A DNA stretch of 40,683 nucleotides from positions 1-40,683 of IMG/VR virus record IMGVR_UViG_3300046781_000033. The stretch is one strand, 5' to 3'. The notes beneath the pieces are model-generated. The model had not been told where the DNA came from, made no database searches, and worked only from the letters and a program-made list of their open reading frames with translations. This document shows, piece by piece, positions 1 to 40,683 of the stretch; positions within the stretch are counted from its first letter, which is position 1, and each line of letters starts with the position of its first letter. The stretch comes from a virus. Position numbers and translations under genes: made by a program.

Positions 1-22
1 CTTCGACTCCGTCCCCAACCGC
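1..22. repeat. terminal overlap, left copy (circle closure)
   Basis: These 22 bases match the last 22 bases of the window (40662-40683) except at position 5 (G here, T at 40666). Bases 6-22 are identical to 40667-40683. Joining the two ends makes an uninterrupted reading frame, so this is most simply the overlap left when a circular or circularly permuted genome is assembled. It does not look like a biological terminal repeat, because it lies inside a gene and is short. The single mismatch may be an error at the contig end or a population variant. Confidence 0.8.
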
Positions 23-601
23 GGCCAGGGCATGACCGTGCACGCCGCCCGCGAGATGGCCCGCGCGTGGGGGAACATCGACTACGGCGTGCGCGAGCTC
101 CGCCGCGACGACGCCGCCGGCGAGTCCGAGATGCAGGCGTGGGCCTGGGACCAGCAGACCAACGTCCGGTCGACGCGCTCGTTCATCCAGCCGCACGCGA
201 AGTCGACGAAGCGCGGCCGTGTCGCACTCACCGACATCAACGACGTCTACCTGAACAACCAGAACACCGGCGCGAAGGCCGTGCGCGAGTGCATCTTCAC
301 CGTGCTGCCCGACTGGCTGATCCAGGCGGCGCAGGACGCTGCGAACCGCACGCTCACCCGCGGCACCGGCGAGCCGGTCGAGGCGCGTGCCCAGGCCGCC
401 GCCGAGAAGTTCGCCGGGCTCGGCGTCACCCCGGCGCAGCTGGCGGCGTACATCGGCCGCCCGCTCGCGCAGTGGGCGCCGGACGACCTCGCGAAGCTCA
501 CGACCGCGTGGACCTCCATCACCCAGGAGGGCATCCCCGCCGCCGACTTCTTCCCCGAGGCGACGACGACGCTCGACGGCGCGCAGGGCGGTGAGGAGTG
601 A
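2..601 (+). CDS. phage protein, possible ssDNA-annealing recombinase (3' part)
   Basis: This is the C-terminal part of a gene whose start lies at 40474 on the other end of the window; joined, the protein is about 262 residues. The visible part holds a conserved-looking block with SVPNRGQGM and a WGN motif, then SEMQAWAWDQQTN, followed by a less conserved C-terminal half. I recognise this as a protein that often follows a RecE/YqaJ-like exonuclease in actinophages. That position suggests a single-strand annealing or exonuclease-partner role (inference). I see no canonical RecT or Erf motif, so the function is unproven. The ATG at 32 is internal and should not be taken as the true start. The stop overlaps the WhiB start by 4 nt (GTGA), indicating translational coupling. 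Confidence 0.75.
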   Translation, partial: FDSVPNRGQGMTVHAAREMARAWGNIDYGVRELRRDDAAGESEMQAWAWDQQTNVRSTRSFIQPHAKSTKRGRVALTDINDVYLNNQNTGAKAVRECIFTVLPDWLIQAAQDAANRTLTRGTGEPVEARAQAAAEKFAGLGVTPAQLAAYIGRPLAQWAPDDLAKLTTAWTSITQEGIPAADFFPEATTTLDGAQGGEE

Positions 602-915
602 TGGGCGCCCAGTTCCGCCAGTCGACGTTCGGTGGCGCGATGCTCGACCCCGACCTCGACCCGCCCTGCCGCCAGACCGACCCCGAGGTGTTCTTCGACC
701 CGGGCGAGAGCGACACGCACGGCCGCGGGTTCGCACGACTCAAGCGGGAGCGACGTGCGCTCGCCTTGAGCATCTGCTCCGAGTGCCCGCTGTCGACTCG
801 GCAAGCGTGCCTCGAGGTCGCGCTCATCAACGGCGAGCGAGTGGGCGTGTGGGGCGGCACCACCCCGGAGCAGCGCGCCGAGATGCTCCGGCGGCGCGAG
901 GAGGTGGCGGCGTGA
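598..915 (+). CDS. WhiB-family transcriptional regulator
   Basis: WhiB proteins bind a 4Fe-4S cluster through four cysteines and act with sigma factors at actinobacterial promoters. Here the cysteines are C24, C60, C63 and C71 (numbered from the GTG at 598), with the CxxC pair in ICSECP. They are followed by the family's turn motif GVWGGTT at 83-88. At about 105 residues the size is typical. GTG 598 overlaps the upstream stop; ATG 601, two codons' distance downstream in effect (second residue), is an alternative start. Phage-borne WhiB proteins can compete with host WhiB proteins and alter host development or superinfection (known for mycobacteriophage TM4 WhiB). A similar role here is inference. 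Confidence 0.93.
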   Translation: MMGAQFRQSTFGGAMLDPDLDPPCRQTDPEVFFDPGESDTHGRGFARLKRERRALALSICSECPLSTRQACLEVALINGERVGVWGGTTPEQRAEMLRRREEVAA

Positions 916-1109
916 CCACCTGCGGCAACTCGCGCTGCGGACGCGACTACGACAACACGTCCAGCGGCCGGCACAACCACAAGCTCGTCCACGGCCACGC
1001 ACCGCGGCCCGAGACCCCGAAGCCCGCCGTCGACCCGTTCGCGCTCGACCGGGAGATCCGGGAGCGCGAGGCGGCCGAGCGGGCGCGGCGGACGGGTGGT
1101 GCGGGATGA
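912..1109 (+). CDS. small hypothetical protein, Cys-containing N-terminus
   Basis: A 65-residue ORF starts at GTG 912, overlapping the WhiB stop (GTGA), and ends in an ATGA overlap with the methyltransferase gene. The N-terminus reads VTTCGNSRCGRDY, giving two cysteines five residues apart that could form half of a zinc site. The C-terminal half is charged and probably helical (DREIREREAAERARR). Tight overlaps on both sides support real translation. I do not recognise the family. Confidence 0.65.
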   Translation: MTTCGNSRCGRDYDNTSSGRHNHKLVHGHAPRPETPKPAVDPFALDREIREREAAERARRTGGAG

Positions 1110-2665
1110 GCGCCAATCTGACGATGACCGACCTGTTCTGCGGCGCCGGCGGCAGCTCCACGGGAGCCGTCACCGTGCCCGGCGTGCAGGTCCGTCTCGC
1201 CGCGAACCACTGGGACCGCGCGATCGAGACCCACAACTCCAACCACCCCGACGTCGACCACCTGCAGGCCGACATCTCCCAGACCGACCCCCGGTACATC
1301 CCCGGGACCGACATTCTCTGGGCCTCGCCCGAGTGCACGAACCACTCCCGCGCGAAGGGCCGCAAGGCCGCGCCGAAGCAGGCCGACCTCTTCGGCGACG
1401 TGCTCCCCGACGAGGCGGCCGAGCGGTCCCGGGCGACCATGTGGGACGTCGTGCGCTTCACCGAGGCGCACGAGTACCGCGCCGTGCTCGTCGAGAACGT
1501 CGTCGAGGTCGTCGACTGGTCATCCCCGCGGGGCGTGAAGGGCGGCCTGTTCCAGTCGTGGCTCGCCGCCATGTACGCCATGGGGTACCGGCACCGCATC
1601 GTGTCGATGAACAGCATGCACGCGCAGGCATACGGAGCCCCGGCGCCGCAGTCCCGCGACCGCGTGTACGTCACGTTCTGGCGCGAGGGTGAGCGGGCCC
1701 CGGACTTCGAGCGCATGCAGCGCCCCCGCGCGTACTGCCCGCGCTGCGACGAGGTCGTCGACGCCATGCAGTGGTGGAAGAAGGGCAACGGCCAGACCCG
1801 CCCGGGCCGCTACCGCTCCCAGTACCTCTACCGGTGCCCGAACGCCGCGTGCCGGAACGAGGTCGTCGAGCCCGCGTGGCTCCCGGCGAGCTCGATCATC
1901 GACTGGTCGAACCCGGGCGTCCGGCTCGGCGACCGCGACAAGCCGCTCGCCGAGAAGACCATGCGGCGGATCCAGGTCGGCATCGAGCGGTACTGGTCCC
2001 CGATCCTCGCCGAGCACGGCGGCAACCCGTACGACGCCGCGGACCCGAAGCACCCCGGCTTCGGCAACCCGGAGTCGTACTACCGGGCGTGGCCGATCGG
2101 CGACCCGACGCAGACGATGCACACCCGGGAGTCGAAGGCGCTCGCCTGGCACCCGCTGGCCGTGCCCGTCGAGGGCCGCGAGGGCAAGGTCGCGACGTCG
2201 ACCGACCGGGCGCTGCGCGCGCAGACGACGCGCAACGAGACCGGCCTCGCGTTCCCGCCCCTCGTCGCCGAGCTCCGCGGCGGAGGGTCGACCGCCCGGC
2301 CGGCGCGCGACCCGCTCGCCACCGTCACGGCGTCCGGCAACCACCACGCCCTCATCCACCGGAACAACGGCGGCGGCGCGGAGATGACGACGCCGGCCAG
2401 CGAGCCCATCCGCACCGTCACCACCGCCGGCCACCAGTCCGTGCTGCAGGCCGCGCGCCCCACGCTCGACCTCGACGACGTCCGCTTCCGGATGCTCGAG
2501 CCCGACGAGATCAAGCAGGCGATGGCGTTCCCCGCCGACTACCGCATGGTCGGCAACCGTCGCGAGCAGGTCCGCCTGTCGGGCAACGCCGTCACGCCCC
2601 CGGCAGCGCGGGATCTCGTGGCGACGGTCGTCGCCGCGATCACGGGTGAGGAGGTCGCAGCATGA
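1106..2665 (+). CDS. DNA (cytosine-5) methyltransferase
   Basis: This enzyme transfers a methyl group from SAM to C5 of cytosine and probably protects phage DNA from restriction. Motif I is DLFCGAGGSS (residues 9-18). The catalytic motif IV appears as SPECTNHS with Cys77, a variant of the usual PPCQ. Motif VI is ENV at 130-132 and motif VIII is QSRDR at 182-186. The last conserved block, GNAV, lies near residue 495 before the C-terminal helix. Between the catalytic core and the C-terminus sits a four-cysteine element (C211, C214, C244, C249) resembling a zinc ribbon, in the place of the target-recognition domain. No restriction enzyme partner is next to it, so it looks like an orphan MTase. 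Its last 18 codons before the tail are repeated in the next gene. Confidence 0.93.
   Translation: MSANLTMTDLFCGAGGSSTGAVTVPGVQVRLAANHWDRAIETHNSNHPDVDHLQADISQTDPRYIPGTDILWASPECTNHSRAKGRKAAPKQADLFGDVLPDEAAERSRATMWDVVRFTEAHEYRAVLVENVVEVVDWSSPRGVKGGLFQSWLAAMYAMGYRHRIVSMNSMHAQAYGAPAPQSRDRVYVTFWREGERAPDFERMQRPRAYCPRCDEVVDAMQWWKKGNGQTRPGRYRSQYLYRCPNAACRNEVVEPAWLPASSIIDWSNPGVRLGDRDKPLAEKTMRRIQVGIERYWSPILAEHGGNPYDAADPKHPGFGNPESYYRAWPIGDPTQTMHTRESKALAWHPLAVPVEGREGKVATSTDRALRAQTTRNETGLAFPPLVAELRGGGSTARPARDPLATVTASGNHHALIHRNNGGGAEMTTPASEPIRTVTTAGHQSVLQAARPTLDLDDVRFRMLEPDEIKQAMAFPADYRMVGNRREQVRLSGNAVTPPAARDLVATVVAAITGEEVAA
2597..2650 (+). repeat. MTase C-terminal tail, copy 1
   Basis: These 54 nt encode PPAARDLVATVVAAITGE at the end of the methyltransferase. 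The same 18 residues are encoded at 3118-3171 at the end of the HNH gene. The two copies differ at 10 positions by my count, all at third codon positions. Confidence 0.9.
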
Positions 2666-3183
2666 GGCCGCTCGCCGATCGCTTCTGGGAGAAGGTCAAC
2701 CGCCGCGGCCCGACCGAGTGCTGGCCGTGGACCGCCGCGACGAACGAGCACGGCTACGGCGTCATGAACCCCGGCCGGCACAGCGGGCCGACGATCAAGG
2801 CGCACCGCGTCTCGGCGGAGCTCGCAGGCATGGACATCGCGGGCCGCGCCGTCCTGCACTCGTGCGACAACCCGCCGTGCGTGAACCCCGCGCACCTCCG
2901 GCCCGGGACTCTCGCCGACAACGGCGCCGACATGGCGGCGCGTGACCGCAGCATGCACGGCTCGCGGAACCCGAACTCTCGGCTGACCGAGCCGGAGGTC
3001 GCCGTCATCAAGCGGCTCGTCCTCGAGGGCATCGAGCACCGCGTGATCGCGGCTCGCTTCGACGTCAGCCGCGCGACCGTCAGCTACATCGCCGAGGGCA
3101 AGACCTGGCGTCGAGTCCCGCCGGCCGCGCGCGACCTCGTCGCGACCGTCGTCGCGGCCATCACCGGAGAGGACGCGTCATGA
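2662..3183 (+). CDS. HNH homing-type endonuclease with HTH and captured MTase tail
   Basis: This 173-residue protein has the HNH_3 layout. An N-terminal W-rich segment (ECWPWTAA) is followed by the AHR motif, then LHSCDNPPCVNPAHLRPG with metal and catalytic residues H66, N75 and H78, and the NPNSRLT linker. A helix-turn-helix occupies about 107-150 and ends in KTWRRV, where members of this class usually stop. The extra C-terminus (153-170) copies the methyltransferase tail, so the gene appears to have been inserted at the 3' end of the MTase gene. It starts by ATGA overlap with the MTase and overlaps the next gene by 4 nt. Its likely role is self-mobility rather than a service to the phage (inference). 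Confidence 0.9.
   Translation: MRPLADRFWEKVNRRGPTECWPWTAATNEHGYGVMNPGRHSGPTIKAHRVSAELAGMDIAGRAVLHSCDNPPCVNPAHLRPGTLADNGADMAARDRSMHGSRNPNSRLTEPEVAVIKRLVLEGIEHRVIAARFDVSRATVSYIAEGKTWRRVPPAARDLVATVVAAITGEDAS
3118..3171 (+). repeat. MTase C-terminal tail, copy 2 (inside HNH gene)
   Basis: This is the second copy of the 18-codon methyltransferase tail, fused in frame after the HTH domain of the HNH gene. The amino acids are identical to copy 1 and all nucleotide differences are synonymous. It is probably the displaced original 3' end of the MTase gene, or a copy from a relative, left behind when the HNH gene entered. Confidence 0.85.
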
Positions 3184-3896
3184 GCGTCACCGACAGGCGC
3201 GAGTTCATTCGCCTCGACGTCGGCTACTTCGACAACCCGAAGGTCGGCGAGGCGCTCGACGTCTCGCACGCCGCCGTCGTCCTGCACATCGAGTCGATGA
3301 TGTACGCCCGCCGGCACCGCACCGACGGCGTCGTCCCGGCGAAGCGCGTCATGCGCAAGGTCGGCGCCACCGAGGACGACGCGCAGACCCTCCTCGACGC
3401 CGGCCTCTGGGAGCCGCGCGACGGCGGGAAGATCTACGTCCACGACTACGAGAAGCACCAGGAGACCCGCGAGCAGATCGAGGAGCGGTCGGCAAAGCAG
3501 CGGGAGAAGGCTCGCAAGCGGTGGGACTCCCCTCGGGATGCCAGAGGCAATGCCAACGGCACTCCCGGCAGCAATGCCAGCGGGAATGCAGAGGAGAGTA
3601 GAGGAGAGGAGAGCAGACAGACCCCGCGCGAGGCGCCGCAGCCCGACTTCCAGAACGGCGGGGCGGTGCTCAGCTCGCACGGCATGCCGAAGGCCGAGCA
3701 CGTCGAGTTCATCCGTGCCATGAAGGACCGCGGCATCCGCTCCTGGACGGCGTTCGTCTCCGACGCGCACCGCAAGGGCACGCTCGACGGGCTCATCGAG
3801 GACTGGCGCTCCGAGCGCGACGCCGCGAAGGTCACGCCGCTGTCGAAGAAGAAGGGCCCCGACGTCGGCGTGCAGGAGTGGATGCTCCGTGGCTGA
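3180..3896 (+). CDS. replication initiator / helicase-loader-like protein
   Basis: The 238-residue protein begins with a winged-helix-like region (about 1-95; REFIRLDVGYFDNPKVGEAL, then a GLW at the end of a helix). A low-complexity linker of four-residue units follows (about 119-140), then a C-terminal domain of about 60 residues. Phage replication proteins of this build sit directly before a DnaB-like helicase gene, as here, and recognise the origin or load the helicase (family knowledge by context; no catalytic motif is expected). The linker is encoded by a 12-bp periodic array that may itself be the origin. The gene overlaps the HNH gene at its start and the helicase gene at its end. Confidence 0.72.
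   Translation: MSVTDRREFIRLDVGYFDNPKVGEALDVSHAAVVLHIESMMYARRHRTDGVVPAKRVMRKVGATEDDAQTLLDAGLWEPRDGGKIYVHDYEKHQETREQIEERSAKQREKARKRWDSPRDARGNANGTPGSNASGNAEESRGEESRQTPREAPQPDFQNGGAVLSSHGMPKAEHVEFIRAMKDRGIRSWTAFVSDAHRKGTLDGLIEDWRSERDAAKVTPLSKKKGPDVGVQEWMLRG
3535..3620 (+). other. candidate replication origin (12-bp iterons plus purine-rich tract)
   Basis: Five consecutive 12-bp units start at 3535, 3547, 3559, 3571 and 3583. Four carry AATGC or GATGC at the same offset (for example GCAATGCCAACG and GCAATGCCAGCG); the middle unit (3559-3570) is degenerate. Immediately downstream, 3583-3620 is almost all purine on the plus strand and clearly less GC-rich than its surroundings. An iteron array plus an easily melted tract inside the initiator gene is the arrangement of phage lambda O/ori. 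The origin assignment is inference. The same DNA encodes a G(N/D)A-type four-residue repeat, so a purely protein-level repeat is the alternative. Confidence 0.5.
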
Positions 3897-5136
3897 CACC
3901 CTCCCGGCCGAGCGCGCCCTCGTCGGGGCCTGCCTCCTCGACCCCGCGACGGCCGTCCGGCAGGTCGTCGAGATCGTCACCGAGGCGGACTTCCATAACC
4001 CGGTGCTCGGGGCGCTGTTCGAGCTCGTGTGCCGCCGGTACGCGCAGGGCGATCCGATCGACCCCGTGCTCGTCGACAAGGCGGCACGCGAGGCCGGCAT
4101 CCGGAACGTCAACGCGGCCAACCTGCACGAGCTCGTCAGCGTCGAGAACACCCCGACGGCGTCGAACGCGGCCTACTACGCGAAGCAGGTCGCCGAGCAC
4201 GGCATGCGGCACCGCCTGCGCCTCGCCGGCACGCGGATGCTGCAGCTCGCGGACACCGACGACGACATCGGCATCGTCATGGGCCACGCCCGCGAGGAGT
4301 GGACCGCAATCGCTGGGCAGGCTGCCGGTCGTCTCGACGCGAAGACGCTCGCCGAGGTGCTCGACGGCGACGACGAGTACGACTGGCTGATCCCGAACCT
4401 CCTCGAGCGTTCGGACCGCCTCGTGCTCACGGGTGGCGAGGGCGCGGGCAAGTCGACGTTCGTCCGGCAGATCGCGGTCTGCGCGGCCGCCGGCGTGCAC
4501 CCGACGACCGAGCAGAGCATCGACCCGGTCCGGGTGCTCGTGGTCGACGCGGAGAACAGCGAGAAGCAGTGGCGTCGCGCGGCGCGCACCCTCGTCGTGC
4601 AGGCCCGCCACATGGGCCAGCTCGACCCGGCCGAGGCGCTCCGGCTCGCGTGCGTGCCCCGCCTCGACCTGACGAACGAGCGTGACCTTGGCGCCGTGCA
4701 CCGCCTCGTCGACGAGCACGAGCCCGACCTGCTCGTCATCGGTCCGCTGTACCGGCTCATCCCCCGGGCCATCAACTCCGACGACGACGCCGCGCCGCTG
4801 CTGACCGCGCTCGACGGGCTCCGTGCCCGCGGCCTGGCGCTCGTCATGGAGGCCCACGCCGGCCACGCGTCCGGCGCGAACGGCCTGCGCGACCTCCGGC
4901 CCCGTGGATCCGCCGCGCTCATGGGCTGGCCGGAGTTCGGCCTGGGGCTCCGGCTGCAGGTCGATGACGGGGACCCGACGGTGCGCGCCGAGCTCGTGCG
5001 GTGGCGCGGCGACCGCGACGAGCGCGCTTGGCCGAACCTCATGCGCCGCGGGGGCACCTTCCCGTGGACCGACGACCGCCACGAGCCGCAGCAGCGCTCG
5101 TGGTCACCCGGAGATGCAGCCCGGAGGACGGCATGA
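3889..5136 (+). CDS. replicative DNA helicase (DnaB N-terminal plus RecA-like ATPase)
   Basis: The N-terminal 90-100 residues match the DnaB N-terminal helical domain (AERALVGACLLDP, then a DFHNP motif). A RecA-like ATPase of the AAA_25/RepA kind follows: Walker A GGEGAGKST at about 182-190, an acidic strand VLVVDAEN, and Walker B PDLLVIGPLY near 280-289. RGSAALMGWPEF is the sensor-like segment. It would unwind the fork, presumably loaded by the upstream gene product. The start is GTG 3889, overlapping the upstream stop; it ends in an overlap with the next ORF. At 415 residues it is shorter than host DnaB, as usual for phage versions. Confidence 0.88.
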   Translation: MADTLPAERALVGACLLDPATAVRQVVEIVTEADFHNPVLGALFELVCRRYAQGDPIDPVLVDKAAREAGIRNVNAANLHELVSVENTPTASNAAYYAKQVAEHGMRHRLRLAGTRMLQLADTDDDIGIVMGHAREEWTAIAGQAAGRLDAKTLAEVLDGDDEYDWLIPNLLERSDRLVLTGGEGAGKSTFVRQIAVCAAAGVHPTTEQSIDPVRVLVVDAENSEKQWRRAARTLVVQARHMGQLDPAEALRLACVPRLDLTNERDLGAVHRLVDEHEPDLLVIGPLYRLIPRAINSDDDAAPLLTALDGLRARGLALVMEAHAGHASGANGLRDLRPRGSAALMGWPEFGLGLRLQVDDGDPTVRAELVRWRGDRDERAWPNLMRRGGTFPWTDDRHEPQQRSWSPGDAARRTA

Positions 5137-5369
5137 CCCGCCACCACGCCTACACCGTCGTCGACCGCTACAAGATGCGGGCGACCACCGCGACCCCCTG
5201 GCGAGCGCACTGCCACGTGTGCTGCTGCCGGTTGGAGGTGCCGACGGAGCTGATCGACCTCGGGATGGACGTCGTGCTGCCGACGAGCTCGTGGTACGCG
5301 GCGACCCGTGACGAGGCGCAGGCGATCGCGCTGAGCCACCTCCGGATCCACGTCGAGGTGCCCGCATGA
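5133..5369 (+). CDS. hypothetical protein
   Basis: This 78-residue ORF starts at ATG 5133, overlapping the helicase stop by 4 nt, and ends overlapping the resolvase gene. It contains a CHVCCC cluster near residues 27-32 that could bind metal, and an N-terminal RHHAYTVVDRY segment. I do not recognise a family. Its position between helicase and resolvase genes suggests a DNA-replication accessory role, but that is only context. Confidence 0.7.
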   Translation: MTRHHAYTVVDRYKMRATTATPWRAHCHVCCCRLEVPTELIDLGMDVVLPTSSWYAATRDEAQAIALSHLRIHVEVPA

Positions 5370-5695
5370 GCCACTACCGCGGCGGCGCGGACTTCGAGCG
5401 CGAGGTCCGCCACCACCTCGAAGCCGAGGGCTACGAGGTCATCCGGTCCGCCGGCTCGAAGGGGAAGGCCGACCTCGTGGCGTTCAAGGTCGGCGAGTTC
5501 CTGGTCGTCCAGTGCAAGCGGAACGGCATCTGCCCGCCCGCAGAGCGCATCGAGGTGCAGCGGCTCGCGTCGCTCATCCCCGGCGCCATCCCCGTCGTCG
5601 CGTCGCGGCCCGGGGTCACGTTCAAGCGGCTCACCGGACCCGGCCCGAAGGACTGGGCGCCGTGGGTGGCCGACCGAGTGGAGGAGGCGTCATGA
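5366..5695 (+). CDS. Hjc-like Holliday junction resolvase (PD-(D/E)XK)
   Basis: The 109-residue protein shows the archaeal-type Hjc pattern: GADFEREVRHHLE at the N-terminus, the loop RSAGSKGKADLVAF with its conserved Asp, then LVVQCKRNG with the catalytic Lys. The usual Glu of the ExK motif is Gln here (QCK). I believe that variant is common in actinophage members, so it need not mean loss of activity. Cleaving branched replication and recombination intermediates before packaging is the expected role. The ATGA overlaps at both ends place it in the replication operon. Confidence 0.85.
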   Translation: MSHYRGGADFEREVRHHLEAEGYEVIRSAGSKGKADLVAFKVGEFLVVQCKRNGICPPAERIEVQRLASLIPGAIPVVASRPGVTFKRLTGPGPKDWAPWVADRVEEAS

Positions 5696-5889
5696 GGATC
5701 GAGATCTACAAGGCCGCAGACGGCTGGCGCTGGCGGCTCAAGGCCGCGAACCACCGGATCGTCGCGGAGTCCGGGGAGGCGTACGTCGGCCGTCGCGAGG
5801 TACTGCGGGCCGTCAACCGGGTCTTCTGGGGCATCGGCAGCGTGACGGACGGCGGGCTCGACATCACCGTCCGCGAGGTGGCCCGATGA
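5692..5889 (+). CDS. DUF1508 (YegP-like) domain protein
   Basis: This 65-residue protein has the DUF1508 pattern: an initial IEIYKAADGWRWRLKAAN strand pair, IVAESGEAY, and a VNRV segment. Homologues are small beta-rich proteins of unknown role, common in actinobacteria and their phages. It starts by ATGA overlap with the resolvase gene and ends by ATGA overlap with the next gene. Confidence 0.75.
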   Translation: MRIEIYKAADGWRWRLKAANHRIVAESGEAYVGRREVLRAVNRVFWGIGSVTDGGLDITVREVAR

Positions 5890-6212
5890 CCGCCCCGGAC
5901 GCCGGCACCTGCACCCGCCGCGAGCACCTGCACGAGCCGTACGACACGATCACGCGGCTGCAGGCCGAGGTCGAGAAGTGGCGGGCGTCGTTCCAGGACG
6001 TCTCGGGGCGGCTGGTGGCGGCTGAGGCGCAGGTGGATATCTGGAAGGGCAACTACGAATCCGCCGACGATCAGATCAGCCTCAGCGACTCCCGCGCCGA
6101 GAAGGCCGAGGCGCAGGTGCAGGCCGTGCGGGCGCTGGCGGACGACGCGCGGCAGAACGGCACCCGGCTCTCCGCGCTGATGGTCCTCGACGAGCTCGGG
6201 AGCGCGTCATGA
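5886..6212 (+). CDS. hypothetical coiled-coil protein
   Basis: This 108-residue protein has heptad-like helical segments from about residue 20 (ITRLQAEVEKWRASFQDVSG) through a long AEAQV-containing repeat region. The AEAQV motif occurs twice, suggesting an internal helical repeat. No enzymatic motif is visible. It overlaps both neighbours by 4 nt. Small coiled-coil proteins like this are frequent early phage genes of unknown role. Confidence 0.7.
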   Translation: MTAPDAGTCTRREHLHEPYDTITRLQAEVEKWRASFQDVSGRLVAAEAQVDIWKGNYESADDQISLSDSRAEKAEAQVQAVRALADDARQNGTRLSALMVLDELGSAS

Positions 6213-6385
6213 CCCCCGTCCCGAAGAACGACGTCCGCATCGAGGCGACCGCCCGCGACATCGCGAAGGGTCGCCCCGGGTGGCCGCGGTGGGACCTGCT
6301 CTCCCCTGGCGCACAGGCCGACTGCCGGCTCAGCGCGAGGTACGCGCTGGCCGAGATCGACGCCGTGACCGAGGAGGACCGATGA
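6209..6385 (+). CDS. small hypothetical protein
   Basis: The 58-residue ORF starts MTPVPKNDVRIEATARDIAK and contains GWPRWDLLSPGAQADCRLSA, a pattern I recognise only as a common small actinophage protein. ATGA overlaps at both ends support translation. Function unknown. Confidence 0.65.
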   Translation: MTPVPKNDVRIEATARDIAKGRPGWPRWDLLSPGAQADCRLSARYALAEIDAVTEEDR

Positions 6386-6711
6386 GCGGGCATGTCGATG
6401 CCGACGGCGTCTACTGGATCGGGGGCATCGCGCCGGACCTGTCACACGAGTTGCGTAGGGAGCGACCGATGAGCGAGACGAAGCGCTACGTGGTGACGAT
6501 CCCGTCCTGCAGCTGCGACGCGAACAGCGCCTACGTGGACCTGACCGACGACGAGCGAGCCGTCCTGGACCGCGTGCACAAGGCGTTCGGTCGCTGGGGC
6601 AGCCCGATGTTCTTCGCGCCCGTCGAGGAGGCGGGCGAGCACGACATCGAGCAGGCCGAGAGGACCGCGCGCTGGAACGCCGTCAGCGCGAGCCAGGAGG
6701 TGACCCCGTGA
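6382..6711 (+). CDS. hypothetical protein, start uncertain
   Basis: From ATG 6382 (overlapping the upstream stop) the ORF encodes 109 residues. An internal ATG at 6469 is preceded by a good ribosome-binding sequence (GTAGGGAG, about 7 nt upstream) and would give 80 residues beginning MSETKRYVVTIP. The first 29 codons may therefore be leader or a separate coupling peptide. CSCDANSAYVDLTDDERAVLD follows in the core, split here only for length; no family is recognised. Confidence 0.62.
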   Translation: MSGHVDADGVYWIGGIAPDLSHELRRERPMSETKRYVVTIPSCSCDANSAYVDLTDDERAVLDRVHKAFGRWGSPMFFAPVEEAGEHDIEQAERTARWNAVSASQEVTP

Positions 6712-6923
6712 GCGAGCCCTCGATCAACCTCGACGCCAGCCCGCCGTACGTCCGTGGTGCGCACAACCGGGCCTACAACGTCACCGGCGGCGTCAAGGCC
6801 GTCGACAAGTACCTCCACCAGCTGCGCGAGACCGGAGCGCTGCCCGACCACCCGGACTACAACCTGCTGCTCGACGCGCGCGCCGTGCTCGTCGAGCGCG
6901 AGCGGACGAAGGAGGACGCGTGA
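6708..6923 (+). CDS. small hypothetical protein
   Basis: A 71-residue ORF starts at GTG 6708 inside the stop of the previous gene. It is hydrophilic, with a central helical stretch (AVDKYLHQLRETGAL) and a charged C-terminus. It overlaps the next gene by 4 nt. No family is recognised. Confidence 0.65.
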   Translation: MSEPSINLDASPPYVRGAHNRAYNVTGGVKAVDKYLHQLRETGALPDHPDYNLLLDARAVLVERERTKEDA

Positions 6924-7633
6924 CCCTGGACGACATGCCCCTGAGCGTCGTGCTCACCGAGCTCGCGGAGGCGTACGAAACCGTCGCCGCGCTGCCCCCG
7001 GTCGCCGTGATGGTCGGCGGCCGCGCACCCGGCAAGCCCGGGAGCAAGGTGCCGCCCGGGATGAGCGAGGTGCTCGACGCCGACGAGCACGAGCGGGCGA
7101 TCTCCGACACCGACGAGTGGGCGCTGTATGTGGCGCACCACCTGCTCGACGTCGAGCCCAGCATCGGCAGCGTGCCCGACTCGACGCCCGGCCGGCTGCG
7201 GCTCGCGTCACGGTGGGCCGAGGTGCTGCGGGACGAGCCCGACCTCATGGCGCGGTACGCCTTCGAGAGCGACTCCCGGGCGCTGCTCGCCACGCTGCGG
7301 CGGCTGTCGCGACGTGGCACGCGCAAGGTCGCCATCCCGACCGCCTGCCTCGACGTCGCCTGCACGGGGACCTATGTCGCCACGATCGCCGGGCCCGGGA
7401 TGAGCGAGGACATCGTGTGCTCGCGCTGCGGTGACCGGGTGCCTCGTGCGCAGTGGGAGCGCTGGGGATCGCAGGTCGAGTGGGTGACCGTCGAGCACGC
7501 GATGAACCTGCTCGGCGTGGAGACGAAGATGGCCGTCTACCAGCGGGCCAAGCGCGAGGGCTGGCGGCGGCAGGGTGAGGGGCGCGAGGTGCGCTACCAC
7601 GTGGAGGACATCACGAGGAGGATGACGGCATGA
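6920..7633 (+). CDS. hypothetical protein with zinc-finger-like pair and C-terminal HTH
   Basis: The 237-residue protein starts at GTG 6920. The first 125 residues are helical. A CLDVAC pair and a CSRCGD pair near residues 140-175 form a plausible zinc ribbon. The C-terminus (about 185-237) looks like a winged-helix or MerR-like HTH (VEHAMNLLGVETKMAVYQRA, then GWRRQGEGREVRY). I recognise this as a conserved actinophage early protein without known role; DNA binding is inferred from the HTH. It ends with an ATGA overlap. Confidence 0.72.
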   Translation: MTLDDMPLSVVLTELAEAYETVAALPPVAVMVGGRAPGKPGSKVPPGMSEVLDADEHERAISDTDEWALYVAHHLLDVEPSIGSVPDSTPGRLRLASRWAEVLRDEPDLMARYAFESDSRALLATLRRLSRRGTRKVAIPTACLDVACTGTYVATIAGPGMSEDIVCSRCGDRVPRAQWERWGSQVEWVTVEHAMNLLGVETKMAVYQRAKREGWRRQGEGREVRYHVEDITRRMTA

Positions 7634-7740
7634 GCGACGAGACCGAGCCGACCCGGGAGGACGAGCTGCGGGTCGTGTTGGAGGCGCTGTGCGTACTGCG
7701 GTACGCCGACCCGCGACCGCAGAGGTGGTGGAAGCCATGA
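7630..7740 (+). CDS. very small hypothetical protein
   Basis: A 36-residue ORF (MSDETEPTREDELRVVLEAL at its N-terminus, ending in QRWWKP) fits exactly between two ATGA overlaps (7630-7633 and 7737-7740). That chain of couplings is the main argument that it is translated. No family is recognised. Confidence 0.55.
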   Translation: MSDETEPTREDELRVVLEALCVLRYADPRPQRWWKP

Positions 7741-8021
7741 CGATCACCGAGTTCCTGACCGCACGGCTGGACGAGGACGAGGCGGCCGCGCGAGAGAACG
7801 TCGAGTACGAGGACAACGTCTGGGAGACGGCCGGATGGCTGCCCCCGTCCCGCGTGCTAGCCGAGGTCGAGGCGAAGCGGCGGATCGTGGAAGAGGCGGA
7901 CCGCTACTCGCCCGAGTTGGAGTACGGCGACAACGGTGAGTGGGCGTTCGAAGTCACCCTCCGCCTGCTCGCCCTGCCCTACGCCGACCACCCGGACTAC
8001 GACGAGGCGTGGCGACCGTGA
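7737..8021 (+). CDS. DUF6221 family protein
   Basis: The 94-residue protein has the hallmarks of DUF6221: MTITEFLTARLDEDE at the start, RVLAEVEAKRRIVE in the middle, and LALPYADHPDYDEAWRP at the end. Members are widespread in actinobacteria and their prophages, with no known function. The start at ATG 7737 overlaps the upstream stop. Confidence 0.82.
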   Translation: MTITEFLTARLDEDEAAARENVEYEDNVWETAGWLPPSRVLAEVEAKRRIVEEADRYSPELEYGDNGEWAFEVTLRLLALPYADHPDYDEAWRP

Positions 8022-8227
8022 GGTACAGCAGGCTGATCGCCAAGACGGAGCGCTCGTACGCCTTCACCCGAGTCATGCTCGTGCGGTACGGCTACCCGAG
8101 CGAGGTCATCGAGGACCATGACCTCATGGTCAGGACGTGGGTGCGCATGAACCCTGCGCCGTGGTGGCACTGGCTGAGCCTCGTGCGTGTGATGCGTGCG
8201 CACAACGGCACTGGTCAGGTAGGCTGA
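8018..8227 (+). CDS. small hypothetical protein, end of early operon
   Basis: A 69-residue basic, aromatic-rich ORF starts at GTG 8018 overlapping the DUF6221 stop (GTGA). It contains MNPAPWWHWLSLVRVM, a hydrophobic helix-like stretch near the C-terminus. It is the last plus-strand gene before a convergent minus-strand pair and is followed by an inverted repeat at 8254-8289. Function unknown. Confidence 0.6.
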   Translation: MRYSRLIAKTERSYAFTRVMLVRYGYPSEVIEDHDLMVRTWVRMNPAPWWHWLSLVRVMRAHNGTGQVG

Positions 8228-8253
8228 CAACTAACGCAGGATCACTGCACCCT

Positions 8254-8289
8254 CGAACGGCCTCGGACCTCACGGTTCGGGGCCGTTCG
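8254..8289. terminator. inverted repeat between convergent genes
   Basis: CGAACGGCC (8254-8262) and GGCCGTTCG (8281-8289) form a perfect 9-bp stem with an 18-nt loop. It lies between the plus-strand early operon ending at 8227 and the minus-strand gene ending at 8305. There is no T-run, as usual in high-GC phages. Its position suits a bidirectional terminator. Confidence 0.6.
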
Positions 8290-8304
8290 TCGTACGCGGT
8301 CGAG

Positions 8305-8508
8305 TTAGGACAACTGGTTGTCCCAGTCGTTCACCGCGATGACGACGCCCTGGCTGACGTAGAGGTAGGACGCATCGCCTGCGGCGTCGAGCAGCTCGAT
8401 CTCGATGGGCTTGCCGGAGCGCAACGCCTCGAGGATCCTCCGACGGATCGGCCCTACCTGCTCGTCAGGGATCGGGTAGTTGTACTTGCCGTAGATGATG
8501 TGCGCCAC
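8305..8508 (-). CDS. small hypothetical protein
   Basis: The 67-residue ORF begins MAHIIYGKYNYPIPDEQVG and ends in SQGVVIAVNDWDNQLS; it looks like a compact soluble alpha-beta protein. It is the second gene of a two-gene minus-strand unit, 3 nt after the membrane protein gene at 8512-8712. Its orientation against the surrounding lytic genes suggests independent expression, possibly in the lysogen (inference). Confidence 0.7.
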   Translation of the reverse strand: MAHIIYGKYNYPIPDEQVGPIRRRILEALRSGKPIEIELLDAAGDASYLYVSQGVVIAVNDWDNQLS

Positions 8509-8511
8509 GCC

Positions 8512-8712
8512 CTACTCCCCTCGCCCCTGCGGTGCAGGCCTGGCGCTCTCGATGGACCGCTGGATCAGCCCGGTGCACAGCAGCACGCCACCCGCGATCG
8601 TGATCCACGGGGTCAGCTCGCCCGTGATCAGGAAGCTGACGGCGGCCATCGCGCACAGCACGACGCCAGCCGCGAGAGCCCACGGCGGCCGAGCTCGCTT
8701 CGGTCCAGTCAT
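8512..8712 (-). CDS. small two-helix membrane protein
   Basis: This 66-residue protein has a basic N-terminus (TGPKRARPP) and two hydrophobic segments, about 11-29 (WALAAGVVLCAMAAVSFLI) and 35-50 (PWITIAGGVLLCTGLI). The start ATG at 8712 was preferred because the upstream extension to 8823 is not membrane-like and would overlap the HNH gene. With 8305-8508 it forms a minus-strand pair between early and late regions. Such small membrane genes can affect superinfection, but nothing in the sequence proves that. Confidence 0.7.
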   Translation of the reverse strand: MTGPKRARPPWALAAGVVLCAMAAVSFLITGELTPWITIAGGVLLCTGLIQRSIESARPAPQGRGE

Positions 8713-8749
8713 GCATCGAGGGTATGCCCGGTCATCCAACGTGGACAGG

Positions 8750-9067
8750 ATGAAGAACGGGGGCCCGATGCCCTGCCTCGACTGCGGCAGGCCAGGCGTG
8801 CGTCGCCTCTGCCCCGACTGCATCCGCGGTCGTGACCACGCACGCGGCTCAGCGCATGACCGCGGGTACGACGCTCAGCACCGAGCACTCCGCGCCGACT
8901 GGCAGCGCCAGATCGACGAGGGCAAGCACGTCGTCTGCGCCACCTGCCCGACCGTCATCACCCCGGCGACGTCGTGGGACCTCGGCCACGTGCCGGGCGA
9001 CCGCTCGCGCTACCTCGGGCCCCAGTGCTGGCCGTGCAACCGGGGCCACCGCGCTCCGATCGGCTAA
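8750..9067 (+). CDS. HNH endonuclease next to terminase (packaging-type)
   Basis: The protein has two CxxC zinc knuckles (CLDC near the start, CPDC about 12 residues later), then a CATC motif, the HNH core WDLGHV, a D-R-Y linker, and CWPCNRGHRAP at the end. HNH proteins placed directly upstream of the small terminase are known in HK97-like phages to stimulate terminase cutting at cos. The start could be ATG 8750 (105 residues) or ATG 8768, which has a GGGGG stretch just upstream and begins MPCLDCG. The second may be the true start. Confidence 0.85.
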   Translation: MKNGGPMPCLDCGRPGVRRLCPDCIRGRDHARGSAHDRGYDAQHRALRADWQRQIDEGKHVVCATCPTVITPATSWDLGHVPGDRSRYLGPQCWPCNRGHRAPIG

Positions 9068-9094
9068 GCATCGCCGCAGGTCAGAGCGTCGGTT

Positions 9095-9232
9095 GCGCGA
9101 CGCACACAACCCCGGGGGGTGGGTAAAAGTCCAGTTCAGAGGCCTGAGCCAGCACCCGCGCCCAGCTGTCTGCACGCGCGCTCAGGTTGGACCTCGATTT
9201 TTCGTCAGATGGACTTTCCGGGGGTGGTGGGG
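9095..9232 (+). other. candidate cos / packaging initiation region
   Basis: The 165-nt gap between the HNH gene and terS is the only gene-free part of the packaging cluster. It contains a CCCCGGGG palindrome within a C/G tract at about 9110-9119 running into GTGGGTAAAA. A long imperfect stem brings together GTCC (9129-9132) and CCTGAG (9143-9148) with CTCAGG (9181-9186) and GGAC (9189-9192). A T5 stretch follows in CTCGATTTTTCG. In HK97-like phages cos lies here. The exact cut site cannot be read from sequence. Confidence 0.5.
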
Positions 9233-9754
9233 ATGTCGGGTCCCCCGAAGCTGCCCCTCGAGGAGCGCCGGCTCAGGGGTCGGTCCGCTGGTCGCGACTC
9301 CGGCGGCCGCGCCCTCCCCGACCCGGCCAACGTCGTCGCCCTCCACGGTGTCGACGGCGGTCTCCCGGCGGTCCCGTCGACGCTGACACCCGACGGGCCT
9401 GGCGCGGGACGCTGGCGGCGGATCTGGGGCGAGTGCACGTGGCTCTCTCCGCAGACCGACCTCGACGTCGTGACCCGGCTGTGCGAGCAGGAAGACCTGT
9501 ACGCCGGGATGAAGGCGGCGCTCGCCGACGAGGGCTTCTACGTGACGGGCTCCATGGGCCAGAAGCGGACGAACCCGCTGCTCGGCGACCTGCGCGCGAC
9601 CGCGGACCAGATGCTCAAGCTCGAGAAGGAGATCGGCCTGACCCCGGCGGCCCGTGGGTCGATGGGCGTCGCCGAGGTGAAGGGCTCGGGCGTCGTGGAG
9701 AACAACCCGCTGATGGGCATCCTCGAGCGGGCCGCTGGCCGTGGGCAGCGCTGA
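9233..9754 (+). CDS. terminase small subunit (P27-like)
   Basis: The small terminase binds the packaging site and hands DNA to the large subunit. This 173-residue protein has a charged N-terminus (KLPLEERRLRGRSAGRD), then the P27/Terminase_4 pattern of a W-containing helix (RRIWGECTWL) and DLDVVTRLCEQEDLY. A helical C-terminus contains TNPLLGDLRATADQMLKLE. Start at ATG 9233 follows a GGTGGGG stretch; ATG 9209 would add eight residues. The gene overlaps terL by 14 nt. Confidence 0.85.
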   Translation: MSGPPKLPLEERRLRGRSAGRDSGGRALPDPANVVALHGVDGGLPAVPSTLTPDGPGAGRWRRIWGECTWLSPQTDLDVVTRLCEQEDLYAGMKAALADEGFYVTGSMGQKRTNPLLGDLRATADQMLKLEKEIGLTPAARGSMGVAEVKGSGVVENNPLMGILERAAGRGQR

Positions 9755-11276
9755 CCCCTGGGGCGGCCGTCCTCCTCGCTGGCTGACACCGGTCTCCGAG
9801 GAGGAGATGGCCCGCGGGGACGGCGACCTGTACGCCGACCTGATCGGCGCGACGTGCCGGATCACGAAGGACTCGATCGCGGGCCCGTCCGGGCAGCTGA
9901 TCGGCGTCCGGTCGTTCCAGCGGAGCCTGATGCGCCGGACGTTCGCGCGACGCGATGACGGGCGGCTGCGGCACCGCACCGCGTTGTGGGGGATGCCCCG
10001 GAAGAACGGGAAGTCGGAGATCGCGGCGGGTGTCGGGATCGGCGGCCTGCTCCTGGGTCCGGCCGGTGGCGAGATCTACTCGTGTGCCGGCGACAAGGAG
10101 CAGGCGTCGATCATCTTCAAGACCGCCAAGCGGATGATCGACATGGACCCGTACCTGTCCGAGGTCATCAAGACGTACCGGAACGTGATCGAGGTCCCGT
10201 CCACCGGCACGACGTACCGGGCCCTGAGCGCGGAGGCGTTCACGAAGGAGGGGCTGAACCCCCACCTCGTGCTCTTCGACGAGCTGCACGTCCAGCCGAC
10301 GCGCGAGCTCTGGAACGTCATGAACCTCGCGATGGGCGCCCGCGTCGAGCCGCTCATGCTGGCGATCACGACTGCCGGCGTCCGCACGGACCGCACCGGG
10401 CAGGACTCGATCTGCTACGCGATGTACCAGCTCGGCGTCGAGGTCGCCCAGGACCACATCGATGACCCGACGTTCTTCATGGCGTGGTGGGAGCCCCGCG
10501 ACGGCGTCCTCGCGGCGCACGACGACCCGGCAACCTGGGAGGAGTCGAACCCCGCGTTCGACGACCTCGTCAGCGCGGAGGACTTCGCGGCCGCGGTCAC
10601 GAAGACGGAGCCGAACGAGTTCCGCATCAAGCGCACGAACCAGTGGGTGGCGTCGGGCAAGGTCTGGCTCCCGCACGGCTCGTGGGAAGGCCTCGAAAAC
10701 GCAGCACGCTACCCCGGCGGCCCGCCCGCAGGGACGCGCGTGGTGCTCGGCTTCGATGGCTCCAAGTCTGGCGACTCGACGGCGCTCATCGGCGTCACGG
10801 TCGAGGAGAAGCCGCACATCTTCGTCGTCGGCCTCTGGGAGAAGGACGTCACGGATCCTGCCTGGCGCGTGCCGCGTGCCGAGGTGAAGAACGCGGTCCG
10901 CGACGCCGGCGCCCGCTGGGACGTCGCCGAGGTCGCCTGGGACCCGTACCTCTGGCAGGACGCGTTCGCCGAGCTTGGCGAGGACGGCCTGCCGGTCGAG
11001 GAGTACCCGCAGTCGCCGGAGCGCATGGGCAAGGCGACGCAGCGCTTCTACGAGGCCGTCACGGGCGGCGCGATCACGCACGACGGCGACGGACGGCTCA
11101 CGCGACACATCCGCGACGCGGTCCCCAAGCCGACGTCGCAGGGCTTCGCCCGGATCGTGAAGGAGGCGCCGGACTCGCACCGGCGCATCGACGGCGCGGT
11201 CACGGCCGTCTTCACCCTGGACCGGGCCACCTGGCACGCGTCCCAGCCGGTCGACACCGGCCCGAACATCTGGTGA
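9741..11276 (+). CDS. terminase large subunit (Terminase_1 family)
   Basis: The ATPase-nuclease that packages DNA. Start GTG 9741 lies inside the terS gene. The ATPase domain has an atypical Walker A PRKNGKSE (86-93) and Walker B LVLFDE (176-181), with HPHK-type flanks of the Terminase_1 family. A conserved FDGSKSGDSTALIG (about 337-350) marks the start of the RNase H-like nuclease domain; its later acidic residue is probably the D of RRIDGAV near 487. Length 511 is normal. It is followed 14 nt later by a small membrane protein gene. Confidence 0.95.
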   Translation: MGSADPWGGRPPRWLTPVSEEEMARGDGDLYADLIGATCRITKDSIAGPSGQLIGVRSFQRSLMRRTFARRDDGRLRHRTALWGMPRKNGKSEIAAGVGIGGLLLGPAGGEIYSCAGDKEQASIIFKTAKRMIDMDPYLSEVIKTYRNVIEVPSTGTTYRALSAEAFTKEGLNPHLVLFDELHVQPTRELWNVMNLAMGARVEPLMLAITTAGVRTDRTGQDSICYAMYQLGVEVAQDHIDDPTFFMAWWEPRDGVLAAHDDPATWEESNPAFDDLVSAEDFAAAVTKTEPNEFRIKRTNQWVASGKVWLPHGSWEGLENAARYPGGPPAGTRVVLGFDGSKSGDSTALIGVTVEEKPHIFVVGLWEKDVTDPAWRVPRAEVKNAVRDAGARWDVAEVAWDPYLWQDAFAELGEDGLPVEEYPQSPERMGKATQRFYEAVTGGAITHDGDGRLTRHIRDAVPKPTSQGFARIVKEAPDSHRRIDGAVTAVFTLDRATWHASQPVDTGPNIW

Positions 11277-11290
11277 GAGGAGGGTCCGCC

Positions 11291-11455
11291 GTGGCGACGT
11301 GGTACTTCGTGGCAGGCCTGCTGCTGATCGCGGTTGCGGTCGGCTTCCTCGCCGGCCCCTGGTGGGGCGTCCTGGCCGCTGGCGTCGAGCTCCTCGCGCT
11401 CGGCGTGCTCGAGCAGGCCGCCGCCGAGCGGCCGACGTCCGGACGTGAGCGATGA
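11291..11455 (+). CDS. small membrane protein between terminase and portal
   Basis: A 54-residue ORF starts at GTG 11291 after a strong ribosome-binding sequence (GAGGAGGG). It has two hydrophobic segments (FVAGLLLIAVAVGFLAG and WWGVLAAGVELLALGVL) and a charged C-terminus. It ends in an ATGA overlap with the portal gene. Similar tiny membrane ORFs are seen at this place in other HK97-type actinophages; role unknown. Confidence 0.7.
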   Translation: MATWYFVAGLLLIAVAVGFLAGPWWGVLAAGVELLALGVLEQAAAERPTSGRER

Positions 11456-12678
11456 AGGCCCTGCGCGCCCTGGCGGGCATCGCGACCCGCGGCCTCGAGA
11501 GCCCGGGGACGCCGATCACCGGCGCCTCCATCATGGGAGCCGGGGACCTGTGGAGCGGCGGAGCGTCGACGGGCGACCCGATGCGCATCGGCGCCGGCCT
11601 CCGCTGCGTCCAGATCCTCTCGTCCGGCGTCGCGGGCTGCCCGCTGAACGTCACGAGCCGGACGTCGCACGACGAGGTCAGCATCCCGGCGCTCGAGCAG
11701 CGCGTCGACGGCGGCGTCACGACGCCGTTCGAGATGTGGGAGACCGTCGTCGCGCACCTGGCGACGCGGGGCAACGCGTACGTCCGCAAGATCCGGTCGA
11801 AGGACGGCCGCCTGGTCGCGCTCGTGCCGATCCACCCGGACCGGGTGACGGTGAAGGTCGCCGACGGCAGCGTCGTCGGGATCCCGTGGGTGAAGCGGTT
11901 CGAGGTCGACGGCGGCAAGGTCGTGCTCACCACGCACGAGGTCATGCACATCCCGGGTCTGTCGATGGACGGCATCGTCGGGGTCTCCGTGATCGAGAAC
12001 CTGCGCCGCACGTTCACGCTGGCGGAGTCCGCCGAGCGCGTCGCCGACCGGATGTACGAGGACGGCCTGCTCGCGCAGGGCTTCCTCCACACGGACGCGA
12101 GCCTCGACCAGGAGAAGGCAGACATCCTGCGGGCGCGGTGGCGCGCGAAGACCGGCGCGGACAACGCGCACGACATCCTCGTGCTCGACCAGGGCGCGAA
12201 GTTCGAGCGGCTGACCCTCTCGCCCTCGGACGCCCAGTTCCTCGAGACCCGGAAGTTCTCCACCTCGGAGATCGCCCGGATCTTCGGCCTGCCGGGCTGG
12301 ATCATCAACGACCAGGAGAAGTCGACGTCGTGGGGCTCCGGCATGGAGCAGCAGTTCATCGCGTTCGTGATGCTCTCCCTCAAGCCGTACTTCCAGCGGA
12401 TCGAGCAGCGCGTCACGCGCGAGATCTGCGACCCGAAGGTCGAGAAGGCCGAGTTCAAGGTCGAGGGCCTGCTGCGCGGCGACTCGGCCTCCCGCGCCGC
12501 CTTCTACGCCTCCGGCATCCAGCACGGCTGGATGGTCCCCAACGAGCCGCGCGAGCTCGAGGACCTGCCCCCGGTCGAGTGGGGCGACGAGCCGTACCGC
12601 CCGTACAACGAGTCCGCCGCAGCCCAGCAGGGCACCGACGACGCCACCGATGGAGGCGAAGATGACGACGACGAGTGA
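11452..12678 (+). CDS. portal protein (HK97 family)
   Basis: The portal forms the dodecameric ring at the capsid vertex. The 408-residue protein shows the HK97 portal pattern: RIGAGLRCVQILSSGVAGCP near the N-terminus, GNAYVRKIR, LVPIHPDRV, HIPGLSMDGIVGVSV, and IARIFGLPGWII with a following MEQQFIAFVM. It begins in an ATGA overlap with the membrane ORF and overlaps the protease gene by 17 nt, the usual arrangement. Confidence 0.95.
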   Translation: MKALRALAGIATRGLESPGTPITGASIMGAGDLWSGGASTGDPMRIGAGLRCVQILSSGVAGCPLNVTSRTSHDEVSIPALEQRVDGGVTTPFEMWETVVAHLATRGNAYVRKIRSKDGRLVALVPIHPDRVTVKVADGSVVGIPWVKRFEVDGGKVVLTTHEVMHIPGLSMDGIVGVSVIENLRRTFTLAESAERVADRMYEDGLLAQGFLHTDASLDQEKADILRARWRAKTGADNAHDILVLDQGAKFERLTLSPSDAQFLETRKFSTSEIARIFGLPGWIINDQEKSTSWGSGMEQQFIAFVMLSLKPYFQRIEQRVTREICDPKVEKAEFKVEGLLRGDSASRAAFYASGIQHGWMVPNEPRELEDLPPVEWGDEPYRPYNESAAAQQGTDDATDGGEDDDDE

Positions 12679-13459
12679 GTCCGTCCGGGCCGCCGGGCTG
12701 TCGAACGTGCTCGAGCACCGCACCCGGGCCCTGGCCCCGGCCGACGCCATGCTGGTGCGCGCCGACGGCGACGAGGGCGTGTCCCGCTTCGCCGGCCACG
12801 CCGCGGTGTTCGACTCCCGCACCACGATCGGCGACCCGCTGCGGTGGGGCTGGTACGAGGAGATCGGGCGCTCGGCGTTCGACAAGACGCTCGCCGAGGG
12901 CGACGCCCGGTTCCTCATCGACCACGACACCTCGCTGCTCGTGGCCCGCGTCTCCGCCGGCGACCTGCGCCTGTCGACCGACGACGTCGGCCTCGCGACC
13001 GACGCTGACCTCGACGACGAGCTGTCCTACGTGCGCGACCTCGTGCGCAACCTCGAGAAGCGCCGCATCACCGGCATGTCGTTCGGCTTCTACGTCGTGC
13101 GCGACACCTGGACCTCCGAGGAGGTCGAGGTCGAGGTGAACGGCAAGGCGGAGACCTACTCGGTCGACGTCCGCGTGATCGACGAGGTCCGACTCCTCGA
13201 GGTCTCCGCGGTCACGTTCCCGGCCTACGAGGACACCGACGCCGGCCTGCGCGCCGTCGACGCGAACGAGATCCGCACCGCCCGCGGGCTTCCCGCCCGC
13301 CCCGAGACTGCCCCGGCGCCCGCCGGGGACGCTCCCGCGCCGTCCGACGAGGACACCCGGGACACCACCGACCCCGCGCCGGCTGACGCCACCCGGGGTT
13401 TCGACTGGCAGATCGCCGACGACAAGGCGACCGCCCTCAAGGCGCGCTTCCGGCTCTGA
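12662..13459 (+). CDS. prohead maturation protease (HK97 / S78 family)
   Basis: The protease digests the capsid delta domain during maturation. The 265-residue protein has the S78 pattern: FAGHAAVFDS, EEIGRSAFDKTL, FLIDHD with His88, and TGMSFGF with Ser140 as the likely nucleophile, then LLEVSAVTFPAYEDT. The C-terminal 65 residues are Pro/Ala/Asp-rich and probably disordered. ATG 12662 has GGAGG six nt upstream and was preferred over the in-frame ATG 12650. Confidence 0.93.
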   Translation: MTTTSESVRAAGLSNVLEHRTRALAPADAMLVRADGDEGVSRFAGHAAVFDSRTTIGDPLRWGWYEEIGRSAFDKTLAEGDARFLIDHDTSLLVARVSAGDLRLSTDDVGLATDADLDDELSYVRDLVRNLEKRRITGMSFGFYVVRDTWTSEEVEVEVNGKAETYSVDVRVIDEVRLLEVSAVTFPAYEDTDAGLRAVDANEIRTARGLPARPETAPAPAGDAPAPSDEDTRDTTDPAPADATRGFDWQIADDKATALKARFRL

Positions 13460-13483
13460 CCGGCAGCGCCGAAACCCCCGTCC

Positions 13484-13510
13484 GGCCTCGACATTCGTCG
13501 GGGCCTTCGT
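13484..13510 (+). terminator. hairpin terminator/attenuator before the capsid gene
   Basis: GGCCTCGAC (13484-13492) pairs with GTCGGGGCC (13497-13505), nine base pairs with one G-T wobble and an ATTC loop. TTCGT follows. The tail CCTTCGTCATGCC, with the ribosome-binding site AGGAGG, recurs exactly before the endolysin gene. Confidence 0.65.
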
Positions 13511-13524
13511 CATGCCAGGAGGCA
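13504..13524 (+). repeat. 21-bp hairpin-tail/RBS repeat, copy 1
   Basis: These 21 bases, from the end of the hairpin through the AGGAGG ribosome-binding site, are identical to 26924-26944. Here they lead to the capsid start at 13530. An ATG at 13512 lies within the repeat but upstream of the ribosome-binding site, so it is unlikely to be used. Confidence 0.85.
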
Positions 13525-13529
13525 TCCCC

Positions 13530-14771
13530 ATGAACGCACAGCTGCGCAAGCTGTACGACGAGCGCGCCGCGGCGTGGTCGCAGGTGCAGGACATCCAGTC
13601 CCGTCGCGAGCGCGACGGCTACTCCTCGACCGAGGAGGACGGCGCGACCTACACGCGGTCCCTCGCCGACGTCGAGCGGCTCAGCCAGGAGATCGAGACC
13701 GAGGAGCGCGCCGCGCGCCTCGAGGGCGTCATGAGCGCCCCGGCCCCCGGCCAGAGCGACACCAACCCCCGCGGCGACGAGGACCGGTCGGGCGACGGCG
13801 AGAAGTACGAGCGCGCCTTCGACCACTACCTGCGTCGCGGCATGGTCGGCATGTCCGGCGACCAGCTGCAGCTCATGGAGCGCAGCCTCGTCGAGAACCC
13901 CGAGCTCCGCGCCGGCGCCGTCGGCACGGACGCGGCCGGCGGCTACACCGTCCCCGACGGCTTCGTCGCGAAGATGACGGAGGCGCTCAAGGCGTACGGC
14001 GGCATCCTCGGTCTCGCCGAGGTGCTCAACACCACCTCCGGCAACGACCTGCGGTGGCCCACGAACGACGACACGGCGAACGTCGGCGCGATCGTCGGGG
14101 AGAACACGCAGGTCGGCGAGCAGGACTTCACGTTCGGCAACACGGCCCTCGGCGCGTACATGTACACGTCGAAGATCGTGCGGCTGTCGTTCCAGCTCCT
14201 GCAGGACTCGGCGTTCGACCTGAACGGCTTCGTCGCCCGCAAGTTCGGCGAGCGCATCGGCCGTGGCGCCGCGGCGCACTTCGCCGCCGGCACGGGCACG
14301 GGCCAGCCGAAGGGCCTCAACACCGCGACCAACATCCTCACGACGGGGGCCGCGACCACGGCGATCACGTACGACAACCTGGTCGACCTCGAGCACAAGA
14401 TCGACCCGGCGTACCGCGGCAGCGCGCAGTACGTCGTGCACGACGACGTCGTGAAGGCCGCGCGCAAGCTCAAGGACGGCCAGCAGCGGCCCCTGTGGGT
14501 CCCGGCGATGGCGGGCGGCGTGCCGTCGACCATCAACGGCCGCGCCTACACCGTCGACAACTCGCTCCCGGCGCTCGCGGCGGGCTCGAAGTCGGCGATC
14601 TACGGCGACATCCGGGCGGCCTACGTCGTCCGCGTCGTCCGCGGCGGTCAGACCCTGCGCCTGACCGAGCGCTACGCCGACTACCTGCAGGTCGGGTTCC
14701 TCGGCTTCCAGCGCCTGGACGGCACCGTCCAGGACAACAACGCGGTCGCGGTCCTGCACCAGGCCGTCTGA
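13530..14771 (+). CDS. major capsid protein (HK97 fold)
   Basis: The main shell protein. Residues 1 to about 115 are charged and helical (QLRKLYDERAAAWSQVQDIQ) and correspond to the cleaved delta/scaffold domain. The mature part begins near the AGGYTVPDGFVAKMTEAL segment. Further family features are LRWPTNDDTAN, an E-loop region with VGEQDFTFGN, and IGRGAAAHFAAGTGTGQPKG. Length 413 is typical. ATG 13530 sits six nt after AGGAGG. Hairpins before (13484) and after (14779) isolate it as a highly expressed unit. Confidence 0.95.
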   Translation: MNAQLRKLYDERAAAWSQVQDIQSRRERDGYSSTEEDGATYTRSLADVERLSQEIETEERAARLEGVMSAPAPGQSDTNPRGDEDRSGDGEKYERAFDHYLRRGMVGMSGDQLQLMERSLVENPELRAGAVGTDAAGGYTVPDGFVAKMTEALKAYGGILGLAEVLNTTSGNDLRWPTNDDTANVGAIVGENTQVGEQDFTFGNTALGAYMYTSKIVRLSFQLLQDSAFDLNGFVARKFGERIGRGAAAHFAAGTGTGQPKGLNTATNILTTGAATTAITYDNLVDLEHKIDPAYRGSAQYVVHDDVVKAARKLKDGQQRPLWVPAMAGGVPSTINGRAYTVDNSLPALAAGSKSAIYGDIRAAYVVRVVRGGQTLRLTERYADYLQVGFLGFQRLDGTVQDNNAVAVLHQAV

Positions 14772-14778
14772 CGGCTCC

Positions 14779-14814
14779 CTCGGGGGCGGCGGCGTGCTCC
14801 CCGCCGCCCCCGAG
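14779..14814 (+). terminator. 14-bp hairpin after the capsid gene
   Basis: CTCGGGGGCGGCGG (14779-14792) and CCGCCGCCCCCGAG (14801-14814) form a perfect 14-bp stem with an 8-nt loop, starting 8 nt after the capsid stop. No T-run follows. It probably acts as a partial terminator and mRNA 3' stabiliser, lowering expression of the connector genes. Confidence 0.7.
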
Positions 14815-14853
14815 GTCCACCCGCTCGGAGCACCTTCTCCCGGAGGGGGAATC

Positions 14854-15009
14854 ATGACGAAGCCGAAGAACGCCGCGACCGAGCGCATCGAGACGCCCGA
14901 GGCGACGCGCGACGTCGTCGCGGCCGTCTCCTACCGCGCCGACGGCAAGCCCGACCAGTCCGAGGGGTACGTCGTCATCGGCGAGCCCGAGGCCCGCGAG
15001 GACGACTGA
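14854..15009 (+). CDS. small hypothetical protein downstream of capsid
   Basis: The 51-residue ORF starts at ATG 14854 after GGAGGGGG. It is hydrophilic with a YVVIGEPEAREDD end. It fits tightly between the capsid hairpin and the connector gene (3-nt gap). Tiny ORFs here are common in HK97-type phages; role unknown. Confidence 0.65.
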   Translation: MTKPKNAATERIETPEATRDVVAAVSYRADGKPDQSEGYVVIGEPEAREDD

Positions 15010-15012
15010 CCG

Positions 15013-15582
15013 ATGTCCGAGCAGCCCGTCGAGGATCTGCGCCCGGTCACGCTCTCTGAGCTCGCGGCATGGATGAACGCGCCGTCGCTCGCGACCGACA
15101 ACGACCTCGGCGAGGCGCTCGACTCCGCGCTCGAGTGGGTGACCGAGGAGGTCGGCCCGATCGAGTCCGTCGCGCGCCAGTACGTCGTGTGGCCGTCCGG
15201 GCACAGCCTCGTGCTGAACGACGACCACCTCGAGGCCGTGACCGCGATCGAGGACCCGGACGGCACCGTCGTCGAGGTCCCCGCGAAGCGGATCAACCTC
15301 CTCGCCGGCGTGATCGAGGTGCAGCCTCGCGGCCGGCTCACGGCGGGCCCCTGGCTCGTCACCGCGACGACCCGCGAGCACGGCGCGTCCGTGCGCCAGG
15401 CCGTGAAGATCATCGCGTCCCACCTGTACGAGGTGAAGCGCGGCCGCGCTGCTGCAGGGTCGGCCGCCAGCTACCTGGCGAACGCCCAGCCGGTCGGCGA
15501 CGGGACGCTCGGGCGGGGCTACGCGATCCCACGGCGTGCCGAGCACCTCCTGGCGCCGTTCCAGCGCGCGCGGGGGCTGTGA
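15013..15582 (+). CDS. head-tail connector (HK97 gp6-like adaptor)
   Basis: The 189-residue protein has the adaptor pattern: a helical N-terminus (TLSELAAWMNAPS) and DALEWVTEEVGP-like helices. A beta-rich middle contains PSGHSLVLNDDHLEAVTAI. A C-terminal helix (VRQAVKIIASHLYEVKRG) follows. The adaptor ring sits under the portal. Position directly after capsid supports the call. Its stop overlaps the next ATG. Confidence 0.82.
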   Translation: MSEQPVEDLRPVTLSELAAWMNAPSLATDNDLGEALDSALEWVTEEVGPIESVARQYVVWPSGHSLVLNDDHLEAVTAIEDPDGTVVEVPAKRINLLAGVIEVQPRGRLTAGPWLVTATTREHGASVRQAVKIIASHLYEVKRGRAAAGSAASYLANAQPVGDGTLGRGYAIPRRAEHLLAPFQRARGL

Positions 15583-16037
15583 TGGCTGCCGTCACCCGCC
15601 TGCACGTCACGCTGCGCGAGCTCGTGACGCTCGCGACGGCCGCTGTGGGTGACGAGGGAGTCCAGGTGCTCGACGGTCCGTTCGTGGGCGAGCTCGCGAA
15701 CGACGTGCTGCTCCTGGGTCTGCCCGACGGCGGCCAGCCGGGCTACCGGGCCACGGTCACACGGCAGGAGGGCTACGGCCGTCCGCGCCTCACCGAGGAG
15801 TGGAGCGTGCACTGCATGCTCTCGCTCACGACCGGGACGAACGACGTCGCGGCGCTCCGCGAGCGCGGGGCCGGGCTCCTGGCCGAACTCGACGAGCAGC
15901 TGCGCGACCACGCGAAGGTCGACGGCGTCTGGGACCGCGCGAGCATCGGCGGGCAGATGGACTGGGTGCCGCTCCTGGGCCCCGCCGGCGCGAGCGTGAC
16001 TGTCCTGTTCGACATCACCGGGGCGGCGCTCCTGTGA
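15582..16037 (+). CDS. probable tail terminator / neck protein
   Basis: This 151-residue protein has a long N-terminal helix (LHVTLRELVTLATAAVG) and a beta-strand core (WSVHCMLSLTTGTNDVAAL). A final segment contains GGQMDWVPLLG and VTVLFDITGAALL. This resembles gpU/tail-terminator-like proteins, which cap the tail tube at the neck. Gene order (adaptor, this gene, gp10-like, major tail) differs slightly from HK97, so head-closure protein is the alternative. Start ATG 15582 overlaps the upstream stop. Confidence 0.65.
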   Translation: MAAVTRLHVTLRELVTLATAAVGDEGVQVLDGPFVGELANDVLLLGLPDGGQPGYRATVTRQEGYGRPRLTEEWSVHCMLSLTTGTNDVAALRERGAGLLAELDEQLRDHAKVDGVWDRASIGGQMDWVPLLGPAGASVTVLFDITGAALL

Positions 16038-16468
16038 CCTCCGACGGGATCGACAACAGCGAGATCCAGAGCCTGGCGGTCCGGCTGTCCCGGATCCCGA
16101 AGGAGTTCGAGCGCGACGTCCGCAAGCCGCTGCGCAAGGTGGGCCAGCAGCTGCTCTCCGATGCCCAGGCGGCGTCCTCCTGGTCGTCCCGCATCCCGGG
16201 TTCGCTCCACCTGCGGGTCGCCCTCGGCGGCGGCCGCAAGCCTGGGGTCTCCGTCCGTGCGTCCCTCAAGGCCGCGCCGCATGCGCGGGTCTACGAGGGG
16301 ATCCTCGCCGACTCGTTCGTGCACCCGCTGTTCGGGGAGCACGGGCACATGTACCCCGAGGGCGCCCGCTCGTACCTGCTCCCGGCCGTGCAGGCGAACA
16401 CCGACCGCATCGTCGACGAGATCTCACGCCTGGTCGACGACGTCCACCGCCGCGCAGGCCTGGGCTGA
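16034..16468 (+). CDS. HK97 gp10-like neck/tail protein
   Basis: The 144-residue protein starts at GTG 16034, overlapping the previous stop. It has the gp10-like pattern: helical N-terminus with RKPLRKVGQQLLSDAQAA, a WSSRIPGSLHL strand, and HARVYEGILADSFVHPLFG, then a C-terminal helix (ANTDRIVDEISRLVDDV). Proteins of this family join head and tail. Confidence 0.78.
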   Translation: MTSDGIDNSEIQSLAVRLSRIPKEFERDVRKPLRKVGQQLLSDAQAASSWSSRIPGSLHLRVALGGGRKPGVSVRASLKAAPHARVYEGILADSFVHPLFGEHGHMYPEGARSYLLPAVQANTDRIVDEISRLVDDVHRRAGLG

Positions 16469-16482
16469 CGAGAGAGGTAGCC

Positions 16483-16731
16483 ATGAGCGACACCGTGAAG
16501 ATCTACCACCCGATCACCAAGGCGACGTCCACCGTCGCCCCGATCTCGGTCCCCGCCTGGCAGCGCGCCGGGTGGATGGCCGCCGGCGGCGACGTGCCGC
16601 CCACCGACTCGACGTCCGACGACGCCGAGGACACGCCGAGGCCCAAGCGCCGCGGTCCCCAGATTCCGGTCGACCGGCCGGACACCAAGGACGCGGGCGC
16701 GTCCGGAACCATCACGACAGACAAGGAGTAG
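16483..16731 (+). CDS. small hypothetical protein before major tail gene
   Basis: The 82-residue ORF follows AGAGAGGTAG and starts at ATG 16483. The N-terminus (VKIYHPITKATSTV and VPAWQRAGWMAAGG) resembles a small folded head/tail-associated domain; the C-terminal half is charged, Pro-rich and probably disordered (PRPKRRGPQIPVDRP). The role is unknown; the place between neck and tail-tube genes suggests a virion-associated protein. Confidence 0.68.
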   Translation: MSDTVKIYHPITKATSTVAPISVPAWQRAGWMAAGGDVPPTDSTSDDAEDTPRPKRRGPQIPVDRPDTKDAGASGTITTDKE

Positions 16732-16736
16732 CCCTC

Positions 16737-17222
16737 ATGGCTGCAATCCCCACCTCGGAGCGGTTCTTCGCGCCCGAGATCTCGAAGGTGTACTTCGCCA
16801 CGACCCTCGCGGCGCCGGCGACCTACACGCGGACCGAGGTCACCGCCTCGCAGGACCTGACGAAGGAGATCGCCGAGATCTCGGGCTTCTCCGTCAGCTC
16901 CGGGATGATCGACACCCCCGACCTGGGGTCGCGGTTCACCAGCCAGATCGGTGGCCGGACGTCGGTCGAGGCGTCCTCGATCACCTTCTACGCCGACAAG
17001 GCGGGTGACGACGTGCGCGAGGTGCTCCCCCGCGGCACGAAGGGCTTCCTGATCTTCATGGACGGCGGCGACGTCGCGACCCAGAAGTCGGACGTCTACC
17101 CCGTCGAGGTCACCTCGCTCGGCAAGGTCCGCTCGACCGGCGACAACGCCTTCCAGCTCACGGCCAACTTCGCCGTGACGGGCGTGCCGTTCGAGGACGT
17201 CGCCATCCCGGCGGCTGTCTGA
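16737..17222 (+). CDS. major tail (tube) protein
   Basis: The 161-residue protein is beta-rich: SKVYFATTLAAPATYTRTEV, then SGFSVSS, FTSQIGGRTSVEASSITFYA, a GTKGFLIFMDGG strand, and VTSLGKV near the end. Size, fold pattern and the position before the frameshifted chaperone pair and the tape measure make it the tail tube subunit. A strong hairpin starts seven nt after its stop, as after the capsid gene. Confidence 0.88.
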   Translation: MAAIPTSERFFAPEISKVYFATTLAAPATYTRTEVTASQDLTKEIAEISGFSVSSGMIDTPDLGSRFTSQIGGRTSVEASSITFYADKAGDDVREVLPRGTKGFLIFMDGGDVATQKSDVYPVEVTSLGKVRSTGDNAFQLTANFAVTGVPFEDVAIPAAV

Positions 17223-17228
17223 CCGACT

Positions 17229-17267
17229 CCCGGCCCGCCGCGTCTCACAGGTCCGCGGCGGGCCGGG
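17229..17267 (+). terminator. 14-bp hairpin after the major tail gene
   Basis: CCCGGCCCGCCGCG (17229-17242) and CGCGGCGGGCCGGG (17254-17267) form a perfect 14-bp stem with an 11-nt loop. It is the counterpart of the hairpin after the capsid gene and probably lowers transcription into the chaperone and tape measure genes. Confidence 0.7.
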
Positions 17268-17316
17268 GCACCACCTCCGACCTGTGGCCTGACCTGTGAT
17301 CGCAAGGAGTAGACCT

Positions 17317-17817
17317 GTGACCCAGAACCAGAGCCTCAAGGGGCGCCTCGCGGCGAAGTCTCGCCGCACCGCGCTCGTGCCGATCCAGGTCTCGGACCCG
17401 GGTGCCGCGCGGGCCGAGTTCGAGAAGGCCGAGCAGAACCACCTCGTCCACCGTGTCGCGCAGGCGAGCAACGTCGACAGCGTCACGGCCAAGGACGTCG
17501 CCGCGGCGAAGCGCGCGCTGGACAAGGCGAAGGCCGAGCTGCGGAAGCACTTCGTCGACGTCGAGTTCGCCGCCGGTTCGCCGGCCGACGTCGAGCGCGT
17601 GCTCGGCGCGCACACGGACAACGACGGCGGCTGGTCGGTGGACGCCCTGCCGGAGCTCGCGGCCCTGTGCGCGGTCGACGAGGAGCTGCAGGACGCCGAC
17701 TGGTGGACCGAGCAGCTCACCGGCGGGACCTGGTCCACCGGTGAGCGCGGGGACCTGTGGGCGCAGCTGCTGTCGCTGAACATCGACCTCCCCTCGGAGG
17801 GCCTCCCAAAAGACTGA
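17317..17817 (+). CDS. tail assembly chaperone, upstream frame
   Basis: A 166-residue protein starts at GTG 17317 after AAGGAG. It is helical (a charged AKDVAAAKRALDKAKAELRK stretch) with a C-terminal W-rich part (ADWWTEQL, GDLWAQLLSL). Its position before the tape measure and the slippery heptamer at 17805-17811, six nt before its stop, identify it as the lambda-gpG-like chaperone that coats the tape measure during assembly. A fraction of ribosomes should shift -1 to make an extended product of about 277 residues. Confidence 0.88.
   Translation: MTQNQSLKGRLAAKSRRTALVPIQVSDPGAARAEFEKAEQNHLVHRVAQASNVDSVTAKDVAAAKRALDKAKAELRKHFVDVEFAAGSPADVERVLGAHTDNDGGWSVDALPELAALCAVDEELQDADWWTEQLTGGTWSTGERGDLWAQLLSLNIDLPSEGLPKD
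17805..17811 (+). promoter_or_regulatory. -1 ribosomal frameshift slippery site
   Basis: The heptamer C CCA AAA matches the X XXY YYZ rule in the zero frame of the upstream chaperone gene (CCA is at 17806-17808, AAA at 17809-17811). The zero-frame stop TGA is at 17815-17817. Slipping back one base enters the open frame that runs to 18149. This is the conserved place for tail-chaperone frameshifting. Confidence 0.88.
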
Positions 17818-18149
17818 CGCACGACGGGATCTTCGCGGCCCGCATGGCGTACTGCGGCCCGCGAGGCATCCCGCTGTCGACGTTCCTCGCATGGGAGAAG
17901 GCCGACCAGGACGCGGCGCTGTCCTGGCAGGCGTACGAGGCCCGACGGTGCCCCGGCTGCGGGACGCACCCCGAGGAGGGCCCGAAGCACTTCCACGTCG
18001 ACGTCTGCGCAACGTGCGTCCAGCTGGACAAGGCGTCGAAGTCCGAGGACGCGAAGGCGAGCGGCGCACACGTCGTCGCTCGCATGGGCACGCAGGGCAC
18101 CTGTGAGCGGTGTCGCACCGAGATCCAGATCAACGCGGTCAGGGGGTGA
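17811..18149 (+). CDS. tail assembly chaperone, -1 frame extension
   Basis: Read after the -1 shift, this adds about 112 residues beginning RLTHDGIFAARMAYCGPRG. It contains PLSTFLAWEKADQDAALSWQ, then a probable zinc-ribbon with CPGC and CATC pairs and a further CERC near the C-terminus. The lambda analogue is the T part of gpG-T, which contacts the tail tube protein. The cysteine pairs are frequent in actinophage versions. Its stop at 18147-18149 is followed at once by the tape measure start. Confidence 0.85.
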   Translation, partial: RLTHDGIFAARMAYCGPRGIPLSTFLAWEKADQDAALSWQAYEARRCPGCGTHPEEGPKHFHVDVCATCVQLDKASKSEDAKASGAHVVARMGTQGTCERCRTEIQINAVRG

Positions 18150-21100
18150 GTGGTGAGCAATCCTCGTGACGTGACAGCCCGGGTCTCCATGGACCCGAGC
18201 AAGTACGTCTCCGGCGCGGAGAAGGTCTCGTGGGCCACGAAGCAGATGCTTCGTGAGCAGGAGGCCGCGGACCGCAAGTGGCGCGCCATGCAGGGCGCGC
18301 ACCAGTCCGCGCTCGACGAGGAGGCTCGCCGTCAGGCGAAGGTCGCCCAGGTCGCCGCGCAGGCCGAGGAGCGCAAGCGGGACGCGATCTCGAAGACGAG
18401 CACCGCGCTCGTCGTCGGCGGCGCGGCGGCCGTCGTCGGCGCGGGTCTGATGATCAAGACCTACGCGGACTTCGACAAGCAGATGTCGGCCGTCAAGGCG
18501 ACCGGCGGCGCGACGGCGTCCGAGCTGAACAAGCTGCGCGACGCGGCCATCGACATGGGCGCCAAGACCACGTTCTCCGCGAGCGAGTCCGCGGCCGGCA
18601 TCGAGAACCTGCTCAAGGCTGGCGTCGCGGCGAAGGACGTGCTCGGCGGCGGGCTGGCCGGGTCGCTCGACCTTGCGGCGGCCGGCGAGCTGAGCGTCGC
18701 GAGCGCGGCGGAGATCGCCGCGACGGCCATGACCCAGTTCAAGCTGGGCGGCGACGACGTCACGCACATCGCGGACCTGCTCGCGGCCGGCGCAGGCAAG
18801 GCGCAGGGCTCGGTCGACGACATGGCGCAGGCGCTCAAGCAGGGCGGCCTCGTCGCGGCGCAGACCGGTCTCACGATCGAGGAGACCACGGGCACCCTGT
18901 CCGCGTTCGCCTCGGCGGGCCTGCTGGGCTCCGACGCGGGCACGTCGATGAAGACGATGCTGCAGCGGCTCTCCGCGCCCACCAAGGAGAACGCCAAGCT
19001 CATGGAGGAGCTCGGGATCTCTGCGTACGACGCGCAGGGCCAGTTCGTCGGCATGGAGCAGTTCGCCGGCCAGCTGACGGACGCGCTCGGCGACATGACC
19101 CCGGCGCAGCGGAACGCCGCGCTCGCGACGATCTTCGGCTCCGACGCCGTCCGCGCCGCGTCCGTCATCTACGACCAGGGCGAGTCGGGCATCCGCAACT
19201 GGATCTCGGCGGTCGACGACCAGGGCTACGCGGCCGAGACCGCCGCGGCCCGCCTCGACAACCTGAACGGCGACGTCGAGGCACTCACGGGCGCGCTCGA
19301 GTCGGCCTTCATCAAGTCGGGGTCGGGCGGCAACGACATGCTCCGCGGGCTGACCCAGGGCATCACGGGCGTCGTGAACGCGCTCGGCTCGATCGACGGC
19401 AGCGTGCTGTCCGGGCTGACCATCGCGCTCGGCGCCGGCGGCGTCGTGGCCCTCGGCGTGGGCGGGCTCGGCAAGCTCATCGTCGGGCTGAACAACGCCA
19501 AGGGTGCGATGTCGGACCTCGGCATCATGTCCGAGGCGACGGCGACGAAGGCGGCCACGGTCGGCACGACGATCGGCAAGTGGGCGATCGGCATCGGTAC
19601 CGCTGTCGTCGCGCTCGAGACGCTGAACGCCGCGACGGACCGCGCGCAGATCGGTACCGAGGAGGTCGACTCCAAGCTCAAGGGCCTCGGCGGGTCGAAG
19701 GACGTCGTGAAGGACCTGTTCGGCGACCTCGTGCCGAAGGACTCCGACCTTGCCCGCGGCAAGGACTTCGCCACGTTCCTCGACCAGATGGCGAACCCGG
19801 GCGCGTGGGCCTCGATCGGCGCACACGCATCCGACCTCGGCGTGTCGATCACCCGCATCTTCGGCGACGACTCCGCAAAGTGGGGCGAGCTCAAGCAGCG
19901 GATGTCGCAGTACGGTGACCAGCTCGGCACGCTCGCGACGTCGGACATGCCGGCCGCCGTCGATGCGTTCGCCGCGATGGGTGACGCGGCCGGGAACTAC
20001 CGCGGCGTGAACGAGGACCTACTCAAGGTCATGCCGGGCTTCCGTGACGCTCTGATCGGCGTCGCGGAAGGCGCGGGGCTGGCTACGGACGACGCGACAC
20101 TGCTGCGGATTGCGACCGGCGAGATCGCCCCGGTGATGGACTCCGCGACGTCAGCGGCCGAGACGAACGCCGGGGCGCACACCTCGACCGCCGGCGCGAT
20201 CGATGAGGAGGTCGCCTCCCTCGAGGCTCTGATCGAGGCGCAGCAGAAGGCCGCTGGCGTCGTGCTCGACGAGCGTGAGGCTCGTCGTGCCTACCAGGAG
20301 CAGCTCGACGCGGCGAAGAAGTCGCTTGAGGAGAACGGCGCGACGCTCGACCGCAACACCGAGGCGGGGCGTGCGAACGAGGAGTCGCTCGACGGCATCG
20401 CGAAGAAGGCGCTCGACGTCGCCGCCAGCATGGAGCAGAACGGGGCCTCGCAGGAGAAGGTCCAGCGGTTCGTGAAGTCGTCTCGCGCGGACTTCCTCGC
20501 GCAGGCCGACGCGCTGGGCGTGGGCGAGAAGAAGGCCAACGCGCTCGCCGACAAGCTGGGCCTGATCCCGGGCAACTACGAGGCCGACGCGTCGGTCAAC
20601 ACGGCCGCCGCCGAGGTCGCCTTGCACGACTTCCTGACGAAGCTCGAGGGCGCCGACGGCACGATCAAGATCAAGGGTGACGGCGCGCCGGCGGAGCGGA
20701 AGCTGAACGACGTCACCGCGCAGGTGAACGAGGCCGACGGGTCGGTCACGATTCTCGGGAAGGATGGCAAGGCGGTCGCGACCCTGCGCGACTACACCGC
20801 CACGGTGAACGAGTCTGACGGATCGGTGACGATCAAGGGGAAGGACAAGCAGGGCCGCGACACGGTCCTCAAGCTGACCTCCTGGGTCGGCGACCAGACT
20901 CCGAAGCTCAAGGTTGGCGCGAACACGAGCGACGCGCAGGCCGATGTCAACAAGTTCATCAAGGACAACACCAAGCTCGCGCTCAAGATTGGCACGCAGT
21001 TCTTCGCCCCGAAGAACTCCACCGGCGACGGCGAGGGCGCGGGCTGGCCTGGCAAGACGCCGCACGGCGTTTCCCAGATGACGAGCGCGGTCAAGTCGCT

Positions 21101-22913
21101 CGACTCGGGTGCGCAGATCACCTCTGGCTACCGGCCCGGCGCGGTCACCAGCACCGGCTACCCCTCGTACCACGGCATGGGGCGGGCGATCGACATCGTC
21201 TCCCCGAACATGGGCCGCACGTGGGACCTGCTGCGCCGGGCGTTCGGCTCGCGCGCGAAGGAGCTCTACTACACGCCGCGCGGGTTCATCCGCAACGGGC
21301 AGATGACGAACGACGTCGCCTCGGTCACGCGTGCCCAGCACTACTCGCACGTGCACCTGGCGCTGGCGAAGGGTGGCGCGGCTCGCGGGCCGGGCACGGG
21401 GACCTCGGACGAGATCCCGGCGTGGCTGTCGAACGGCGAGCACGTCCTCACCGCGTCCGACGTCCGCAAGCTCGGCGGCCAGGACGCGGTCTACAAGCTG
21501 CGTGACGCCATCCAGGCAGGCAAGCTCAACCTCGACCCCGAGCCGGCGTTCGCGAAGGGCGGCGCGGTCGGGTCGGCGTCCCGTGCTGCCACGCAGGCCC
21601 GCAAGGAGCTCGCCGCGGAGAAGGCGGACCTGAGCTCGCTCAAGCAGTACCTCCGCGAGGCGCGCAAGAAGAAGCGCGAGAAGCAGGTCGCCGAGCTCGA
21701 GAAGAAGATCGACCGCCAGGAGCGCGCGGTCGACAAGGCCGAGGAGCGGTACGCCAAGGCGCGCGAGCGGGTGTCGAACCTGCAGACGGAGCGCACGCAG
21801 CTCGGGCTGGACCTGCGCCGGGGCAACATCCTGGACTCGGCGACGTCGGGTGCGTCCGGCGCGTACGGCGTGGTCGACGACATGCTCGGTCTGGCGCGCT
21901 CGGGCGACCTGACGAAGCGGCAGTCGAACCGACTCGCGACGAAGGCTCGCGAGGCCGAGTCGGCGATGCGCGGCCTCTACAAGGAGGTCGACAAGGTCGA
22001 CAAGCGCCTCGAGTCTGCGGCGGCCAAGACCGAGAAGCTGCAGGCCATCAGCGACGCCGTGAAGAACACGCTGATGGGCGAGCAGTCGCTGGCGTCGTCG
22101 ATCACGGCGGCCAAGGAGGGCGAGTACCGGGACGTCACCCGGACGAACTCCCGCGGCGAGACGTGGACCGAGCAGATGTGGGACCCGGGCACCAAGGCAT
22201 CGGTCACCGCGAAGGGCATGGTCTCGAACACGACGTCGAAGGTGGCGAAGGCCCGGGCGTTCGTGTCGAAGCTCGGCGCGCTCCGGAAGGCGGGCATGTC
22301 GGGCGTGCTGATCGATGAGATCGCGAACGAGGGCATCGAGAACGGGACGCTGATCGCTGACGCGTGGCTCGCCGACAAGGGCCAGATCCAGAACATCAAC
22401 ACCGCGTACAAGGACCTCGCGAAGTACTCCGGCCAGGCCGGGCAGGTCGTGACCGAGGGGTACTCGAAGGGGGGCCTGTCTGCGGCGAAGTCGTTCGAGG
22501 CGGGCCTGGAGAAGCAGAAGTCGAGCCTCGAGAAGCGGGTCTACAACTGGGGCGTCGTGATGGCGAACGCCGTCTCCATCGCGCTGACCGGGAAGGCGAC
22601 GTCGCTCAAGAAGCGCGCGTCGGGCGGCGATGTCCGCGCCGGCGAGTCGTACATGGTCGGCGAGAGGGGCCCTGAGCTCATCACGCCCTCGCGCAACGGG
22701 TACGTCCTGACGGCGGAGCAGACCCGGCGCCTCGCGACCACGTCGCAGACGATGACGCACCAGCAGATCGTCAACGCGGGCCCGCTCGTGTCGGTCACGG
22801 TCCAGTCGATGGTCACGGCCGACGTGAACACGGGCGTGCGGGCGCTGCGGAACGAGTTCACGGACGCGGTTCACACGTACGGGCTGGACCGGATCGCGCA
22901 GGGGGTGGGCTGA
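18150..22913 (+). CDS. tape measure protein with embedded peptidase-like domain
   Basis: This 1587-residue protein sets tail length; at about 1.5 angstrom per residue the tail would be roughly 240 nm. The N-terminus has a charged helix and a hydrophobic segment (STALVVGGAAAVVGAG), then the TP901-type core (DKQMSAVKATGGATASEL to about 400). Three 27-residue repeats lie at about 833-913. Residues about 975-1075 form an M15/VanY-like peptidase region: TSGYRPG near 991, SYHGMGRAIDI near 1006-1016, HYSHVHLAL near 1064-1072. A long coiled coil (about 1145-1320) and a GERGPELI-type C-terminal motif follow. GTG 18150 or GTG 18153 starts it. Confidence 0.95.
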   Translation: MVSNPRDVTARVSMDPSKYVSGAEKVSWATKQMLREQEAADRKWRAMQGAHQSALDEEARRQAKVAQVAAQAEERKRDAISKTSTALVVGGAAAVVGAGLMIKTYADFDKQMSAVKATGGATASELNKLRDAAIDMGAKTTFSASESAAGIENLLKAGVAAKDVLGGGLAGSLDLAAAGELSVASAAEIAATAMTQFKLGGDDVTHIADLLAAGAGKAQGSVDDMAQALKQGGLVAAQTGLTIEETTGTLSAFASAGLLGSDAGTSMKTMLQRLSAPTKENAKLMEELGISAYDAQGQFVGMEQFAGQLTDALGDMTPAQRNAALATIFGSDAVRAASVIYDQGESGIRNWISAVDDQGYAAETAAARLDNLNGDVEALTGALESAFIKSGSGGNDMLRGLTQGITGVVNALGSIDGSVLSGLTIALGAGGVVALGVGGLGKLIVGLNNAKGAMSDLGIMSEATATKAATVGTTIGKWAIGIGTAVVALETLNAATDRAQIGTEEVDSKLKGLGGSKDVVKDLFGDLVPKDSDLARGKDFATFLDQMANPGAWASIGAHASDLGVSITRIFGDDSAKWGELKQRMSQYGDQLGTLATSDMPAAVDAFAAMGDAAGNYRGVNEDLLKVMPGFRDALIGVAEGAGLATDDATLLRIATGEIAPVMDSATSAAETNAGAHTSTAGAIDEEVASLEALIEAQQKAAGVVLDEREARRAYQEQLDAAKKSLEENGATLDRNTEAGRANEESLDGIAKKALDVAASMEQNGASQEKVQRFVKSSRADFLAQADALGVGEKKANALADKLGLIPGNYEADASVNTAAAEVALHDFLTKLEGADGTIKIKGDGAPAERKLNDVTAQVNEADGSVTILGKDGKAVATLRDYTATVNESDGSVTIKGKDKQGRDTVLKLTSWVGDQTPKLKVGANTSDAQADVNKFIKDNTKLALKIGTQFFAPKNSTGDGEGAGWPGKTPHGVSQMTSAVKSLDSGAQITSGYRPGAVTSTGYPSYHGMGRAIDIVSPNMGRTWDLLRRAFGSRAKELYYTPRGFIRNGQMTNDVASVTRAQHYSHVHLALAKGGAARGPGTGTSDEIPAWLSNGEHVLTASDVRKLGGQDAVYKLRDAIQAGKLNLDPEPAFAKGGAVGSASRAATQARKELAAEKADLSSLKQYLREARKKKREKQVAELEKKIDRQERAVDKAEERYAKARERVSNLQTERTQLGLDLRRGNILDSATSGASGAYGVVDDMLGLARSGDLTKRQSNRLATKAREAESAMRGLYKEVDKVDKRLESAAAKTEKLQAISDAVKNTLMGEQSLASSITAAKEGEYRDVTRTNSRGETWTEQMWDPGTKASVTAKGMVSNTTSKVAKARAFVSKLGALRKAGMSGVLIDEIANEGIENGTLIADAWLADKGQIQNINTAYKDLAKYSGQAGQVVTEGYSKGGLSAAKSFEAGLEKQKSSLEKRVYNWGVVMANAVSIALTGKATSLKKRASGGDVRAGESYMVGERGPELITPSRNGYVLTAEQTRRLATTSQTMTHQQIVNAGPLVSVTVQSMVTADVNTGVRALRNEFTDAVHTYGLDRIAQGVG
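20646..20888 (+). repeat. three 27-residue (81-bp) repeats in the tape measure
   Basis: Units start at about 20646, 20727 and 20808. Each opens with a (N/E)-x-(A/S)-DG segment followed by a beta strand (DGTIKIKG, DGSVTILG, DGSVTIKG). The exact 81-bp spacing and retained sequence point to tandem duplication. The segment just precedes the peptidase-like region. Confidence 0.75.
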
Positions 22914-23848
22914 TGTCGTCGTTCCCGGTCAAGGTCCAGGGTGCTCCGGAGGCACCTCCGAGTCCGCCCGTGAACCCGTGGCCGGGGACGAAGTTCACGT
23001 GGATCGGCTGGAACGGGCGCGCGTTCGACCTGACTGGCAGCGATCACGCGTCGGGCGTGGCGCTACGGGAGGGCACGCGCGGGCTGAACATGCCGCCGAT
23101 CGAGCACCACGAGTCCGAGTCGGAGGCGCGCGCCGGCTCGCGGTACCGCTCGTCGCGCACGAAGAAGCGCGAGATGGTCTGGCAGGTCGGGGTCTACGAG
23201 GACAAGTCCTCGCAGGACTGGATCGACTACGACGACCTGTGGTGGGACTCGATCATGCACCCGGAGAAGCCGGGGCAGCTCATCGCGACGAAGCCGAACG
23301 GGACGACGCGGTCGCTCCCCTGCCGATTCGTGGACGACGGCGGCCACGAGCTCCCCCACTCTCCGGGCCTGTTCCACTGGATGCACTACGCGATCGCGAT
23401 GCAGGCGGAGCAGCCGTACTGGCGGGGCACTCCTGTGGTGGTCGCCTGGCCGATCGGCGGCGGCTCGGTCGGCTTTGTCGGCCCGAACGGGCTCCGTCTG
23501 GCCCGCGCGCGGACGTCCGCCAAGGCGACGATCGACAACCCGGGCGACGTCGACGAGTTCGTCACCTGGACGCTCAAGGCGACCGGCGCCGGGATCGCTG
23601 CCGGGGCGACGTTCGGTGTCGGGGCGAACCTCGTCGGCTACTCCGAGCCGCTGGTCGCCGGCGACGTGCTCGTGGTGAACACCCGCGACATGTCGGCCCG
23701 GCTGAACGGAGCGCGGGTGTCGAAGAAGCTGACGCCGCGCAACCCGGTGCCGATCCCCGCGGGCGAGGCGAACGACCTCGTGATCGACGTCGCGGGCACG
23801 GGCGAGATCCAGGCCGTGCTCACCCCGTCGTACTACCGGGCGACCTGA
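22913..23848 (+). CDS. distal tail protein (Dit-like)
   Basis: The 311-residue protein follows the tape measure, the usual place for Dit. It has an N-terminal segment with WPGTKFTWIGWNGRAFDLTG, then RSSRTKKREMVWQVGVYED and WWDSIMHP, typical of actinophage minor tail proteins. A beta-rich C-terminal galectin-like half contains PSGDV-type turns and ends TPSYYRAT. It would form the tail-tip ring linking tube and fibers. The start overlaps the tape measure stop and the stop overlaps the next ATG. Confidence 0.82.
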   Translation: MSSFPVKVQGAPEAPPSPPVNPWPGTKFTWIGWNGRAFDLTGSDHASGVALREGTRGLNMPPIEHHESESEARAGSRYRSSRTKKREMVWQVGVYEDKSSQDWIDYDDLWWDSIMHPEKPGQLIATKPNGTTRSLPCRFVDDGGHELPHSPGLFHWMHYAIAMQAEQPYWRGTPVVVAWPIGGGSVGFVGPNGLRLARARTSAKATIDNPGDVDEFVTWTLKATGAGIAAGATFGVGANLVGYSEPLVAGDVLVVNTRDMSARLNGARVSKKLTPRNPVPIPAGEANDLVIDVAGTGEIQAVLTPSYYRAT

Positions 23849-24999
23849 TGGACGGCCTGCAGCCCCTGGTGCTCGAGGTCTTCGACAAGGACTTCCAGTA
23901 CCAGGCGACCGTCGGGCGCCCGCAGGCGCTCGTGATGACGGCGCGCAGGAACGGCGTCGGCACGGGGGCGTTCGTGCTCGACTCGGACGACGAGGCCGCG
24001 GAGGCGCTCGCCGAGCCGGGCGCGCTCCTCACGTGCCACTACCGGCACGACCCGGACGACCCGCTGTCGCCGATGTACTTCCTCGGGGGCCCGGTCACGC
24101 AGGTGGACCTCGGCGGCGTGCTGTCGGCGCCCACGCAGGCGTTCACGGTCAAGGACCACTGGGACATCCTGTCGACCTTCCCGTGCCGCGCAGTGCCCGC
24201 CTCGACAGGCTGGGCGTCGCAGGGCACGGCGTCGACGATCTACACGTCGACCGGGCCGGCCGAGACGGTCGTGAAGGACCTCATCACGAAGAACCTCTCC
24301 CTCGTGCCGACGCCGATCACCGTCGTGCCGACGCATGGGTGGGGCGAGGACATCACGGTGCAGGTCCGGGACAACCTGCTCGTCGACAAGATCTTCCCGG
24401 CGCTGAACTACGCGCACGTCGGCATCACGGTGCAGCAGGGCCCATCGGGGCTGATCGTGGACGCCCGCCAGCAGACGGTGCACACGGTGCCGCTCACGCC
24501 GGAGTCGGGGATCCTCGCGAGCCTCGCAGGGTCTCTGCTGCGGCCGACGGTCTCCCGGGTGATGGTGCGCGGCGGCGAGGACCTGTCCACTGTCCGCCGC
24601 CTGGTCGTGAACACCGCGGTGGAGGACGTCTGGCGCTACTGCGGGTACGCGACCGTCGAGGTCCCCGAGTCCACGACGGCGGACTACCTAGACGCGAAGG
24701 GCTGGGAGGTGCTCAACGCGGGCTCTCGGCAGGCGTCGCTCGCCATCGAGCTCGCGGAGACCGACGACTGGCGGTTCGGCGAGGGCGAGGACTTCTTCGG
24801 CCTGGGTGACGAGATGCCGGTCATGGCCGGCGGCGTCGACCTCGGGACGCACGCGATCACCGAGGTGGAGATCAAGTGGGAGAGGGGCCTGACGGTCACC
24901 TCCCGTGTCGGCGAACGTCCTCTGGCGCCGGACAAGGCGATGGCCAAGGCAGTGGAGCAGGTCGCGAGAAGCGTCCGCATCGATCGAGCGAGGGGCTGA
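23848..24999 (+). CDS. minor tail protein, Gp37-like (tail-associated)
   Basis: This 383-residue protein matches the siphovirus ReqiPepy6 Gp37-like family, equivalent to tail-hub/Tal proteins. Family features are LVLEVFDKDFQYQATVG at the N-terminus, MTARRNGVGTGAFVLDSDD, PMYFLGGPV, VKDHWDILSTFP, and a late DFFGLGDEMPV. It should form the tail hub through which the tape measure and DNA exit. ATG 23848 overlaps the Dit stop. Confidence 0.85.
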   Translation: MDGLQPLVLEVFDKDFQYQATVGRPQALVMTARRNGVGTGAFVLDSDDEAAEALAEPGALLTCHYRHDPDDPLSPMYFLGGPVTQVDLGGVLSAPTQAFTVKDHWDILSTFPCRAVPASTGWASQGTASTIYTSTGPAETVVKDLITKNLSLVPTPITVVPTHGWGEDITVQVRDNLLVDKIFPALNYAHVGITVQQGPSGLIVDARQQTVHTVPLTPESGILASLAGSLLRPTVSRVMVRGGEDLSTVRRLVVNTAVEDVWRYCGYATVEVPESTTADYLDAKGWEVLNAGSRQASLAIELAETDDWRFGEGEDFFGLGDEMPVMAGGVDLGTHAITEVEIKWERGLTVTSRVGERPLAPDKAMAKAVEQVARSVRIDRARG

Positions 25000-25000
25000 C

Positions 25001-26029
25001 ATGGTAGCGATCACGACCAACGGCGGGTCGTCCATCGGGTACGTCGCCGAGACGGCGGACGACTCCTACGACACCGCGGAGTGGGCCATCGCGCAGCCGG
25101 GTCTCGGCGAGCGGTACTGGGTCGAGTCCCAGAGCGCGGGCGAGGTCGTCCGGGTGCCGTCGCTCGCCCGGACGGTCAGCGTCGGGAAGGGCCGCATCGG
25201 CGCGTTCGGCGTGGTCGACACCCTGGTCGGCAACACGCAGGCCGCTCAGCTGCAGGTGCAGTTCCCGAACCCGTCGTCGGGGTCGGTGCACCACCTGGTG
25301 ACCTGCCGGCGCCGCTGGGAGACGACGAACGCGACGTCGATCGAGACCGTCACCGGGACGAGCTCGCCGGTCGTCCCGGCCCGCCCGTACGCGGACCCGG
25401 GAAACACGCGGGACGACCAGCCGCTCGCGCTCTACCGCGTGACGAAGGACGACCCGCTGCCGTACGTCGTGGCCGACCTGCGCGTCATCGGCAACAAGGG
25501 CCGGTACGAGGCGACGAGCAAGCTCGTGCTCGACATCCCCGGGTACGTGGACCACCCCGGCTACGTCGTGCGCATCGCGGGCACCGACTACCTGCGGACG
25601 GTCGCGGGCACGTGGGAGGTCATCGACTCCCCTGTCCAGATCGTCGCGGGCCCCGTCGGCAGCTACGCCGAGGGTTGGAACGCCGACGCGCCGGGAACCT
25701 CGTACATCGTGCGCGACGGCAAGCGGCGCGCGACCTCCATCGAGCTCCGTCGCCAGGGCGGCACGATCGCAGTCGGCGCGAGCGGGCATGTGAACGACGA
25801 GGTCGTGCGCACGCTCTCCGACGGCGACAAGCCCGCCTTCCCGGTTCGCAGCCTGCCCGGGCTGTACAAGAACGGCGGCGACTTCGGGTGCACCCTGTCG
25901 ATCAATACGGCGGGGGAGATCAAGCTGAACCACGCAACTCCGAACGTGGACATCCCGTACACCCCCCTGCCCACCCCCACGACGAGCGACTGGACGCTCC
26001 GGTTCTACGTCGAGTGGTACGCGGCCTGA
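25001..26029 (+). CDS. minor tail protein (tail tip / baseplate)
   Basis: A 342-residue beta-rich protein, one nt after the Gp37-like gene. It contains YWVESQSAGEVVRVPSLAR near the N-terminus, several VV-xV strands, and a C-terminal domain that ends WTLRFYVEWYAA. No enzymatic motif is visible. Position and composition suit a tail-tip or receptor-proximal protein. The stop overlaps the next ATG by one base. Confidence 0.72.
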   Translation: MVAITTNGGSSIGYVAETADDSYDTAEWAIAQPGLGERYWVESQSAGEVVRVPSLARTVSVGKGRIGAFGVVDTLVGNTQAAQLQVQFPNPSSGSVHHLVTCRRRWETTNATSIETVTGTSSPVVPARPYADPGNTRDDQPLALYRVTKDDPLPYVVADLRVIGNKGRYEATSKLVLDIPGYVDHPGYVVRIAGTDYLRTVAGTWEVIDSPVQIVAGPVGSYAEGWNADAPGTSYIVRDGKRRATSIELRRQGGTIAVGASGHVNDEVVRTLSDGDKPAFPVRSLPGLYKNGGDFGCTLSINTAGEIKLNHATPNVDIPYTPLPTPTTSDWTLRFYVEWYAA

Positions 26030-26373
26030 TGGACTTCCTGCCGCAGTGGGCGTCGGAGCTCTCCGGGTGGAGCCTCATCGGCATCGCGTTCCTCATGCTC
26101 ATCACGGGCAAGGGGCTCGCCACCCGGCGCGAGGTCGACGCCGCTGAGAAGCGCGCTGAGACGTACCGGATCGCGATGGAGACCGCCGTCGCCGCGCTCC
26201 GAGAGAAGGCCGAGCACGACGGCAAGCGCGAGAAGCGCGAGGACGAGCTCATCGAGAACTCGCGTACCACGGTCCGCGTCCTCGAGGTCCTGCAGGCCGC
26301 GCGGGACGAGCAGGTCCGGCGCCTGACGGCCGTGCCGGACGAGCATCCTCCCGGCACGGAGGCGACCTCGTGA
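26029..26373 (+). CDS. small membrane-anchored coiled-coil protein
   Basis: The 114-residue ORF has one hydrophobic segment near the N-terminus (WSLIGIAFLMLITGKGLA) followed by a long charged helix (RREVDAAEKRAETYR, EKAEHDGKREKREDEL). This is the layout of many siphovirus lysis or tail accessory proteins. It is coupled to both neighbours by overlaps. Role unknown. Confidence 0.72.
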   Translation: MDFLPQWASELSGWSLIGIAFLMLITGKGLATRREVDAAEKRAETYRIAMETAVAALREKAEHDGKREKREDELIENSRTTVRVLEVLQAARDEQVRRLTAVPDEHPPGTEATS

Positions 26374-26594
26374 TCTGGCGACGACACAAGCACCGCGCGG
26401 CCGCGCAGGCCGAGGCGGACCAGGCGCTCAAGGAAGCCGTCGACCTGCTGCACGAGGCGGTCGTCGATCGGATCGAGGACTCTGCCACACGCGGTCCCGA
26501 GGCGCGTCGCCTCGGCGCCCGTCTGCGCAAGATCCAGCGCGAGAACCACTTCGGCCCGAGCATCGCGCACGTGTACGGCGGGAGAGAGTCATGA
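26370..26594 (+). CDS. small hypothetical protein (helical)
   Basis: A 74-residue, charged, helical ORF starts at GTG 26370, overlapping the previous stop. It contains AEADQALKEAVDLLHEAV and ends in a HFGPSIAHVYGG motif. I recall similar small proteins next to actinophage lysis genes, but the role is unknown. Confidence 0.68.
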   Translation: MIWRRHKHRAAAQAEADQALKEAVDLLHEAVVDRIEDSATRGPEARRLGARLRKIQRENHFGPSIAHVYGGRES

Positions 26595-26887
26595 TCCGCG
26601 ACATCATCCACGTGGCAGCGCTCGTCGCCTTCGTCGGCTGGTTGACGTTCCTCGTCTGGTACTCGCTCCGCGCGAAGTGGTGGAAGACGCCCGAGGGCCG
26701 CAATGTCTGGGGCGTCGCCTCGGCACTCGTCATCGCCCTCGGCATGGTGAACGCCTCCTACATCTGGCCGGACTACGCCGCACGCGACTGGGTCGTGCTC
26801 GGCGTGTACGCCTACCTCGCGGCACTCGCCGTGCAGCGCACCGCGCAGATGGAACGCCGGCAGCGTCGCGGCGCCGACCGCCACTGA
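26591..26887 (+). CDS. putative holin-like membrane protein (three TM)
   Basis: The 98-residue protein has three hydrophobic segments: IIHVAALVAFVGWLTFLVWY (about 4-23), VASALVIALGMVNASYIW (about 42-59) and VVLGVYAYLAALAVQ (about 68-82), and a basic C-terminus (MERRQRRGADRH). The pattern WW..PEGRNVWG between helices is familiar from actinophage putative holins. It lies directly before the endolysin gene, separated by a hairpin. Confidence 0.78.
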   Translation: MIRDIIHVAALVAFVGWLTFLVWYSLRAKWWKTPEGRNVWGVASALVIALGMVNASYIWPDYAARDWVVLGVYAYLAALAVQRTAQMERRQRRGADRH

Positions 26888-26903
26888 CCTCACCCACCCC
26901 CGA

Positions 26904-26930
26904 GGGCTCGCCAACCGGCGGGCCCTTCGT
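26904..26930 (+). terminator. hairpin terminator/attenuator before the endolysin gene
   Basis: GGGCTCGCC (26904-26912) pairs with GGCGGGCCC (26917-26925), nine base pairs with one T-G wobble and an AACC loop, followed by TTCGT. The geometry and tail are the same as at 13484-13510. Confidence 0.65.
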
Positions 26931-26944
26931 CATGCCAGGAGGCA
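26924..26944 (+). repeat. 21-bp hairpin-tail/RBS repeat, copy 2
   Basis: Identical to 13504-13524. Here it supplies the AGGAGG site for the endolysin start at ATG 26951, six nt after the repeat. Confidence 0.85.
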
Positions 26945-26950
26945 ATCGCC

Positions 26951-27775
26951 ATGGTGAGCCTGACCCAGTACCTCGCAGACGTCCACGCGCGCGGCATCCG
27001 CATCGCCGAGCACCCCAAGTACGGCGGCGTGCACGACTGGCTGCACATGCCGGGCTCGATGCACGCCAAGGGCCGCGCCGGCGACCTGAACTACGGCCCC
27101 GTCGGCGCCCCGGCGTCCGAGCGCCCCGTGCTGCTCTGGGCGGCCCGCCTCGCCGACGCCGCCGGGCTGAACGTGATCTACACCCCGCACCGGGTGCACC
27201 CGATCGCGAAGACCGCCGCGGCGCACCGGGACCACCTGCACGTGGACGACGGCCCGATCACCGCCTACCGCGCGCCGGGGGCGAACGACGCCCTGTACCG
27301 CCGCATCCTGGCCGAGCGCCGTCCTGCCGGGTCCGCCTCGCGCGACGACGACCGCCCGGCGCTCAAGACGCGCAAGCCGAAGCGACTCCCCACGGTGCGC
27401 CTCGGCAACCGGAGCCGCTGGGGCAAGCTGCTCCAGAACGCGCTCAACGAGCGGGGCTACAAGGTCGGCAAGGCCGACGGCGCGTACGGCACCAAGACGC
27501 TCGCTGGGGTGCGCGCCTTCCAGAAGGACGCGGGCATCGAGGTGGATGGCGTCGCCGGTCCCGATGTCTGGTTCGCGCTGTGCTTCGGCGCCAAGAAGGG
27601 CGCGGGCAAGTACCGGAACAAGGTCGCCCAGCACGTCGCCGGCATCCCCATCGTCAACGGCCTCCCCGGCCCGCGCTTCGTCGCCCGCTGGAAGGAGATC
27701 CAGCGGTGGCTCGGCGTCACCGCGGACGGCGACATCGGCATCAAGACCCGCAACGCACTCGTGAAGAAGGGCTGA
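26951..27775 (+). CDS. endolysin: M15-like peptidase plus PG-binding domain
   Basis: The lytic enzyme that cuts peptidoglycan peptides at lysis. The N-terminal domain (about 1-105) carries M15-type zinc ligands: H38 and D45 in SMHAKGRAGDLN, and H95/H97 in HRDHLHVDD. A Lys/Arg-rich linker follows. The C-terminal part has a PG_binding_1 repeat (about 150-197; LLQNALNERGY, VRAFQKDAGIEVDG) and a second, weaker one near 235-272. No signal peptide is seen, so export needs a holin. The gene lies between two holin-like genes. Confidence 0.93.
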   Translation: MVSLTQYLADVHARGIRIAEHPKYGGVHDWLHMPGSMHAKGRAGDLNYGPVGAPASERPVLLWAARLADAAGLNVIYTPHRVHPIAKTAAAHRDHLHVDDGPITAYRAPGANDALYRRILAERRPAGSASRDDDRPALKTRKPKRLPTVRLGNRSRWGKLLQNALNERGYKVGKADGAYGTKTLAGVRAFQKDAGIEVDGVAGPDVWFALCFGAKKGAGKYRNKVAQHVAGIPIVNGLPGPRFVARWKEIQRWLGVTADGDIGIKTRNALVKKG

Positions 27776-27778
27776 GCC

Positions 27779-28093
27779 ATGAACGTCTCCGACAAGGTCG
27801 TCTCGCTCCTGCGCACCGCCGTCCCTGTCGTCTGGGGCTACGTCGTCGCCTGGGCGCTCGCGCAGATCCCCGCCGCGCAGGACTTCCTCGCCTCGTTCGG
27901 CGTGGACCTGAACTCGGTCGCGGTGGTCAACTTCGTCACCGGCCTCGCGACGATCGCCTGGTACGCCGTGTGGCGCTGGGCCGAGCCTCGCATCCCGGCA
28001 TGGCTGACGCGCCTCGTCCTCGGGTCGAACAAGGCCCCGACGTACGCCCCTGTGGGCGGCGACGGCGTCCCCGACATCACGAGCGAGGGCTGA
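27779..28093 (+). CDS. holin (two TM)
   Basis: The 104-residue protein has two hydrophobic helices (about 12-30, LRTAVPVVWGYVVAWALAQI; about 48-66, AVVNFVTGLATIAWYAVW) with an acidic/polar tail, class II holin-like. It starts 3 nt after the endolysin stop. The two holin-like genes flanking the lysin could be a holin and a regulator or antiholin (inference). Confidence 0.83.
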   Translation: MNVSDKVVSLLRTAVPVVWGYVVAWALAQIPAAQDFLASFGVDLNSVAVVNFVTGLATIAWYAVWRWAEPRIPAWLTRLVLGSNKAPTYAPVGGDGVPDITSEG

Positions 28094-28096
28094 CCG

Positions 28097-28255
28097 ATGG
28101 CGCGCGGCGTGTGCCCCTGCGTAGGGGGCGCCCCGTGCGCTCCCGTCCGGGCGGAAGTCGACCCGCCCGACCTGCAGCCCCGCGGCGTCCAGTGCCGCGA
28201 CTGCGCCCCGGTCGGCTGCGACGGGTCGTGCGACCTACCGCCGTTCACGGACTGA
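28097..28255 (+). CDS. small cysteine-rich protein
   Basis: A 52-residue ORF starts at ATG 28097, 3 nt after the holin stop. It has seven cysteines (CPC, PC, CRDC, GCDGSC), enough for a zinc cluster or disulfides, and no hydrophobic signal. It is followed 4 nt later by a small membrane ORF. No family is recognised. Confidence 0.55.
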   Translation: MARGVCPCVGGAPCAPVRAEVDPPDLQPRGVQCRDCAPVGCDGSCDLPPFTD

Positions 28256-28259
28256 CGCC

Positions 28260-28397
28260 GTGACCACCCGGACCGCAGTCGCCGCCACCCGCGACGTCGT
28301 CGTGTACCTCGCCGGCGCCGCCTTCTTCACCGTGCTCGGCGCCGTCAACGGCGCCCGCGAGCAGCTCGCCAACTACCGCCGCTGGCCGGGCCTGTAG
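28260..28397 (+). CDS. small single-TM protein
   Basis: The 45-residue ORF starts at GTG 28260. It has one hydrophobic segment (VVVYLAGAAFFTVLGAV) between basic ends. It may be part of the lysis unit or a spanin-like accessory, but nothing proves this. Confidence 0.55.
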   Translation: MTTRTAVAATRDVVVYLAGAAFFTVLGAVNGAREQLANYRRWPGL

Positions 28398-28426
28398 GCC
28401 CCCCACCACCACACCCAGGAGGCACC

Positions 28427-29215
28427 GTGGCTACGTACGGCCCCGTCGACGTCGAGGACCAGTTCGGCAACCCGGCCCCGGCGTCGGCGTTCACGCTGCA
28501 CGCGTCGACCGACACCTCGCTCACGGCACCCCTCGCCGTCACGGACCTCGTGACGGGGAACCCGATCCCGCTCGTGACGGCGAACGCGAAGAGCCGCATC
28601 AACATCGTCAACGTCGCGGGGTCCAACGAGCCGTTCCTGTTCATGAAGTCGACCGACCCGTCCGTCCCCGTCCAGCGCATCGTCTCCTGGGAGTCGCTGT
28701 CCGGGATCAAGGCCGACGCGAACGCAGCGGCATCGGCGGCGGCGACGTCCGCCGCCGCCGCGCAGGGTGCTCGCGAAGCAGCGGAGGCGGCCCAGGCGGC
28801 GGCCCAGCAGGCCGCCGCTGGCGGCGGAGGCGGCGGGGGCGGCGGGATCGGCACGGTGACGAAGGTCGCCGGCGTCTCGCCTGACGGCGCGGGGAACGTG
28901 CCGCTGACGAAGACCCACCTCAACCTCGGGCTCTTGCAGAACATCGCGCCCGCCGACATGCCGGTCAGCATCCCCGTGCAGGAGGCGCTCGTCGGGAAGG
29001 CGGCGGCCAGCCACACGCACAGCACCTCGCAGGTGGGAGGTCTCGACACCGCGATGTCGAACAAGGTCTCGGTCGTCATGGTCTACACCGGGAACGAGGC
29101 ACGCCCGGCGGGCGTGGTGGCCGTCGACTGGCGCGCGACGTCAGGCTATGCGGGCGGCAACCCCGTCAACATGTCCGACGGCGACGTCTTCTTCGCTCCG
29201 GCGTCGGGCGCCTGA
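28427..29215 (+). CDS. tail fiber protein with Ala-rich helix and glycine hinge
   Basis: The 262-residue protein starts at GTG 28427 after CCAGGAGGCACC. The N-terminal about 100 residues are beta-rich (VEDQFGNPAPASAF). They are followed by an Ala-rich helical stretch of about 40 residues, a run of nine glycines, a VTKVAGVSPDGAGNV segment, and a fiber-type HTHSTSQVGGL motif. This is a trimeric shaft design for receptor binding. The stop overlaps the next ATG by one base. Confidence 0.85.
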   Translation: MATYGPVDVEDQFGNPAPASAFTLHASTDTSLTAPLAVTDLVTGNPIPLVTANAKSRINIVNVAGSNEPFLFMKSTDPSVPVQRIVSWESLSGIKADANAAASAAATSAAAAQGAREAAEAAQAAAQQAAAGGGGGGGGGIGTVTKVAGVSPDGAGNVPLTKTHLNLGLLQNIAPADMPVSIPVQEALVGKAAASHTHSTSQVGGLDTAMSNKVSVVMVYTGNEARPAGVVAVDWRATSGYAGGNPVNMSDGDVFFAPASGA

Positions 29216-30759
29216 TGGCGATCGCGGTCGCGCTCTCGCTCAAGGGGAGCATCCGGGACGTCTCGGGGTACGAGCACACGACGGAGCTGGTCGGCTCCCC
29301 GACGTTCACCGCTGGGCGCTTCGACGGCGGCCTGTCGTGCTTCGACGGCAACGGGCTGCGGATCTTCTACCCGTCCGGGTCGTACTACCTCGACACGTCG
29401 GGCGGGAAGTCGCTCGCGTTCTGGGTGAAGGCCGCGCCGGGCCCCGCTGGGCAGACACGCGTCCTGTACGACCGCGGGCAGTACAAGGTGTACCTCGCGA
29501 CGCCGGCGGGCGACGTCGGGGTGCTCGTTCAGGGCTCGATGTTCTCCACGGGCATCAACGTCTGCGACGGGCAGTGGCACCACGTCATGTACTCGTGGAA
29601 CAGCGCCACCGGCTCGACGCCCGACGACATGCACCGCTGGTGGATCGACGGCGTGAAGGTCGCCGAGATGCAGCGGGCCCTCTCCTACACCGAGTCGGCG
29701 AACGAGTACGCCTACGTCGGGCTCGCTGCCGGGCTCGGCGAGCCGGCGAACGCCGTCATCTCCGATGGGCGCATCTGGAACGACCCCGTGTTCGAGAACG
29801 AGGCGACCTACCTGCGCGACCTGCCGGTCACCGACTACCGGCGCGGCCTGTTCGCGTTCGACTCGACGACCGGTGGCCAGTACCGCGACGCGTCCGAGAA
29901 CGCCAACCACCTCGCTGCCGGCGCCGGCGCGCTCGTCGCGGGCTACCACGGCAACGCGCTGCGCCCGACGGTGGCATGGTCGGCGCCCTACAGCCCGGGC
30001 CCGATGGACCGCATCACGGCGATGTTCCGGGCGAAGGCCGACACGCTGACCGGGCTCGGCGAGATCCTCTCGCTGTACGCGGGCTCGACGGAGAAGTTCT
30101 CGCTCGCCCACACCACGGGCGGGCGACTGCGCGGGAAGTGCGTGCGCGACACGGGCTCGACCGGCACGACGGACTTCACCACGACGGCGACCCCGTTCAC
30201 GCCGGGCGTCTGGCACCGGGTGGTCGTGCAGGCATGGGCGTCGGACATGCGCATCGTCGTCGACGGTGTGCCCATCCAGACGGCGTCGGGCGGCTCGACC
30301 ATCAACCCGATCAACCTGCCGTCGTTCACCGGCATCACGCAGATCCGCACCGGCGCCGGCGTCGCGATCGACGACCTGCGGATCATCTCCAACTGGATCA
30401 CGGCCGGGGCGATCAACACCCTCCCCGAGCTCGCGATCTACGACACCCCACCGTCGGGCATCTTCATGGCCGGCGGCGTGCCCGCGCGTGCCTGGCGCAA
30501 GGAGGCCGACGGGTCACTCACCGAGCTGCGCGCGCTCGGCTTCGACTCCGCGTCCGACACGGCGCCGCCGAGCGTGCCGGAGAACGTCGGGGCGCTCGGC
30601 ACGCCGGGCGCGACGTCGTTCGTCCTGTCCTGGGACGCGTCGGTCGACGCCGACGAGGACCCCGACGAGCTCGCCCCCAGCGTCCCGGCGGGCCTCGTGT
30701 CATCCAGCGTGGGCGCGACCTCGTTCGGCCTCGACTGGGAGGAGTCCTCCGATGCCTAG
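29215..30759 (+). CDS. tail fiber/adhesin with LamG-like domains, truncated in FN3
   Basis: The 514-residue protein contains two concanavalin/LamG-like domains: about 10-200 (LRIFYPSGSYY, LAFWVKAAPGP, CDGQWHHVMYSW, WWIDGVKVAEM) and about 215-400 (ITAMFRAKAD, PGVWHRVVVQAW). These are glycan-binding folds in phage fibers. The C-terminus has two FN3 N-terminal halves (APPSVPENVG..., APSVPAGLVSSS...) and stops at TAG 30757-30759 in mid-domain, after WEESSDA. The rest of that FN3 is in the +1 frame of the next ORF. Confidence 0.85.
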   Translation: MAIAVALSLKGSIRDVSGYEHTTELVGSPTFTAGRFDGGLSCFDGNGLRIFYPSGSYYLDTSGGKSLAFWVKAAPGPAGQTRVLYDRGQYKVYLATPAGDVGVLVQGSMFSTGINVCDGQWHHVMYSWNSATGSTPDDMHRWWIDGVKVAEMQRALSYTESANEYAYVGLAAGLGEPANAVISDGRIWNDPVFENEATYLRDLPVTDYRRGLFAFDSTTGGQYRDASENANHLAAGAGALVAGYHGNALRPTVAWSAPYSPGPMDRITAMFRAKADTLTGLGEILSLYAGSTEKFSLAHTTGGRLRGKCVRDTGSTGTTDFTTTATPFTPGVWHRVVVQAWASDMRIVVDGVPIQTASGGSTINPINLPSFTGITQIRTGAGVAIDDLRIISNWITAGAINTLPELAIYDTPPSGIFMAGGVPARAWRKEADGSLTELRALGFDSASDTAPPSVPENVGALGTPGATSFVLSWDASVDADEDPDELAPSVPAGLVSSSVGATSFGLDWEESSDA

Positions 30760-31843
30760 TGGGATGAAGAACTACGACGTCAGCCGAGACGGTGGGGCGA
30801 CGGTCTACACCACGGTCACCCACCCGACCACCTCTGTGACCATCACCGGGGCCACCCCGTCGACCGGCTACCCGTGCTGCGTCCGCGCGCGCGACAACGC
30901 GGGCAACGTCTCCGCCTGGTCCCCCGTCGTGGTCGTCACCACGGCGGCGTCTGGCGGCGACACCACGGCGCCTACGGTGCCCACCGGCCTCGCGCACTCC
31001 GGCGTCACGCAGACCGGCGCGACCGTCTCCTGGACGGGCTCGACGGACGCCGTCGGGGTCACGAAGTACCAGGTGCGCGTCAATGGCGTGACGCTCGGCG
31101 ACGAGTCCACCTCGACCTCCCGGGCGCTCACCGGCCTCACCGCCGGCACCGCGCAGAGCTGGGACGTGCGCGCGGGCGACGCGGCGGGCAACTGGTCGGC
31201 GTGGGCCACGGCGGACACCTTCAACACGCTGCCCTCCGGCGGCGGTGGGGGTGCCACCCCGGCCGCGGCCTACGGCTTCAACGAGGGCTCCGGCACGACG
31301 GCCGCCGACGCGATCGGCAGCCGGACCCTCACCGGGCTGGCTCCGTCGGCCTCATGGGCGGCGGCCGGCCATACGGGCAGCGCGCTCGCGAAGTCTGGCG
31401 GCGCCGTCATCGTGCCGAACAGTGCCGGGCTGCAGACCGCCTCCCGCACGCTCATGTTCTGGGCCAAGCCGACCGCGACGTCCGATGGCTGGTGGGTGCA
31501 GTTCTACATCGCGTCGCTCGACACGGCGGCGTTCGCGATCGGGCGAATCGGCGGCCAGCTCTACTGCCGGTGCCGCATCGGCTCGTCGAACACCAACCTC
31601 ACGACCTCGCCGCTCGCCGTCGGGACCTACGCGCACGTCGCGATCACCTACGACGGCACCACGTTCCGGGCCTACCTGAACGGGACGCAGTTCTCGTCGC
31701 AGGCCCTCACCGGCACGATCGCCACGGCGGACGACGCTCGGATCTTCGACCCGGGTTCGGCAGTGGAGCCCGACGACCTCCGGTTCTACACGACGGCGCT
31801 CGACGCTACGGCGATCCAGGCGGCGATGAACACGCCCGTCTAG
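30752..31843 (+). CDS. tail fiber continuation: FN3 and LamG domains
   Basis: The ATG at 30752 lies inside the end of the previous fiber gene and has GGGAGGAG (30737-30744) seven nt upstream. The 363-residue product begins with the missing half of an FN3 domain (MKNYDVSRDGGATVY), then a full FN3 (TAPTVPTGLAHSGVTQTGA to about residue 160), a glycine hinge, and a LamG-like domain (LMFWAKPTATSDGWWVQFYI, TYAHVAITYDG). Either it is made separately, or a +1 shift fuses it to the upstream ORF (about 876 residues in all). Its TAG stop at 31841-31843 overlaps the minus-strand neighbour's stop. Confidence 0.83.
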   Translation: MPSGMKNYDVSRDGGATVYTTVTHPTTSVTITGATPSTGYPCCVRARDNAGNVSAWSPVVVVTTAASGGDTTAPTVPTGLAHSGVTQTGATVSWTGSTDAVGVTKYQVRVNGVTLGDESTSTSRALTGLTAGTAQSWDVRAGDAAGNWSAWATADTFNTLPSGGGGGATPAAAYGFNEGSGTTAADAIGSRTLTGLAPSASWAAAGHTGSALAKSGGAVIVPNSAGLQTASRTLMFWAKPTATSDGWWVQFYIASLDTAAFAIGRIGGQLYCRCRIGSSNTNLTTSPLAVGTYAHVAITYDGTTFRAYLNGTQFSSQALTGTIATADDARIFDPGSAVEPDDLRFYTTALDATAIQAAMNTPV

Positions 31844-32280
31844 TCCGTGAACAGCTTCCGGTTCTCCTCGGAGCGCCGGAACGCCTCACGGGTGCGCTCC
31901 TCCTCGAGCTCGCGCGCCTTCCGGTCCAGCCTCCGGGCTGCCCAGAGTGCCGCGAGCCGAGATGAAGCCCCGCTCCTCCTTCGGGAGGGGCGGGGCGTTT
32001 CGTCGTTCCTGGCCATGCTCTGCTCCCCCTGCTGCTCTCGCGCCTGCATCGATGCCCACCAGAGCAGGACCGCACCGACGGCCGCGTAGAAGCCCCAGAT
32101 GGCCAGCCACGCCGCGTCACCGCCGATCGCCACGTGCCGCACCGCGCCTGCGGTGCATCCTGCTACCAGTGCCCATCCGACGATCCGCTGGATGACGCGG
32201 CGGGCCACTGTGCTGCCGCCGTCAACAATTCTGCTCACGCCATCCAAGAGTGCGACCCGAGCGATTGATGACGCGGGCAC
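31840..32280 (-). CDS. membrane protein with charged cytoplasmic tail, start uncertain
   Basis: The ORF encodes up to 146 residues. It has two hydrophobic helices (VIQRIVGWALVAGCTAGAV and WLAIWGFYAAVGAVLLWW), then a long charged helix (RKARELEEERTREAFRRSEE) to the stop. The likely start is a GTG at or after 32280; no clear ribosome-binding site decides it, and VARRVIQ is an alternative. It is convergent with the fiber gene, its stop codon sharing CTAG with the fiber's. A strong hairpin for the opposite strand lies within its codons. A lysogenic-state role such as superinfection exclusion is only a guess. Confidence 0.65.
   Translation of the reverse strand: MPASSIARVALLDGVSRIVDGGSTVARRVIQRIVGWALVAGCTAGAVRHVAIGGDAAWLAIWGFYAAVGAVLLWWASMQAREQQGEQSMARNDETPRPSRRRSGASSRLAALWAARRLDRKARELEEERTREAFRRSEENRKLFTD
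31967..32003 (+). terminator. strong late-operon terminator with TTCG tetraloop
   Basis: GCCCCGCTCCTCC (31967-31979) and GGAGGGGCGGGGC (31984-31996) form a 13-bp stem with one T-G wobble and a TTCG loop, followed by GTTTCGT. It stands 124 nt after the end of the fiber gene, on the strand of the late operon, but inside the coding region of the minus-strand membrane protein gene. Confidence 0.82.
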
Positions 32281-32307
32281 CGGGTGAAAAGCCGTCGGCC
32301 TGCCCCG

Positions 32308-32709
32308 TCACGCCGAGACGCGCTCGCGCGGTGCCTCCGCGTCCCTGAGCAGCTGGGACGCCCGACCGCGGCTCACCTTCATGACGGCCGCGACGTCGGC
32401 GACGGAGAGCCCGGCGCCCCGGAGCGCGGCGGCGACGGCACGCGCCTCCGCGGCGGCCGCGCGCTGGGCCACGGCTACCTCCTCGGTCGCGCGACGCACA
32501 GCCTCGGCGCGCTCGGCGAGCCCGTCGAGCTCGGGCAGGATGACGACGTCGACCCCGCCGGCGTCGCTGTCGAGCATCGTCTCGATGAGGTCGCGGACCT
32601 GAGTCTCGGCGGTCTCGAGGGTGCGGGACTGGGTCACGCCGACGCCGTCGACGTGGAGCTCCCAGCCCCCCTCCCAGCGCTTCGCGCGGACCGTGTATGC
32701 CTTCTTCAC
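32308..32709 (-). CDS. HicB-like antitoxin
   Basis: The 133-residue protein starts at GTG 32709, overlapping the hicA stop (GTGA). The N-terminal half resembles the HicB partial RNase-H-like fold (YTVRAKRWEGGWELHVDGVG, then TAETQVRDLIETML), a helical middle follows, and the C-terminus is an HTH (LSVADVAAVMKVSRGRASQL). HicB neutralises HicA and represses the operon through the HTH. The toxin-first gene order is the usual one for hicAB. Confidence 0.85.
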   Translation of the reverse strand: MKKAYTVRAKRWEGGWELHVDGVGVTQSRTLETAETQVRDLIETMLDSDAGGVDVVILPELDGLAERAEAVRRATEEVAVAQRAAAAEARAVAAALRGAGLSVADVAAVMKVSRGRASQLLRDAEAPRERVSA

Positions 32710-32915
32710 TGCAGCCACCCCTTCGGCAGGCACTCCATCTTCTTGATCGTGTCGGCGACGACGCCGGGCGAGTTCTCCGTGGCCCGGATGACGACCGCCT
32801 TGTGCTTCCCGCACGGGCAGGTCCAGACCTCGTGGTCGCCCTTGCCAGGGCGCGACGTGCAGCCCTGCGCGCGCAGGGCCTTCGCCATGTCCCGGTACTT
32901 CATCGGCTTCGTCAT
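32706..32915 (-). CDS. HicA-like mRNA interferase toxin
   Basis: The 69-residue protein has the HicA dsRBD-like pattern: MKYRDMAKALRAQG, GKGDHEVW with the catalytic His of the GDH motif, VVIRATENSPGVVADTIKKM. A CPCG element sits in the central hairpin. HicA cleaves mRNA and causes growth arrest when free of HicB. Start is ATG 32915; an internal ATG at 32903 (MKYRDM) is possible if the promoter proposed at 32917-32945 is right. In a prophage such a pair favours maintenance or phage exclusion (family knowledge). Confidence 0.87.
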   Translation of the reverse strand: MTKPMKYRDMAKALRAQGCTSRPGKGDHEVWTCPCGKHKAVVIRATENSPGVVADTIKKMECLPKGWLQ

Positions 32916-32916
32916 G

Positions 32917-32960
32917 ACATTAGGTTAGTCCCCCTAGACAGTCAATGTCTAGGGGGGCTA
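32917..32960 (-). promoter_or_regulatory. hicAB promoter and palindromic operator
   Basis: On the minus strand a -35 TTGACT (complement of 32940-32945) and a weak -10 TAATGT (complement of 32917-32922) are 17 bp apart. Overlapping them is the inverted repeat CCCCCTAGACA (32930-32940) / TGTCTAGGGGG (32946-32956), which extends with one wobble to 32926-32960. This is a good candidate operator for HicB. Confidence 0.65.
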
Positions 32961-33023
32961 GATACTTCACCCGTCCGACGACAGCGCCGTCGCCGTGTCG
33001 GACCCTCGCGCGACCCTGGCCCC

Positions 33024-33326
33024 ATGCACGGCCCCACCCCCGAGCCTGGGTACGACTTCGAGCGCGACCTCGCCCGACGCCAGGCGCAGCACTGGGACCG
33101 ACCGCACCAGCGCATCCTCAACGCCCACCCGATCCCCCGGCGCGGGCTGCAGCACGACTGCCACGTCCGGGTGCGCGCTCGCATCGTCTGGGAGCTCGAC
33201 GGCGAGAAGGTCGGCGAGACGCTGGCGACGGCGTGGACGCCGCGGCTCGTGCTCGTCACGGTGGACTCGCGGCGCTTCGGGGTCAGCGGCGCATGGCTGC
33301 TGCCGGCCGACGTCGAGCGGGTCTGA
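33024..33326 (+). CDS. hypothetical protein upstream of attP
   Basis: The 100-residue ORF starts at ATG 33024. It has a DFERDLARRQAQHWD helix, then a beta-rich part (VRVRARIVWELDGEKVGETL, RLVLVTVDSRRF, VSGAWLLPADVERV). I recognise this as a small conserved actinophage protein often near the right end, without known function. The true start is not supported by a clear ribosome-binding site. Confidence 0.65.
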   Translation: MHGPTPEPGYDFERDLARRQAQHWDRPHQRILNAHPIPRRGLQHDCHVRVRARIVWELDGEKVGETLATAWTPRLVLVTVDSRRFGVSGAWLLPADVERV

Positions 33327-33340
33327 CGGTCCGTGAACGT

Positions 33341-33364
33341 TTGGCCCACCACTTGGCCCACCTG
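33341..33364 (+). repeat. left arm-type repeat pair of attP (TTGGCCCACC x2)
   Basis: Two 12-bp units in tandem, TTGGCCCACCAC (33341-33352) and TTGGCCCACCTG (33353-33364). The same unit occurs twice on the other side of the core at 33566-33589. Paired direct repeats flanking the core are the expected arm-binding sites of a tyrosine integrase. Confidence 0.75.
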
Positions 33365-33399
33365 CCACCGATCTGGCCGCATCTCGCCGGAAATGACGA

Positions 33400-33428
33400 A
33401 GGCCCGGAACCGTTGAAGTTCCGGGCCT
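33400..33428. terminator. bidirectional terminator next to attP core
   Basis: AGGCCCGGAAC (33400-33410) and GTTCCGGGCCT (33418-33428) form a perfect 11-bp stem with a 7-nt loop. On the minus strand the sequence after the stem is TCGTCAT, the tail also seen after the hairpins at 13484 and 26904. It lies five nt from the attP core and could insulate the tRNA gene from phage transcription after integration. Confidence 0.75.
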
Positions 33429-33432
33429 ATCG

Positions 33433-33485
33433 TGGTGGAGCCGCCTGTCGGAATCGAACCGACGACCTATTCATTACGAGTGAAT
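33433..33485 (-). other. attP core: 3' half of tRNA-Thr(CGT)
   Basis: On the minus strand this reads as the tRNA 3' half. The anticodon stem ATTCA/TGAAT (complements of 33481-33485 and 33469-33473) encloses CTCGTAA with anticodon CGT (33476-33478). A TTCGATT T-loop lies between GTCGG and CCGAC, followed by AGGCGGC, T and CCA. The D-arm side is absent, so this is not a functional tRNA gene. The 53-bp identity would restore the host gene on integration. The integrase gene starts 118 nt away. Confidence 0.92.
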
Positions 33486-33565
33486 GGATGGGGTAGGCTG
33501 AGGGTGAAGTGCAAGCCGCTGACCAGCGACGATACGATCACAGGTATACGCATGAACCCATGTGA

Positions 33566-33589
33566 ATGGCCCACCTGTTGGCCCACCTG
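33566..33589 (+). repeat. right arm-type repeat pair of attP
   Basis: ATGGCCCACCTG (33566-33577) and TTGGCCCACCTG (33578-33589) repeat the unit found at 33341-33364, in the same orientation and with the same 12-bp period. They lie between the core and the integrase start, 14 nt before its ATG, so integrase binding here could also repress its own gene. Confidence 0.75.
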
Positions 33590-33602
33590 AGAGACTGAAT
33601 CC

Positions 33603-34847
33603 ATGGCGACGACGAGACGGCCCCACGGCACCGGCTCCGTGTACCGCGACGACGCGCGCGGTCGCTGGGTCGGAAGCATCGAGCTCGGCTGGACCGCGAA
33701 GGGCACGCGACGCCGACGACGGTTCACCGGACCCACCGAGCGGGCCGTCCGCGCGAAGATCCGCCAGGCGCTCACCGAGGCCGAGGCTGCCGAGTCCGCC
33801 ATCGTCGGAGGCAAGCCCACCGTGAAGCGCTGGGCCGACGTCTGGCTGGAGAACACCCAGGAGACGCTCCGGCCGACGACGTGGAGCGCGAACCGCACCG
33901 CCGTCACGCAGTGGATCGTCCCCACCATCGGGCACCGCCGCCTCGACCAGCTCGCCCCTGCCGACATCCGCGCCTTCCACCGCGCCATGGAGGCCAAGCC
34001 GCTCGCGCCGTCGTCGCAGTCGCGCTACCACGCCGCGCTGTCCGGGATGCTCGCTGCCGCCGTGCAGGAGGGCTACAGCGTCCCCGAGCGCGCGCGCGTG
34101 GTCGAGGGCCCGGGCCTCGGCACCAATGACCGCAACGCGCTCCCCCTGCCCGACGCGCTCGCGATCCTCGAGGTCGCGTCGAAGCGGCCCGACGCGTCCC
34201 GCTGGGCCGCCGCGCTGCTGCAGGGCATGCGGCCCGCGGAGACGCTCGGGCTCACCTGGGACATGGTCGACCTCGACGGCGAGGACTCGACGCTGACCCT
34301 GGCGTGGCAGCTCAAGCCGCTGCCGTACCGCAAGGCGCGCGACCGTGACTCCGGCTTCCGGGTGCCGAAGGGGTTCGAGGCGCGGCAGGTCGACGGCGCG
34401 CTCCACCTCGTGCGCCCCAAGACGAAGTCCGGGTGGCGCCGCATCCCGCTCGTCCCGTGGATGGTCTCCTCGCTGACCGACTGGCGCGAGATCGCCCCGA
34501 AGAACCGCGCCGGGCTCGTGTGGCCCCAGGCGGACGGACGCCCGCGCCGCGACGACGACGACCGGGCAGCGTGGTACGAGATCACCGACGCGGCGCAGGT
34601 CGCCGTCGTCGAGCCATCGCCGCGTGATGACGGGCCGGAGATGATCGGCCGGCGCCCGGAACTCTACGAGGCCAGGCACACAGCCGCGACACTCCTCAAG
34701 GTCGCGGCTGTCGACGACGCGACCATCACCGCGATCCTGGGGCACGCGAGCATCCTGAGCACGAAGGCCTACCTGCACACCGATGTGCGGCGGGCCCGTG
34801 CCGCCCTCGGCGAGATGGCTGAGACGCTCAGGCTCACCGCTCGCTGA
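33603..34847 (+). CDS. tyrosine integrase (site-specific recombinase)
   Basis: The 414-residue protein integrates phage DNA at tRNA-Thr. The N-terminus is an AP2-like arm-binding region (GTGSVYRDDARGRWVGSIEL), then a SAM-like core-binding domain (about 70-170). The catalytic domain has R210 (LLQGMRPAETLGL), K275 (TKSGWRR), R358-H359 in YEARHTAATLL, H381 in LGHASILST and nucleophile Y390 in KAYLHTD. The first residue of the H-x-x-R motif is Y355 rather than His. Length and motifs are normal. Its 3' end overlaps a minus-strand gene by 14 nt. Confidence 0.96.
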   Translation: MATTRRPHGTGSVYRDDARGRWVGSIELGWTAKGTRRRRRFTGPTERAVRAKIRQALTEAEAAESAIVGGKPTVKRWADVWLENTQETLRPTTWSANRTAVTQWIVPTIGHRRLDQLAPADIRAFHRAMEAKPLAPSSQSRYHAALSGMLAAAVQEGYSVPERARVVEGPGLGTNDRNALPLPDALAILEVASKRPDASRWAAALLQGMRPAETLGLTWDMVDLDGEDSTLTLAWQLKPLPYRKARDRDSGFRVPKGFEARQVDGALHLVRPKTKSGWRRIPLVPWMVSSLTDWREIAPKNRAGLVWPQADGRPRRDDDDRAAWYEITDAAQVAVVEPSPRDDGPEMIGRRPELYEARHTAATLLKVAAVDDATITAILGHASILSTKAYLHTDVRRARAALGEMAETLRLTAR

Positions 34848-35010
34848 GCATCGCCGCGACATCCAGCCCCCGATCCGCAGCACGCTGCAGATCGGACCAC
34901 ATCAGGTCGCACGGGCGGACGGGCACGGGATGGCCCGCCTCCGCCAGCAGCGTCCACACCTGGTAGGTCGTCTCGTCTACGGCAGCCTCGGCTGCCATCC
35001 CCTGCGGCAT
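34834..35010 (-). CDS. small hypothetical protein
   Basis: The 58-residue ORF starts at ATG 35010 with a strong ribosome-binding site (AGGAGGAG, about six nt upstream). It contains ETTYQVWTLLAEAGHPVPVR and ends LQRAADRGLDVAAMLSER, a compact helical protein. It follows the repressor gene on the same strand with a 92-nt gap, so it may be expressed with the repressor in the lysogen. No family is recognised. Confidence 0.72.
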   Translation of the reverse strand: MPQGMAAEAAVDETTYQVWTLLAEAGHPVPVRPCDLMWSDLQRAADRGLDVAAMLSER

Positions 35011-35102
35011 TGGTCTCCTCCTAGAAGTCCCGTGCCCCTCCTGTGCGCTATCCGCCGGACCCTGCCGACGGTAGTGCTCTAGGGCGACACGTGCCTGGGG
35101 AC

Positions 35103-35357
35103 TCAGTTTCCGCGGATGCGACGCAGTTCCTCTTGCTGGCGGGTCCAGACCTCGACCGGCGACAGGTTGAGGAACTCCGCGATCTGGAACACCTCCTGCA
35201 CCCGGAAGGGTCGGTCCCCGGACAGCCACGCGCTCATCGACGAGCGCGAGAGGCCGAGTGCTTCGGCGAGACGGGCGTCCGGGATGTGCTGACGGCCGAG
35301 CTCAGCACGGATCACGGCGACCAGGGCGGCGTCTACTTCACGGCTGTCGATGTCCAC
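35103..35357 (-). CDS. immunity repressor (XRE-type HTH)
   Basis: From GTG 35357 the protein is 84 residues and contains a Cro/CI-type HTH: DARLAEALGLSRSSMSAWLS (recognition helix SSMSAWL), then FRVQEVFQIAEFLNLSPVEV. There is no C-terminal protease domain, as in many actinophage repressors. A longer reading from GTG 35411 (102 residues) is possible but its N-terminus is not protein-like. It is divergent from the Cro-like gene, so it should hold the lysogenic state by binding the shared region at 35430-35474. Confidence 0.82.
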   Translation of the reverse strand: MDIDSREVDAALVAVIRAELGRQHIPDARLAEALGLSRSSMSAWLSGDRPFRVQEVFQIAEFLNLSPVEVWTRQQEELRRIRGN

Positions 35358-35429
35358 GCTGAACAGGATTACACCGCGACCTGCCCTGATACCTGCGCGA
35401 CAGGACTTCACCCACTGCTGAGCCTCACA

Positions 35430-35474
35430 TTGTTCGGTTCACCCTTGCGTTGTTCGGCTGAGCCGAACTATGCT
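35430..35474 (+). promoter_or_regulatory. early lytic promoter with palindromic operator
   Basis: A -35 TTGCGT (35445-35450) and a -10 TATGCT (35469-35474) are separated by 18 bp. The spacer holds the palindrome GTTCGGCT-g-AGCCGAAC (35452-35468). A further half-site TTGTTCGG (35430-35437) repeats the motif exactly 20 bp upstream of 35450-35457. The expected transcription start is at or next to the A of ATG 35481, so the mRNA would be leaderless. Confidence 0.75.
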
Positions 35475-35480
35475 CCATCT

Positions 35481-35708
35481 ATGCAGCAGACACCGAAGGG
35501 CATCGGGCGCCTCATCGAGGAGCGCCTGAGCGGGAAGCGCGGGGCCAAGACCCGCCTCGCCGCAGACCTGGGTGTTCACCGCAACACCCTCAAGCGGTGG
35601 ATCGACGGCGACCTCCGGGAAGCACGGTGGGCCGACGTCGAGACCATCGCACGTGCCGTCGACATGGACCCTCGGGACCTCGTCGACGTGACGGGCCGGG
35701 CGTCATGA
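35481..35708 (+). CDS. Cro-like HTH regulator
   Basis: The 75-residue protein starts at ATG 35481, seven nt after the -10 box with no ribosome-binding site, consistent with leaderless translation. It contains an HTH (AKTRLAADLGVHRNTLKRWI) and a second helical part (RWADVETIARAVDMDPRDLV). It is divergent from the repressor gene, the classical Cro position, and overlaps the next gene by 4 nt. Confidence 0.8.
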   Translation: MQQTPKGIGRLIEERLSGKRGAKTRLAADLGVHRNTLKRWIDGDLREARWADVETIARAVDMDPRDLVDVTGRAS

Positions 35709-35923
35709 GCACCATCCAGATCGCCCCGGTCTCGTTCGACTACGACGGCGCCGCCGCCGCCACAGGGCTCTCCCGGAACACGATCATCGCCGCCGTCCGC
35801 GCCGGCGACCTCGTGTCCCACTACCCGGAGATCGACGGGCGGCAGCTCGCTAAGCCCGTCATCGACGCCGACGACCTCCGCGCCTGGGTGCGCCGGGGGA
35901 AGTCGGACCGCATCGCCCGCTGA
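35705..35923 (+). CDS. excisionase-like HTH protein
   Basis: The 72-residue protein has a MerR/Xis-type winged helix: DYDGAAAATGLSRNTIIAAV followed by LVSHYPEIDGRQLAKPVI and DADDLRAWVRRG. Such proteins bind attP arms and direct integrase toward excision. Its place directly after the Cro-like gene fits. A transcription factor of the same fold is the alternative. Confidence 0.75.
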   Translation: MSTIQIAPVSFDYDGAAAATGLSRNTIIAAVRAGDLVSHYPEIDGRQLAKPVIDADDLRAWVRRGKSDRIAR

Positions 35924-35939
35924 CCCCAGACATACCAGC

Positions 35940-35973
35940 GGGGCGTCCCCCACCGCCAAGCAGCGGACGCCCC
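35940..35973 (+). terminator. hairpin between regulator genes and early operon
   Basis: GGGGCGTCC (35940-35948) and GGACGCCCC (35965-35973) form a perfect 9-bp stem with a 16-nt loop, 17 nt after the excisionase-like gene. With no T-run it is probably a partial terminator. It would make the main early operon depend on readthrough or on a promoter I cannot identify in 35974-35996. Confidence 0.55.
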
Positions 35974-35996
35974 ACCGATTCGAAAGCGAGTCTCTC

Positions 35997-36470
35997 ATGA
36001 ACACCCCCAACCGGCGCAGGATCCTCGACAGGATCGGCGCCTGGGTCGCGCGCAACGTCGCCGAGACCGGCCGCCCCGACCACCCCGCACGTCCGGGTCA
36101 CGTCGACCCGGCGCAGATCGCGTCCGCCGCCGAGGCCAACCGCGACTACTGCAACGACCGCCACGACAGCACCGAGCAGGCCGGCGTGTTCTTCACCTGC
36201 ACGCTCACGCCGGGCCACGTCGGCCCGCACGAGTGCCGCATCTCCGGCCCGTCGCCCCGCCTGCTGTCCCTGTGGGTGGCCGGTGCCGACGCCCGCCGCG
36301 ACGAGTGGCTCAAGACGGTCGGCGCGACCGACCCCGAGTCGCCGATCTACTTCGAGGCCCTCGCCGCGTGGGAGGCCGCTCGGGAGTACGAGGCCAAGCG
36401 GACGTCGTTCCGCGAGGCCCCGGGCATGGTCTCCGAGATCGAGGCGCACCTGTCGGAGGTGGCCCGATGA
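35997..36470 (+). CDS. hypothetical early protein
   Basis: The 157-residue ORF starts at ATG 35997. A short basic N-terminus (NRRRILDRIGAWVARN) is followed by a Cys/His pattern (YCNDRHDS, FFTCTLTPGHVGPHECR) that could bind zinc, then a helical C-terminus (EALAAWEAAREYEAKR). No family is recognised. It ends in an ATGA overlap with the next gene. Confidence 0.7.
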   Translation: MNTPNRRRILDRIGAWVARNVAETGRPDHPARPGHVDPAQIASAAEANRDYCNDRHDSTEQAGVFFTCTLTPGHVGPHECRISGPSPRLLSLWVAGADARRDEWLKTVGATDPESPIYFEALAAWEAAREYEAKRTSFREAPGMVSEIEAHLSEVAR

Positions 36471-36940
36471 GCGCCTACCGCCACTTCCAGGACAAGGGCA
36501 CGGGCCAGGTCATCTCCGTCACGTCACCCAGCCTGGCCGCCGCGTACGCGACGAGCCCCGCGGACTTCGAGGAAGTCCAGACCGCCCCCCTCGACTCCGT
36601 CGTGATCGACGGTCCGCTGCCCGAGGTGGACACGAGGAACGGCGCGCACGTCCACCACGCCAGCACGTACACCACGGGATGGGACGCCGCGTACCTCGCG
36701 GCAGGCAACGGGCACGAAAAGGCCGTGGCCAGCGCAGAGCGGCAGGCCCGCGCGTTCGCCGCCATCGCCGCCTACCTCCGCGAGCAGAAGAGCGTGGACG
36801 AGGCGCAGGTGGTGGCGCTCACCCGGGCGCTCTCCGACACGCACCTGCAGGTCGAGGGCGGCATCTCGCACTTCTTCGCGACCACCGCCCGGAACCTCGT
36901 CGCTCGCCACGGCGTCCGTGTCGAGGGGGCGACGTCATGA
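36467..36940 (+). CDS. hypothetical early protein
   Basis: The 157-residue ORF starts at ATG 36467 in a 4-nt overlap. The N-terminal half contains SAYRHFQDKGTGQVISV and is beta-rich; the C-terminal half is helical (AERQARAFAAIAAYLREQK). No family is recognised. It is coupled to the next gene by overlap. Confidence 0.7.
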   Translation: MSAYRHFQDKGTGQVISVTSPSLAAAYATSPADFEEVQTAPLDSVVIDGPLPEVDTRNGAHVHHASTYTTGWDAAYLAAGNGHEKAVASAERQARAFAAIAAYLREQKSVDEAQVVALTRALSDTHLQVEGGISHFFATTARNLVARHGVRVEGATS

Positions 36941-37572
36941 GCGACGCGATCCCCACCCGCCGCGGCCCCTTCCCCGCCGACCCGGCCGTCACCTTCCGCA
37001 CGCACCAGCACGTCGCCGAGCGCACGGGCGACGGCATGGCTCCCGTGTTCGCGCTGCGGCACCGGAAGGATGACGAGACGCCCGTCGGCAACGACGGCCT
37101 CACGGACGACGAGCGCGCCGACCTCGCGGAGCACTACCGCCGCACGATCATGGCGCCCCTGAGCCCTGCCGAGAAGGCAGCGATCAAGGACTGGCGCGAG
37201 TCCAAGCGGGCCGCGCGTGACGACGAGACGCCCGCCAGCGACATGGGCGAGCAGGCCGACGTCCCGACGCTCATCCGGGCCCACCAGGACACCGCACTGG
37301 CCCTGGTGCAGCAGGCCACGCTCGACGGTCTCGCCGGCGCCCGGGAGACCCGCGCCCAGGAGAACAGCCTCCTCGCCCTCGCCGACGCGCACGCGAAGGA
37401 GGAGGGCTTCACGTCCGGCCAGCGCGCCGGGTTCGCCGAGGGGCTGCACGCGGCGCAGCAGATCGTCGAGGAGTTCAAGGCGAAGCTCGACGACGACCCG
37501 TACGCCGACGACACGCGCGGCGCGCTCGACGACGTCGTGGTGGCGCTGCTCGAACGGGCGGTGCGGTCATGA
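36937..37572 (+). CDS. hypothetical early protein, helical
   Basis: The 211-residue ORF starts at ATG 36937. It has a charged middle (DDERADLAEHYRRTIMAPLS), a KDWRESKRAARDDE helix and a long helical C-terminus (SGQRAGFAEGLHAAQQIVEE). No catalytic motif is visible. Overlaps on both sides show operon coupling. Confidence 0.7.
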   Translation: MSDAIPTRRGPFPADPAVTFRTHQHVAERTGDGMAPVFALRHRKDDETPVGNDGLTDDERADLAEHYRRTIMAPLSPAEKAAIKDWRESKRAARDDETPASDMGEQADVPTLIRAHQDTALALVQQATLDGLAGARETRAQENSLLALADAHAKEEGFTSGQRAGFAEGLHAAQQIVEEFKAKLDDDPYADDTRGALDDVVVALLERAVRS

Positions 37573-37862
37573 GCGCCGAGCAGCTCGTCAACCACCAGGC
37601 GGAGCGCGACGCCGAAACCGTCGCCCACGTCGCCGCCGCCGCGCACACGCAGGCCGCGCTCCCGCTGGTCTACGCGCTCGACCGCGCGATGGAGGCCGTC
37701 GTCGAGGCCGCCGTGAGGCTGGTCAACGAGCACGACGTGCGCATGACGTCGAGCCGCGGCGCCATCGTCCCCGAGTCCGCCCTCGACCGCCTCCGTGGAG
37801 CCGTCGCCAAGCTGCGCGACATCCCCACCGGCGCACCGCTCGGGCGGAGGTGGAAGCCGTGA
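37569..37862 (+). CDS. hypothetical early protein
   Basis: The 97-residue ORF starts at ATG 37569 in an ATGA overlap. It is mostly helical (ALDRAMEAVVEAAVRLVNEH) with a final RGAVAKLRDIPTG segment. No family is recognised. Confidence 0.68.
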   Translation: MSAEQLVNHQAERDAETVAHVAAAAHTQAALPLVYALDRAMEAVVEAAVRLVNEHDVRMTSSRGAIVPESALDRLRGAVAKLRDIPTGAPLGRRWKP

Positions 37863-38098
37863 CCACCTGGCGCCAGACCACCAACGCCCGCCGCCGTGCA
37901 GAGCGCATCGAGGACATCGTCGCCCACCTCCGGGCCCAGGCGGCAGCAGGCTACAGCCTGTTCGCCGCAGCCCGGGAGCGCGGCCAGTCGCCGAGGACGC
38001 TCCGACGCTTCCTCGACCGGCACGACCACCACGACCTCGTCATCCGCCTCGAGCGGAACTCCGGCGGCGTCCTGCCGCGCTGGTGGGTGCGGCGATGA
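37859..38098 (+). CDS. small HTH-like protein
   Basis: The 79-residue ORF starts at GTG 37859 overlapping the previous stop. It is basic, with RRRAERIEDIVAHLRAQAA and then an HTH-like pair (YSLFAAARERGQSPRTLRRF), suggesting DNA binding. It ends in an ATGA overlap with the next, apparently frameshifted, gene. Confidence 0.68.
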   Translation: MTTWRQTTNARRRAERIEDIVAHLRAQAAAGYSLFAAARERGQSPRTLRRFLDRHDHHDLVIRLERNSGGVLPRWWVRR

Positions 38099-38323
38099 GC
38101 GTCGAGACCGTCACGTCGCCCGTCACGACGTCCACCGGCACGGACGAGGAGATCGACCACCTCTTCTGCGGCGTCTGCAACCCCGACAGCCCCGCCGGCC
38201 GTCGCCGACTGCGGTGCCGACATCGAGGGCGAGGCCGAGTGCACCGAGGACTGCGGCCACCCCGAGTGCCCGATGTGCGCCTACCTCGGCCAGTTCCCCT
38301 GCCCTGGCTGCGGGGCCGAGTGA
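38095..38323 (+). pseudogene. small zinc-ribbon protein gene with apparent frameshift
   Basis: From ATG 38095 the zero frame encodes MSVETVTSPVTTSTG, then HLFCGVCNPDSP near residue 33. After that it loses protein-like character, while the +1 frame continues with VADCGADIEGEAECTEDC and PECPMCAYLG and PCPGCGAE to a TGA at 38321-38323. That TGA overlaps the next gene's ATG (38323), the normal coupling seen elsewhere here. The +1 frame has no start codon of its own. So one gene of about 76 residues seems split by a one-base change between about 38185 and 38204. Without the shift, the zero frame runs into the next gene and makes a 135-residue fusion to 38502. Confidence 0.6.
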
Positions 38324-38502
38324 TGAGCGACGACGACACCTGCGCCTACGAGTGGCGCGACGGCTGGGGCGAGCACCGCTGCCTCCGCGCCACCCACGAC
38401 GACCCGTCGCACCACTGCGAGTGCGACGCCACCACGTACGAGCCGACCGACCGCGACCGCCGCGAGGTCGAGCTGCCCCTGACCCAGAAGGAGGAGTCAT
38501 GA
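38323..38502 (+). CDS. small hypothetical protein
   Basis: The 59-residue ORF starts at ATG 38323, overlapping the upstream +1-frame stop. It is acidic with scattered Cys and His (TCAYEWRDGWGEHRCLRATH, HHCECDATTY) suggesting a metal site. It overlaps the next gene by 4 nt. In the sequence as given, the zero frame of 38095 runs into it. Confidence 0.62.
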   Translation: MSDDDTCAYEWRDGWGEHRCLRATHDDPSHHCECDATTYEPTDRDRREVELPLTQKEES

Positions 38503-38936
38503 CGACCCCTGATACCACCACCGAGCTCTTCTTCGACCCCACCACCGGCACGCACGCCCACATCGCCGCGCACCTCATCGACGCCGCCTCGCGCCCGATG
38601 GGCCACCTCGAAGCCGCCGCGTTCATGACCATGTGGCACCACCGCACCGTCGACGGCCAGGTGCCCACCGAGTTCTTCCCCTTCATCGAGGGTGAGGACG
38701 GCGACATCACCGGCCCCGGGCACCAGGACCCCGCGACGTTCGCCGCGCTCGTCTCCGCGTACGACGCGGCCGAGAACACCGGCGTGATGGCGCACGACCC
38801 GACGGCGTCCTCCGCCATCGAGCACCGCTGGCTCAAGGCGCAGGTCGACGTCGTCACGGGCGAGTGGAGCGGCGTGTACGTCGCGCCCTTCACTGAGGGC
38901 GCGATCCCCGTCACGACCGTCACCGGGCGGTGGTGA
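38499..38936 (+). CDS. hypothetical early protein
   Basis: The 145-residue ORF starts at ATG 38499 after AAGGAGGAG. It contains LEAAAFMTMWHHRTVDGQVP and EHRWLKAQVDVVTGEW, a mixed alpha-beta protein without recognised motifs. It shows ATGA-type coupling upstream and a 3-nt gap downstream. Confidence 0.7.
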   Translation: MTTPDTTTELFFDPTTGTHAHIAAHLIDAASRPMGHLEAAAFMTMWHHRTVDGQVPTEFFPFIEGEDGDITGPGHQDPATFAALVSAYDAAENTGVMAHDPTASSAIEHRWLKAQVDVVTGEWSGVYVAPFTEGAIPVTTVTGRW

Positions 38937-38939
38937 CCG

Positions 38940-39104
38940 ATGCACGCCTACCGAGTCGGCGACAAGGTCCGCACCAGCACCCACAAGGGCGCGGTCGGCA
39001 TCATCACCCGCCACCACCCCACCCTGCCCGCCTGGGTCGTCGAGTTCTACGGCGAGCCCTACTCGCTGGCGTACACCGACGACCGGCTGCGGAGGGTCTC
39101 GTGA
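38940..39104 (+). CDS. small SH3-like hypothetical protein
   Basis: The 54-residue ORF starts at ATG 38940. It has a beta-barrel-like pattern: YRVGDKVRTSTHKGAVGIIT, then WVVEFYGEPYSLAYTDDRLR. This resembles small KOW/SH3-type phage proteins. The next gene starts at a GTG overlapping its stop. Confidence 0.62.
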   Translation: MHAYRVGDKVRTSTHKGAVGIITRHHPTLPAWVVEFYGEPYSLAYTDDRLRRVS

Positions 39105-39253
39105 ACGCCGCCGTCCAGGAGGTCTCCCGCGAGATCAACGAGCTCCTCGACCGCATCAACGGCCGCGACGGAATCGCCACCCGCGCCGAGAAGCGCCTGC
39201 TGCGGGCCATGAAGGACCGGCTCGAACTCGCGCGGAAGGGGATCACGGCATGA
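39101..39253 (+). CDS. small helical hypothetical protein
   Basis: A 50-residue charged ORF starts at GTG 39101 (GTGA overlap), with EINELLDRINGRDGIATRAE and a KRLLRAMKDRLELARKG helix. The next gene starts in its stop. Function unknown. Confidence 0.6.
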   Translation: MNAAVQEVSREINELLDRINGRDGIATRAEKRLLRAMKDRLELARKGITA

Positions 39254-39447
39254 GCACCCAGCCGAACCCCGAGCACGTCACCGCGGGGTCCGCCCTGCGG
39301 GTGATGGACAGGGCCCGCAACCGCCTGCGCGACGCCGAGTACGCGCAGATGGCAGGCCACGCCACCCGTGCCGACGTCGAGCAGGCGCACGTCGCCTACA
39401 ACGCCGCCGTCGCCGCGTACTACGAGGCCCGAGGGGAGCAGCGATGA
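39250..39447 (+). CDS. small helical hypothetical protein
   Basis: A 65-residue ORF with two helices (RVMDRARNRLRDAEYAQM, ADVEQAHVAYNAAVAAYYEA). Its helix-loop-helix pattern resembles that of the next gene product, so the two may be distant duplicates. ATGA overlaps at both ends. Confidence 0.63.
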   Translation: MSTQPNPEHVTAGSALRVMDRARNRLRDAEYAQMAGHATRADVEQAHVAYNAAVAAYYEARGEQR

Positions 39448-39656
39448 GCGCCGTCGAGGAGGCCCAGGCCCGCGTCGACCTCGCGCGCATGCGCTACCAG
39501 GACGCCGTCAACAGCCTGCGCACCGCCGAGAAGAAGCACCCGTACTCCGGGACGCCGGCGATCTTCGAGGCCCGGAGGCGCAAGGAGGCCGCGTGGCAGG
39601 AGTACCGCGCCGCGCTGACCGACCTTCGGGACGCCGAGGGGGTGGAGCAGCGATGA
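39444..39656 (+). CDS. small helical hypothetical protein
   Basis: A 70-residue ORF (VEEAQARVDLARMRYQDAVN and FEARRRKEAAWQEYRAAL helices). It precedes the exonuclease gene, which it overlaps by 4 nt. It could be an accessory to the recombination module, but only position suggests this. Confidence 0.65.
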   Translation: MSAVEEAQARVDLARMRYQDAVNSLRTAEKKHPYSGTPAIFEARRRKEAAWQEYRAALTDLRDAEGVEQR

Positions 39657-40471
39657 ACCGCGTCGGCCTCGTCCTCGACATGCCCGAGGCGGAGTATCAC
39701 TCCGGCCCCGAGCTCAGCAGCACCGGCGCCCGGACGCTGCTCGACTCCCCCGCGAAGTACGACTGGCAGCGGCGGCACCCGGCCGAGCGCACCACGACCG
39801 ACGCGATGGACTTCGGAACCGTCGTCCACTCGCTCGTGCTCGGCACCGGCTGGCCCGTGACGGTCGTCGATGCCGACTCGTGGCGCACCAAGGCGGCACA
39901 GGACCAGCGCCGTGCCGCCCGCGCCGAGGGTGGCGTCGCCATCCTGACCGCCGACCACGACCGCGCGAAGGCCGCGGCCGCCAAGGTGCAGGAGCACCCG
40001 ACCGCCGGTCGCCTCTTCGAGGGCGGCGCGCCCGAGGTGTCGGCGTTCTGGACCGACGAGCGCACCGGCGTCCCGCTGCGGGCCCGGTTCGACTACCTGC
40101 CCACCGCGACGGCGTCCGGGCGACCGATCGCCGTCGACCTCAAGAAGACCGCCGACGCCTCGCGCCGCGGCTTCGGGAAGTCGGTCGCGAACTACGGCTA
40201 CCACATCCAGTCCGACATCTACCGCCGTGCCTACGCCGCGACGCACGACGGCGCCGAGCCCGTGTTCCTGTTCGTCGCCGTCGAGCCCGACGAGCCGTTC
40301 CAGGTCGCCGTCTACGAGCTCGACCCCGAGGCGCAGGCCATCGGCGCCGAGCTCGTCGACCAGGCGCTCGAGCGGTTCCGCGACTGCACCGATGCCGGCG
40401 TGTGGCCCGGCCTGCCCGAAGACATCCAGACGCTGTCGCTCCCCCGCTGGGCGACCTACCTCGAGGACTGA
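39653..40471 (+). CDS. PD-(D/E)XK exonuclease (RecE/YqaJ-like)
   Basis: The 272-residue protein matches the phage RecE-C-terminal/PDDEXK group. Family features are MPEAEYHSGPELSSTGARTL near the N-terminus, DFGTVVHSLVLG with the active-site His, and a WTDERTGVPLRARFDYLP strand with the catalytic Asp. IAVDLKKTADAS (D-x-K motif) and a YHIQSDIYRRAY helix follow. It degrades one DNA strand to give substrate for an annealing protein, probably the next gene. Its stop is 2 nt before the next ATG. Confidence 0.88.
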   Translation: MNRVGLVLDMPEAEYHSGPELSSTGARTLLDSPAKYDWQRRHPAERTTTDAMDFGTVVHSLVLGTGWPVTVVDADSWRTKAAQDQRRAARAEGGVAILTADHDRAKAAAAKVQEHPTAGRLFEGGAPEVSAFWTDERTGVPLRARFDYLPTATASGRPIAVDLKKTADASRRGFGKSVANYGYHIQSDIYRRAYAATHDGAEPVFLFVAVEPDEPFQVAVYELDPEAQAIGAELVDQALERFRDCTDAGVWPGLPEDIQTLSLPRWATYLED

Positions 40472-40473
40472 CC

Positions 40474-40683
40474 ATGACCGACCTCTCCCTTCCCTCCGCC
40501 GTCGACAAGGCCGCCTCGCAGGCGACCGTCGTCGAGCAGTCCCGTGCCGTCGCCGAGGTGGCCGCCGCTGTCAGGGTGGCCCGCGACTTCCCCCGCGACG
40601 AGGAGGGCGCCGCCGCCGGCGTCCAGCGCTCGTTCGGGCACCTCGTCGTCGCCGAGCGCGCCTTCTACTCCGTCCCCAACCGC
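40474..40683 (+). CDS. phage protein, possible ssDNA-annealing recombinase (5' part)
   Basis: These are the first 70 codons of the gene that continues at 23-601 across the circle junction. The start is ATG 40474. The N-terminus is helical (KAASQATVVEQSRAVAEVAA) and leads into the conserved segment VQRSFGHLVVAERAFYSVPN. It follows the exonuclease gene, the place of RecT/Erf-type partners. The family is not recognised from motifs, so the recombination role is inference. Confidence 0.78.
   Translation, partial: MTDLSLPSAVDKAASQATVVEQSRAVAEVAAAVRVARDFPRDEEGAAAGVQRSFGHLVVAERAFYSVPNR
40662..40683. repeat. terminal overlap, right copy (circle closure)
   Basis: Matches 1-22 with one mismatch (40666 T versus 5 G, changing a Tyr codon to Asp). 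See the left copy. Confidence 0.8.

Follow-up and report, generated by a model that had tools for sequence, protein, structure and literature searches.

Mobile open reading frames of fungal mitochondria are known to form hybrid genes, as in Allomyces atp6 and in Glomus atp6, atp9, cox2 and nad3 (PMC3630166). In these genes, an endonuclease ORF in the 3′ part carries a replacement C-terminus, and the native C-terminus lies downstream, is nearer to that of ORF-less relatives and differs from the replacement largely synonymously (PMC3630166). The free-standing homing endonucleases of phage T4 (seg, mob) likewise reside outside introns and inteins and spread by break repair with co-conversion, but they are intergenic, and their cleavage sites lie hundreds to thousands of bases away from where they are inserted (PMC2988022). 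In mycobacteriophage ShiLan, an HNH gene of disjunct distribution lies within a DNA methylase, in another frame (PMC11855218, PMC9957025); the insert opens with 11 residues that resemble the 11 behind the insertion site, a likeness left unexplained, and the insert ends with TAAC, treated there as an intron-like sign (PMC11855218). No description of gene-end replacement by homing endonuclease genes (HEGs) of phages or plasmids was found in the literature searched, which comprised an open-access subset only.

Here we analyse a 40,683-nt (40.7-kb) virus record from IMG/VR (IMGVR_UViG_3300046781_000033), the whole of which we call the window. We consider it very likely that the 3′ end of a phage C5-cytosine DNA methyltransferase (MTase) gene has been invaded by an HNH homing cassette, which carried with it a recoded replacement for the gene end, with cleavage and homing themselves being inferred.

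A methyltransferase tail on both sides of an HNH gene

The features of the locus are as follows.

1106..2665, + strand: C5-cytosine DNA methyltransferase, 519 aa (Pfam DNA_methylase PF00145, 9.9e-26), its 3′ end being the cassette-borne copy
2573..2665, + strand: probable cassette-borne imported segment, comprising an Arg codon (2573-2575), motif X and copy 1, to the MTase stop
2597..2650, + strand: copy 1, the recoded tail PPAARDLVATVVAAITGE, which is the present MTase tail
2662..3117, + strand: HNH endonuclease proper, HNH core plus C-terminal HTH (phrog_826, 6.3e-28)
3118..3171, + strand: copy 2, the displaced native tail of the MTase, now an in-frame extension of the HNH C-terminus (nearer than copy 1 to 15/15 HNH-free tails)
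3172..3183, + strand: last codons of the HNH frame (DAS, then TGA as stop), probably where the MTase used to stop, with an ATGA overlap onto the start of the next gene
3180..3896, + strand: next gene (from the ORF list), presumably the original downstream neighbour of the MTase

The MTase ends in SGNAVT-PPAARDLVATVVAAITGE-EVAA, and the HNH reading frame, which as a whole spans 2662-3183 and whose start ATG overlaps the MTase stop (ATGA), ends in GKTWRRV-PPAARDLVATVVAAITGE-DAS. A codon-wise comparison of the two 54-nt copies shows differences at 10/54 sites, all of them third positions, with 0 amino-acid changes. The first-pass annotation, made from the window alone, had claimed an exact 18-residue repeat of the MTase tail at the HNH C-terminus with 10 third-position differences, and this held; its description of these residues as the last of the MTase needs a small correction, as EVAA still follows them. 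It had also placed the repeat past the normal end of the HNH protein, which held as well: the family ends at (K/R)(T/S)W(R)HV(A), and among nine aligned HNH homologues a long C-terminal extension occurs only in those abutting a gene with the same tail. HNH homologues that always carried this same tail, named as an observation that would refute the proposal, were not seen; the extension is the tail of the host gene and there is no fixed tail. A related virus contig (L004) has the identical layout with diverged copies, and the repeat in the window is therefore not an assembly duplication.

In family profile searches the MTase also matched TIGR00675 dcm (1.9e-22, under the curated cut-off). A GTGA overlap between the MTase and the next gene is present too in the HNH-free relatives L133 and L137. 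The search turned up no empty relative in which the MTase is directly followed by the window's own downstream gene. Upstream of the MTase lies a gene for a WhiB-family transcription factor (598-915; Pfam, 1.8e-16).

Residues H66, C68-N70, N75 and H78 of the HNH protein are invariant in 21 family members, meeting the criterion for an HNH nuclease core (beta-beta-alpha-metal, with conserved His and Asn), and the predicted structure (pLDDT 86) comprises a nuclease core and an HTH. The match to Pfam HNH_3 (0.0022) was under the curated cut-off, the best PDB fold match was weak (I-HmuI 1u3e, E 0.035) and a direct PDB sequence search with the HNH protein gave nothing useful. Site-specific cleavage of the uninvaded allele by this protein is inferred, there being no cleavage or homing assay.

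It could be argued that the C-terminal tail is a functional domain, an MTase helix borrowed for DNA binding or for interaction with the MTase, and not a passive remnant. A helix is indeed predicted by AlphaFold at 157-168, and the tail is unchanged in protein sequence in the window. However, confidence drops to 51-70 toward the end of the model, close HNH relatives stop at WRHVA without any tail, and each extension matches its own neighbour gene and is no common HNH feature, making this reading very unlikely compared with that of a displaced MTase end.

Other classes of mobile element were considered and rejected. For a group I or II intron, the region 1100-3900 matched no Rfam family at E values up to 1; for an intein, the MTase stops before the HNH gene and neither protein matched an intein family. 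Nor is the arrangement that of a T4-type intergenic free-standing HEG, as the insertion sits within what is MTase coding sequence in HNH-free relatives, not between intact genes.

Other replicons and the origin of the two tails

The contig with the identical layout (L004/L134) encodes an HNH protein 70% identical to that of the window, with an MTase tail of PPAARDLISAVVAAITRE and an HNH tail of EPAARDLIACVVEAITGE. On the Streptomyces leeuwenhoekii plasmid pSLE1 (L007), a C5-MTase very unlike that of the window ends in VPPLLAAAVVGAATG, and the adjoining HNH protein ends in WRHVT-VPPLLAAHVVSAATG. Because the HNH proteins of the window and pSLE1 share 53% identity while their MTases barely align (E 0.016), it is likely, though inferred, that the target is a conserved motif and not a gene family.

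In mycobacteriophage SkinnyPete and an Ornithinibacter contig, the second tail lies outside the HNH frame, right after the HNH stop. In the mycobacteriophages and this contig, that stop (TAA) arises where the HNH gene meets the AAC codon of motif X, and the native tail stays untranslated. A scan of viral contigs for the pattern TGGCGNCAYGTNGCGTAAC returned only the known SkinnyPete/TootsiePop loci and chance matches. EvePickles has an HNH gene after the MTase with no visible relic, and is neutral for our reading. In Bradissa (L085), DumpsterDude (L086) and L009, the same HNH gene is followed by an untranslated MTase-tail relic with no MTase upstream; we infer these to be insertion remnants whose left side was later replaced.

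The origin of the tails was assessed in three systems: the window with L004; mycobacteriophages SkinnyPete, TootsiePop and their kin; and pSLE1. The three systems are mutually independent, although the relatives within any one of them are not independent phylogenetically. All 15 HNH-free, single-tailed relatives of the window were nearer to copy 2 than to copy 1, as were 14/15 for L004 and 5/5 for the mycobacteriophages (TChen, Piper2020, Mao1, Sparky and Xavia). For pSLE1, 10/11 relatives favoured copy 2 and one was a tie. The empty tail of TChen matches TootsiePop copy 2 at 54/54 positions and copy 1 at 31/54 (31-32/54 across the empty mycobacteriophage tails), and pSLE1 relative L384 matches copy 2 at 48/48 and copy 1 at 31/48. 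As HNH-free single tails match copy 2 far better in three systems, copy 2 is the displaced native tail and copy 1 arrived with the HNH cassette. The signal from the window by itself is moderate, given a tail of only 54 nt and a closest empty relative by gene body (L133) that matches copy 2 at 49/54 and copy 1 at 44/54; the strong proof comes from the relatives.

In a tree of MTase bodies, the sister of the window is HNH-free L133 (100/98), and that of L004/L134 is HNH-free L137 (90/97); L137 also shares with L004 the same next gene (WhiB-like, 64% identity). A Lys-to-Arg change just upstream of motif X, with CGC as the Arg codon, is common to the window and L004 and occurs in 0/15 empty relatives, all of which (15/15) encode Lys, suggesting that the imported segment begins at this site. 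Shared-derived sites linking the copy 1s of the window and L004 are few, numbering five against a maximum of four in control pairs. These copies are only 39/54 alike, and the two cassettes are therefore old or differently sourced. In SkinnyPete, GC content is 49% in copy 1, 69% in the MTase body and 61% in the HNH gene, a difference that could equally mean a foreign donor as selected recoding; both remain possible.

When an empty gene is laid alongside, the left flank matches to one point, followed by synonymous recoding, and the right flank matches from a second point, so that the cassette junctions can be read to within a few bases. In the window, the left flank equals that of L133 until about 2573, an edge uncertain by about 20 nt; the ambiguity arises from a stretch of 18 nt around GNAVT in which the window and L133 do not differ.

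The mycobacteriophages preserve the same cassette between different flanks. Across the first 1430 nt of the MTase, 73 sites separate SkinnyPete from Awesomesauce, DocMcStuffins and TootsiePop (roughly 90-95% identity with TootsiePop in this early region), whereas the next 1169-1172 nt, through copy 1 and the HNH gene, are identical. This identity ends 9-12 nt beyond the HNH stop (1172 nt and 12 nt for TootsiePop), past which SkinnyPete and TootsiePop differ in copy 2 and the downstream genes. Awesomesauce, DocMcStuffins and TootsiePop are identical to one another over at least 2108 nt before diverging in copy 2 and their downstream neighbours; copy 2 of Awesomesauce and DocMcStuffins was read directly and is not among the tail-match values above. 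Occupied and empty alleles both occur among close relatives and the element is less diverged than its flanks, as expected of a homing endonuclease. The pattern is likely that left by break-induced copying of the cassette into different recipients, with co-conversion leftward, although homing is inferred.

An alternative is duplication in place, in which slippage or unequal crossover doubled the MTase 3′ end locally around an HNH gene that had arrived otherwise, and the copies then drifted. In its favour, the copies in the window are identical in protein sequence, and direct repeats can result from non-homologous insertion. Drift, however, predicts no consistently outgroup-like copy, yet copy 2 is so in three systems; copy 1 is identical in four mycobacteriophages while copy 2 varies with the flank; and the base composition of copy 1 is odd. 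We regard this explanation as very unlikely and already contradicted, and retain that of an imported copy 1.

These comparisons support the proposal of the first-pass annotation that a mobile HNH gene entered the 3′ end of the MTase gene with a replacement tail. Whether the tail was brought or created had been left undecided, and the data favour bringing. The accompanying prediction, that HNH-free relatives should be single-tailed and nearer to copy 2 than to copy 1, passed in all three systems, and HNH-free relatives with both tails, which would have refuted it, were not seen. Fusion of the old tail in frame held in part, being one of two outcomes, the other an untranslated native tail.

Recurrence in other genes

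Members of the HNH family occupied 241 distinct places, narrowed to 196 loci with an upstream ORF. Against a null of mismatched pairs from which homologous pairs were excluded, the end of the upstream gene was duplicated at 12/196 loci, compared with 0.42 expected by chance. One of the 12 above threshold (L105) is a wrong-frame artefact; the high-scoring repeats of L112, L105, L205 and L263 were all discarded as Arg/Pro-rich artefacts of this kind. Genes other than C5-MTases with duplicated ends encode a tyrosine integrase (L113; Pfam, 1.1e-18), a RuvC-like resolvase (L122; phrog_159, 8.2e-35), a protein with a weak transglycosylase match (L306; SLT, E 0.017, under cut-off), a protein of unknown function (L206; phrog_874) and, in L072, a protein of 325 aa that matches no family, with a helicase/N6-N4 methylase (L236, score 50) as a weaker case. 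HNH insertion with a duplicated gene end thus recurs in several genes of phages, prophages and a plasmid, although comparisons identifying the native copy cover the MTase systems only.

An apparent mirror-image arrangement was observed in L304/L058 (IMGVR_UViG_3300005337_000010, about 3410-4200 of L058), affecting the start of a gene called lysozyme-like from its sequence only. The gene start is broken (RFVPDLIHWEGNV) ahead of the HNH gene and regenerated (KFIPDLIRWESSV) after it.

Recombination of modules without homing, in which MTase-HNH blocks are swapped by illegitimate or homologous recombination with the HNH gene as a passenger, might also be invoked. Phage genomes are mosaic, with nuclease genes often at exchange boundaries (PMC10448857), and later recombination is needed for Bradissa and DumpsterDude, which have the HNH gene and tail relic without the upstream MTase. 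Against this, members of one HNH family are found at motif X in each of several MTases whose sequences can hardly be aligned, and at the ends of integrase, RuvC-like and other genes; the boundaries fall at the HNH/copy-2 junction every time, with gene ends regenerated in frame; and the HNH motif residues are invariant in the 21 members, where a dead HNH family would have favoured this rival. We consider it unlikely, and prefer a homing cassette.

A proposed gene-end-replacing cassette and its known parallels

The cassette would consist of a recoded MTase 3′ end with its stop codon and an HNH gene whose start overlaps that stop. Its HNH protein is predicted to nick or cut MTase genes that lack the HNH gene, doing so at the conserved codons of motif X (GNAV-x-PP) some 20 codons short of the stop, and break repair off an invaded copy would then install the cassette, with homology provided on the left by the MTase body and on the right by the native tail. 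For transfer from SkinnyPete, the right boundary of the inherited copy 1 and HNH gene is predicted at AACGCGGTCAC. The recipient MTase would be completed by the synonymously different tail of the cassette (copy 1), and its own tail (copy 2) pushed behind the HNH gene, as an in-frame fusion in the window or elsewhere as an untranslated relic. Insertion would split the target; recoding of copy 1 probably avoids recreating the site and probably suppresses cassette loss by recombination between the copies. We infer that copy 1 is recoded because the same protein is needed without being a substrate for cutting or a recombination partner of copy 2. The whole MTase reading frame is retained, but MTase activity and homing at present are inferred, as is expression of the hybrid gene, for which there are no transcript data; the earlier claim that MTase function is preserved during homing stands to that extent.

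In sequence, the locus resembles the fungal mobile ORFs in that two copies of the host-gene end flank the HNH gene, the downstream copy being native and the upstream one foreign. In contrast to LAGLIDADG or GIY-YIG ORFs of fungal mtDNA, however, the present cases are HNH-HTH proteins of phages, prophages and a plasmid, their stop and start codons overlap, and the displaced tail is either fused to the HNH protein or untranslated. The cassette differs from T4 HEGs in lying inside coding sequence and restoring the gene end. The HomeR synthetic home-and-rescue gene drive is alike in logic only, placing a nuclease in a conserved gene together with a rescue, but is an engineered CRISPR system in flies without homology (PMC7968924).

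On direct comparison, the methylase and HNH sequences of ShiLan gp65 (L188) both differ from the present ones, and its insertion is internal, with in-frame read-through and no end of the MTase before the HNH gene. Its insert start KPSYEPVCVAVKP resembles NTAFEPIVVARKP behind it, and by the same logic could possibly be a partial replacement flank. Given this unexplained end-repeat (PMC11855218) and the fungal precedent (PMC3630166), the first-pass description of the arrangement as little described was fair.

This is very probably a novel prokaryotic version of a mechanism already established for fungal mitochondria, and there is evidence that the strategy recurs; cleavage and homing are inferred. 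A bolder reading, towards which we lean by a narrow margin, is that HNH homing cassettes of prokaryotes constitute a general class of mobile elements that replace gene ends. Their targets would be catalytic motifs conserved close to those ends (MTase motif X, the integrase Tyr motif, RuvC-like and others, perhaps including 5′ ends as in the lysozyme-like gene), with the rescue end selected for recoding against self-cleavage and repeat-mediated loss, and displaced native tails marking past invasions.

The locus shows how an endonuclease gene without an intron or intein can occupy a coding sequence without destroying it, by bringing its own recoded gene end. This would explain why, in several actinophages, an HNH gene directly follows a methyltransferase gene, and it may account for the end-repeat of the ShiLan insert. 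It ties phage HEGs to the mobile ORFs of fungal mitochondria and provides a natural parallel to rescue-type gene drives, and the displaced tail supplies a sequence signature for past insertion sites and for proposing HNH target sites.
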